NCBI RefSeq assembly: GCF_026151205.1
Contig: NC_087075.1
Span: forward strand, 3,944,359-4,004,358
DNA: 60,000 bases
Source of the DNA: Bolinopsis microptera
Taxonomy: Eukaryota; Ctenophora; Tentaculata; Lobata; Bolinopsidae
Direction: 5' to 3'
The position numbers and the translations under genes are program-made. The notes under the pieces were generated by a model that saw only the letters and a program-made list of their open reading frames with translations, searched no databases and was not told the DNA's origin. Position 1 is the stretch's first letter; each line of letters opens with the position of its first letter. Of the stretch, positions 1 to 60,000 are shown in pieces.

Positions 1-1374
1 CGGATCTTAGCGCTGGAGAAGTTAGGAGCAGTGTTTAACCAGGTGACCATGCCGCTCAAATACACTCCTAGGAAGTTTGTTATAGACGAGGAGTCAAGTA
101 ACATGATACTTATTGAGACTGATCACAACACGTTCACTGAGAACTCCAAGAACCAGAGAAAGCAACAGATAGCAGAAGAGATGGTGGAAACAGCAGATGA
201 TGAGAGTAAGATGGAGGCCGCTAAGCTAGCTGAACAGTTTCTGTCTGAGGATCTCCCTGAAGAGATATTCTCCTCTCCTAAAGCTGGAAATGGAATGTGG
301 GCCTCTCAGATCAGGATTCTGAGTCCTATCAAGCAGGAAACTCTGGAGATTATCAAGTTCGAGCAGAACGAAGCAGCCTTCTCTGTCTGTATCTGTCAGT
401 TTAACAACTCCCCAGTTCCGGGACTGACCTACGTTGTAATTGGTACCTCCAGAGACTTGTCCCTAGCTCCCAGGCAATGTTCCGGAGGGTTCCTCTACAC
501 TTACAGACTTGTAGATGATGGCTCTCATATGGAGCTGGTGCACAAGACTCCAGTAGATGATGTCCCCACTGCTTTGTGTCCCTTCCAAGGCAGACTGCTA
601 GTGGGCGTCGGTAAACTACTCAGGATCTACGATTTAGGGAAAAAGAAACTACTGAGAAAATGTGAAAATAAACACATTCCTAACCTAATAGTGGGTATAA
701 AATGCTCAGGTAACAGGATCCTAGCTTCAGATAACCAGGAATCAATACACTTTGTCAAGTATAAAGCTGGTGAGAACTCTCTGGTAGCGTTTGCTGACGA
801 CACCTTCCCACGTTGGGTTACTCAGGCCACCATGTTGGACTACTACACTGCTGCAGTGGGTGATAAGTTCGGTAACCTGGCCGTGCTCCGCCTCCCCCAG
901 GATAGCAAGGATAATGTGGAGGATGATCCCACCGGAAACAAGGCTATCTGGGACAGGGGTCTCCTGAATGGAGCCTCCCAGAAGTTAGACATGATAAACA
1001 TGTTCCATATTGGTGAGTCTCTGACCTATCTGGAGTTAGCTACTCTGATACCAGGTGGTAACGAAGCCCTTGTTTACACAACGCTCTCTGGAACGATAGG
1101 AATGTTCGTGCCCTTCACCTCGCGCGAGGATATCGACTTCTTCCAGCATCTGGAGATGCACATGAGGAACGAGGCACCACCACTGTGTGGACGCGACCAT
1201 CTCTCGTACAGGTCCTCCTACATTCCTGTTAAAGCTACAATAGACGGGGATTTGTGCGAACAATACAACAGTTTGGAGCCGTCTAAACGTAAGGCTATCG
1301 CAGACGAGCTGGACCGGTCACCCAGTGAGGTGTCTAAGAAACTAGAGGACATGAGGACCACTTACGCTTTCTAA
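1..1374 (+). CDS. SF3B3: Splicing factor 3B subunit 3, C-terminal part
   Basis: The reading frame is open from base 1 and ends at TAA 1374, about 457 residues without an intron; the N-terminal part lies outside the window. SF3B3 (SAP130) is the large beta-propeller scaffold of SF3b in U2 snRNP and acts in branch-site recognition in the nucleus. Family landmarks visible here include RILALEKLGAVFNQ at the start, DLGKKKLLRKCENKH, DDTFPRWVTQA, DPTGNKAIWDRGLLNGASQK, CGRDHLSYRS, IDGDLCEQYNSLEP and the terminal KKLEDMRTTYAF, all in the family's order and spacing. No internal stop or frameshift is seen. The identification rests on recalled family sequence, but the match is continuous over the whole segment. 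Confidence 0.96.
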   Translation, partial: RILALEKLGAVFNQVTMPLKYTPRKFVIDEESSNMILIETDHNTFTENSKNQRKQQIAEEMVETADDESKMEAAKLAEQFLSEDLPEEIFSSPKAGNGMWASQIRILSPIKQETLEIIKFEQNEAAFSVCICQFNNSPVPGLTYVVIGTSRDLSLAPRQCSGGFLYTYRLVDDGSHMELVHKTPVDDVPTALCPFQGRLLVGVGKLLRIYDLGKKKLLRKCENKHIPNLIVGIKCSGNRILASDNQESIHFVKYKAGENSLVAFADDTFPRWVTQATMLDYYTAAVGDKFGNLAVLRLPQDSKDNVEDDPTGNKAIWDRGLLNGASQKLDMINMFHIGESLTYLELATLIPGGNEALVYTTLSGTIGMFVPFTSREDIDFFQHLEMHMRNEAPPLCGRDHLSYRSSYIPVKATIDGDLCEQYNSLEPSKRKAIADELDRSPSEVSKKLEDMRTTYAF

Positions 1375-1935
1375 ACTTGGACTAATTGATTGAATAATTA
1401 ATTAAATGTTGATTTTTAGAAGCTATTTTTATTATGATCCCTAATTTATCACAGTATGGATGGATCTGAACTGTTCCCGGCCCAATTAAATGTAGAAATG
1501 AAAAACTTACGGACTTGCTTAATTTAAATGGTTAAACGCTGGCATTTTTCCAAATTGTCTGCAATTTATCTTGATAGACTTTTAAATAACATGATATTTT
1601 CTTATCGCAGACAACCGACTATGTGTACGTGCGTTTATTATTTTATCCTATATTTTATTCTACATCTCATAGCGCTTTACTGCTTCTATCATTTATATTC
1701 TGTCTATATTCCACAAGTTCTCTTCAGAAAATTTATCAACTTTTTCTTAGCCAAGAACATAATAATCTAATGAAGTGAAGTATTTTAAAGACTTATCTCT
1801 AGTGGTTTGGTATTTATTTTAATCAACTTATTTTCATGCTTCTCATTTATAATATTTTCCAACATTTCCTCTTTTATCGAATAGCCTTAACACTCTCAAC
1901 GTACGGATACTAACACTTCCCAACCCTAAGGTAGC
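1375..1935. other. Intergenic, SF3B3 to NDRG
   Basis: AT-rich spacer. It should hold the SF3B3 3' UTR and the promoter and 5' UTR of the next gene. The open frames inside it are short and low-complexity. I see no repeat or RNA gene. Confidence 0.6.
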
Positions 1936-4137
1936 ATGACAGAATTACAAGAGATAAAGTTAGGGTACTCAGTAACCTCTGCTCCTCGCACCACTGTAAC
2001 AGTAGATACTAACTGTGGTTAGTAACTTAGTAATAATCCCAATAGTATTGATTATAATATTTAAAGCAGAATTTCCCATTGAACCTTGATTTGAGATGGC
2101 TACTATAACGTATAAAGTATAAACATTGTATTAATTGATAAATTTACCTAATTAATTAATTAGTATTAGCTTTGTAAGTAACAAATAATAACATTGCACA
2201 GGACCTGTATCAGTTACAATAGTAGGAGAGCGAACTAACAACAAACTCTTCCCCCTGATCACACTGCACGACTTTGCGTTTGATCACGTGTCCCAGTTCC
2301 GGTCTCTTGAGAGGTCTTGTGAGGATGCTGCTAAGTTCTTCTCACAGTTCGTAACATATCACATCGACCTGCCAGGTATGCTACTTTCACTTTCACTTGA
2401 CACTTTCACTCAGTTCCTTTCTACATTAGAAAAGGAGTCCTCACTTGCACTCTCCTCACGTCCAACAATGGCGGTTCTCTTGTCGCTATTATGATTTAAT
2501 GACGTAGAATGTATGCTTATTGCTTTTAGTTTTTTCTCATTTTACAAGCTCACAGATAGTCATTACTCTATTAATGTCTTTAAACTATGTTCTGAGAGTC
2601 CTAACTCTCTACAATTCACGTATCTCTACACGTCTCTACACGTCTCCTATCTCAGGGTGTGAGGAAGGAGCAGGAGATGTCACGTCACAGTACGCCAGTT
2701 TAGATGATCTGGCGAGTATTATAGCGCACGTGCGCTCAGCGCTCAACATAACTGATATGATGGTGCTACTTGGGGTGGGGGCTGGTGCTAATATCGGTCA
2801 GTTACCCTTCAAATCAGCTACATTATATTAGTGAGGTTTAATCGTAGTCTAGTGGTTATTTGTTCCTATAAATGTTAATTTCCCCTCATGACGTCACACC
2901 CCCTGATGACGTCACGCCCCCTAATGACGTCACACTTCCTCAGCTATGAGGTATATGGTAAAACACACGAAGACAGTTTTGGGTATGATACTGGTGGAGG
3001 TTACTAACGACAGTGAAACATGGACCAAGTGGACCCAGGACAAAATCACTGACTTGGTAGGTATAACTGGTCTTAATTGGTTTTGACCACAAGCACGCTG
3101 AGCTGCGCTATTTTAAATTTGGTTAAAAACTTGAGTCTTTTTATATTCAAAAGATGAAACCAGTATGACAAATACTCATTAAATGTACTTTAATTTAGCA
3201 GATAATTGAGGTGAAAACGATATAAGCTATAAATTAATAATGATTTAAAGAACCCATGATTCTCCGTTGTCAGGTTATGAAGCCAAGTGATATTGTAGGA
3301 CTGCGCTCCAAAACCCCAGAAGAACTAGCCTCCAGCCTCCTTGACAAGCACTTTGGTAGAACAGCTTGCCCTACCCACATTCTTACCGACTGCAGGCAGT
3401 ACTTAACCCAACGACTGTTAACATCACAGAACATGAAGAACGTTAGCTTGTATCAACAGTCGCATTATCAGAGGACTCCTATCCCAACTGCTGATCTCAA
3501 CGGTAAATATCTCTGTTTATTTCACAACATTCCTTCCTAAATTTCAGACATGACCTCAGAAATAGCTCGCTCTTTCAAAGCAGGCGATAGAAAAGATGAA
3601 ATGTTTTAGTTTCAATCTCTGATAGACTTACTCTGTGATGAGTCATGTTATATCATGATAAATTATATGACTTATAAAGCTATAAAAATCTTATAAAATT
3701 AATGCCGAGTTTGAAAATCCTCTAATTTTCAGCGAATACTGTGGTACCAACCCTTATTATCTCTGGCAAACAATCATGGAGAAATGATGCTTCAATAGAA
3801 GCGAGAGCAGAACTTACTCCCTCCGGCAAGGACATCACATTACTTGAACCTAGTCCTTGCTACTTACTGCCGCTCGAAGAGGCTGGCAAGAAATGTGCTA
3901 TATCTATGATGCTTTTCATTCAGAGTGAGTTATTTCACACTACAGCGCATTTTCTTTTAAGTTACACTGACGTTCAGTTTTATATCTTTGTTCAGTTTGA
4001 TATGAAATTTTGAGTTGCCAACATTTTCAGGTATAGGATTAGGATTGTCTGCTGGACTGACTAGTGGGTACAATCTACAAGATGCTTATCAGAGAGTGGA
4101 GAATGTTGCTGAAATGAAAGACCCGGCTCTTGTTTGA
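1936..4137 (+). CDS. NDRG-family alpha/beta-hydrolase-fold protein
   Basis: Seven exons can be followed: 1936-2017, 2202-2375, 2656-2796, 2944-3056, 3274-3502, 3733-3924 and 4031-4137. All have GT-AG borders, the phases close, and the product is 345 residues, within the NDRG range. The family is an inactive alpha/beta-hydrolase fold linked to differentiation and stress responses. Signatures are VTIVGERTNN followed by LITLHDFAFDH (NDRG 'HDIGLNH' region), LLGVGAGANI at the nucleophile-elbow position where NDRGs carry GVGAGA rather than GxSxG, and VEVTNDSETWTKW matching the NDRG 'NVNPxxxGWMDW' segment. The C-terminal VPTLIISGKQSW corresponds to 'PALLVVGDxSP'. The start ATG at 1936 gives a short N-terminus typical of the family; no upstream in-frame ATG was sought beyond the exon. 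Which NDRG paralog it represents cannot be said. Confidence 0.85.
2882..2940. repeat. Three CRE-containing repeats next to an NDRG splice acceptor
   Basis: About three copies of a 19-bp unit, each holding the palindrome TGACGTCA and a C-rich run, fill the last part of NDRG intron 3 and run directly into the acceptor CTTCCTCAG at 2943. The C/T-rich part of the last unit doubles as the polypyrimidine tract. TGACGTCA is the CREB/ATF consensus; binding here is inference. Confidence 0.75.
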
Positions 4138-4857
4138 GTGCAATATCGGCTCCCGCGTTTACCGACCACTACTGGTCACTATAAATTTGTGCTGTTCTGT
4201 GACGCGCAATGCGTCAAATAAACTCAAAGTATTTGTAAATCGCGCGGCTCACAATTAAGTGTGTTCACGCGCGCTACAAATCTTGAATGGTGTTCTTCAA
4301 TTCCCTTGGTACTCATGTTCTTCGTAAATTCTGCCTCGGGACTATCAAGTATCAACTATGCCAATTGAGAGTTGATTACACTTAAATAATTACTTAGTGT
4401 ACGTTAATTTATACCTAATTATCGGTATAATACGAACTACGAAGCATCTTGAATTTAATTAAATTCGTGCACACTTTTTTTCATAAAGCATGTTAATTAT
4501 TATACATATATCATTCCTATACTAATATTAGCTGAATTTTTTCATTAATTTGTGGTTAAGCAATAATTTTGTATTTCAAATTTGTATGAGCAAGTCTGCG
4601 ACTTGAATAAAATTAAGACAGATGTTTTTCTAGCCGATCAAGAGATTATTTTGGTATTTATGTTAACCATAGTTTGTTCAAGATTGAAATGAATGTTGTT
4701 GTCACCGAAAATTTATTTTTTAATTGACTGTGTTTAAGTTGAGTATATGTGATGGATATATTCTTATCAGCTTGTAATATGCCAGTGTTACAGTCAAATT
4801 TCCACAGAATGTGTTAGAATATTCTCACTCTAACAGTTACCTATCATTTAGGGGGGC
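4138..4857. other. Intergenic, NDRG to RRP36
   Basis: AT-rich. The first 150 bases carry several CGCG motifs, GACGCGCAATGCGTC-like near-palindromic sequence and CGCGCGGC; the rest is featureless. It should contain the NDRG 3' UTR and the RRP36 promoter. No additional gene is visible. Confidence 0.5.
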
Positions 4858-5634
4858 ATGTTGTCTGGAGATCTGTCTATTGGTGAGCTGTTGCAACTTA
4901 GAGAAACTGTAGGCAAGTTTTATTTAGCTAAATTTTTTTAAAAACATTTATGTTTGCCTAATGCCTATATTTCATTTTTACACTCTTGTGGTACTACATA
5001 CAAGATAATTAATATCAGACATAATTCAGGAACGAAGAAGTTTGAAGCTTTGACCACTCCAAAGCAAGAACCTAATGACGCAGAACCCACCTCTATTCCT
5101 TCCAAACCTGATCCAAAAAGTATAGACTATAAACGATCTAACAAACGTGCTCCTCGTGAAATGACCTCAAAACGAAAAGTTTCTGTTATCAGAGAGCAAA
5201 CTACTGGTAAACGGACAACACGCGATCCCCGTTTTGACGATCTTTCTGGAACGTTCGATGATAATGTTTTCCAGGATTCATATGGGTTTATAAAAGACAT
5301 CAGATCAGAAGAGAAGACTAAACTTCAGGGTGAACTAAAAAAATGTAAGGATCCTAGGAAGAGAGATAAATTTATCAGACTTATCAACCAAATGAACACG
5401 TCAGAACAAGCCAATCAGATTAAAACAGAGCGACAAAAACTGAAAGTTGAGAGCAGGAAAAAAGCTATGGGTAATGTTAAGGATGGTAAGAATCCTTACT
5501 TTGCTAAAAAGAGCGAGCTCAGGAAGTCTGAGTTGAAGAATAAGTTTGAGCAGCTCAAAAAAGAAGGCAAAGTTGAAAAGTATTTGGCCAAACGTAGGAA
5601 GCATAATCTGCAAAAAGACAAGAAGTCTTTGTAA
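4858..5634 (+). CDS. RRP36: Ribosomal RNA processing protein 36 homolog
   Basis: Two exons, 4858-4912 and 5030-5634, join to a 219-residue protein. RRP36 is a nucleolar factor of the 90S pre-ribosome needed for early cleavages of pre-rRNA. Exon 1 gives LSIGELLQLRETVG, matching the family's 'MSFEELLELQxQVGTK' start. Exon 2 gives the diagnostic DPRFDDLSGTFDD and the basic C-terminus NPYFAKKSELRKSELKNKF followed by a Lys/Arg-rich tail. The splice is a GC-AG intron: exon 1 ends GTAG and the intron begins GCAAGT, the usual consensus for GC donors, with acceptor CATAATTCAG. This join yields VGTKKFEAL, as expected for the family. A frame opening at 4954 inside the intron is an alternative start, but it would lose the conserved N-terminus. 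Confidence 0.88.
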
Positions 5635-5706
5635 CATTTTGTTAGTTTTGGGCTAAACGTCGGAAACTCAATCTGCAGAAAGACAAGAAATCTTTGTAAC
5701 ATTTTG
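5577..5706 (+). repeat. Tandem duplication of the RRP36 3' end
   Basis: The last about 60 bases of the RRP36 coding region, including the AAGACAAGAAGTCTTTG end, the TAA stop and the following CATTTTG, reappear with a few substitutions at about 5643-5706. The second copy lies in the 3' UTR and would restore the same C-terminus if the first stop were lost. Confidence 0.85.
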
Positions 5707-5947
5707 GCGTCATGTGAACTTTGTGTAGGATCAAATATTGAATTAAGTTATGGGGATTAAGATTTATATTTACTCTTTTATAGAATTTCGAATTAATTTG
5801 ATTCAAAGGAGTTACGAAGTTGCGTGTATAGTTTTCATTTTATTGAGTCATTTGAAATTATATATATTAATCCATTCTGATGACGCTAAAAAGATTTGAT
5901 CTGTAGTATATTTCTATTTTAGTTAACCCTTTTCATAACCGTAGCTC

Positions 5948-8900
5948 ATGGGTAGAGCTAAAGACAGATCACTGATAGGCAAGGACAAGGGTCCTGGCAG
6001 AAAATCCAAGAAGCAGGCAGATCCCATTCATCTTGTAGAAGAAAAAGGTTTGGAGATTGGCGGTTTTGATATTAAAACTTTTAGTGGCTCTTTATTTGAT
6101 GTTACTTCACTGCGTTTTGTCGTTATACAGACCTGGATTAACATTTAACAAGCTTGTACTTTTCAGAGGCCAAGCCGAAGAAAAGGCGCAAAAGTAAAGT
6201 CGAAGATGGCGCCAAGGAATTGAAAAAGAAGAAAAGGAAAGAAATTAAACTCTCAGACGAGACCCCTGAGGAAGTGAGTGTTGAAGTACAGCTAGAAGAG
6301 GAGGAGGACAAGGAGAGCAAACTTGAGGATCTGAATATACTTCAAGAAACTCTTCTTAAGGAAACTGTTCTGGAGAAAGCTACTGGTATGTAGGGTCTTT
6401 TAGTATTGTTGAAGCACTAGATAGTGTATTGAAGCACTAGATAGTGTGTTAGATTGTATAGATTTAGTCTTTAAAGTTGAAAAGATAAGAAAACTATACA
6501 AAAAATAATACGTCCTACAACTCATAATACATTTTTGTTTTACATTAATGAATTAAATTATCCGACATTACAAGAAGAATGTCGGATTTCTAAATTTTTC
6601 TTTCAGTTATGAACTCTGCATAATGATCTTATTAATCTTAATCGGAGATGTTTAAATTCATTTAGGATTATTATCATACTCCAATTATGTCTTAATGTGT
6701 TTGCAGAAAATGCAGTCGCTTCATGCATGAATGATCTCCAATGCCAGATAAAGTGCATTGTGATAATGTTCCAGACAGCCCGTCTCCGATAATCAGTTTA
6801 GGGGACAATTCCTCTGAGTCGAAACATGAATAACGCCTAAATACCAGAGCTCGGAAGCCATCCTGGCCCGATTAAATAGGAATAACACCTGCACTAATTA
6901 GAATTGACACCTACACTAATTAGAATTATCCTATTAACACTAATTAGAATTATCATAACACTAATTAGAATTAACACTTACACTAATTAGAATTATCATA
7001 ACACTAATTAGAATTATCATAACACTGATTAGAATTATCATAACACTAATTAGAATTATCATAACACTAATTGGTACTCTCCCGCGTGAATACAGTTAGT
7101 TTGAGGACTAATCAACTAATGGACTCCCTTATCTAAATATTCTCCAGGTTTTGAGGATAACAAGAACTGGTTAACAGCTACAAATGGGGAGGAAGATGAT
7201 GATGATATGGGTATTATGGGTAAGTCATTATGTAATGCACCTGGAACAAGCAGACCAATCTTTATCTGGCAATTATGTATTTATCATAACTACTGTTTTC
7301 TCATAATATGCTGAAATAAATCTGATAAAATATGAGTAATGGGTGGTTCCCCGCCCCCCCCCCCCCCCGGCCCCCACATCCAACAGTGCTCACTGCCCAG
7401 GAGATGATTTTGAAGGAGCAGATGACAAAGTGAAGGAAGGAAGTGAAGATGAGATGATGGGTGACGAGTTCCCTCACGACTCAGACGAAGAAGTTGTTGA
7501 CGAGACCAAGGTATTTATCGGATCGCTTCTGCTGATTTCTCTGTTTGGAAGTTACGAATTTACAATTGAGACACTGTTTGTGACGTTTAATACTCATTTT
7601 CTAAACAGACTACGAAGACGCAGTGTGATGTTAAAAGTACAACTGTCTGTCATCCTAATATTATCTGTCACCCTAGGAAGCTGCTGCTGATGAGGCAGAG
7701 AGACAAGAAGCTGCTAAGAGAATACAAACCTTTATACTCCCTACTCCTGAAGAGCTGGAGGAAGAAGGTATGCGTTTCCTAGCAACCATTTCACCTCTAC
7801 TAATGTGAACATTCTCTGAGATTGTGATTTGGTGCGTTAGTTTTGTGAAGTATTGTAATAACCCGGCATATCTGCAGGAATCATATCCCGAGAAGATAGG
7901 AACGAGCGGATAAGATCAGTTTTAGCAACTCTCGCAGACTTCAAGACACTCCGACAGGAAGAAAGAAACAGAAGAGAGTACAGGTGAGCAACATTTATTT
8001 TGATTAAAAACCTCCGCATGCAATTAGTTATCCAACATCTTAAGTCAGGTAAATTGTCTAACAGAACGTAGGGGCATAATGGTGGCTAGGTAACAAATGG
8101 CGTTCTACCGCTGATCCATCATGTTACTAACAACCACGGCTGTAACGCTACCATTTGTTATCTATAACATCACAGTGTACACCGCCACCATATGTTACCA
8201 TAAAAACACAGTTTACACGGCCACTGTTATAGCAACTCCGAGTGTACACGCTACCATATTGTTACCATAAACAAACACCTGTGTACACTGCTACCATATG
8301 TTCAATAAACAAACACCAGTGTGAGCGGTACCATTTTACCCTTTAACAACCACCAGTGAACACGTCTACATTTGTTACCGTAACAACCACCAGTGTACAC
8401 GGCTACCATATGTTACCATAACAACCACCAGTGTACACGGCTACCATATGTTACCATAACAACCACCAGTGTACACGGCTACCATATGTTACCATAACAA
8501 CCACCAGTGTACACGGCTACCATATGTTACCATAACAACCACCAGTGTACACGGCTACCATATGTTACCATAACAACCACCAGTGTACACGGCTACCATA
8601 TGTTACCATAACAACCACCAGTGTACACGGCTACCATATGTTACCATAACAACCACCAGTGTACACCGCCACCATATGTTACCATAACAACCACCAGTGT
8701 ACACCGCCACCATATGTTACCATAACAACCACCAGTGTACACGGCTACCATGTGTTACCATAACAACCACCAGTGTACACGGCTACCATGTGTTACCATA
8801 ACAACCACCAGTGTACACGGCTACCATATGTTACCATAACAACCACCAGTGTACACGGCTACCATATGTTACCATAACAACCACCAGTGTACACGGCTAC

Positions 8901-11900
8901 CATATGTTACCATAACAACCACCAGTGTACACGGCTACCATATGTTACCATAACAACCACCAGTGTACACGGCTACCATATGTTACCATAACAACCACCA
9001 GTGTACACGGCTACCATATGTTACCATAACAACCACCAGTGTACACGGCTACCATATGTTACCATAACAACCACCAGTGTACACGGCTACCATATGTTAC
9101 CATAACAACCACCAGTGTACACGGCTACCATATGTTACCATAACAACCACCAGTGTACACGGCTACCATATGTTACCATAACAACCACCAGTGTACACGG
9201 CTACCATATGTTACCATAACAACCACCAGTGTACACGGCTACCATATGTTACCATAACAACCACCAGTGTACACGGCTACCATATGTTACCATAACAACC
9301 ACCAGTGTACACGGCTACCATATGTTACCATAACAACCACCAGTGTACACGGCTACCATATGTTACCATAACAACCACCAGTGTACACGGCTACCATATG
9401 TTACCATAACAACCACCAGTGTACACGGCCACCATATGTTACCATAACAACCACCAGTGTACACGGCTACCATATGTTACCATAACAACCACCAGTGTAC
9501 ACGGCTACCATATGTTACCATAACAACCACCAGTGTACACGGCTACCATATGTTACCATAACAACCACCAGTGTACACGGCTACCATATGTTACCATAAC
9601 AACCACCAGTGTACACGGCTACCATATGTTACCATAACAACCACCAGTGTACACGGCTACCATATGTTACCATAACAACCACCAGTGTACACGGCTACCA
9701 TATGTTACCATAACAACCACCAGTGTACACGGCTACCATATGTTACCATAACAACCACCAGTGTACACGGCCACCATATGTTACCATAACAACCACCAGT
9801 GTACACGGCTACCATATGTTACCATAACAACCACCAGTGTACACGGCTACCATATGTTACCATAACAACCACCAGTGTACACGGCTACCATATGTTACCA
9901 TAACAACCACCAGTGTACACGGCTACCATATGTTACCATAACAACCACCAGTGTACACGGCTACCATATGTTACCATAACAACCACCAGTGTACACGGCT
10001 ACCATATGTTACCATAACAACCACCAGTGTACACGGCTACCATATGTTACCATAACAACCACCAGTGTACACGGCTACCATATGTTACCATAACAACCAC
10101 CAGTGTACACGGCTACCATATGTTACCATAACAACCACCAGTGTACACGGCTACCATATGTTACCATAACAACCACCAGTGTACACGGCCACCATATGTT
10201 ACCATAACAACCACCAGTGTACACGGCCACCATATGTTACCATAACAACCACCAGTGTACACGGCTACCATATGTTACCATAACAACCACCAGTGTACAC
10301 GGCTACCATATGTTACCATAACAACCACCAGTGTACACGGCTACCATATGTTACCATAACAACCACCAGTGTACACGGCTACCATATGTTACCATAACAA
10401 CCACCAGTGTACACGGCTACCATATGTTACCATAACAACCACCAGTGTACACGGCTACCATATGTTACCATAACAACCACCAGTGTACACGGCCACCATA
10501 TGTTACCATAACAACCACCAGTGTACACGGCCACCATATGTTACCATAACAACCACCAGTGTACACGGCTACCATATGTTACCATAACAACCACCAGTGT
10601 ACACGGCTACCATATGTTACCATAACAACCACCAGTGTACACGGCTACCATATGTTACCATAACAACCACCAGTGTACACGGCTACCATATGTTACCATA
10701 ACAACCACCAGTGTACACGGCTACCATGTGTTACCATAACAACCACCAGTGTACACGGCTACCATATGTTACCATAACAACCACCAGTGTACACGGCTAC
10801 CATATGTTACCATAACAACCACCAGTGTACACGGCTACCATATGTTACCATAACAACCACCAGTGTACACGGCTACCATATGTTACCATAACAACCACCA
10901 GTGTACACGGCTACCATATGTTACCATAACAACCACCAGTGTACACGGCTACCATATGTTACCATAACAACCACCAATGTACACGGCTACCATATGTTAC
11001 CATAACAACCACCAGTGTACACGGCCACCCTATGTTACCATAACAACCACCAGTGTACACGGCTACCATATGTTACCATAACAACCACCAGTGTACACGG
11101 CTACCATATGTCTTCTCCATGGCCACCAGGAGGAACAAGTTATGGTTTCAGATAAACAAAATATTATCCTGACAAATATATGCTAGTCTAGTTGTCCACA
11201 TTTGTAAAAAAAATCAATGTAGCCTGATTAATTACATTGCTGGGAGCTGTAGCCTGGAGGCAAGCTCTGTTTTTTTAATACGTAGATTAATTCACGGATT
11301 TCGCTGGCGTAATCACTGTCATGTGTTATGGTAACTATAGCTCAACTTCTTTGGAATCTTCTCTAACAAAATAAAATTACATTTTGATATCAAATATATT
11401 TAACCATATTTTTCAACACAATATGCATAATACAAAAGTAAAAATTAATAAAGTTCTCAATTTAATCTTCTGGCTCCGAAAGCAAATTTTCCTCTGAATT
11501 CTTATAGAAGACTCTCAGATTCAAAAGACTGAATATTCGTTCTCCTGTTCAATGTTCCGAGTCAGCCTACAACTCTTCGGCTGAAGCTTCTTTCGATTAT
11601 GCTGGAGTCTGCAAAGTTATTATATTTAAACCTCCAACATGGTCCAGTGAGAATTCGAGCCATAGTTGCAAACAATTATAGTAATATTCATTATTGTATA
11701 TAACTTAAATTATAGTAAACTAGAAAGCCCGTGGTAACAGGGACGAAGCTAGTAGTATTCTTTGAAAGAAAGTTTTAATCGCATTAAAAAATATCCATCC
11801 CAACCGAAGATACAGCCGATTTAAATATAAAACACTTTAAACACAACGTAATTACCACAAAACCGATCAAAATGACGTTAAAACAATCTTTGCACGTGCA

Positions 11901-14900
11901 TGTGTACTTAAAACACCGTTGCTATGGAACGTTTTGGTTGTTACCTAAATTCCTATTTTTCATCTAATGTGCACGTGGGCGGTCGTACATACAGACAACA
12001 AAAACAATTCTCTGAATTATAGTAGAGATAACTAATTGTATTAATAACATTAGTGTAATAAGCTATGATGATATCATGCCAACCTGTAAGAACTTGTCCT
12101 GCTCCGGGTCAGCAACTGCTTTCTCTTCTAGTTTCCGTGAGGGGCTCTTGTCCAGGAATGCAAAACTAATGCATCCCACCACACAAGTAACTGTTAGTAT
12201 ACCTGTAAATTATAGTGGTATACTTTTGTAGTATTGTAGTATTGTATACCTGTTAATTATAGTGGTATACTTTTGTAGTATTGTAGTATTGTATACCTGT
12301 AAATTATAGTGGTATACTTTTGTAGTATAATTGTAGTATTGTATACCTGTTAATTATAGTGGTATACTTTTGTAGTATTGTAGTATTGTATACCTGTAAA
12401 TTATAGTGGTATACTTTTGTCGTATTGTAGTATTGTATACCTGTAAATTATAGTGGTATACTTTTGTAGTATTGTAGTATTGTATACCTGTAAATTATAG
12501 TGGTATACTTTTGTAGTATTGTAGTATTGTATGTACCTGTAAATTATAGTGGTATACTTTTGTAGTATAATTGTAGTATTGTATACCTGTTAATTATAGT
12601 GGTATACTTTTGTAGTATTGTAGTATTGTATACCTGTAAATTATAGTGGTATACTTTTGTCGTATTGTAGTATTGTATACCTGTAAATTATAGTGGTATA
12701 CTTTTGTAGTATTGTAGTATTGTATACCTGTAAATTATAGTGGTATACTTTTGTAGTATTGTAGTATTGTATGTACCTGTAAATTATAGTGGTATACTTT
12801 TGTAGTATTGTAGTATTGTATACCTGTTAATTATAGTGGTATACTTTTGTAGTATTGTAGTATTGTATACCTGTAAATTATAGTGGTATACTTTTGTAGT
12901 ATTGTAGTATTGTATGTACCTGTAAATTATAGTGGTATACTTTTGTAGTATTGTAGTATTGTATACCTGTAAATTATAGTGGTATACTTTTGTAGTATTG
13001 TAGTATTGTATACCTGTAAATTATAGTGGTATACTTTTGTAGTATTGTAGTATTGTATACCTGTAAATTATAGTGGTATACTTTTGTAGTATTGTAGTAT
13101 TGTATACCTGTAAATTATAGTGGTATACTTTTGTCGTATTGTAGTATTGTATACCTGTAAATTATAGTGGTATACTTTTGTAGTATTGTAGTATTGTATA
13201 CCTGTAAATTATAATGGTAAACTTTTGTAGTATTGTAGGGGAAGCCAAGGGGTATTTTGGGGTATTATTGGGAATGCCTGAATGAATTTTGGAAATCCCC
13301 CATAATAAAGTACCCCAAAATGCCCCTTGGCTTCCCCCTATTGTAGTATTGTATACCTAAACAATACACTTGTCTTTATCCTGATAAAATTAATTGATAA
13401 TATAAAACATTCAGTTATAATATCACTTCTCTTTGCCCTCCTCCTAAAGTCTTATCATAATCAATTAATCTCCTTCACCCCCGGCCCCCACCCCCGGCCC
13501 CCACCCCCGGCCCCCACTCCACCTCTACCACATTTTGAGAGTATACCTAGTTGATAAGGCACCCCCGGCCCCACCCCCGGCCCCCACTCCACCTCTACCA
13601 CATATTGAGAGTATACCTAGTTGATAAGGCAGGATGAGATGACCACAGTAGACGAAGGCAGCTGCTCCAACCGAACTCTGTACAAACTTGAACATAGCAA
13701 ACGCTGGAGCTGGATTACTCTCGAATATTGTACCTGGTTTAATATTATGTTGAGATTTGGGAATAAGACTCTGATATATTGTAATTTAGAGGATTCTGTT
13801 ATTGTGCTTTAATATTGGGTTCAAATGTAGATATACATATCAAAGTCTGATATATAAAAGAAACAATTTCAATACATTCTCCCCCTCATCTCTCAAGTCT
13901 CCTCTCTCTTAGGCTCACTTACCAACTGCAGCGTAGATAGAAACATTGAAACCCCCGTCCCCCAGTCCCAGCAACACTCCCAGCCCCAGAGCTAGGTAAA
14001 TGCTGCTAGGTATGATGGGTGTCTCTTCTGCTACTGCTGCCTGGACACAGGTCATATTAGCAATCCAATAGCCCATTACCTCCTAGTAGTATTTATTGAG
14101 ATACATATCCTTATCTTGATAAATAGGTGTTGCTTGGTTTCCCAGTGTATAATACTGGAACTTACTGTAGTAGTGGCAGCATCAGATGGGAAGCTGATAA
14201 AACAGAGAACGAAGAGAAAAATGTTGATTATAGTACTAGCTATAATAACTCCATGTCTCCCTATCTTGTTAGTTAACCGACCCCAGATAAACCTGGAGAG
14301 ATTACATTACACCAGTAGTACTAATAAAGATTACATTACACCAGTAGTACTAATAAAGATTACATTACTATTACCTAATATATTCAACTATATAATGAGA
14401 TTACATTACAGAACCGATGAAAGTTTCTATAGACCTTTTATTTGGCCAATTTTTAACCCCATCCCCCCTCCGTAATCAGTTTCACACATAGCTATTGTGT
14501 CAAAATTACACTAGCGTACTCATTTGGAAACCTCCTCCGCCTCCCCCCTCAGCTAAATTATATATATATTATCTACCCTGCTGCTATTTCCCCCACTCCA
14601 GTACTGATTCCTCCCAAGGCGAGGTAACTCCTGTTTGGGAACACGTTCCCAACCGAGGTGATGAAGACGGAGCTCCAGTAGTTCAGTGACACGCCTGAGG
14701 AGGAGTTATCAGTCCATTAATAGCATTAATTAATTAATTAATTAGTCAATTAATTAATTAATTAGTCAATTAATAGCAGTCTTTCAGTGGGAATGAGAGG
14801 AGAAGTAGCTGTAGTTATCAATTCATTTGTTGGGGAACCATTTATTTACTTCTTTATTCCGAGTTTTTAATATCATTTCTTGATGGTCAGTATATGTAGG

Positions 14901-17900
14901 ATTATTCAATAGAGAGTTGACATAACATAGTTACAACAGTAGAGTTACAGTGCAGCAATGGTTCACATCACTTGTCTCTAATTTAAAGCGGTTGACATAT
15001 CTTATATCTCTAATTTAAAGACCCTTGGTTCCCCACCTGTGAAAATGATGGGAAGGTACAGTAAACACATCTCCCTAGTTTTACAGAACCTAGCAGCATC
15101 TACAATCGGTTGCAGTACTGACTGTGGTTTTCCTTCAGTTTTCTCCTCGATAGCGTTCTCTCTTTCTACGTCGTTGCTAACACATGTTTTTCTAGTAAAG
15201 ATCAGGAAGAATGGGACAATGGACGCGTCTTCTTCTGATTTCTGAGGAGACATGAACTTCATTAAATCTCAGTAAATACTAGATTACATTAACTCTTATT
15301 TAGATACTGGACTATTCAACAACAGAATGATCATAACAAATAAACAGTTATGCTTAGTAAAATAGTGCTACAAAGGTGTTACATGAAGTAAAGGTGTTAC
15401 ATAAAGGTGTTACATGAAGTAAAGGTGTTACATACTGTAGGTTCATCAGGGACAGGCGCTAGCAGAAGGAAGGTGAACATGCCCAGAGTGCACAGTACTC
15501 CTAGCACTTGGTATATCACGTATCTTTTAGTGTCACTGATCTTCGCGGAGTCCCCTGAATAGTGGATCGTTAAAAAACCCTTTATATTCCTGAAGAGTAG
15601 AGAGTTAAAACCTCTTCAGTCCTAAATCCTGATCTGGTTCTGGAGCAAGAAAACTCAACCAGACTATTATCAATGTGCTCTTGTGAGATGTGTTAACCTA
15701 GGTAAAAGTACAGGAAGACGAGCAATGTGCTCTTGTGAGATGTGTTAACCTAGGTAAAAGTAGAGGAAGACGAGCAATGTGCTCTTGTGAGATGTGTTAA
15801 CCTAGGTAAAAGTACAGGAAGACGAGCAATGTGCTCTTGTGAGATGTGTTAACCTAGGTAAAAGTAGAGAAAGACGTTTCCCAGAAGCATGCTGCTGTTG
15901 AACCACGACCAGAATATACCAGTGTTCTTTGCTTTAGTGTCTCCAGGGGAGTTCTTTGAAATCACCTGAAACATTCTAATAGTTTACCGGCCACACTGTA
16001 TAGTTTATGAATCATTTTATAATTTATAGGTGTTTGTATTTGATAGAAATAATCTCAATATCACTTCTTAGCTTTAGGGGAGGCTTTGTATCTTTGTAAG
16101 TGACGTGTTGAAAGTTCATTATTTTTACTAGTAGCTGTAAGTTACCATATATTAAAGGCTTTGTCAGTGAACATGTAAGTTGCCCTAGATAATACAAATG
16201 TACAAATGTACAGATTTACTAATGTACAGATGTACAGATGTACAGATGTACAGATGCACAAACCTCCCCACAAGCAGTCCAGAGCACAGCACCACCAAAA
16301 CCAAGCAGTGCCGAGAGAGTAAACACACTCCACATGTAAGGTTCTATCATGCAGTATATAAACCCAGTGTAGGGAATTGAAGACAGGAATAAGGACAGTT
16401 CTGGTCCTGAGGAAGTATTGTGAAGTTTATAATTTTTAGGGTTTTCTAATCTCTGGCGATATATTCTCTGAAGCATCGCTCGGTTGTGGAAATAGTTTAA
16501 ACTACAACAGTACCTACCTAGTTTCTTGACAACAGCAGGAGAGAACCAGTTAGCCAGTCCCAAACAGGCGTATATAATAGACAGACTGTAGAACCCTGTA
16601 ACATAAAGCAATAATAGACAGACTGTAGAACCCTGTAACATAAAGCAATAATAGACAGACTGTAGAACCCTGTAACATAAAGCAATAATAGACAGACTGT
16701 AGAACCCTGTAACATAAAGCAATAATAGACAGACTGTAGAACACTGTAAAATAAAGCAATAATAGACAGACTGTAGAACCCTGTAACATAAAGCAATAAT
16801 AGACAGACTGTAGAACACTGTAAAAGAAAGCAATAATAGACAGACTGTAGAACCCTGTAAAATAAAGCAATAATAGACAGACTGTAGAACACTGTAGAAG
16901 AAAGCAATAATAGACAGACTGTAGAACACTGTAAAAGAAAGCAATAATAGACAGACTGTAGAACCCTGTAAAATAAAGCAATAATAGACAGACTGTAGAA
17001 CCCTGTAAAATAAAGCAATTATAGACAGACTGTAGAACCCTGTAAAATAAAGCAATAATAGACAGACTGTAGAACCCTGTAAAATAAAGCAATAATAGAC
17101 AGACTGTAGAACACTGTAAAATAAAGCAATAATAGACAGACTGTAGAACCCTGTAAAATAAAGCAATAATAGACAGACTGTAGAACCCTGTAAAATAAAG
17201 CAATAATAGACAGACTGTAGAACCCTGTAAAATAAAGCAATAATAGACAGACTGTAGAACCCTGTAAAATAAAGCAATAATAGACAGACTGTAGAACCCT
17301 GTAAAATAAAGCAATAATAGACAGACTGTAGAACCCTGTAAAATAAAGCAATAATAGACAGACTGTAGAACCCTGTAAAATAAAGCAATAATAGACAGAC
17401 TGTAGAACACTGTAAAATAAAGCAATAATAGACAGACTGTAGAACCCTGTAAAATAAAGCAATAATAGACAGACTGTAGAACCCTGTAAAAGAAAGCAAT
17501 GTCAGCTCACATTATCCTTTATAATTAACAGTTTCAAAGACTCACTCGAAGTCTAATTAATGAAGGATCTGTAAACAACAACTCTACAAATGTTCCTGTT
17601 AATTCTAGTATTCTAGTATTCAATATAATGCTAAATTGCTAGTAAAGCAACATGTTCCTAAGATCTCACCAGTCTTGCTGTCAATGCCGTTGCTGTTGAA
17701 GTCTTTGAGCACAATGGCGGATATAAAGCCAGCTGTGATGAACGCTGAGAAGACGAACATAAAGCCGATACCCAGAATGTGGATATTGTACAGGTTCCTG
17801 TTCATCTTGTCCGAGTATGTACTATGTACTATGTACTAGAGAGATTTGTGTCAAGAAATGAATCAGCGAACGCTACGTATCTAAGCTGTCACCTAGCTGA

Positions 17901-20900
17901 GAGTATATAGACTAAGTAATCTTCCGGCAAAATTCATGATGGCCGGAATATATACCAGAGAGGCTTAACAGTTGCTGGAATCTATTATTGCACTTATTGT
18001 AAGGTGTTATAGAAAGAATTATGTGGGGTTGGAATGATCAAAGCAACGTAAACGATGGTAAATACTGTACATTATATGATAGGGTGCGCGTGGCAACTAG
18101 ACTAGAGTGACGTCACGGCCCGCAGTTTATATCAGCCAATAGGAGCGCGGCGTGGTATTTCGTGGTTCTGTAGTCTGTACACTTTCACCGGACATAAATG
18201 CGAATATTTGTAAGTCGATCCTAAGCTTCCTTCAATCTTCATCCTTTAACAAAACATATTTGGCGTTTTTACCGTTTTTACCAAAATTATTACGTAAAAC
18301 AAAATTAATAAAGGTTCCCAGAAACAATTGAGCCACTCTAAATGAGCCCTCTAGAAAGGGTCCTAGTTTAATGATAACTCATTTGTTCCAGTCAGTTGTA
18401 ACAACGGATTATTAGTGTGAGGCTGAATATCCGCTCCACGCCGTCTCTTGATTAGCTTATCAGGGAAGAAGAGTACCGACAGTAATAACACTTTCTGCAA
18501 CTTTGCACCATTTTTAATTGGGGAACTGCACTGTTGGTTATAAAATTTAATCAATCTCAGTCTGGATGATTAGTTGGTCCCCTGATAAAGATAATTTATC
18601 CTGATTATGACTTGTTTTTTTGCTGACTTAAAGCGTCCAGAATCCGAGCCAAAATTTATTATCCTAATTATAATCCACAACAAATTGGAGCCAATAAATT
18701 GAGTTTGATTTGTATGTAGGGGATATTTTTTAGGGGAGTGCCCCCTTAATACCCACACTTCTGAAAGTAGCCGGTGTACCAGGGTCCTCTCAGACCACAC
18801 CAAGTCCTAAATAGCATTTCTCAGCAAGAATAGCCAAGCATCAGCAACTCTTATGTTTCTCCCATGAAGTAACAACCCCACTTACCCTCGTAAATTTCAG
18901 GAGTTTGTTGATGTCCGATCTCTGTAAACACTACGAGTACAACGAGTTTCTAATGGGTCAACTAATGGAGATAATGCCCTATGGAGAACTAATTGATCTA
19001 CTAGGTAAGTTCATGACAAATAGCAAGTGTAAAATGGGCAGTGTTAAGTTCACTTAAGTTGATCATATTCGGATTATTGTAACGGTTGCTATAGTAACAC
19101 CATGATAACCTTGGTAACATCACGGTAACACCATGATAACCACGGTAACATCACGGTAACGCCATGATAACCATGGTAACATCACGGTAACACCATGATA
19201 ACCACGGTAACATCACGGTAATATCACGGTAACACCATGATAACCATGGTAACATCACTGTAATATCACGGTAACACCACGGTAACACCATGATAACCAC
19301 GGTAACATCACGGTAACACCATGATAACCACGGTAATATCACGGTAACACCATGATAACCACGGTAACATCACGGTAATATCACGGTAACACCATGATAA
19401 CCACGGTAATATCACGGTAACACCATGATAACCATGGTAACATCACTGTAATATCACGGTAACACCACGGTAACACCATGATAACCACGGTAACATCACG
19501 GTAACTGTTCAGACGCCCAAGAGACACGCAGACCGGTGACTATCAGAGCAAACTCTCTGAAGACAAGACGGAGAGACCTGGCCCAGACTCTTATTAACAG
19601 AGGAGTTAACCTGGACCCCATCGGAAAATGGAGCAAGGTACGTGGTACACTTATTAAATTACGCGTTATTATGTGTACGTGTTATTCATCTTCAACATTT
19701 TAAACTTATCAATTAAATAAAACTCGCCGGTTTAATAACGGACCCTGTTATCAGTTAATCACACCGCCCTGAACTCTGATAAGGGGTCAACATGCTTTTG
19801 TGAAACGTGAAATATTGTGGTTGTGCATGTGCCCTATAATGGGGGGCGGGGGGGGGGGGGGTGCACTACACCATGCCCTACGATACCTTGCTCGACTGTG
19901 ATAGGATCAGTTATGAATATTATCACCTAGAGTAACTCTGTTTAGTTGTGTCAAGTGAAGGTTAAATTTGATAGACAAGGTAAGTTTTGTTAAATAACAT
20001 ATAAAAACCTGATATATAATACCAAAATCAGGTGGGTCTAGTAGTGTACAACACATCGGTACCCCTCGGAGCCACTCCGGAGTACCTAGCTGGACACTAT
20101 ATGTTACAGGGAGCTAGTTCTTTTATACCTGTCATGGCTCTACATCCTAAACCCGGTACTTTTACTTATTAACTTATTAACTTATTATTAACTTATTATT
20201 AACTCATATAAATTGATGCATTCTTGTGTAAATTTGTATTGATCCCGTTTGATGGGACAAGGAAAAATGCTCTTATCAGGAAAGGAATTACTCGAGCATT
20301 TTTCCTTGTCGCATCAAACGGGATCAATACAAATTTACACAAGAATACATTGCAACCATGCGACTCATAATACTCCAATCCGAATTTTATAAGAATTGAC
20401 TGATTAATTAATTAACTAATTGACTAATTAACTAATTACCAGGTGAGAGAGTGTTGGACATGTGTGCGGCCCCTGGTGGCAAGAGTGCTTATCTAGCTGC
20501 ACTGATGAAAAACACAGGAATGTTGCTGTCTAATGACGCCAGTAAGGACCGAACTAAAGCTCTTACTGCTAACTTACACAGACTCGGTGAGAATTTAATG
20601 TGTTTTTATCAATGGAACGTGTTTTCATGTACGATGACATTAATCATATAAATAGGTGGACAACTTGGTCCTGGAGGATTATTTGTTCATTAATTTGATT
20701 GTTTTCTAAAGAAACGCAGATTTGTTTGTAAACTAAATGTTGACTAACATCACAGGAGTGAACAATGCGATAGTATGTAACTATGACGGTTTAGCGTTCC
20801 CCAAAGTTATGGGAAACTTTGACAGAGTATTATTAGATGCGCCTTGTAGTGGCAGTGGAGTGGTAAGTTAACTTTTATATAGAGGTTAGATGGAGGTTAG

Positions 20901-23900
20901 ATAGAGGTAGATAGAGGTTAGATAGAGGTAGATAGAGGTTAGATAGAGGTAGATAGAGGTAGATAGAGGTTAGATAGAGGTTAGATGGAGGTAAATAGAG
21001 GTTAGACAGAGGTTAGATAGAGGTAGATAGAGGTTAGATAGAGGTAAATGGAGGTTAGATAGAGGTTATATAGAGGTATATAGAGGTTAGATGGAGGGTA
21101 GATAGAGGTTATATAGAGGTATATAGAGGTTAGATAGAGGTTAGATAGAGGTTAGATAGAGGTTAGATAGAGGTAAATGGAGGTTAGATAGAGGTTATAT
21201 AGAGGTATATAGAGGTTAGATGGAGGGTAGATAGAGGTTATATAGAGGTATATAGAGGTTAGATAGAGGTTAGATAGAGGTTAGACAGAGGTAGATAGAG
21301 GTTAGATAGAGGTAGATAGAGGTTAGATAGAGGTAGATAGAGGTTAGATGGAGGGTAGATAGAGGTTATATAGAGGTATATAGAGGTTAGATGGAGGGTA
21401 GATAGAGGTAGATAGAGGTTAGATAGAGGTAGATAGAGGTTAGATAGAGGTTAGATAGAGGTAGATAGAGGTTAGATGGAGGGTAGATAGAGGTTATATA
21501 GAGGTATATAGAGGTTAGATGGAGGGTAGATAGAGGTTATATAGAGGTATATAGAGGTTAGATGGAGGGTAGATAGAGGTTATATAGAGGTATATAGAGG
21601 TTAGATGGAGGGTAGATAAGTAGATAGAGGTTAGATAGAGGTTATATAGAGGTATATAGAGGTAGATAGAGGTTAAATAGAGGTTAGATAGAGGTTATAT
21701 AGAGGTATATAGAGGTTAGATGGAGGGTAGATAGAGGTTATATAGAGGTATATAGAGGTTAGATGGAGGGTAGATAAGTAGATAGAGGTTAGATAGAGGT
21801 ATATAGAGGTAGATAGAGTTAGACAGAGGTTAGATAGAGGTTAGATAGAGGTTAGATAGAGGTTAGACAGAGGTTATATAGAGATAGACAGAGGTTAGAC
21901 GGAGGTTATATAGAGATAGACAGAGGTTAGACAGAGGTAGATAGAGGTTAGACAGAGGTTAGACAGAGGTAGATAGAGGTAGATAGAGTTAGACAGAGGT
22001 TAGATAGAGGTTAGATAGAGGTTAGATAGAGGTTAGATAGAGGTTATATAGAGGTAGATTGAGGTTAGATAAAGGTAGATAGAGGTAGACAGAGGCTACT
22101 TGATAGCGATCTGTAAGATGTTGAAGAAGTAACAAATGCTCATATTCAAGCTTTTCATTTAGAATTAAAACAAGTAATTAATATTATTGAGCCAGGGTGT
22201 GGACTGGTTGCACCTGGCTAAAGGTACCATTCAATTACGTAATAGTACAGAAACACAACAAAGTTACAATAAAATATGTTATCATAATACTATAATCAAC
22301 AAAATATATTTAATCATCGAATCTCGGATTTACAAATCAGTGAAACATAAACATACTATGCGGGGGGACTACAGACCCCCTCAAAGTCCTTTTCAACGTT
22401 ACTGCCAGGTTACCTATATAGCACTGAAAATCAATAACATCAGAAATTCAAATTCAAAGCAATGCAGTCATAGTATTACAAAGCCCCAAAACGCATCACT
22501 GCTTCAAACTCTATTATAACATGAGCATGCAAATAACATAAATCATCTAAAAACTAGAAAGGGTAAAATAAAATAAGAATATAAACTAAGTCAGCTAAAC
22601 AGTAATACAACAACTAATCTCACCAAAGAGATCCCTAGATACGCACAAAATATCTCAAATAGTAGGAAGCACATACCAACGCAGCTAGCAGCTTTCTTCA
22701 GAGCTTGATGAGTTAAGATCTCGTCTAATATACGTGTAATTATGGTGTTTTCTGCAGTTAACGTTTCTAAAACCCAGGTCAGTAAAGATCCGTCAGTGAA
22801 ACAGTCTAAAGACGAGCAAGAGATTCTGAAGATCGCTGAAGTTCAGAAGAAGCTTCTTTTAGCAGCAATAGACTCTGCTGATCACAGCTCTAAAACTGGA
22901 GGTACGTTGGAACTTGGAATGTTGTTTAGGGGGAGAGGAATGTTGTTTAGAGGGGGTTATGTTGTTAATTTTAAGATAGTACTTTACTAAACTGTTAAGA
23001 GTAGGACCGGCAATATGAATTGAGCTCTTTAACCCCTAACCCGTCCAATATCAAATATTTAATCACGTGACACTAATCTGTGATCACGTGACACTAACCT
23101 GTGATCACGTGACACTAACCTGTGATCACGTGACACTAACCTGTGATCACGTGACACTAACCTGTGATCACGTGACACTAACCTGTGATCACGCGACACT
23201 AACCTGTGATCACGTGACACTAACCTGTGATCACGTGACACTAACCTGTGATCACGTGACACTAACCTGTGATCACGTGACACTAACCTGTGATCACGTG
23301 ACACTAACCTGTGATCACGTGACACTAACCTGTGATCACGTGACACTAACCTGTGATCACGTGACACTAACCTGTGATCACGTGACACTAACCTGTGATC
23401 ACGTGACACTAACCTGTGATCACGTGACACTAACCTGTGATCACGTGACACTAACCTGTGATCACGTGACACTAACCTGTGATCACGTGACACTAACCTG
23501 TGATCACGTGACACTAACCTGTGATCACGTGACACTAACCTGTGATCACGTGACACTAACCTGTGATCACGTGACACTAACCTGTGATCACGTGACACTA
23601 ACCTGCGATCACGTGACACTAACCTGTGATCACGTGACACTAACCTGTGATCACGTGACACTAACCTGTGATCACGTGACACTAACCTGTGATCACGTGA
23701 CACTAACCTGTGATCACGTGACACTAACTTGTGATCACGTGACACTAACTTGTGATCACGTGACACTAACTTGTGACCCTCCAATCAGGCTACATAGTTT
23801 ACTCGACCTGCAGTGTGTTAGTCCAGGAGAACGAGTGGGTCGTGGACTACGTTCTCAAGAGAAGACATGTGAAACTGGTACCACTGGGTCTGGACATCGG

Positions 23901-24731
23901 CAAAGCGGGGTTCACAAGGTAAGTGAAACTGGTAATAATGGGGTTGAAATTGGGAAAGATTTATTTATTTATTAATTAACGAAGTAAGATCAGGAAATTA
24001 ATCTGATCTACGATTATTTTACCATAAATAAAGTTTCTGTTTTTGATTGAATAATTCCTCCCAGGATCAACAAGTACAGATTTGATAAGTCCATGTCCCT
24101 CACTAAGAGATATTACCCCCACACTCATAATATGGACGGGTTCTTCGTGGCTAAATTTAAGAAAACATCTAATGCTATCAAAAGTGAGTGTTATCTTTAA
24201 CTAGTATCTTACTATTTATTATACTTGGTTTTGTGTTTAGGCTTGTGTTTAAATTTAAACTTGGTGTGATCTTGCGGAATAGCAGTAATTAGCAGTACTG
24301 TTGCTTTAAGATATATTACAATTTTCACAAGAAAATTAGTATACATTTCTTAGTAATATTTACAAAAAATAACTCAAATAAACTTCTTTTGATAAGTTTA
24401 CAAATTCTTAACTATTTCAGCTGTTAAGGACGATTCACCAGAAGTCAAACTATCAGACGATGAAGATGAAGAAGATGATGAAGACATGAATGATGATGTT
24501 GTAGATGGTGACGAAGAGATGGAAGGTGGTTTAACCGATACAGACGAAGAAGATGAAAGTAAGGATGCAGGTCCTAAAGATGAGGAAATGGAGTGTATTA
24601 CCGAGACCAAGGAAAACGGAACTGAGGAAGAGAATTCAGAAAAAGCCGACCAGGAAAAATCAGAGGAAGTCAGTTCAGTGCAACCTAAGAAATTGAAACG
24701 GAAGAAAAAGAAAACTAAAAATGCCACTTAG
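5948..24731 (+). CDS. NOP2: 25S/28S rRNA cytosine-C5 methyltransferase NOP2/NSUN1
   Basis: Fifteen exons: 5948-6047, 6167-6385, 7148-7219, 7401-7510, 7677-7767, 7878-7983, 18901-19004, 19513-19637, 20032-20155, 20443-20586, 20756-20862, 22778-22901, 23789-23918, 24065-24183 and 24421-24731. Phases close to 661 residues. NOP2 is a nucleolar SAM-dependent m5C methyltransferase of large-subunit rRNA, also needed for 60S assembly. Visible are the basic N-terminus ([10 protein letters not shown]), the acidic stretch, the pre-catalytic [18 protein letters not shown], the SAM loop [12 protein letters not shown], motif [13 protein letters not shown] with one conserved Cys, motif [11 protein letters not shown] with the second Cys, [18 protein letters not shown]-like ending, and an acidic then Lys-rich tail. 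Intron 6 (7984-18900) holds a complete antisense gene. The gene follows RRP36 by 313 bases on the same strand. Confidence 0.95.
6885..7073. repeat. Short tandem repeat, CACTAATTAGAATTATCATAA type
   Basis: About nine imperfect copies of a 20-22-base unit built on ACTAATTAGAATTA lie in NOP2 intron 2, ending about 75 bases before the exon 3 acceptor. Each copy holds an ACTAAT branch-point-like motif. Confidence 0.85.
8060..11112. repeat. 38-bp minisatellite, about 80 copies, in NOP2 intron 6
   Basis: From about 8395 to 11112 the sequence is a nearly perfect head-to-tail array of a 38-base unit (about 71 copies) containing the palindromes CATATG and GTGTACAC and the motif GTTACCATAACAACC. The 5' 300 bases (8060-8395) are diverged copies with indels, so homogenisation increases away from the exon edge. 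Rare variants (GGCCACC for GGCTACC, CATGTG for CATATG) recur in scattered copies. The array starts about 75 bases after the exon 6 donor. No coding potential. Confidence 0.97.
11113..12062. other. Sequence downstream of the MFSD11-like gene, within NOP2 intron 6
   Basis: AT-rich, no convincing open frame on either strand. It would contain the 3' UTR of the antisense transporter gene. The stretch at about 11720-11760 (GCCCGTGGTAACAGGGACGA) looks like part of a dispersed element but has no second copy in the window. Confidence 0.5.
12063..17805 (-). CDS. MFSD11/UNC93-like major facilitator transporter, nested antisense in NOP2 intron 6
   Basis: Eleven exons read on the - strand: 17805-17670, 16595-16518, 16406-16264, 15965-15854, 15554-15436, 15241-15037, 14694-14577, 14292-14166, 14040-13923, 13733-13617 and 12202-12063. 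The phases close and give 470 residues (family about 450). MFSD11 is an orphan 12-TM MFS protein of the UNC93 group. Matches include the N-terminus [30 protein letters not shown] (family 'AAVLWTAQG'), [22 protein letters not shown] and [15 protein letters not shown] (family 'SAPAFAIFKFVQS'). Exon 2 begins inside a tandem repeat, and four splice junctions are copied by tandem repeats. Intron 2 is 111 bases, a multiple of three, and has no in-frame stop. Substrate unknown. Exon 6 is longer than expected and its N-terminal half is poorly conserved. Confidence 0.9.
12198..13355. repeat. 47-bp acceptor-spanning minisatellite, intron 10/exon 11 of the MFSD11-like gene
   Basis: About 22 copies of a 47-base unit. 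Read on the - strand, each unit ends in ATAATTTACAG (or TTAACAG) followed by GTATAC. The copy at the array's low-coordinate end is the real acceptor of exon 11, whose first bases are GTATAC. The unit therefore comprises 41 intron bases plus six exon bases. The array is interrupted near its far end by a 101-bp inverted-repeat insertion. A few copies carry small indels (GTATGTACC, GTATAATTG) that define a higher-order pattern. Confidence 0.95.
13238..13338. mobile_element. 101-bp MITE-like insertion in the 47-bp array
   Basis: An inverted repeat of about 35 bases per arm (GGGGAAGCCAAGGGG at the left, its complement at the right) interrupts the array between TA dinucleotides at 13236-13237 and 13339-13340. 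The flanking array resumes after it. No coding capacity. TA target duplication fits Tc1/mariner-type mobilisation, by inference. Confidence 0.8.
13485..13640. repeat. 70-bp duplication copying the exon 10 donor of the MFSD11-like gene
   Basis: On the - strand the end of exon 10 (TTATCAACTAG) and its donor GTATACTCTCAA are followed by a C/G-rich tract and then by a second copy of the exon tail plus donor (13541-13560 on the + strand). The period is 70 bases. The intervening ACCCCCGGCCCCC motif is itself repeated 2-4 times. Confidence 0.9.
14301..14368. repeat. 29-bp repeats adjoining the exon 8 acceptor of the MFSD11-like gene
   Basis: Two and a third copies of a 29-base unit beginning ATTACATTACACCAG. 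The last copy runs into the - strand acceptor TCTCTCCAG at 14293, so this array too is flush with an exon. Confidence 0.8.
15366..15436. repeat. Short repeats starting at the exon 5 donor of the MFSD11-like gene
   Basis: On the - strand the donor GTATGTAACACC is followed by further copies of ATGTAACACCTTT separated by ACTTC. The repeated motif begins two bases into the intron, so the copies resemble the donor without its exon side. Confidence 0.75.
15671..15878. repeat. 52-bp donor-spanning array, exon 4/intron 4 of the MFSD11-like gene
   Basis: Four copies start at 15671, 15723, 15775 and 15827. On the - strand each copy contains the last about 20 bases of exon 4 (ending TACTTTTACCTAG) followed by the donor GTTAACACATCTC and further intron sequence. 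The copy at 15827-15878 is the genuine junction; the other three lie inside the intron. Use of any decoy would translate CTA GGT TAA, an immediate stop. Confidence 0.95.
16198..16258. repeat. (TGTACAGA)n short repeat
   Basis: About six copies of an 8-base unit just beyond the exon 3 donor of the antisense gene (donor at 16263). It does not include the splice site. Confidence 0.85.
16574..17500. repeat. 37-bp acceptor-spanning minisatellite at exon 2 of the MFSD11-like gene
   Basis: About 25 head-to-tail copies of a 37-base unit. On the - strand every unit reads a T-rich tract, then TTTTACAG (or TTACAG), then GGTTCTACAGTCTGTC. The last unit is the real acceptor (AG at 16597-16596) and the first 22 bases of exon 2. 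Variants are a G/T change just after the acceptor AG and a few T/G/C changes just upstream. Because 37 is not a multiple of three yet the array is stop-free in all - strand frames, any upstream acceptor could be used without an immediate stop. Confidence 0.96.
18107..18140. promoter_or_regulatory. Candidate promoter of the MFSD11-like gene: CRE and CCAAT box
   Basis: GTGACGTCAC (18107-18116) and a GCCAATAGG box (CCAAT at 18136-18140) lie about 300 bases upstream of the antisense ATG at 17805, in a locally GC-richer patch (GGAGCGCGGCG). CREB/ATF and NF-Y are the known binders of these motifs; promoter function is inferred. The rest of 17806-18900 shows no gene and is NOP2 intron. Confidence 0.5.
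19091..19505. repeat. Repeats of CACGGTAACACCATGATAAC, NOP2 intron 7
   Basis: Interspersed short units (CACGGTAACATCA, CACGGTAACACCATGATAAC) make an irregular higher-order array filling most of intron 7. It ends CACGGTAACTGTTCAG, that is, the last unit merges with the acceptor of exon 8 at 19512. Confidence 0.9.
19842..19861. repeat. G-run in NOP2 intron 8
   Basis: A run of G broken by a single C, on the coding strand. A matching C-run on the coding strand occurs at 7350-7368 in intron 3. Lengths of such runs are error-prone in assembly. Confidence 0.7.
20218..20347. mobile_element. 130-bp hairpin MITE-like element in NOP2 intron 9
   Basis: Arms 20218-20272 and 20294-20347 are near-perfect inverted repeats (about 54 bases, starting GCATTCTTGTGTAAATTTG), separated by a 21-base loop. 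No coding capacity. In the pre-mRNA it would form a long stable hairpin. It could be a foldback MITE; no clear target duplication is visible. Confidence 0.8.
20873..22095. repeat. Purine-rich ATAGAGGTTAGATAGAGG array, NOP2 intron 11
   Basis: More than 100 irregular 8-13-base units built from TAGAGGTTAGA, TAGAGGTAGA and TATATAGAGG, with higher-order blocks. It begins about 10 bases after the donor GTAAGT of exon 11 and is strongly strand-asymmetric, with purines on the transcribed sense strand. The GGTTAG motif occurs but not as a regular telomere repeat. Confidence 0.93.
23066..23775. repeat. 21-bp array with E-box and branch-point motifs, NOP2 intron 12
   Basis: About 34 near-identical copies of a 21-base unit containing TGATCACGTGA and CACTAACC. 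Each unit has the bHLH-zipper E-box TCACGTGA and the branch-point-like CTAAC. The array ends 13 bases before the exon 13 acceptor, so its last CTAAC sits about 20 bases upstream of the AG, a normal branch-point distance. Long open frames on both strands here are by-products of the 21-base period. Confidence 0.96.
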
Positions 24732-25329
24732 ATTTGTTAAGTTTTACGGGATTTGTCTGATTTATAATACACCTGGGATCTGTCTGATATGTTTCATTTT
24801 CACCAGATTTTCTCGCTCTTTGTTCCCAAACATGATCAAGGTGGGGGCTTTGACTTTGAGACTTTGAGTTTTAAAACCTATAATTTATTATGTAATTTAT
24901 TTGCTTTTAACGACCGTTTACGTTTTAGAAATAATTTGTTTCATTGTCTTTAAACCAGTTTTCATCTTAGAGGTGTAAATTAAAGAAAGGCTTTAAACCT
25001 GAAAGGAAGCTTTTGTCATAATATCCTAAAAAGTTAGGTTAACCAAGTTTTGAGCTCATAATTTCGCGGTTAATGAGCACATCAGTGTAATTGTAACGTT
25101 AAAATTTAACACAATAGTCTCATCAGTCATTATATTTGAACTTATATATATAGTTCAAACTCACCGAGTTACACAATAACATTCTGTGCTCTACTGCTGC
25201 ACTGTAGTTTCAACTATTTAGCGAGCTCGCCGGCCCAATTATCACCGTATTTATCCCCATCTCACAAGTTCGAACCAATCATGATACCTAACAAGGCTGT
25301 GAAGCTCTCCATATTTGGTGAGGTGAGGG
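24732..25329. other. NOP2 3' flank
   Basis: AT-rich, with no open frame of note. It should contain the NOP2 3' UTR. A short inverted repeat (TATATATATAGTTC region near 25140) is the only visible feature. Confidence 0.5.
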
Positions 25330-25915
25330 TATGTTATTACCATATTAATTATTAGGTGGTTAACTTCTCCCAGAATAGTGTAACTACTAGAGCAGCTAAT
25401 CCAGGGTGCTGTACAGCTGCTGGGGACTGTGATGAGAGGTTGATTTAGATTTCGAAAAAGACCAGAACTTTTTGTTGATAAGATTTCTGTTATCATCATC
25501 TTCAAAGTTTGCGTCCAATTTTGCATCAACGAGATTTTTAAAATCCCTCCTAGCTTTGGAAAATTTTAATTATCTATTTGGATTAGAAGACTGTTTCCAT
25601 TCGTCATGTAGTCGTTCTTTTTTTCTACATAAACTAAAGACATCTGAGTCAAACCATGGGGGTTGAAATTCGGGGAGACAGATATCTTAGGAATATGGGA
25701 ATCACAATGAGAAGTGAATATAGTATTGAAAACTGACCAGGCCTCTTCGACTGGCTTACCACTAAGTAGATATTCTCAGTTTTCAGAATTTAATGTATTA
25801 TTTAAATTGGTCCAATTGGCCCTTTTGAAGCTATAGATTTTTCGTTTGGTACATTTTTCTTATAGCGTTAAGTCTTATGTCCAATCTTGAAAAATAAATA
25901 AATTATAAAAAACCT
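25330..25915 (-). mobile_element. LINE ORF2 fragment (endonuclease-RT linker)
   Basis: Read on the - strand from about 25665, the frame gives PPWFDSDVFSLCRKKERLHDEW, then a basic stretch and KFWSFSKSKS, the pattern of the linker between endonuclease and reverse transcriptase in jockey/CR1-type LINEs. It has in-frame stops and no RT core. The segment 25767-25915 is repeated at 46296-46580, showing it is part of a dispersed family. A decayed 5'- and 3'-truncated copy. Confidence 0.6.
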
Positions 25916-25927
25916 CTCTTATATTCA

Positions 25928-26003
25928 CAATACTATTTACCCCCTTTACTATTTACCCCCTTTACTATTTACCCCCTTTACTATTTACCCCCCTTACTGT
26001 TTA
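25928..26003. repeat. (CTATTTACCCCCTTTA)n repeat
   Basis: About five copies of a 16-base unit (TTTACCCCC) immediately following the LINE fragment. It might be the simple-repeat tail of that element (read on the other strand it would be at its 5' side), so the link is uncertain. Confidence 0.75.
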
Positions 26004-26693
26004 CCCCCATTCTAATTCGATGTTAAAGATGACAGGAATAAAAAATAGTTATATGGAGGTTTTTAAGAAATTTGCGCAAAATACGCGCCAGCATGTTATA
26101 CGAAATTAGGTAAAAACCCCAAAATCGCCATATTCAGGTGCCTTAAAAACCATGTTAAAATTGAGTTAGAGATCTGAAACTTTGCAGGGCGTCTAGACCT
26201 TGTCCAAATCGACTGTAAACAAAATTTCATGTTTCAGCAGTATCGGCAAGTGGGTTTTCTGGAACCCCTGTTTTGCAACAGATTGTCGTGAAGGATATAT
26301 ATATATATTTCATGGCTGGACTTCTACACAATAAAAGAAAGCGGTTGTGATTAGATCTTCGAAAGTCTTTGCATCGTTTATTTACATCAATTCTGAGAAA
26401 TTATATCATTAAAGTAACTACAACAAATACGAATCATATACAATTGAGAATAAATACAAACTAAAAGCAGTGGGAAAATCTGATGAACTGAAATTTAAAA
26501 AAGAAACTGAAAGCCGTTAAAAATGTACTCTTATCTTATCTCTTATCTAAATACTGATAACTGATTCTCGGAAAATCACTTAAAATCACAACAAAAACCT
26601 GTAAAATTTATATTTAAGTAAAAAATGTAATATGCACGTCTCTGGAATAATGGTATAACTAAATAAAATCTACAAAATATACTAAAACTAAAA
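26004..26693. other. Non-coding stretch next to the Penelope fragment
   Basis: No open frame. Contains a (TA)n run near 26300. The part nearest 26694 is probably the 3' untranslated end of the Penelope-like element. Confidence 0.4.
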
Positions 26694-27485
26694 CTAAGCT
26701 CCGGCAGATTTAAAAAGTAGATGGTTACTATCAAGGGTGTTCATACCCCCAAACCGTTCAAGGGTTTTCAATTGGGTCTGGTAGAACCCCTCTCTAGCTT
26801 CCATAGCCTTTTCTTTGTCTGCTTTACTAATATTAGGCTCAAATACTAAAGCGTCTACTATAATGACAGAAAGGTGCTTACTAAGTGAGGAATTATAGCA
26901 GGCTATGGTACTAAAATCTAAATCATGATCAATATCTAAAAAATGGTTAACTAATTTACAACTTCTTATACCTTTCTTTATGTGACTCTTATGGTTAGAG
27001 AATCTCTTAGGGAGATTTGAGGTAGTATAACCGACATACGACTGTTTACAAGTCTTACACTCCATTAAATAAATGAGGTTATAACTCTGACAAGATATAT
27101 ACTTAGTTATAGGGAAAACTTGTTTAGAATGGTGACTACTAAAATTGGAACAGGGGGACAGGAAATTTTGCTTACAAACATAACATTTACCACAAGCATG
27201 GCACCCTGGGTCGACAGCCCCGGGAACCGCCCTTAGACTTTCGGAGTCTGGTTCCTGGATCTGGCTTGCAGTTGTTTCTCTCTCATTATCACAGTTTAAA
27301 GTTCCACTGGCACGGTACTTATTGTGTACAAGCATGCCACCGATAGTTTGATTCTTTCGATGACTCACGAATACACTGTCCGCACGTACCAGCTTCTTCA
27401 GGGCCGGATCAAGGTTGAGAAGGTGCTTATACTTATGGATAATGCCCCCCATGTTGGGAAGTGCTGGATTTTGATCCATCACCAT
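26694..27485 (-). pseudogene. Penelope-like element, C-terminal GIY-YIG endonuclease fragment
   Basis: A 263-residue open frame on the - strand. The N-terminal part (HKYKHLLNLDPALKKLV, then DSVFVSHRKNQTIGGMLV) corresponds to the linker after the RT of Penelope-like retroelements. The zinc-finger-like CGKCYVCKQN follows, then the GIY-YIG domain: NLIYLMECKTCKQSYVGYT and RFSNHKSHIKKG carry the Y, the YVGYT and the Arg/His of that nuclease family. These elements use the domain to nick the target. The RT domain is absent upstream, so this is a 5'-truncated copy, the usual fate of such insertions. The frame itself is intact, so the insertion may be fairly young. Confidence 0.85.
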
Positions 27486-29067
27486 GGGTATTACTATTAT
27501 ATGTATGTATAGACGCTTTGGCAGTCAATTGTAGCCTACATTTAAGTGTCCGTAGACTCAAAAGTATAAATGATACAGTCATCTCGAACCACAGGTTTTA
27601 AAGATAATCGTTTAAGCTTTAGTTTAGATTGTATTGAAAAATAATTTAAGGTCGTCATCATCACTTGATGACGTCATCAAATTAAGTGTTTTTAAAACTT
27701 GATTTTTGACAAAGTAACAACTTTTCAAATCGATTTTACACCACTAAGAAGTAATTTTATTCAAAATCTGAGGACATTATCATCTTAGATAATTGTTCAA
27801 GCATTCCGAAAATCTACCGGAAAATTTTCCTACCTTGCTCCTTCATAAAGATATTTGCTATTGAAGTTAGCGCTTTTTTGAAGAATAATTTTATAAAAAC
27901 ACAAAAGTTGTGAATTAGTATTCTCTGGTGTTGGGCCATCCCTTGGATTGTGGAGCTCAATTTTGCTTCCTAAAGGTCTAAATTGTGTTATAGGCTAGTT
28001 TTAAAGTTGAAAATCGAAAAGTTGCACACGTGGGGTCACGCCCAAATTGATTTAAAATTGCTAAAATCACTGAAAATTGTTATTTTCATGATTTTTATCA
28101 ACTTTGGAGTCCCGTTGTGATCCAAGTTCTTTTTGAAATCTTCTGAAACTTTGCATGCTTATCAAACTATATATAAAATACCACTATGCAAAAATTTACG
28201 GTGATTCATTGTTGTATGCGCACGGAACGTTCGCTCAAAGTTTGCACGTGCGAAAGGTGATAATTGTGCTCCTGTATGATTTCGTTTAGATTCTACTTTT
28301 CCACAACAGTAGAACAATATATTATATGAATTTGATACCAACTTGAAAGAATTTAAATTGACATATTCAGTCAATGATCGACAGATATGCTACTTCAAAC
28401 ACAAGGAAATGTTTTAAGGCAATTTTAAAGCGTTGAAATTACATCCTTATAATTATTAACTTACAACTTATTAATTAAGTTATCAGTTGACCCTGACATT
28501 GAACAAAAAGAGATGATCGTTTACCAAAACTCATAATAAATAATTATGGGTATAGTTATATCTGTTACTGGAAACTGGTGTAAACACTAATTGATAACCG
28601 AAACTAGAATGTCGAGTTCACGCTTTTACAATTTTCAAACTCGAAATACGTCTACTAAGTGACTTAAGATAAGGTTGACGAAAACTGTGACGTTATGGTT
28701 CCTCACAACTATGACGTAAATTGATTAGTAACAAGTTAAATTCCATTGCTTATCGCCTTACAAAATACCCCCGACAATTCTCGCCTACGTCAGAGATAAC
28801 CTGTTAGTGTTGAATTCTCATGGGTATCTTTGTTAGACATGTAAAATGAAACCTATATGGACCGTGGTGTTAATTTTTTAGTACAAATTACGTAACAGCA
28901 AGAGTACTGATAAACCATATATGGTGGCGATTCAAGAACAAACTTTTAATTTTATAATGTCGTCATATAATTACTGATGATGTGTGACGCGATTGTGACG
29001 CAAAGTGACGCAAAATGTTGGGAGTTTCCTGGCAGTTAATTAAGCTCTACCAGATTGTAGCATGAAG
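27486..29067. other. Non-coding region between the Penelope fragment and the Helitron promoter
   Basis: AT-rich with no gene visible. It includes the 16-base perfect palindrome TTGATGACGTCATCAA at 27665-27680 and three closely spaced GTGACGC motifs at 28984-29008. The Helitron 5' terminus probably lies in this stretch but I could not locate it. Confidence 0.5.
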
Positions 29068-29075
29068 TATAAAAA
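29068..29075 (+). promoter_or_regulatory. TATA box, candidate Helitron promoter
   Basis: TATAAAAA lies about 30 bases upstream of a possible start, and a good donor (CCCTT then GTAAGTAATG) follows at 29167. This could be spliced to the acceptor TTTTCAG at 29764-29770, just before the first predicted ATG at 29827. Inferred only from motif spacing. Confidence 0.4.
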
Positions 29076-29826
29076 CCCACCTGTCGCCTCAGTGCTATAA
29101 AGATTTTTTCAAGTTGTGTACTTCGTTATAAAAGCTTTGAAATACTTAGTTTGCTCATTTTCCCTTGTAAGTAATGATTTTTGGCCTTGTGTCTGTCTAA
29201 GTCAAAAATGATTTCACGGCTTCGCATACACCGGGCACCTTCTTTGTCTGCCTATACGTGGCATAAATGTGAAACAAAATCATATTACTGAAGCTTTATT
29301 GCGACCCTTATAACATTATACTTCATTTAATTGATTTGATTATCTTAGTCTTTGCGTCAGTCATTTTCAGTTTTCCAAATAAATTATTTCATACGGTCAT
29401 GTCACGTGATCGAAACAACATTTTAAACCTGTGTCCTGTTGGCTGTTTGGTGATACGGAGTCAGTGTTCAGAGATGCATGTTTTAAGTTGGTTTTAATTG
29501 TCGGGGGCCCTTGCAGTTTGCACTTTTAGAAAAAACCTTATAGCTCGACTGGAGATCGTGGCTAAGCTATAAATGATATCATTGGATCAACTGAAACAAG
29601 TTATTTCATAAGTACTAGTTCTGGCTAAATCGCATAATGGCATTATTTTCTTCTGGAATTTTATGATGTCCGTTAACATAATATTCGGTAAAATCACATA
29701 TGATAAGTAAAGGGGTTGTCCTCTTTTTTCATCCGTATACTGTTAAATATATAAAGATAGGAGATTTTCAGTAACCAATAATTTATTTTATGTAGTGGAT
29801 AACATTTGCATCGTGCAATAGCTGAC

Positions 29827-32800
29827 ATGTCAGGACCCAGAGCTCAACTTATAACGGCCTGTTCAGAGAGAATAAAAATCCAGGTATGTCCAATTATAAT
29901 TATATCGACAGAATACTGCATCGTATTTATATTCATAGCAGACATTTATTATATAGGTATAATAATTGTAGTTTTGAGTAAACATTTTTGTTGCACATTT
30001 TGTTCAAACTTTGTGTCTATGTGTACTCGTTGAGTTATTGAGTACTACCCAAGACTCACGCATAGCAGTTGATAATACAACATTCCATTTCCAATGCTAG
30101 AGAGTCACGGAATTCATTACGCATAGTATTGGTACAAATAATGGTGAGCAGTGCATCTGTATAAGCTGTCTAGTACAAACTCCAGTGGTTTCAGGCTGGG
30201 TGAGTAAACTCTCAACTATATAGATTTTCATTTTGTAAGTTTTCGTAAATTTAAGGGACCATAGTTATATGTTATAAATCTTTGTATATATTTTGGTCTT
30301 GTGTAAATGTAATTGAAATACATTGCAGATGTTCAGCTTCTTTGAATTTTAAAATTATAAAGTACCGTAGTGTCATTGAAACTATCCTGATGGTGTTGCT
30401 GTATCTATATTTCATAGTAAAAATATATTAGAAGCTCCTGAATTTTCAGAATATGGACAGTGATATTGATTATTAATTGAATTATTACAACCTCTTTGTC
30501 TAAATCAGTTAACACTTTTTCAAAAAGGTGACACTCGTTTAATTATAATAATTTTTCAGGGGATTGAAAATGAAAACATACTTGAAAATTATGAAAACGA
30601 GTTTCCGCCACTTATCGAAGCTGAACTTGCACCTAAACCCCATAATCAGGTTTTTAATGACAAAATCACAATTATTTTATCATGTTGTTGCACGGTTAAT
30701 TGGCTGTATTGTGGATAAATATTTTATTTCCGGAAAAAATATTTGAAGACGTTTTATAAATAGCATGTTTTACAGGAACTTTGGAGTCAAGTTGTCTCAA
30801 ATCCAACACTCATTTATGGGTTGGCATCCTCTGAAGCTCCTGAAAATTGTTATGTCCAGAGGGTGAGTAAAACTGTTAATTCAATGATTACCCCATTTTA
30901 TCGGATCCTTTTTTATTAAATTCAGGTTGCTGTAGACAAAAACACAAAATATATTAGTAATAGTGTCACTCTCGAGTTGATTTAGATTATAAGACAAAGC
31001 TTTTTTAAGTCGATGAAAATTACAGGAAAATGATTACTCATGTGAAAAGACGACAACTGGGGTTGGAGTTCTTATACTGAAACAGAAAAACAGTAAATGT
31101 AAAACAACACAAGCTCAGAGATTCAAGGAGAAAGAAAAAAAACAAAAAGTTTGTAACTTGACTTTAATATAAAAAAGGCTTATCAAAGTGCGATTACTTC
31201 CTTAAAATTAATGATAATAACAATCAATTGATTTTTACTTTCTATACAATTACGATAAGCATTGGCAGGCTTATAAAGCTAAGGTGAGTAAAAACAAACA
31301 TGGACAATGCAGAACAGAATCCCTATCATTTGGAATTAATTTACACAACGGATTCGAAAGACTAAGCCTACGAGAACAGCTGTGCAACAATTCAAAAAAT
31401 GTAAGATTATAATTATTTGCATCCATAACTGTTCGTCTCTGACTTGTAATTAATTATCTGACATTTTCTTTTTATTTAGCTGTATAATTGTGCAGCGTAA
31501 ATCCATTTTAGGTCGCGTAAAATTTACACTTTACCAATACCACATACTTATTTGTCCCGCAGAAGAAAATTGTTTCAAATATATGTTATATCAACATAAT
31601 ATTTACATTAATTATGATATTGTACAAAATTGCAGGAAGAATGTCATTCATACGAAAATAGGACAACAGGGGATGAAGCTGTCGCACCAAAAAAGAAACC
31701 CATTAGAAAAACAAGAGCTCAGCGAAACAAAAAGAAAGAAGAAAAACGAAAAGTTTGTAAAATTCATTTTTTGAAATATTGTGATGTTTTTGATTAAATC
31801 TTTTTATTGCGCATTCAATGCAGACTAATTGGCACTCCTTCCTAAAGAAATAAATTAGTATACGATGTGTAGCGATTAAAATATATCAAAAGGTACTTAA
31901 ACATCGATATTGTAACGAATTACATGAAGAACAATTTGCAGGCTAAGGCTTTACAGTTAGAGATACAATTACTAAAGCAGTTTGACGAAATAGAAATTAT
32001 ACAAAGATCAATATCTATCGAAGAAGAAGAAAAACATGAAAAAAGGACTGCAAAAAGAAGAAAGAAAGCAGCTAAAGTAAGTCTAGTCGTGAATTTATTT
32101 AAAGCTCATAATTATAATTATTTGCATGACCAACTTCTTATATACGACAACTTGGTTCATTTTGAGGTTTCTTATACTTCATTCCCAGTGCGAAATCATC
32201 AAAGACATTAGTGGAGGAGGAACAGACAAACAATTCACAAAGAGTTTCAAAAGAAATTCGAAGAGAAAACGAATAGGAAGGAAATATAAAAAGCAAACTT
32301 CTGAGTCTTCCGTACACAAAAAAGGTAAGAAAATGTTATAAGAGTTGTGTTTATAAGTTGAGGATATAATTACTTTTACAATGTGGTGATTTTTTAAAAG
32401 AGCAGCTTTCTGTCCGCAGGTCTTATTGATAATTTAGTATTATGATCCTCAATGTCTGGCATTAGAAGGCTTTCGTAACCTTCGAGACTGCTTCGACTTG
32501 TTTTAGTCATTATTTTCAATCTACAGCCGCACTTTTCAGCTTTAATTAGAAATATTATAGTTTAACGTGCATGATGCAATCATAGACGTCACAAAATATT
32601 CCACAATTTGTTAATTATAATCCCTTCTTTCACTTTGAAATGTTATTTTCATTGCACATTTTCGAAATACATGCCACTTCTAAACACAAAAATAATCAAC
32701 ACATTGGCCAAAAAGTACGCACTGTACGAATTTTTTAATAATTACGTACGCATATTGTTTGAGCTTAAATTATAATATCCGGTCAATTATTACATATTCC

Positions 32801-33104
32801 ACAGTCTCAATATGAACGTAAATCCTCCATGTAACGATACTTAGCCTTTATCTAATACTTTGCGATCAGAAGGTAAACAAAGTCATTAAAAATAGATAAG
32901 ATCATGTGGGTGCTATCAATCACATTGCTATTTGAATTTTATAAGTTTCTGCGCGAATAGCTAGCCTCGCTGCACAGCTGTAGTATGTGAGGCCAATATA
33001 TCTTACTACATGTACGATTCGGTACTTTATTATTTTAGATCCCGAGAATGTGAATATATTTGAGACTCGCACCAAATCTTTTCACCAGCCTGTTTGTTAT
33101 AATC
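29827..33104 (+). CDS. Predicted 5' exons of the Helitron protein (basic, low-complexity)
   Basis: Candidate exons with good GT-AG borders: 29827-29883, 30560-30649, 30776-30862, 31026-31148, 31269-31400, 31636-31752, 31942-32076, 32189-32324 and 33039-33104. The first seven are all phase 0. The last two give phase 1 and join at 33173 to the long Helitron frame without a stop. The product starts MSGPRAQLITACSERIKIQ and is mostly Lys/Arg/Glu-rich. The exons at 31026 and 31636 encode related peptides (TTG...AQR.K.K.EKK), suggesting exon duplication. No domain is recognised. An independent host gene read-through is the alternative. Confidence 0.45.
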
Positions 33105-33172
33105 GTAATAATAATAACGATTATATTCTTTATGCAGTTCTTGTTAAAAAATTTCTGTACATTGTATTTCAG

Positions 33173-36100
33173 ATTTGCCCGAAGAAGACAGTCTCGAAAG
33201 CAGCAGGAATTCTTCATTCAAAGATAATCAGAGAGATGATCAGCCTTTCGAAAGGGAAAGTGAAAGTGAAAGACAAAGTTCTCCTCCAGATGATGGAATA
33301 ACAATGGATGTAGAATACTTAATGAATGAGAAGCAAGATGTTAAGGAAAGTCAAAGACAGAGCTCTCCTTCAGATGATGGAATGACAATGGATGAAGAAT
33401 CCCTAATGAATGAAGAGCAAGATCCTAAGGAAAATGAAAAATATCTACTAAGAAAAATGAAGCGTGCATTAAGAAACATTCGCTATCACTCTTCTCCCGG
33501 TGGCAGATCTGCGCTAAACAAAGCAAAAAGCAAGTACCACTCTTCTCCCGGCGGCAAATCTGTGCTAAACAAAGCAAAAAGCCAGTACCACTCTTCTCCC
33601 GGCGGCAGATCTGTGCTAAACAAAGCACAAAGTATGTACTTCTCTTCTCCCGGCGGCAGATCTGCACTAAACAAAGCACAAAGTAGGTACCACTCTTCTC
33701 CCGGCGGCAAATCTGCACTAAACAAAGCACAAAGTAGGTACCACTCTTCTCCCGGCGGCAGATCTGCACTAAACAAAGCACAAAGTAGGTACTACTCTTC
33801 TCCCGGCGGCAAATCTGTGCTAAACAAAGCACAAAGTAGGTACTACTCTTCTCCCGGCGGCAGATCTGCACTAAACAAAGCACAAAGTATGTACTTCTCT
33901 TCTCCCGATGGCAGATCTGCGCTAAACAAAGCAAAAAGCCAGTACCACTCTTCTCCCGGCGGCAAATCTGTGCTAAACAAACAAAAAGCCAGTACCACTC
34001 TTCTCCCGGCGGCAGATCTGTGCTAAACAAAGCAAAAAGCAAGTACCACTCTTCTCCCGGTGGCAGATCTGCGCTAAACAAAGCAAAAAGCAAGTACCAC
34101 TCTTCTCCCGGTGGCAGATCTGCGCTAAACAAAGCAAAAAGCCAGTACCACTCTTCTCCCGGCGGCAGATCTGTGCTAAACAAAGCACAAAGCCACTCTT
34201 CTCCCGGCGGCAGATCTGTGCTAAACAAAGCACAAAGTAGGTACTACTCTTCTCCCGGCGGCAGATCTGTGCTAAACAAAGCACAAAGTAGGTACCACTC
34301 TTCTCCCGGCGGCAGATCTGCACTAAACAAAGCACAAAGTAGGTACTACTCTTCTCCCGGCGGCAGATCTGTGCTAAACAAAGCACAAAGTAGGTACTAC
34401 TCTTCTCCCGGCGGCAGATCTGCGCTAAACAAAGCACAAAGTAGGTACTACTCTTCTCCCGGCGGCAGATCTGTGCTAAACAAAACACAAAGTATGTACT
34501 TCTCTTCTCCCGCCGGCAGATCTGCACTAAACAAAGCACAAAGTAGGTACTACTCTTCTCCCGGCGGCAGATCTGCACTTCATAAAGCAGCTAAGAAATA
34601 TAAATCAGTCCCACATGTGATCGATCGAAATAAGGAAGGACAAAAACCAGATACCAGGCAAAAACGGAAGGATTATGAAGATTCGAAGAAAGAAAAACTG
34701 TCGCAGTCTAGAAGAACTCGGTATCGCCGAAGCAGATTGTTTGAAGAATTTGGGGACGATTTTGACGATGACATAGATTATTGCTTGAAAAGGAAGCAGG
34801 CCATGAAACAGATAAGGACGCACATGACCCGCAACAATAAAAAATTGCAATTCCTGTTACACAAGGAGAGGATCAAGGGATTCAGAAAAAGTGTCTTCCT
34901 CCCCAATCTTCCCTATGTTTCAAAAAGAGGAACTTTCAAATCAAAAACGTTCATGAGGTCAAAGAGCAGGATGACATGGAAAAATGCCGTTATTCGATTG
35001 ATGATGGAGCATTTGAATGATCAATTTACCAACAGCATCATTAAAAAATGGTACCCGTCTCTCAATTTTAAAGGAAAAACAAACCATTACAAAAAGAATT
35101 TTGTCGCATCACAGCTTCAGAGGAGAATTTTGAACAGCCGTGATCTGTGGATCAAAGTTTTGTATGGCCGTTGTCATAAGTTGAACTTGACATCGGAGCA
35201 GCTTCTTAACAAAGAAAAGTTGGACACATCTGAGACTGAAGAGAAGCGCCATGACAGCATCCTTGGCTATAAATGTCACAGAAAAGGTACGGAACCTTAC
35301 TTTCCTATGTACAGCTTTCTCAGTGGGGAGCCATTCACATTTCGTTACAACAAGGCTTCAAAGAAGAGCAGAGAGGAAACGAGAAAAAGTGAACGATGTA
35401 CTACCGACTGCATTCCTGCTGGGGGTTTTGCAGTAACTCGCTTCAAAGACTTCTTGGCAAGTTGCAAAAATTTAGAAGTGAGAAATTCCAGAACCTTCGT
35501 TCAGGAGTCAAACAAGTGTGGCAATTTCAAAGCAAATGAAATCTACAGCTTGATAGTCGAGCAGCGTAATCATCCCGAAATCTGTTTAAGGAGGGAGGCG
35601 AAGAACAAGTGCTCAAGTGACTTAGTTCTGCTGAGACAATTGAGCGTCCACTCCAAAAATGCTCGATCTATCTATAAGACTGTCAATGAAATGAAAACAG
35701 CCGACCAATTTGTGTCAGACTTGGATACGGCAACTGCAACAGGGGATATCGAGTATTTGATTAAACTGCTGCAATACGAACCCCTGATTGCAGAAAAAAC
35801 ATTCAGGTTGAGAGACCGGAACAAATCATTAATGAGCAGTTTATGGAAGAAAACTTTCCTAAACAGTATTTAGAATTTCTGACTGCAGTCAACGCCAACC
35901 ATACAGTGCCTTGCATTTCTTGTCGAAGGCTGACTGAGGATGATCCTAAGAAATGCAAGACCATAACATCTCGATGGAAGAAGGTGAACATCGTCAACTC
36001 AGAATACATGCTTCTTCTGCACTATCTGCAGTCAGATGAATGGCTTAAAATGGGAGGTGTTTATGTTGACACGTTGGTGGGCAAAAGAATTTGCAACTAC

Positions 36101-38055
36101 TGTCACACTAAAATGGACAAAGGGGAAGTTCCACGGATATCAGTGAGGAACGGGATGAACGAAGGGATCGTTCCCATGGAAATAGCTGATTTGTCCCAGT
36201 TTGAGTGTATGTTCATTCGACAAATTTCAATGTTCCAAACGTTTTTGAAGCTGGGACCAAGTGTTGGAAATCGGCCGAACAATGAAAAAATGGCGGCAGT
36301 CAAAGGATTTAGTGTCCACATCCCGGTCCCAATACAGGCGAACGTTGAGCAATTAGCGGGAGGAGTGCCTCATGGACTGTTGAATCCAAAGAATTTTATT
36401 GTCCTTCATGGTCTGCCAAACAAAAACAGGAAGGTTTGGCAATCTTTGATTAATGTGGAGAAAGTCATTAAAGCAATAAAATGGCTCGTGAAGAACAACC
36501 CTCTTTATGAAAAAATAAACGTTCCAACAAAGGGTGAGATTCTTGACATGATGTGTGAGGTTGATAGTGATATTGAAGATGGAGAGGGAGCGATTCCAAA
36601 AGACTTCTTTGATAGCTTTGATTGCTCTGACAATAAGAAAGCTCAAGATCCCTCCGATTCATCCTCTGCTACTTCTAGCGCTGGTTCGAGTATCAAACCG
36701 TCTACTAAGAGAGCTTGCCATAAGAACAGTTACACGTCTGAAGACATGGACATGTCATTGCCTGAAATGCTACCTGCGGAAAAGAAAGAAGATGTTGCCG
36801 ATATAAATGACGAATATCTTGACAATTTATGTGAAATGGAAAGCGGCAGCAACGATGATAAATCAAGCAATAGCTCCATATTTTCACTTCGTAGTACATT
36901 GAAAAAATCAGCTAAATTACCTAATGACTCAACAGACATGGAAAGTGATATCAGTGTTGATGAGGAACCACGCCAATCATGTGACAGTGAAATTAGTTTC
37001 AATGAGAATGAGACCATAGATAAGGGCGGTAATTGTCATATAAAACCGTTCAAGAGCGTGACCAGTGTCGACTTTAAAGACATGGAATTGAGTCTTGACG
37101 AAGAAGATCCCTCCTATAAGAGTTTATGGAAGTTTTCTGCAACAGTCAGCAATGAAGAAATGGCCCGGATAAAAAATATCTCTAGTAGTAACAGCAGGAG
37201 GAAGTTGATTGCGCTAAAATGTGTGGTGCATATGGCTAGGATGCTAAACAGCAATGGTTCCCTCTGCGTTCGTTGCCATCAAGATGTCAAAAATTACAGA
37301 GATAGAGTCATTAATCTGTTGCGATTGGGAAAGAACACACTAGGCTACCAGCTGCTTCACATCCAAGCGATCCTAACGTCGTTTGCAAAGATGAGATCAG
37401 CATTGCTTGCAGAAGATGACTCGATCAAAACCAACAAGTGCTCCTTCTGTGTCCTAAATAAAGTCTCTGAAAATCCCCTCAAGAAGAAAGCTAGGCGTAA
37501 CACAAAAGGCAGCGTAAAAGCAGTTTCGAATAGCCATCAATTGAGAGCAAGCTGGGGAGCCAAATTTTTTTATAGCACAAAAGTAAAAACCTTGTCCCTG
37601 TTAGATTCTATGAAAGAGGAAAGGCAGTTATGTGACGGATGCTACGAGGACGTTGAGAAAAAGTCAAGCAAAGGCATATCACACTTTACGAAACCCTCAC
37701 GATCTCTAACACTCAAATACAAAAAAGGTCTACAGCTTTGTATGACTCGTACTGTGAAGTACAGGGGCTATATGCAAATGCTAATGATAATGAGGTCACG
37801 TAGAGATGGTATGTGCATAAAGTGTGATCACCATATTTCCCTCTGCCAGGATATCCTCGATAAGAGGTTCGAGGATTTGGAATTACCTGCAGAGGAAATG
37901 AAATGTTCTGAGGTTATCGGCTTGAAAGATAAGGAAGAAACTAGGCTTCTCACGGAGAACTTCCCTGAAAATATTTCTGCTAAAGAAAGGTCCACTTTAA
38001 GATCCAAAACAAGTTCTATAGCGACCATATTCTTCGCCATATTGGCATCGCTTTA
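33173..38055 (+). pseudogene. Helitron N-terminal region: Ser/acidic segment, 17-residue repeats, CxxC-rich region
   Basis: After an acidic Ser-rich lead (RQSSPSDDGMTMDEESLMNE, present twice) come the 17-residue repeats, then a basic segment and a long cysteine-bearing region. CxxC pairs include CISCRRL, CNYCHTKM, CVRCHQDV, CSFCVLN, CDGCYEDV and CIKCDHHIS; further pairs follow after 38056 (CQHCKKHL, CFKCEKSL). They suggest several zinc ribbons. Breaks: a missing G near 33981 within a repeat (frame 1 to frame 0), and a shift near 35815 where the frame ending at 35873 is overtaken by the one containing EENFPKQYLEFLTAV. A further shift lies near 38030. The region between 34600 and 38000 has no domain I can name. 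Confidence 0.75.
33484..34590 (+). repeat. 51-bp coding repeat (17 residues), about 21 copies
   Basis: The unit encodes (Y/H)SSPGG(R/K)SALNKAQSRY and contains AGATCT. Copies differ in a few positions (AAAAGC versus CAAAGT, GCACTA versus GTGCTA) and alternate in blocks, indicating expansion by unequal exchange. One copy is shortened by nine bases near 34190 and one has lost a single base at about 33981. SSPxGK/R-type basic repeats are known near the N-terminus of some Helitron proteins; their role is unknown. Confidence 0.93.
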
Positions 38056-40099
38056 GTCAAGTCCATCCATTGTCAACATTGCAAGAAACATCTCAAAGCA
38101 ACTATAGCAGCCTTTAAAAGACTCGCGAAGTACAAAAAGCCGTCATCTAAGAATCAACCCGTAAATCTTGAAGACTGTGATCCCAGTGTACTCCAAAGTT
38201 TAGACGTTTTCTACTCTGAGCGATTGGCAAACTCACTTTTACATGGGTGCTGCTTCAAGTGCGAGAAATCACTCGACTTAATTGGAGGCGGAACAGAAAG
38301 TAGTGATGATTCCTCTGATATGACATCAGCTTCAGGTTCATCTGCCAAGATTTCTTCAGCAGCAGAGGAGTATTCAAGTCCAAATATTTTCTTCGAGGAC
38401 GTGAAATCAGATGATGGAGATAAAAAGGGGTCTAAGAAAATGATGGAAGAGATGACTGAGGAAGACTACAAGAACTTAATCGAAGAATTCACTGTCACTG
38501 GTATGGATATCCTTGATGATAATCCTGAGTTAATGGATGATCTATACAGGTTGTTGAGATTAGATGATGATCCTGTAGATCTGACAGACACAAAGCTGGA
38601 CCTGCTGGCTTTTCCTGAGATCTTCAGCTGGGGTGTTGGTGGAAGGAAGGGTTTTAGAGGCGAAGAAGCGAAGCCCTTGCAATACGAAAAGTGTAGACTG
38701 ATGTCCAGCAATGGGCCAACTCGAAGAAATGTACAGCATTTGTTTCACTTAGCAGGGGAGAATGAGCGTAGAAAAATCCGTTCTAGCATCTTCGCCACGC
38801 TAAAAAATGTACAAGGCATGGGACACCTAGATGCAGCGACTTTGCTCAACAAAATCAAAATGAAAGATCCAACATTATTGAAAAGAATAAACAAAGTATT
38901 GAGGTTGGTTCCGAACACACAAGCTTATTGGGAAAGTGCCCGCGCAAAACTTAAAGCGCAAATTGAAAAGTTTGGTCCCCCAACCTTTTTCGCCACATTT
39001 AGCCCCAATGAGTAGGACCTAATTCAACATTTAAAAGATGTCAACAGTGACATACCTAATATAGATGACCTGTCTCCTTCTGCTTTGCTGAATAAGGACC
39101 CTGTATTGACATCAATTTACATCCACAAAAAGTTTGATGCTCTTTTAAGTTTATAATTGATGCAGAACCTTTGGGGAAGTCAAGTCATACTTTGTGAGAC
39201 ATGAATATCAATCTCGAGGTACTATTCACTTTCACACATTTATTTGGATTGATAAAAGTCCCCTGATCGGCAAAAGTTCTGATGCAGAGGTTGCAAGCTT
39301 CATCCAAAAACACATCACTTGCAAACTCCCTGATCCAGTGAATGAAGCAACATTGTTTGATGTAGTGGGTAGCTACCAAAATCATTCGTGTAGACCGTAT
39401 TGCTTAAGAACATTTAAAAAGACCAAAAATCCTTCAAAGGCCAACAAAACTAGTTCAAAAACGCAAGTCGCCTGTAGATTTGGTTTCCCAAGACCAAAAT
39501 CACAGAAATTCATCCTTCATGATGTTCTCTCGAGTGTGATTGGAAGAAAAACAAAGCAGATGAAGCAACGATTGTATGATTTGCCAAGAAGTGAAGAAGA
39601 AAGAAGGATAAATGACTATAACCCAATATTATCCTTCCTCTGGAAAGGTAATATGGACATCCAATTCCTTGCGGAAGACAGTCACTCGATCACGCAGTAT
39701 GTTACCAAATACATAACTAAGGGAGAAACGAGTGTTGTAGACATTGATGAAGCAGACTTGAAAGATCTGTCCAAAACATCGTATCAGAATCTTTCCAAGT
39801 TTGCGTTCCAGCTTCTTAAATCCCGCGAGATGGGGGCACATGAAGCAGCTGATAGGATCCTTCAAAACAGTGGCGAACTATGGAGATCCTCAGAGACTTT
39901 TTTGTGGCTCCCATCCACCACTCCAGATCGTAGGACTAGGGTTATGAGGAACCTTAGTGACTTACAGAATCAGAAGCCTGACAGCACTAATCTATTCTTT
40001 GACGATTGGGTACACGTTTTTTATCCCAATAGGCCTCGAACAAAGGATTTTGAAAGCATGACGCTCTACGACTTTGTCTCCAAGTACGAAAAGCGATAG
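38056..40099 (+). pseudogene. Helitron Rep (HUH endonuclease) region
   Basis: The frame 38056-39015 carries CQHCKKHL, an acidic segment, then PTFFATFSPNE, the start of the Helitron helicase-like/Rep N-domain. It stops at 39013 (TAG) where the family has a Trp-like position, and continues DLIQHLKDVN. After one or two frameshifts (39150-39185) the frame 39194-40099 opens with FVRHEYQSRGTIHFHTFIW, whose HFH is the HUH metal-binding motif. HSITQYVTKYITKGE follows and holds the tyrosine pair of the nicking site. The domain order fits a Helitron Rep. It is broken here and cannot be made as one protein. Confidence 0.85.
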
Positions 40100-42750
40100 G
40101 GAAACCTGAAAAATTTGAAAAGAAAGACGAGGACAAGTATATCAAGATCAAAAGTGAAGATGGAAATATATACGAACTCTTCAACGGAGAAAAAAAGAAC
40201 CCGTTATATACCATCACAACTATTCCTTAAATACTGACCCTGAGCTGTTTTATTACAGCATGTTATCTCTTTATAAGCCTTGGCGAGATGAAGCGGACAT
40301 CGCAAGCTCTCACGACAAATACAGCGATGCGTATTTTGATGCCGCGAGGACTTTACACAGCTCAAGGAAATGTCGAGCAAGAAGATCAATATTGAAAAGG
40401 CTAAAGAGAAGATGGAAAAGGAAGCAGAAGCAAAAATGGCAGCATCTGGTACAGCTACTCCTTCACAGGTTGAGGATGACATCGATCTCGGAAATCAAGG
40501 TCTTAGATCCGGCCTACGAGATTTTGAGATAGTCAACAATAGAAGCGAAATAAAGTCTCATGGGGAACTTGAATCGTTCGTCAAAACATTGAACGAAGAT
40601 CAAAAAAGAGTGTACGTCAAAGTCACCAAACATATTGAGCATATGGTTCGACACAGGGACAAAGAATGCACGGGTAAGGAGTGCAGTCGACCTCTCAATT
40701 TATATGTAAGTGGGTTTGGCGGAACAGGAAAATCTTATTTGATAAAAGCTCTTCAAGGGTATCTTTGGGTGCAAAAAAACCTCTTCGATGAATCAACTGA
40801 TATTGCGTTGACTGCACCAACGGGGCTTGCTGCAGCAAATGTGGGAGGACAAACGCTCCATAGTCTTTTTAGTTTGCCAGTTGAGCATGGTGAAAAACTG
40901 CCCAAGTATACCGCACTCAAGAAGAATTCGATGCAGCAAACAAGGACTGTACTCAAAGACTTAGCATTGCTTGTTATCGATGAGATTAGCATGGTGTCGG
41001 CAGAGATGTTGATGTCAATAAACTTAAGATTGCAAGAGATCTTCGGTGCTGATGATTTGTTCGGCGGAAAAACCGTTGTTGTCTTTGGAGATCTTCTACA
41101 GTTGCCGCCTGTTCATGGCAAACGGCCATTTCAGGATTTGTCTGGGGATGATGTCCATAAGTTAACTGGAGGCCTTAGAATCCCGAGTCACCTTTGGAAG
41201 AACTTTGAGTTTGATGAACTCACTATAAATCAACGGCAACATGGAGATGCTAACGAAAAATGGAGTGGTATGCTTGGCAGGATTCGTATTGGCCGTCAGA
41301 GTCTAGAAGACATTAACATTCTGCAAGAGCGGCTTATCCCAGTCAGACCATGCGAACTGCCTAGCCAACACTTGGATCAAATCGTTGATTACTACCTCAG
41401 TTTACAGAAACAGTTCCCTACCACTGTCTGTCTATTACCCAAACGAAACATGATGGAATCTTTTAACGCCACAGTCATGAAAAAACTCTTTCCTGATACA
41501 ATTAAAGTTGAAGCAGACGATGAAGTCGACGGCAGAACTAAAAATGACAAAAAACGGGCATTAGATGCAGTTCTGAAGATTGATAAATTGGGTGATTCTC
41601 GAAATACAGCCGACCTTGAAAAGTGCCTCATTTTGAGCGAGGGTGTCCGAATAATGCTCAGAAAAAACATTGATACCGCGAAAGGGCTTGTGAATGGTGC
41701 TATGGGAATAGTCAAACAAATCGTGCGGCAGTCCGACGACCCAAACTCAATCGTTGAGAAACTTTTAGTGCAATTTGGCGGAGTCGACGGCGATGTTGCA
41801 ATAACGAGGGATACTCGCAAAGTGAAGTTGTTCGAAGAGTCATACCTCCATCGTCGACAGTTTCCTATCAGCACCGGGTACGCCCTCACCATCCACAAAG
41901 CGCAGGGCATGTCTCTGAGTCACGTGTTTTGCGATTTAGGCACTATGATCTTTGCAACTGGTCAGATTTATGTCGCTTTAAGCAGGTGCAAGACTCTTGA
42001 GGGACTTTATTTGGTAAACATAGATGAGTCCCGGATTAAAGTTGACCATCTAGCTATCAATGAATATGTCCGACTAAAGAGTAAGCCAATTATAGCAGCA
42101 GGTATAAATTTCATGACTGATGGTCAGCCAGATTCGAGCAAAAAAGGCAAGAAAAGAAAGCCGAAGAAAAAGACGGAACGCATCTGGTACGAAACTGACG
42201 CAGCAAAAAAAGCAAAAGCGACCTTCGACGATATTTTGAAGAATCTCACAGATGACCAGACAAAAGCTCCTAAGAAAAAGCAGTCCACCAAATCAAAGAA
42301 AAAGAAGCCAACTGCTGAGAGGAACTCCAATTTATCTGCAGCTAACATCAGCACACACATAAATCAAATTCACGCTGGAATTCCTGACGAATTCATTCCA
42401 ACTGCTGATATTGTGAGCGGCTCAGAAATGATGGAGGTATACAGGAGAGCTCTGGTACCCTGTTTTAGAGCCAACTCCCCAAACAGCTTCATTTTGAGAT
42501 CTGCTTTAGAGTTGGACCCCGACCCATTCAACTGTAGACAGACCCGTGATCTCTGGTTGACCGGGTCTACCATTGCAAAGTATATTGCGGTGATCAAAGA
42601 TGGTTTGGCTGAGGACGCTGGTCCAACTCTGTACAGTATGGGACCTTACTGTGGTGCTTATCGGAGTGTGCGTGGGCGTCGCCGTCAATCTGGATTGCTT
42701 GAAGATTTCATAAGGAACACATTTGCCGAGAGGCCGTTCACTCGACTTAG
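40100..42750 (+). pseudogene. Helitron PIF1-family DNA helicase
   Basis: The main open stretch runs from 40370. It contains Walker A GFGGTGKSYL, motif Ia TAPTGLAAANVGGQTLHS, Walker B LLVIDEISMVSAEM, motif III VVVFGDLLQLPPV, and the C-terminal GYALTIHKAQGMSLSHVF and YVALSRCKTLEGLYL. All are PIF1/Rrm3 superfamily 1B signatures. In Helitrons this helicase unwinds the displaced strand during rolling-circle transfer. The helicase itself is unbroken, but the link from Rep (40100-40370) has several frame changes. Downstream it runs into a Lys-rich linker (GKKRKPKKKTERIW) and a segment ending at a donor, CTTAG then GTATAG, at 42750. The frame continuing past this donor to 42847 is intronic read-through. 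Confidence 0.9.
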
Positions 42751-42907
42751 GTATAGTAAATTTGACGTTTTGTCTATCAATTCTTTGACACTTTTGTCCA
42801 TTTATTTCGTAATTATAGCAACCACTGTTCTTGTGTTGGTAAATTAACTGATAAAAAGTGTAAGGTATGCAAAAATCGAATGCAATTCCTAAACCCATAT
42901 ATTTCAG

Positions 42908-43832
42908 GCAGTTCAAAGTTCTCCCCTTCACTCCTAGGGATCACTTAATACAATACGGAGATCCGATGACGTATGATATAATTGCTATGGTCGGCAACCC
43001 TGGTAATCATTGGTATACGGTCATCATCGACAACAGAACTCGACAGGTATGCTTTATTCAAAATATTATACAGGGTGGGCCGAAGGTCAGTGTGCAAACG
43101 TTTATAAAATCAATTCAAACGGAGAAGCTTTTGCGATTGGTCTGATCAGGCACGTAGCCAGGGGGTGGGGGGATTGAACCCCAGAAAAATAAGCCCCCTA
43201 GTTCCCATGGACGCCTGGTAACTGGGCTGTGTTTATGACTGCAGTCTGCTTTTTAAAAATATACAAAATCAATTTAAACTGAGAAGATCTTACGATTAGT
43301 ATGACAGCAATTTAAAATATCTCAGCGTTTATCGGTATTAATCGTGGTTCCTTGTACAGGTTCTGCACTTTGACTCCCAAAATTGCTCAACCGTAACCAT
43401 GAAAGATCGTTGCCACTCACATTTAAGGCTACTTAAAGACTTCCGACAATACCAGAGGTGAGTTTAACGTTTAACACAAATGAAATATAAGTCAAAGTGT
43501 TCTATTTGCTAGTCACATTTTATTGTTACTGTTAGAATGGGCATTGCTTTGTTCACACTGATAGTCTAAAATCGCACATTATTTTCAGAGAAAAGCTACC
43601 TATTGTTGTCAATGGAGATTTGAATACTGATGACTATACATTTGTTGATGGTCAATCCAGTATTCAAAGAAATGGTTATGACTGTGGTGTCTTCTCTCTG
43701 ATGAACATCGAAAAATATATAACTGCCAGACCATTCAATCATCGTATAGTACAACCTTTGATGAAACTATTTAGACTTAGAATATTAGCAAAACTTTATC
43801 ACCAAAGTGTCATATCAGGATTAGGGGGTTAA
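42908..43832 (+). CDS. C-terminal Ulp1/SENP-like (C48) cysteine protease domain, spliced
   Basis: Three exons, 42908-43046, 43360-43457 and 43589-43832, follow the donor at 42750 with matching phases (2, 0, 2). Together they show the C48 layout: His in GNHWYTVIIDN, Asp in VLHFDSQN, and the oxyanion Gln and nucleophile Cys in IQRNGYDCGVFSLM. Ulp1 enzymes cleave SUMO or related modifiers. As a transposon-encoded domain its target is unknown. All catalytic positions are present and the exons have no stops, unlike the Rep region. If the upstream helicase is translated, this domain would be its C-terminus. The introns (157, 313 and 131 bases) have normal borders. Confidence 0.8.
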
Positions 43833-43875
43833 ATGTTCTCAGAAGATGGAATCAATTTTTCACCTTATCTACCTT

Positions 43876-44203
43876 TAATGATATAATGTAAGATGGGCTG
43901 CTTGTGATAGCGTAATGCCTCTCTCGGCTCGCAGTCTGTCAATTATTCTTATTATGGAAAGTTTCTGGCAATTAAAAATGTTGTAATTTGTGTCGGAGCA
44001 AATTGATATCAATTTACGATTTTGATGTATATCTGCCTCTAATGATATCATGTAAGATGGGCTGCTTGTGATAGCGTAATGCATCTCTCGGCTCGCAGTC
44101 TGTCATTTATTCTTATTATGGAAAGTTTCTGGCAACAAATATGTTTTAATTTGTTTCGGAGCAAATTATGATATCAATTTACGATTTTGATGTATTAATT
44201 CTT
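43876..44203. repeat. 164-bp direct repeat downstream of the Helitron protease
   Basis: Two copies with a 164-base period start at TAATGATAT(A/C)ATGTAAGATGG, 43876 and 44040, and share GCTCGCAGTCTGTCA and CGGAGCAAATT. They follow the last stop (43832) by about 45 bases and may be the 3' UTR or subterminal repeats of the Helitron. From 44204 to 44627 there is only AT-rich sequence, with one weak GAGGAGCC/GGCGCCTC stem near 44415-44450. Confidence 0.85.
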
Positions 44204-44629
44204 CGTGCAATTTGTTGTTATTTACTGTTATTATGTAATATTATGTTGATGTTTGTTTTGATTTATTTGTGATGTTTTAAATTATTTCTTGTTGTTGAAT
44301 TTTGCATAAGTAATATTTCTTGGTGTTCAGTAATCTTTTAGAATGTTTTGTGATTTTTATTTCGTATTTAAATTTGTTCATAACGTTACAGAAGGTATTT
44401 ATTTAATGTAGTTCGAGGAGCCCTAACTCGCAACCTACGTGGCGCCTCTTTGTGTTTCACTCAGATCACGGCCTGCTATATTGTTAATTGTAGTTATTCC
44501 TTTTATAATGATTTACTGTTTATTACTTCTTGTTATTCATATTGTTTTTTACTACGAATAGTGATTTTATGAATATCAAAAATATACATGTGTATTCATG
44601 AGTCGCTTGAAGACCAAAAAAGGCTGATA

Positions 44630-46280
44630 TTTAACCAAAACCCAATAAATTGGGTAGGATGAACCGTCGCCTCAAGTCAGTTATTGAAATTATAATGCTA
44701 CTTATCAGCTACGTTACACAAAGCTGCGCAATAATAGTATAATAAAACGAGTCAAAGATGTGATATAAAAAAGTGACCGTTCTTGTCCCGTAACAGCGCG
44801 GTCGCTTGCTTTGACCGTCATGTCACCAAATCACGAAATTTAGACTTTTGAATCTTCTTTAGCATTAAATACAAAAACACGTATTTGTTATTTACAACAA
44901 CGTCAAGTTTGAACTATAAACTACCACTTTGTCTTTATTACGTGGCCGTCCCTATACTTTAAGTTTATTAATTTCCGCAAACTACACGTTTATTGATTTC
45001 CACAAACAACAAATGAGTTATAATTAAACTGCGTACGCCGTGCAACTACATGCATGATGGAAGCTTTATCTGCTTTGATCAGTTTATACGGTCATGAGGC
45101 TCAGAGTGCAATTACGAATAAAATACAAAACGATGACAGTTATGTCTTTCGAAACAAAATATTTAATGGACAAGTTTTGCTTGAATTTGAAATAAATGAA
45201 CGGCAGTGTAAAACATAAATTGAAAGTGAAACTCACGTCTTGCAGTCTTTACTTACTAATACTGATGGTAATAGTAAACAAAATTCTTACTTATTTCCGC
45301 GCGGTATATATTTAGAGTTTAAGTTTCGTAATACTAATTACTATCATTATACACTTAAAGTTAATCATATTTTATCTGTTCGAGATGGCCAGGCCTACTC
45401 TCATGCTGTCTATATGTGATGATTAACTCTGAAAAACTAGGGACAACTGGGGAATGATCCCAGAACCTCGAGATTTCGCGTCTCTTGCTCTACCAATTGA
45501 GCTACTGACCCTGATTCTCAGAGCGAAATCACCACTCATATACAGCACAATTTCATGCTTTGTGTGGAATATAATTTTATCAGTTATTTAGAATATATAT
45601 ATATCACGTTGTACGTGTAATGTAAATATAGTGTGGATAAATGCGAATATATATTCTAAATAACTGATATTTTATCTGCATAATACAAATTAAAATTATT
45701 CTGGTTTAGTTTCACTTTCAGCGCTACTTTTATTAGAACAATTAAATCACTACAATTCTGTTGCATTTATCAAGGAATGAATATTGAATACAATTTAGTT
45801 ATATGTTGTTTGTAATGAATTTCCAGCTGTCTTGCTTGTTATCGGCCATCGCGTTCAAAATTTATTTACGTCTGTTTGTTACATAAAATATGCATGTTCA
45901 TGATATATATGTGATACAGCCTTCATTATTTTCTGGCATTGTTACCGACTATGTGATTGTTCAGGATAAAATATCGTAAACTTTAATTTGCCTACTTAAT
46001 TTAAAGACGAACCAGTTCTAAGTTTCAACTGTAATATCAATATTTAAACTTAATCTAAATTAACAATGTTTATGAGTGATTTGGTGACATGACGGTCAAA
46101 GCAAGCGACCGCGCTGTTACGGGACAAGAACGGTCACTTTTTTATATCACATCTTTGACTCGTTTTATTATACTATTATTGCGCAGCTTTGTGTAACGTA
46201 GCTGATAAGTAGCATTATAATTTCAATAACTGACTTGAGGCGACGGTTCATCCTACCCAATTTATTGGGTTTTGGTTAAA
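44630..46280. mobile_element. 1.65 kb non-autonomous element with about 205-bp terminal inverted repeats
   Basis: The ends begin TTTAACCAAAACCCAATAAA and are near-perfect inverted repeats of about 205 bases (44630-44836 and 46072-46280), flanked by TA on both sides (44628-44629, 46281-46282). The interior has no transposase. It carries a degenerate tRNA and a nested hairpin (45573-45675, arms reading ATCAGTTATTTAGAATATA). TA duplication suggests Tc1/mariner-type mobilisation, but the long arms are unusual for that group. Confidence 0.88.
45440..45511 (-). pseudogene. tRNA-like sequence (tRNA pseudogene or tRNA-derived SINE head)
   Basis: 72 bases fold as a cloverleaf: acceptor GGGTCAG with TTGTCCC (one mismatch), D arm GCTC/GAGC around AATTGGTA, anticodon stem with four of five pairs, and T arm CTGGG/CCCAG. 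The A box TAGCTCAATTGG is canonical. Position 33 is G instead of U, the T loop is ATCATTC instead of TTCRANY, and the anticodon position would read CGA without the long variable arm expected of tRNA-Ser. So it is probably not a working tRNA. It lies inside the inverted-repeat element 44630-46280. Confidence 0.7.
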
Positions 46281-46295
46281 TACATAATATATAAA

Positions 46296-46580
46296 TAGAT
46301 ATTCTCAGTTTTCATAATTTAATGCATTATTTAAATTGGTCCAATTGGCCCTTTTAAAACTATAGATTTTTCGTTTGGTACATTTTTTCTTATATAGCGT
46401 TAAGTCTTATGTCTAATCTTGACGGATGTTACTCGTCTAAATTTCTTCGAAGTAGCGCGCGCCGCTTTCTTCTCGAAATGGCCCGACGGCAAGTGCTACG
46501 AAGTAGCGCGCGCCGGGCCAAACCATTAACAATGGTCAAGTCCAATCTTGAAAAATAGATAAATTATAAAAAAACCTCTC
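46296..46580 (-). mobile_element. Second copy of the LINE-associated repeat, split by a GC-rich insertion
   Basis: Bases 46296-46422 and 46541-46580 match 25767-25915 at high identity. Between them sits about 118 bases (46423-46540) absent from the other copy and flanked by an imperfect 11-base duplication T(C/T)(C/T)AATCTTGA. The insert is GC-rich, has AGTAGCGCGCGCCG twice and the inverted pair TGGCCCG/CGGGCCA. It could be a small SINE or MITE of unknown type. Confidence 0.7.
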
Positions 46581-46631
46581 ATTATAACATCGAGTAGATC
46601 ACTATTATAATACTGAGTTCCTCTATAATTA

Positions 46632-47698
46632 CAGGGTGAGTTGAAAATAGTGTGTAGAATGCAAATGTAAAAATCGATAAAATTTTTATGAAGGAGCCAA
46701 TTTTGAAAGGTGAATTGCTATCAGTTCATAAACGTTACAAATTTCATTCTTGCCTCTCATTTGATTATAACTCATGATTTGGTTGAATTTTGGCAGTTTT
46801 CCAAAAATTCGTAAATTCGTCCTAATGGGGTTTTCAAATCATGTGCCCTGAAAATCGAGTCTAAAAATCTATCTTCTCCTACATTTTTTGAGCAATCACC
46901 CTAAAACTTTCAGGATATGTTCTAGGGATCATTTAGAAGAGATGAGTTGGACAGAATTTTGAGAGAGGCCTCTTAAAAAAATTTATTCGATTTTGAAAAT
47001 CGTGAACCTCGAAAAACCATCAAAAAACGAGGTCCAAGATTTTAAAAATCGAATAAACATTTTTTAAATGGCCTATCTCAAAATTCTGTCCAACTCATCT
47101 CTTTTAAATGATCCCTAGAACATATCCTGAAAGTTTTAGGGTGATTGCTCAAAAAATGTAGGAGAAGATAGATTTTTAGACTCGATTTTCAGGGCACGCG
47201 ATCAAAAATCGTTCGCGCAATACAATTACCACACACGCGCTGACCTTTGACCGGCATTAATTTTGGCTAGGAACGATATTTTTCCACGGGATCAAAAGCA
47301 TCTGATAGATATTACTCCCCTCTATCAGAAACAACTTTGTAGGTTTACAACCTACCAGGACGCGCGCCGAGTTGGACAGATATGGAACAGATATTTTACG
47401 AGTATCACCCGTTAAAAACAACTAAAAAGTCGATTTTGAGAACATTTCCATGAATACCCTCCCTGCCCCCTTAATACAGTCAAGTCGGCTATAGACAATT
47501 GTCTTACACGTTATCAACATGTCCTAGCTAATAAAGGACGATGGGTTGAGCAAATTATTAATTATTAAGTATTTTTATTGTATTATTATAATATTTATAT
47601 ATTTTCATTACCTAAATATGCAAAAATTAAGTGGAAATTTCGTTTGTCAAAACAATTAGAGCCATTTACATTCTACACACTATTTTCAACTCACCCTG
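46632..47698. mobile_element. 1.07 kb TA-flanked MITE with internal palindrome
   Basis: Inverted ends of about 37 bases starting CAGGGTGAGTTGAAAATAG are bounded by TA (46630-46631 and 47699-47700), as for Tc1/mariner relatives. Inside, about 46838-47010 and 47030-47208 form a second inverted repeat of some 170 bases (GGAGAAGATAGATTTTTAGA and complement). No transposase. The remainder is AT-rich. Confidence 0.85.
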
Positions 47699-47967
47699 TA
47701 GGTCCCTCTATAATATTAGGCCCTATATAAGCTAAGGCTATAAATACTCTCTTACTCTTACTCTGACAGTGTAATGTATGTGTGTGTGTCTGAAATATTC
47801 GTTGCATAATATTATGGAATATGGATAATATGTAATTACATTTCTATGTCATGGTGCTCTTCGCTAGCTCCATGCGTTAATGTGATGTCCTTACTCCTCA
47901 CTCGTTCGAGTAACAAAATATCGTTCATTGGCAGTTCGTATGTTCATCCCAGTTTTAACTTTAGAGA

Positions 47968-48130
47968 ACCACATGTTCTCTAAATTGTGTGATTTCTAGT
48001 CCACGAATCTAAATTGTGTGATTTCTAGCCCACGAAGCTAAATTGTGTGATTTGTAGTTTACGAATCTAAATTGTGTGATTTGTAGTCCACGCAGCTAAA
48101 TTGTGTGATTTGTAGTCCACGAAGCTAAAT
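47968..48130. repeat. 29-bp tandem repeat, about five copies
   Basis: Unit starts CTAAATTGTGTGATTT and ends GTCCACGAAG or variants. It lies upstream of the first membrane-protein paralog and is not found upstream of the second. Confidence 0.88.
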
Positions 48131-48159
48131 TGTCATGCTTGACGTCCGATTAAATTTCT

Positions 48160-48350
48160 TACCGATCATGGGCCAGCTCTCATTGATTTTGAACTATGAT
48201 AGCTGTGAGTTTTGCTGTCAAAGTTTCAGTTATAGTTATGTTTAAACAATTATTTTCATAATTATCTTTTCGTCTAACTCTATATACTGGCCCTCTTCTT
48301 TTTCCCCAACTTTTAGTTGATTAGCTCGTATAATTGACAATTGTGCAGGA
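48160..48350. promoter_or_regulatory. Upstream block shared by the two membrane-protein paralogs
   Basis: GGGCCAGCTCTCATTGAT, TTTTTCGTCTA-like and CCTCTTCTTT...GTTAATTAGCTCGT-like segments occur here and again at 52100-52240 plus 57495-57540. In the second locus they are separated by the 17-bp array and the 4.26 kb transposon. Conservation between paralogs and position suggest a promoter; this is inference. Confidence 0.5.
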
Positions 48351-48529
48351 AATGTGATTTATCATAGCTCACATGGTATCTATTATAATGGTGATTTGAA
48401 CACATATATCTAGCTGTATTCCATCATTATAAGTGCTTATAAAGTTATAAAGTCCCACCCTCCGATTGGCCCGGTAAATAATAGAGAGATAGAGGCTTGA
48501 CTGTATATGAAATATATATGTATGAGTAT

Positions 48530-48735
48530 TACTAATAATATTAGTAATATTAGTAATATTAGTAACATTACTAATAATAGTAACATTACTAATATTAGTA
48601 ATATTAGTAATATTACTAATATTAGTAATATTAATAATATTACTAATATTACTAATATTACTAATATTACTAATATTACTAATATTACTAATATTACTAT
48701 TATTATAAGTGATATAAGTAATATTAGTAATATTG
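48530..48735. repeat. (TACTAATATTAG)-type array before paralog 1
   Basis: Irregular ATT/TAA units (TAATATTAG, ACTAATATT) directly upstream of the coding start at 48778. Both strands are open by chance because of the trinucleotide-like composition. The second paralog has only a short TATTATTAATACTAA at the same position. Confidence 0.9.
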
Positions 48736-48777
48736 AATTTTGTACGGGTAACATGTTAAAAGAATGATTTAACAGGA

Positions 48778-50788
48778 ATGTTAAGTGAATGTCTTTTCAC
48801 TGGGTTCTTCGTCACTGTTGGCTGCATGACCAACATGACTAGTCTGCCGAACACTGCAAACATGACCAAATGGCGATGCTGCCACAAAAAGTGTGAAACA
48901 TTCCCAAACGTATTCGAATCCTGTGACCAAGAGGTAAATACCTGTAGAAAATGGAATGGAAATGCATTTCCAGAGTGTATCAAAGGGTATGCTGATAATG
49001 TTGATGCTGGTTGCACATATTGCAACAGCTCCTTAGATTGTACAACTGACGCCCGCACTGGTCAGGCGAGTTGTGGTGCTGCTGTAAAGAACACTTCGAA
49101 TGACAAACATGATTCCTCAGATTTAAGTGAAGTACAGATAGGCGGAATAGTTGTTGGTGCTGTTTTCGGGGTTGTCATTATAAGCGTTTTAGGCGTCGCT
49201 TGCTTCAGTAAGGGAGCTCCAGGGAGAACTGGCCACAGAGGATCAATCAGTACACCGTTAGTTGAGGCGGATGAGGCTGCTCGCGAGGAGGAAGCAGCAT
49301 CAGATACTTGCTACCCTCCACACCAGTATGCTAGTGATCAGATGTATGGAGGGTACGCGCCTTCCCAACCCCCACCTGTTCAGTACCCTCTTGCTCAATA
49401 TCCTGGTGCTCAGTATTCACCTGGTGCACAATATCCACCTGGTGCACAATATCCACCTGGTGCACAATATCCACCTGGTGCACAATATCCACCTGGTACA
49501 CAGTATCCACCTGGTGCTCAGTACCCACCTGGTGCTCAGTACCCACCTGGTGTACAGTACCCACCTGGTGCACAATATCCTGGAGCTCAGCACCTAGCTG
49601 GTGCTCAATATCCTGGTGCACAATATCCACCCCCAGCCCACCCAACTGTAGAAATTGAAAATCCTACTGCAACTTCTCCACCATCAGCCGGGTCTTATCC
49701 AGCAGCCACCTTTGTTCCTACGGAGGAGACACTTATTCAGTTGAGAAATGAGATGGAAGAAGAAACTACCAAAGCAATGGAGGAAAGGCGCAAACTGGAG
49801 GAGGAGCGTAATATGCAGGAAAAGCGCAAAATGGAGGAGGAGACACTTATTCAGTTGAGAAATGAGATGGAAGAAGAAACTACCAAAGCAATGGAGGAAA
49901 GGTGCAAACTGGAGGAGGAGCGTGAAATGGAGGAAAAGCGCAAAATGGAGGAGGAGCGTAAAATGGAGGAAAAGCGCAGAATAGAAGAAAAGCGCAAAAT
50001 GGAGGAGGAGACACTTATTCAGTTGAGAAATGAGATGGAAGAAGAAACTACCAAAGCAATGGAGGAAAGGCGCAAACTGGAGGAGGAGCGTGAAATGGAG
50101 GAAAAGCGCAGAATAGAAGAAAAGCGCAAAATGGAGGAGGAGACACTTATTCAGTTGAGAAATGAGATGGAAGAAGAAACTACCAAAGCAATGGAGGAAA
50201 GGTGCAAACTGGAGGAGGAGCGTAAAATGCAGGAAAAGCGCAAAATGGAGGAGGAGCGTAAAATGCAGGAAAAGCGCAAAATGGAGGAAAAGCGCAGAAT
50301 AGAAGAAAAGCGCAAACTGGAGGAGGAGCGTAAAATGGAGGAAAAGCGCAGAATAGAAGAAAAGCGCAAACTGGAGGAGGAGCGTAAAATGCAGGAAAAG
50401 CGCAAAATGGAGGAAAAGCGCAGAATAGAAGAAAAGCGCAAACTGGAGGAGGAGCGTAAAATGGAGGAAAAGCGCAGAATAGAAGAAAAGCGCAAACTGG
50501 AGGAGGAGCGTAAAATGCAGGAAAAGCGCAAAATGGAGGAGGAGCGTAAAATGGAGGAAAAGCGCAAAATGGAGGAAAAGCGCAAACTGGAGGAGGAGCG
50601 TAAAATGGAGGAAAAGCGCAAAATGGAGGAGGAGCGTAAAATGGAGGAAAAGCGCAAAATGGAGGAAAAGCGCAAACTGGAGGAGGAGCGTAAAATGGAG
50701 GAAAAGCGCAAAATGGAGGAAAAGCGCAACACGAAAGAAAGAAAAAATAAGGAAAAAAATGCTCCAGCAAAATCGAAACCAGTTGAAG
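48778..50788 (+). CDS. Cys-rich single-pass membrane protein with PPGAQY repeats and long coiled coil (paralog 1)
   Basis: Family not recognised. The frame runs to a stop at 50820, but a donor (GTTGAAG then GTGAGG) at 50788 is conserved in position and phase with paralog 2, so a further exon is likely. Residues 1-17 are a weak signal peptide. Residues 33-100 form a Cys-rich ectodomain (CCHKKC, CDQEVNTC, GCTYCNSSLDC) with several NxS/T sites. Residues 121-143 form a transmembrane helix (IGGIVVGAVFGVVII). A cytoplasmic tail follows with about a dozen PPGAQY units, the segment HPTVEIENPT and, from about residue 320, a Glu/Lys/Arg coiled coil. That coil is built from 8-residue units like EERKMEEK and three to four larger ETLIQLRNEMEEE blocks. 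The coiled coil is missing in paralog 2. A membrane-anchored scaffold is a guess. Confidence 0.75.
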
Positions 50789-51029
50789 GTGAGGTCAAAA
50801 ATAGATTAAGAATAATTTAAAATGTGTAACATAACAGGTATAGATGATTTGTTTGGTTAAAATTAAATTGATTCATTTTGTGTTTTACACCACTTGGTGT
50901 CAAAGACAAAATGATATCATCTGATAAATATAACTTCACAGTTTGCATTGTTTAATTGTGGTGTTGAACTTGAATGAACTATTTATATTCCATAATGAAG
51001 CTAAATTGTTAAGAATACACTAATAATTA

Positions 51030-51680
51030 ATAATGATTAAGAAACACTGTATCCTCTCCTTTTTCAGTTCATCTGTTGCCCCTTATTGTTACTAATATTA
51101 ATAATATTACTAATATTACTGATATTATTAATATTATTAATATTATTAATATTACTAATATGACTAATAATTAAGAATAATTAAGAAACACTGCATCCTC
51201 TCCTTTTTCAGTTCATCTGTTGCTCCTTATTGTTACTTATATTACTAATATTACTGATATAACTAATATTACTGATATTATTAATATTATTAATATTACT
51301 AATATTACTAATAATTAAGAATAATTAAGAAACACTGCATCCTCTCCTTTTTTCAGTTCATCTGTTGCTCCTTATTGTTACTTATATTACTAATATTACT
51401 GATATAACTAATATTACTGATATTATTAATATTATTAATATTACTAATATTACTAATATTACTAATAATTAAGAATAATTAAGAAACACTGCATCCTCTC
51501 CTTTTTTCAGTTCATCTGTTGCTCCTTATTGTTACTTATATTACTAATATTACTGATATAACTAATATTACTGATATTATTAATATTATTAATATTACTA
51601 ATATTACTAATATTACTAATAATTAAGAATAATTAACAAACACTGTATCCTCTCCTTTTTTCAGTTCATCTGTTGCTCCT
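51030..51680. repeat. About 150-bp tandem repeat carrying acceptor-like sites, downstream of paralog 1
   Basis: Five copies (TTCAG at 51063, 51207, 51352, 51506 and 51660; period 144-154). Each holds TACTAAT-like motifs, then CTCTCCTTTTTTCAG followed by TTCATCTGTTGC, that is, a complete branch-point, pyrimidine-tract and AG arrangement. They lie after the phase-1 donor at 50788. Bases 51681-52240 show no gene. Confidence 0.88.
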
Positions 51681-53754
51681 TATTATTGTTGTATATCAGA
51701 TACATCTCATTCATGATATCTAGATATGCTACTCGTTGTTGCCTCTAAATCATGTCTTATCACTGCAACGCACTCGCAGGTCATCTGTTGTGAACAACAC
51801 CAAGCCTACTTCTTTTTTATCATTGTGTGCGTATTGCGTAAGGTACTTAGCTGCGATGTAATTTGATATCTTTAAATTTAATTTATAAATTAAAGTATAT
51901 AAATCTCACTATATAAATATCACTATTCAAATTTATGCTATGTTGGTTATATTTGTCATGTTTATTGGCCACTCTCCAATGTCCGGTTATTAAACAGACT
52001 CAGCATCTACCGTAACAATATGGGTATCACCTCATCATAACAGGTTAACTATCAGTCACAGGGGGACTATAGTGCAAAGAAACGATCAGTGTTTCCCACG
52101 TCGGGCCAGCTCTCATTGATCTTTAATTATTCTGCGGCTTGGGAGATTTGCTGTCAGTTACTTTAGAATATTTAGGTTTATCATTACATTGTTTTTTCGT
52201 CTATAATTGTTTTGTATACATTTCAAATACTACAGTACAGTCAAACCTTTATATACCGGGTACCTCGATATACCACAGGGTACCACAATATACTACCGGG
52301 AACCTCGATATACCGGGTACCTCGATATAACGAGTACCTCGATATACCAGGTACCTCAATAAACCGGGTACCTCGATATACCGGGTGCCTCAATATACCG
52401 GGTGCCTCAATATACCGGATACCTCGATATACCGGGTACCTCAATATATATTGGGTACCTCGATATACCGGGTACCTCAATATACCGGGTACCTCAATAT
52501 ACCGAATACCTCGATATACCAGGTACCTCGATATACCGGGTACCTCAATATACCAGGTACCTCGATATACCGAGTACCTCGATATACCAGGTACCTCAAT
52601 ATACCGAATACCTCGATATACCAGGTACCTCGATATACCAGGTACCTCGATATACCGGGTGCCTCAATATACCGGGTACCTCGATATACCGGGTACCTCA
52701 ATATACCGAATACCTCGATATACCAGGTACCTCAATATACCGGGTACCTCGATATACCGGGTACCTCGATATACCGGGTACCTCAATATACCGGGTACCT
52801 CGATATACAAGGTACCTCGATATACCGGGTACCTCGATATACCAGGTACCTCGATATACCGGGTACCTCAATTTATACCGGGTACCTCAATATACCGGGT
52901 ATAATCAGGGATCTGAGAATATTCCCGTATACACGTCTTCCGCCCCGAGGTTTGAGACCTGCAACGGCTCAATAGACCCCTCAGAAACAAATTAGGCTTG
53001 GGTAGACTTTCTGAATATGGGGCAGTTTTGGGCAATTGACCACACCCTTTTTTGGCGCTTTCGCGATATCTAAACCCACATATCTCAACTTCTGATCGGA
53101 GAAAAGAGATCAACTTGGGTATGATAATGGTCATAATCAACATATTTAGAGAGGTAGAACATGATTTCAAAGTCCTCACACTTAAGTTTGATGAGTATAA
53201 TATGAATACAACCTTTTGCGGTCTCGCGAGTAACAATTATCACACTTATTTCAGGATATCTCAGCTTCTAATTGGAGCTAAATAAAACGCTCTTATTGGG
53301 TATTGAAATGGTCAGAATCATCACATTGAGTGGGGTAGAGAGTGGTTTTAAAATCTACAGACTTCAGGTTTTTGAGTTATTAGGTCAAACCCTTTTTTTT
53401 GAGGTTGCAAGTGATTCTTCTTGGCCGCGAATGCAAAAGAAAAATCACTAATCTACTTCCACCTAAGGCGACAGAACTAGAAGCATCTGGAGACATTTTT
53501 TCATTTATTTTCCAGTGTTCACTACTTCGGTCACTTGGCATGTCGTCAAGATGTATAGTTCACATTACTTTCCTATAACTCTCTTTTATTAAACATACAC
53601 ACTTAACTCATGGGGTATCTTAACTCATTGTGTCTGTCTTTTGTTTGTTTGTGACCTATATATTTATTGTGTGACCTATATATTCAAGAAAATTAAAATT
53701 GTTTCATTCATATGATTAATCAATACCTTAGGAAATTTAGGAATTTACTCTTTG

Positions 53755-54379
53755 TTACTCTTTGTTAGACTTTCTACGTTTATTTCTTAAAGATGTCAAT
53801 GACTGCTTTCTCTTAGGTGGGCCTCCATATTTGTCCATGTTGCAACAAATATTTTGACAGACACAATAAGCATTGCAAAGCACACCTTTCTTTGAGCATT
53901 TGCATCTGCCCCCACACCTTTTGTCGATATCTTTGTTCTTACATGAACATGTAACCGTTAGTTCTTCAGGAAGAGGATGAAGATGTTTTACCGGTAAAAG
54001 TTCTTCACTTTCTAGTACCCATTGAAAACCACAAGGATCTAGGGGTATACTGTTTCTATTTAGGATATTGGACTGGTCCTTTACGAGAGTCAAACATAGA
54101 ATCATTATTTCTATATTGATTATAGGCTCTTAACATGTCAAATGTCTGTTATAAGCTTGAAACCTTCACCAAGTATTCCTCGCATTTCTTGACCAGTGCT
54201 TTATCGAGTTCTCCTTTACCAAAGCCTTCAAGGTACATTCCAGGAATAGCATTCAATGACGCAAATTTGGTACCTATTCTTGACGGAGTGTCATATCCTG
54301 TGGCAATATGGGCTGCAAGTAAAACTTTTACCAATGGTCGGGGCATCCTGTTATATAGGTGATTTATTGAGATTAACAT
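53755..54379 (-). pseudogene. Transposon-associated CXC-domain protein fragment
   Basis: Two - strand frames. 54379-54149 encodes KVLLAAHIATGYDTPSRIG followed by TKFASLNAIPGMYLEGFG, resembling the 'ALTGCDTTSxxGTK' block found in many transposon-linked animal proteins. 54105-53755 ends in a cysteine array (CSCKNKDIDKRCGGRCKC then CNAYCVCQNICC) typical of the CXC tail of the same proteins. The two parts may be exons or a frame-broken ORF. Function unknown; association with this element is by position. Confidence 0.55.
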
Positions 54380-54506
54380 ATCAGTGTAGCTTGTGTTGCA
54401 AATATCGAGCTCTCTTATCTTTTGTAAATTTGCAATAAGTTCAGTTTGCTGCTACCGCGTAGTTTACCTTTGCGTGTGTACTTGTACATTACTATACAAG
54501 TACACT

Positions 54507-55403
54507 ATGGCGGATGACCCAACTTTGACCCGATCCCAGGAGTTGATTAAGGAGTTCAACTATGATCAACAGGAAGATGTGGAAGGCTGTGTTGCACGCT
54601 GGTCCATTCAGTTAGAAAAAGACCTGCATATTGACTACCGTGAAATTGACTACGAAAGTCGTGAAAAGATCAAGACTAAGGATAAACTGACTCTGTCTGG
54701 CTGGATTGTGGATGCAGTGGACCTTGTTCGTCGGCAGAGTAGTCAGATGTATCTCTTGAAGGAGATCATCGAGTGCTTCAAGACGGAAGCACTAGCAGAC
54801 AAAGAAAAGGTGATCAGACTGCAGGGCCAGCTGCTGATGCAGAAGGACGAACAACTACAGTTGCTTAAGACGTCTGTTGAGGAGACAGTACAAACAACGG
54901 TGGAGTCTGGGATTCAGAACTATAGTGCAGCTGTTCAACAGAACAGTGCAAGTGGTACGGTCTGTAACAGTAAAATCCTGAAGAAGGTGATGAAGAGTGT
55001 GGCTGCAGAGGAGGACAGGAGCAAGAACCTGATCGTGTTTGGGCTGAAAGAAGAGTAGGAAGAACAGCTTCCAGCGCTAGTTACCGCAGTTTTGGAGGAG
55101 ATCGGGGAGAAACCTCACTTCGAAGCGACTAGAGTCGGTTGGAAGAGGCCAGGTAGTACGGCTATCCGACCAGTCAAGATCACCGTCCCAAGCTCAACAG
55201 CGGTTCATCAGATTCTGATGAAAACAGGGAGACTGAGGGAGACGCACAAAGATGTATGGATATGTCCAGACAGATCCAGCGAAGAACGAGCAACAAGGAA
55301 GCATCTGGTCACTGACCTGAAGAAAAAGAGGGCTGAACAGACTCATCTCGACCACTACATCCGGTACGGGAAGGTATGTAGCCGTGATAAGAAGTCATCA
55401 TGA
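54507..55403 (+). pseudogene. LINE-ORF1-like coiled-coil/RRM protein with one nonsense codon
   Basis: Starting at ATG 54507 (MADDPTLTRSQELIKEF), a predicted helical region with DKEKVIRLQGQLLMQKDEQL is followed by the conserved block RSKNLIVFGLKEE. An in-frame TAG at 55056 interrupts it, and the same frame then continues through ATRVGWKR, RPVKITVPSS, VWICPDRSSEERATRK and LDHYIRYGKVCS. This 'NLIIFGLPE ... RPVKV ... ISPDRSxExR' pattern is widespread in animal retroelement ORF1-like proteins. Apart from the single stop, the frame is intact over about 298 codons. It is divergent from the CXC fragment, with about 130 bases between the two starts. Confidence 0.65.
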
Positions 55404-56245
55404 GTTATTCATGTCTCTTGGACACTGATCAGTATATGAAGGAGTGATGATTATTTTAAGAATTTTCAGACGTTATCTGTATTTAAAAGACAACTATATA
55501 TATTGAATATTTTATTATTTGATTGTTTCACACTTTTCATATTTCATAATTTTATTACTAGGTGGAGGTGATGTTATTGAGACTTTGGGCGGCCATAAAA
55601 CTCCTGTTTTGAAAGTTGTCCTCTGTACTTGTTTCACTGACCCACGCTTTATAGCATTTATACATTTCGGCCCATTTTATATGTTTGTTCGATTTGCTGT
55701 ACATTTGTATATTTGCTATTTTGTAAAAGTTTCAAATCAAATCATACTCTTAGCACCACTACCTATCCGTATCCATATCCTTTCAACTCCATTATACTTA
55801 AATTGTCTGTAAGTGTAATAGTGCAGTGTATGGACATAGATCACCTTCAAAATATAATAATAAAGTATAAGCGTGATGCCTTAACGTGTATTATTTTACC
55901 CATAGGTGATATTGTTGCTTGATCAATTAGGCTATTGATAGATGAATCGGGTAATTTTAAAGTGCCAAAGTCAGAACTTTCTCTACAAGTTTTATGTTTT
56001 TACTTATTGCTTGTAGATAGTGCAAGCATACTCTACCCAACTCAATGTGACGATTCTGACCATTTTAATGCCCAAGATGAGCGCTTAGCTCCCATCAGAA
56101 GCTGAGATATTTTGTGGTAAGTACATTAATTGCGACTCACAAGAGTATAAAAATACGGTTTGACCTAATAACTCAACAACCTGAAGTCTGTAGACTTTAA
56201 AACCATTCTCTACCCCACTCAATGTAATGATTCTGACCATTTTAA

Positions 56246-56246
<1 letters not shown>

Positions 56247-56276
<30 letters not shown>

Positions 56277-56774
56277 CACCCTGATTTTTTTGTGAAACTT
56301 GGTTTCGAGATAGCAGTTGACAAACAAACTAGGACCAGTGACCAAACTTTTGAGGGGGTCCCGGACCCCAACCGCCAAACGGTGCCCGCGGGGCAGCCAC
56401 GCCCATATTTGGTCCAAATTAGGCCCAATTTAGCCAAATACCCTGAACATGCCCAAAATATGGTCATATGGTTGTTTGATCATAACTCAGTCAGTTTTTG
56501 TCCAATCTTGATGAAAATTCATATACGAGTTTAGGGGACCCCTAGCCACAAGTAGAGCACCCAAAATCTGGGTTTTGGGCATGTTCAGGGTATTTGGCTA
56601 AGTTGGGCCTAATTTGGACAAAATATGGGCGTGGCTGCCCCGCGAGCACCGTTTGGCGGTTGGGGTCCGGGACCCCCTCAAAAGTTCGGTCATTGGTCCT
56701 AGTTTGTTGGTCAACTACTCTCTCGAAACCAAGTTTCACAAAAAAATCAGGGTGAACCCCCCCCCCCCCCCCCC
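56247..56774. mobile_element. TTAA-flanked palindromic MITE with G/C-run ends
   Basis: Left end is TTAA followed by about 28 G, then TTCACCCTGATTTTTTTGTG; right end is the complement, ending in about 18 C and TTAA. Arms of about 190 bases pair at high identity. The left terminal arm of the host transposon (near 53305) has the equivalent sequence uninterrupted (GGGTATTGAAATGGTCAG), an internal empty site. TTAA duplication is typical of piggyBac and Kolobok elements; no transposase is present. Confidence 0.88.
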
Positions 56775-57610
56775 TTAATGCCAAGATGAGCGTTTAGCTC
56801 CAATTAGAAGCTGAGATATCCTGAAATAAGTGTGATAATTGTTACTCGCGAGACCGCAAAAGGGTGTGGTCATATAACTCATCAAACTTAAGTGTGAGGA
56901 CTTTGAAACCATGTTCTACCTCTCTAAATATGTTGATTATGACCAATTTCATACCCAAGTTGATCTCTTTTCTCCAATCAGAGGTTGAGATATGTGGGTT
57001 TAGATATCGCAAAAGCGCCAAAAAAGGGCGTGGTCAATTGCCCAAAACTGCCCTATATTCAGAAAGTCTACCCAAGCCAAATTTGTTTCTGAGGGGTCCA
57101 TTGAGCCGTTCCAGGTCTCAAACCTCGGGGCGGAAGACGTGTCTACGGGAATATTCTCAGATCCTTGATATACCGGGTACCTCGATATACCGGGTACCTA
57201 GATATACCAGGTACCTCAATATACCAGGTACCTCGATATACCGGGTACCTCGATATACCGGGTACCTCAATATACCGGGTGCATCAATATACCGGGTACC
57301 TCGATATACCACGTACCTCAATATACCAGGTACCTCGATATACCACGTACCTCAATATACTGGGTACCTCAATATACCGGGTACCTCGATATACCACGTA
57401 CCTCAATATACTGGGTACCTCGATATACCACGTACCTCAATATACCGGGTACCTCAATATACTGGGTACCTCGATATACCACGTACCTCGACCGGGCCTC
57501 TTCTTTCCCCCAAACGTGCAGTTAATTAGCTCGTGTTGTGCAATAATATAGATGTTTGACTGTATATTAAAAAATATTTCAGTAACTATTATTAATACTA
57601 AAACTACAAG

Positions 57611-59021
57611 ATGTTAAGTGGATGTATTTTTGTGCACTTCATTACTGTTGGGTGGTGCATGACCAACATGCAGAACAGCGCAAACACGAACAGCATAACC
57701 AATATGCCGAACACTGCAAACACGACCAAATATCGATGCTGCCACAAAATGTGTGAAACACTTCCGAACGTATTCGACCCCTGTGATCAAGAGTTAAATA
57801 CCTGTAGAAAATGGGACGCCGCAATTCCCGGATGCATCCCAAAGATCAGGGCTGATAATGTTGATGCTGGTTGCATATATTGCAACAGCTCCTTAGATTG
57901 CACAACTGACGCCCGCACTGGTCAGGCGAGTTGTGGTGCTGCTGATGATGACTATTCTTCAGAATCTTCACACTCATTCAGTCCCCTTGAAAAAGTTGGT
58001 GTGTTTTTGCTTGCTTGTCTCATTGCCGTTGTTTGGTGTTTATCAAAGCTTAACCCTTTTGGCGGCTTCGAAATACGTATTCCTTGTCGAATTTGTTGTT
58101 GTAATTATTGTTGTTGTAAAATCTGTTGTCCTGAAGGAACTGATGAAGGAGGATCGATCAGTACACCCTTAGTTGAGGCGGATGAGGCTGCCTACCCTCC
58201 AGGATTGCACCCATCTCAGTATGCTAATGATCAGTACGCGCCTACCCAACCCCCACGTGCTATCTACCTACCACCTGGCGGGTATACTGTACAGTATCCT
58301 GTTCAGTACCCTCTTGCTCAATATCCTGGTGCTCAGTACCCACCTGGTGCACAATATCCACCTGGTGCACAATATCCACCTGGTGCACAATATCCACCCC
58401 CAGCCCACCCAACTGTAGAAATTGAATATCCTACTGTAACCTCTCCACCATCAGCCGGGTCTTATCCAGCAGCCACCGTTGTTCCTACGGAGGAGACGCT
58501 TATTCACTTGGGAAATGAGATGGAAGAACAAAATGCCACAGCAATTAAGGAACAAAATGCCCCCGCAAATCCAGTCGAAGGTATAAGGTCAAAAAGAAAT
58601 TAGAAAGGTGATAATATAGATAACTTTTCGCAGTTCTTTTATAGCAGTACTGTTGCCCAAATTTTCTGAATGTAAGATATTTTGTTAGTGGCTATCGGAA
58701 CCCATCGTAGTTTCTAGATTTAACAACTACAAAATGTACTACATCGCTTTTTCACTTCGTTTTGTATATGTTTTTTGTGTACTTAAAAAAGGGGTTTCTA
58801 GGATCATAAATGTTCATCTTCCATACAAAACGCATACGTGCTAATTGCTACATTATGCTATTTTATAGAAAAATGCTACTTTAAAGAAAATAAATAACTA
58901 GATTAATTCTACAACTTATTCAATTTCAGCTCCACACCCTCTCTCTCCTGGAGCCACAGTCAGGCTAACCTCCAAAGCTCACGGGAAAAATCTGAGGATC
59001 AAAAAGGAGGGTGGTATTGAC
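57611..59021 (+). CDS. Cys-rich single-pass membrane protein with PPGAQY repeats (paralog 2), with a spliced C-terminal exon
   Basis: Exon 57611-58580 joins by phase 1 to 58930-59021, and a donor GTGAGT at 59022 suggests more exons beyond. The ectodomain repeats paralog 1 (RCCHKMCETLPNVF, AGCIYCNSSLDCTTDARTG). The transmembrane segment is VGVFLLACLIAVVWCLSKL, followed by a Cys-dense juxtamembrane stretch (CRICCCNYCCCKICC) absent from paralog 1, possibly palmitoylated. Only about four PPGAQY units and no coiled-coil expansion are present (EETLIHLGNEMEEQN is the remaining trace). The second exon encodes LSPGATVRLTSKAHGKNLRI, reminiscent of the start of a fascin/FRG1-type beta-trefoil; that reading is tentative. 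Tandem duplicate of the gene at 48778. Confidence 0.7.
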
Positions 59022-59552
59022 GTGAGTAATTTCAATTTCTCTTCGTTAACACGGTGTCCTAATTTATTAAGGAATTGCTCCAGTGTGGTTAGTTCATAGA
59101 TTATTATGAAAAGTTAAACAGATTTATCAATCGTGAATCGTGAAACATGTATGAGGGTCGGAACATGAATACAAAATATGAAAATAAACAAACAATCGAA
59201 ATTTACTCAATAAACTTTCTAAGAGGGTCCGCATAATACGTATATTATTAAATCTTGCTGCTTGAATAATTTGTATATTTAAGCTGGCAAATCATCCAAA
59301 AAAGTGGGTTTCTGCCATAAATCTTGACTAATCAACATAATTTTCTTCGAGCAGAAAATAATTTTACTAATTTTACTAAATTTATATGTCTTCATCATTC
59401 GATTGAAAGTGTGTTTAAAATTATTTTCAAAACTGTATCTAACAGTACCATTATTGGTCGAAACAAATCGAAACACTTCATTTAAAGTGTCTACACTCTA
59501 CAGTCTACACTTTACACTCTACAGTCTACACTCTACAGTCTACATGTGTAAA
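59022..59552. other. Region between paralog 2 and the multicopper oxidase
   Basis: AT-rich with no clear exon. A simple repeat (CTACACTCTACAGT type, 59490-59545) lies just after the multicopper oxidase stop. Later exons of paralog 2, if any, would have to lie here or beyond the window. Confidence 0.5.
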
Positions 59553-59999
59553 TCACGTACCCAGCACATGTCTGCACAGATGGGGTTTACTGCACTTCAT
59601 TGTGCTCTTCATCCTCCACCTCTCATCCAAACTAGTGTCCTCGTAACAGTTACAATCAGCAGTCTCGTGATGTTGCAGTTTGCCCTCGTAGTCGCAGGAA
59701 GGATAGTCAGGAGGGAATGTAGACTGGGTGTATCCTCCCTCGTGTACAATGAAGCCCTGTCCGTCCTCCATGTGCTGGTCCAGGTGGCAGTGCAGGAACC
59801 ACACACCGGGGTTGTCCGTGTTGAACCTGATGGCGATCGCTCCACCAACTGGGACTATCACAGTGTCTTTCAGAACTCCTTGTCTTGGTCGTGTACTGAG
59901 AGCCTCTATGTTTGTGGTGAACACTCTGTCTATATTGGGCAGGTCACATCTACCGTCAGGGCAGTCTTTTCTAAGCCTGGTAGCCACCTCCAGTACTTC
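59553..59999 (-). CDS. Multicopper oxidase, C-terminal part
   Basis: The frame is open from the window edge to a stop at 59553, about 148 residues, the last exon or so of a - strand gene. It carries the third cupredoxin domain: TVIVPVGGAIAIRFNTDNPG and then WFLHCHLDQHMEDGQGF. HCH gives the trinuclear-site histidines around the type 1 Cys, and the next His completes the site. At the axial type 1 position, where laccases have Leu/Met/Phe, this protein shows Gln. A Cys-rich tail follows (CDYEGK, CNCYED, CSKPHLC). Multicopper oxidases oxidise phenols or Fe(II)/Cu(I) with O2; the substrate cannot be told from this end. Confidence 0.88.
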   Translation of the reverse strand, partial: EVLEVATRLRKDCPDGRCDLPNIDRVFTTNIEALSTRPRQGVLKDTVIVPVGGAIAIRFNTDNPGVWFLHCHLDQHMEDGQGFIVHEGGYTQSTFPPDYPSCDYEGKLQHHETADCNCYEDTSLDERWRMKSTMKCSKPHLCRHVLGT

Positions 60000-60000
60000 A

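Follow-up and report, generated by a model that had tools for sequence, protein, structure and literature searches.

In the ctenophore Bolinopsis microptera, the acceptor of intron 1 of an UNC93/MFSD11-like gene lies within a minisatellite whose 37-bp unit spans the border between intron 1 and exon 2, and the acceptor is thereby present in 25 near-identical tandem copies. The gene is located on the minus strand of the window, i.e. the 60,000-nucleotide stretch of DNA analysed here, and the positions of its relevant features are collected in the table. The copy next to exon 2 is supported by homology as the border of that exon. We consider it probable that the array represents a tolerated duplication of the boundary, in which the exon-proximal copy is used and the remainder has grown as extra intron. 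The anatomy of the array, the border by homology, the coding outcome of each copy and the recurrence of similar arrays at other splice sites are direct observations, and they are presented below together with the evidence that speaks for other readings.

Table. Features of the UNC93/MFSD11-like gene and of its repeat arrays, in positions of the window.
Feature	Position	Strand	Basis
UNC93/MFSD11-like coding region, 11 exons, 470 codons, TAG in exon 11	12063..17805	-	
Exon 1	17670..17805	-	
CTGAC at -19 of copy 1, not part of the unit; no other acceptor copy has a consensus branch-point-like motif near it	17501..17505	-	
Minisatellite (37-bp x 25) covering the acceptor between intron 1 and exon 2	16574..17500	-	TRF and acceptor-site positions
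AG of copy 1 (most upstream acceptor), 888 nt (3 x 296) before the last	17484..17485	-	
Exon 2, with its first 21-22 bases belonging to the last repeat copy; the AG of its acceptor occupies 16596-16597	16518..16595	-	
8-bp x 8.5 repeats, starting 3 bases into intron 3	16193..16260	-	TRF
52-bp x 4.0 array covering the donor of intron 4, with 23 bases of exon 4	15671..15876	-	TRF
31-bp repeats, starting one base into intron 5; abut the donor GT without duplicating the donor	15356..15434	-	TRF
29-bp x 2.4 repeats that stop 6 bases short of exon 8	14299..14368	-	TRF
70-bp x 2.0 array covering the donor of intron 10, with 15 bases of exon 10	13489..13631	-	TRF
Intron 10, mostly repeats	12203..13616	-	
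47-bp x 21.9 array covering the acceptor of intron 10, with 6 bases of exon 11	12197..13238	-	TRF

TRF describes the array at intron 1 with a period of 37, 25.1 copies and 97% matches. Sites of the form ACAG^(G/T)GTTCTACAG, where ^ marks the splice border, occur 25 times on the minus strand and are spaced by 37 bp in all 24 intervals with no indel, in agreement with the roughly 25 tandem acceptor copies claimed in an earlier note on this DNA. Each unit consists of 16 intron bases, TTGCTTTATTTTACAG, followed by 21 bases of exon 2, GGTTCTACAGTCTGTCTATTA, and so does combine a splice acceptor with the start of exon 2, as the same note had proposed. Across 24 units, 16 single-base variants were counted. 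The first unit extends the intron end GAGCTGACATTGCTTTCTTTTACAG, and the last one runs on into exon 2 (...CTATTATATACGCCTG); intron end before the first unit and exon 2 after the last is the arrangement expected from tandem duplication across the border. With this spacing the array is distinct from tandem acceptors of the NAGNAG type, in which two acceptors lie 3 nt apart. When a dimer of the 37-mer was searched against the genome (264.65 Mb, 232 contigs; best candidates scored and very common words skipped), the matches were confined to its own array. The unit is accordingly known from one locus of one assembly, and the possibility that the 37-mer is a dispersed element was rejected as it matched its own locus only.

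The eleven exons of the gene are separated by GT-AG introns and join without a frame break to encode a 464-residue product, with the terminal TAG six codons further on in exon 11. The product matches the Pfam families UNC-93 (E 8.8e-73) and MFS_1 (2e-18), and we presume that MFSD11 is an appropriate name for it. An NCBIfam scan of the protein gave a sub-threshold match to an MFS-type model only, PDB sequences gave no match at E values up to 0.01, megablast of the gene against plasmid records gave no match, and an Rfam scan of positions 10000-20000 gave nothing above the gathering scores.

Three close paralogs (pA, pB and pC) are arranged in tandem on a different contig, C1, the first two with 73% and 64.5% identity to the window gene, respectively. 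Their intron positions were derived from a custom spliced protein-to-genome alignment, according to which intron 1 of pA and pB has the codon and phase of intron 1 in the window gene. In these two paralogs intron 1 measures 225 and 362 nt and ends in a single acceptor (cag^GGTTTT and cag^GGTTCT); the 7 arrays that TRF lists for the region all lie outside intron 1 of pA and pB. The corresponding intron of pC lies 11 codons earlier, while introns 2-9 of pA are found at the places of the window gene (one codon-shifted). Across the joint of exons 1 and 2 the protein is collinear with all three paralogs and contains no insert. Since pA and pB lack the array and are interrupted by intron 1 at an identical codon and phase, each with a single acceptor, the exon-adjacent copy would be the one that yields the conserved protein. 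It stands where pA and pB have their acceptor, and homology thus supports the claim that exon 2 begins at the last copy; the same homology speaks against a start of exon 2 further downstream. Pairwise dN/dS between the window gene and pA is 0.09 (with dS saturated at 2.0). The arrays are younger than the paralogs, and constraint in the past is therefore no proof of present function.

To see what each of the other acceptors would encode, the 24 upstream copies were read through into exon 2. Eight stay open and add n x 37 residues, whereas 16 run into a stop, 12 of them within exon 2 and 4 already in the array. The distance of 888 nt between the first and the last acceptor places copy 1 among the eight. 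The idea that copies out of frame would avoid an immediate stop fails for these 16 once exon 2 is read, and the associated claim of an array free of stops in every frame is correct for two of the three sense frames; the third has a TAA from one copy with CTATAATTG. Units free of stops were obtained in 7.7% of 20,000 base shuffles of the 37-bp unit, and the stop-freeness of the unit is only mildly unusual. The variants are non-synonymous in 14 of 16 cases in the frame of copy 1 and in 15 and 16 cases in the other two frames. With nearly all of them non-synonymous in each frame, the array shows no trace of coding constraint. As to a possible coding VNTR, the array does keep an open frame, but most variants in that frame change the residue.

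Besides the acceptor of intron 1, the gene has boundary-spanning arrays at three more splice sites, namely the donor of intron 4 and both the donor and the acceptor of intron 10. All three extra downstream donors of intron 4 give a stop, the one extra donor of intron 10 causes a frame shift that leads to a stop, and from 23 of 23 upstream AG^GTA(T/C)A sites in intron 10, mostly copies of the 47-bp unit, a stop is reached before in-frame exon 11. For introns 4 and 10 an intact product is thus obtained from the exon-proximal copy only. Intron 10 is absent from all three close paralogs and has AGGTATACT at both ends, the donor side and the acceptor side with exon 11 being alike (AG^GTATACT). It is a possible intron gain, but could not be accepted as a proven one because the tree has no usable root, and the paralogs may instead have lost the intron. 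As a dispersed element, the intron-4 sequence was rejected, as it matched its own locus only. The 47-mer had weak matches (74-80%) at three other places, at which TRF shows 8-bp simple repeats (ACTACAAT, ACTACTAC, CTTGTAGT). A foldback element of about 100 bp (AGGGGGAAGCCAAGGGGCATTTTGGGG... plus its complement) occupies positions 13239-13338 on the minus strand, in the first unit of the 47-bp array of intron 10, and foldback-like stretches exist at dozens of other places (at least 64 matches among the best 40 of 59 candidates, some of them both strands of one place).

Similar arrays were found at two other loci by means of a genome pattern scan. Among the matches listed, which covered contig C1 and part of C2, there were at least 13 separate arrays, and five of 13 listed arrays, picked by eye for unit length, were opened. 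A BROMI-like gene (L040 3900-5700, C2:7804719-7806551, minus strand) contains 31 AG-bearing acceptor copies, usually 45 bp apart. All 30 upstream acceptors lead to a stop, one of them after 443 open codons, and the product made via the last copy matches Pfam BROMI with an E value of 2.6e-16 (123 residues on 120 profile positions). Unlike in the 37-bp array, the motif CTNAY is present at -16 or -17 in 31 of 31 AG-bearing copies; with this motif in every copy, the BROMI-like gene is no proof that an array without branch points of its own splices to the last copy. In a gephyrin-like gene (L042 1167-1627, C2:1633666-1634126, plus strand) a 35-bp unit is repeated 13.3 times over a donor, and the 572-nt intron is largely made up of this array, which repeats the exon end and the donor. 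When the first donor alone was translated, the joint matched gephyrin chains with no gap at the joint. In the window gene, the BROMI-like gene and the gephyrin-like gene, the exon-adjacent copy is, as judged from translation, the one predicted to yield the conserved protein. No splice border was seen at the opened arrays L041 and L043. The latter (L043 520-2349, C1:12229019-12230848) is a 48-bp array that corresponds to a 16-residue repeat (VQFARYFCKFPHIDPK) in an open frame of 610 codons. L044 (C1:1995945-1996241) is a 41-bp array beside an ORF on the plus strand (YWWANIWYINNLVPW), and the two peptides flanking it had no match in Pfam.

We suggest that the array at intron 1 started as a tandem duplication of a 37-bp segment, composed of the last 16 bases of intron 1 and the first 21 of exon 2, and that further expansion then brought it to 25 copies. 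As the copy at the exon passes unaltered into the remainder of exon 2, exon-proximal splicing would still give the normal protein, and the array would be tolerated and could grow as intron. The other 24 acceptors would then be by-products, mostly silent, the use of which would mostly result in a frame shift and a stop. A plausible way for the exon-proximal copy to win is exon definition, in which the nearest acceptor would pair across the 78-nt exon with its donor; such pairing would also account for donor arrays and acceptor arrays both still working. The splice choice, the manner in which the array expanded and its neutrality are all points that we infer from the genomic sequence.

The main evidence against tolerated duplication with use of the exon-proximal copy comes from the local splice signals. 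Acceptor matrix scores over the 25 copies range from 6.55 to 10.36, with 9.72 for 12 of the 25, 9.47 for copy 1 and 7.71 for the last copy; the latter score is shared by copies 20 and 22-25 (last included), which have a G in the tract. The motif CTGAC at copy 1 scores 7.37 as a branch point, above the 95% quantile (6.95) of 113 acceptors, and the 37-bp unit contains no consensus branch point, its best score of 0.77 falling between the 5% and 25% quantiles (0.07 and 2.58), all branch-point scores being based on hand-set weights. As a reference, CTNAC in the last 60 intron bases had its A 12-23 nt before the exon in 19 of 33 cases among 115 introns of eleven genes (123 minus 8 that were unsure); the scoring of 113 acceptors omits the same 8 and, for the window gene, introns 1 and 10 as well. 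If splicing took place at copy 1, the resulting intron would measure 186 nt, not far from the typical length (median 257). With scores this variable and a consensus branch point at copy 1 only, the upstream acceptors cannot be regarded as some 24 equivalent decoys, as had been assumed, and on local signals alone copy 1 should win.

One alternative, which appears unlikely, is that the acceptors are not silent decoys at all: with one branch point before 25 acceptors, copy 1 or every third copy might be used, the length of the array might set a ladder of in-frame hydrophobic inserts of n x 37 residues in a transporter-like protein, and boundary-spanning minisatellites in ctenophores might continually supply new splice forms, and introns of the type of intron 10. 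The narrower version, that the first AG behind the branch point (copy 1) is used and the 888-nt array is exonic, so that eight in-frame repeats of 37 residues each, mostly hydrophobic, would separate the first membrane helix from the second, strikes us as rather improbable. The exclusive branch point, the acceptor score of 9.47 compared to 7.71 for the last copy and the usual size of the resulting intron agree with use of copy 1, but none of the three paralogs has an insert at this site, and the upstream copies cannot give an intact protein in intron 10 or in the BROMI-like gene, from both of which intron 1 differs in that 8 of its 24 upstream copies stay open. The array is a multiple of three and open and would add an in-frame insert of 296 residues; a multiple of three, however, has a chance of 1 in 3, and many intermediate copy numbers would presumably be frame-shifted. 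Likewise, the absence of any indel in 24 of 24 spacings would be in line with a coding array, but 14 of the 16 variants alter a residue and no frame looks constrained.

We regard it as quite improbable that the splice choice is spread over many copies, giving a ladder of isoforms with 0, 37, 74 ... extra residues together with many non-productive transcripts, perhaps tuned by the length of the array. There are 25 near-identical acceptors to choose from, and eight of the 24 upstream ones are in frame and open, but the remaining 16 end in a stop, the units lack a consensus branch point, and the amphioxus cases are, in the available part of the source, reported as regularly spliced (PMC3087553). 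An assembly or copy-number artefact in the array length or splice-site content, or a decaying gene, is highly improbable: the array rests on one assembly and the introns of the gene are rich in arrays, but eleven exons with GT-AG introns keep an unbroken frame to the terminal stop, the variants are unevenly distributed along the array, and like arrays occur at other loci.

Whether arrays are enriched at splice borders was assessed in several ways. Three spaced copies of TTTNCAGG gave 1504 matches in the genome compared to 213 for the reversed pattern (overlaps included), a difference that was rejected as evidence of an excess, since single arrays give many overlapping matches and CAGG may be a commoner word. 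In seven myosin loci, 12 of 55 TRF>=50 arrays lay at most 15 bp from a border versus 6.97 expected (P 0.018), and in the three paralogs 4 of 4 versus 1.7 expected (P 0.013), after 3 introns had been dropped from this proximity test. Arrays truly spanning a border numbered 4 in the myosin loci, where about 4.65 were expected (one of the four, at C5 intron 13, was judged a wrong intron, and another, at C3a intron 7, ambiguous). A genome-wide excess of arrays at splice borders is not demonstrated by these counts. In the window gene itself, 7 of 8 TRF>=50 arrays lie over a border or at most 6 bp from it versus 1.98 expected (P 5e-5, in a gene selected for its array). In a more stringent test, for which the 8 unsure introns among 123 had been removed, tandem duplication over the border was observed at 4 of the 20 splice sites in the window gene versus 1 of 210 in ten other genes (Fisher P 2e-4, a value that flatters the window gene, as it was chosen for its array), the single case being the donor of intron 7 of pC. 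In the ten comparison genes, i.e. the three paralogs and the seven myosin loci, 72 of 4160 random intron points pass the same test, and the 1 in 210 therefore indicates no general preference for borders. The introns of the window gene are rich in repeats (90 of 400 random interior points pass the duplication test), so that its four spanning arrays may reflect no more than general repeat density.

The kind of structure described here is already known. The human 6-16/IFI6 minisatellite reportedly has, like the window array, a splice site in its units, in this case a donor and not an acceptor, and the title of the report is said to state that several sites are provided. In amphioxus genes, minisatellites across an exon-intron border have been termed mirages (PMC3087553, PMC3902484); in the available part of the former they are said not to disturb regular splicing, as judged by RT-PCR, and the gene BflGb6 is given with 6 and 3 units of 150-160 bp in two haplotypes (PMC3087553); PGBD5 and troponin C are added as further cases (PMC3902484). 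Like these mirages, the ctenophore arrays consist of tandem units of minisatellite size (37 bp x 25.1, 97% in the window array) that span an acceptor or a donor, with both 5' and 3' borders affected, and spliced alignment together with the paralog introns places the unit across the boundary of a real gene. Unlike the amphioxus cases, as far as the consulted text describes them, they occur in a ctenophore, comprise up to 25-31 acceptor copies and affect four splice sites in one gene.

In human genes of segmental duplications, variable internal tandem repeats occur at exon-intron boundaries and affect splicing (PMC2812944, available part). They resemble the present case as boundary minisatellites in a duplicated gene family; they were found by comparison of paralogs with transcripts, and have on average 30-bp units x 4. 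The Rogers model, as cited in the available part of PMC3087553, explains intron gain by tandem duplication of AG/GT segments. Intron 10, with its absence from 3 of 3 paralogs and AGGTATACT at its two ends, is like that model, and intron 1 is unlike it: being common to pA and pB, intron 1 is neither newly gained nor an introner. Searches by titles and abstract openings, with most subscription papers outside their reach, found among the papers listed none on boundary-spanning arrays in ctenophores. To the extent of these searches, the novel aspects are the ctenophore host, the number of copies and the concentration of such arrays in a single gene. A glutamate receptor ORF of this genome has ML032222a iGluR, a protein of Mnemiopsis leidyi, as its best match among solved sequences (E 9.1e-121), with 70% identity over 136 residues; this probably points to a ctenophore that is a relative of Mnemiopsis and distinct from it.

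The window contains several other features. An RRP36 rRNA biogenesis gene is present at 4942-5634 on the plus strand as one open frame (E 4.3e-46), and an ORF for a GIY-YIG endonuclease (E 2e-7) at 26694-27524 on the minus strand, perhaps the tail of a Penelope-like element. Between 33148 and 42847 on the plus strand, a 51-bp x 21.5 array corresponds to a 17-residue coding repeat (SRYHSSPGGRSALNKAQ) in ORFs that are followed downstream by a Rep-like fragment (matches to Pfam REP_ORF2-G2P at 4.9e-7 and, below the cut-off, to Helitron_like_N at 9e-4) and by a PIF1-like helicase. Coding minisatellites with PPGAQY repeats are present in two ORFs that are related to each other (48760-50820 and 57602-58603, plus strand); the first, which gave no match in Pfam, has long EEKRKMEEE repeats as well. 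Two distinct arrays (52251-52901 and 57163-57491), with about 4 kb between them, are built from one and the same 17-bp unit, ATATACCGGGTACCTCG.

Minisatellites at splice borders, described in lancelets and, in a different form, in human duplicated genes, are hereby suggested for a ctenophore, where as many as 31 near-identical acceptors follow one another. Arrays of this type provide a natural experiment on whether the spliceosome takes the first acceptor after the branch point or the one nearest to the exon. Intron 1, with its branch point outside the unit and a frame that is open from copy 1, and the BROMI-like gene, with CTNAY in 31 of 31 copies and a stop from every upstream acceptor, offer contrasting tests of this choice.
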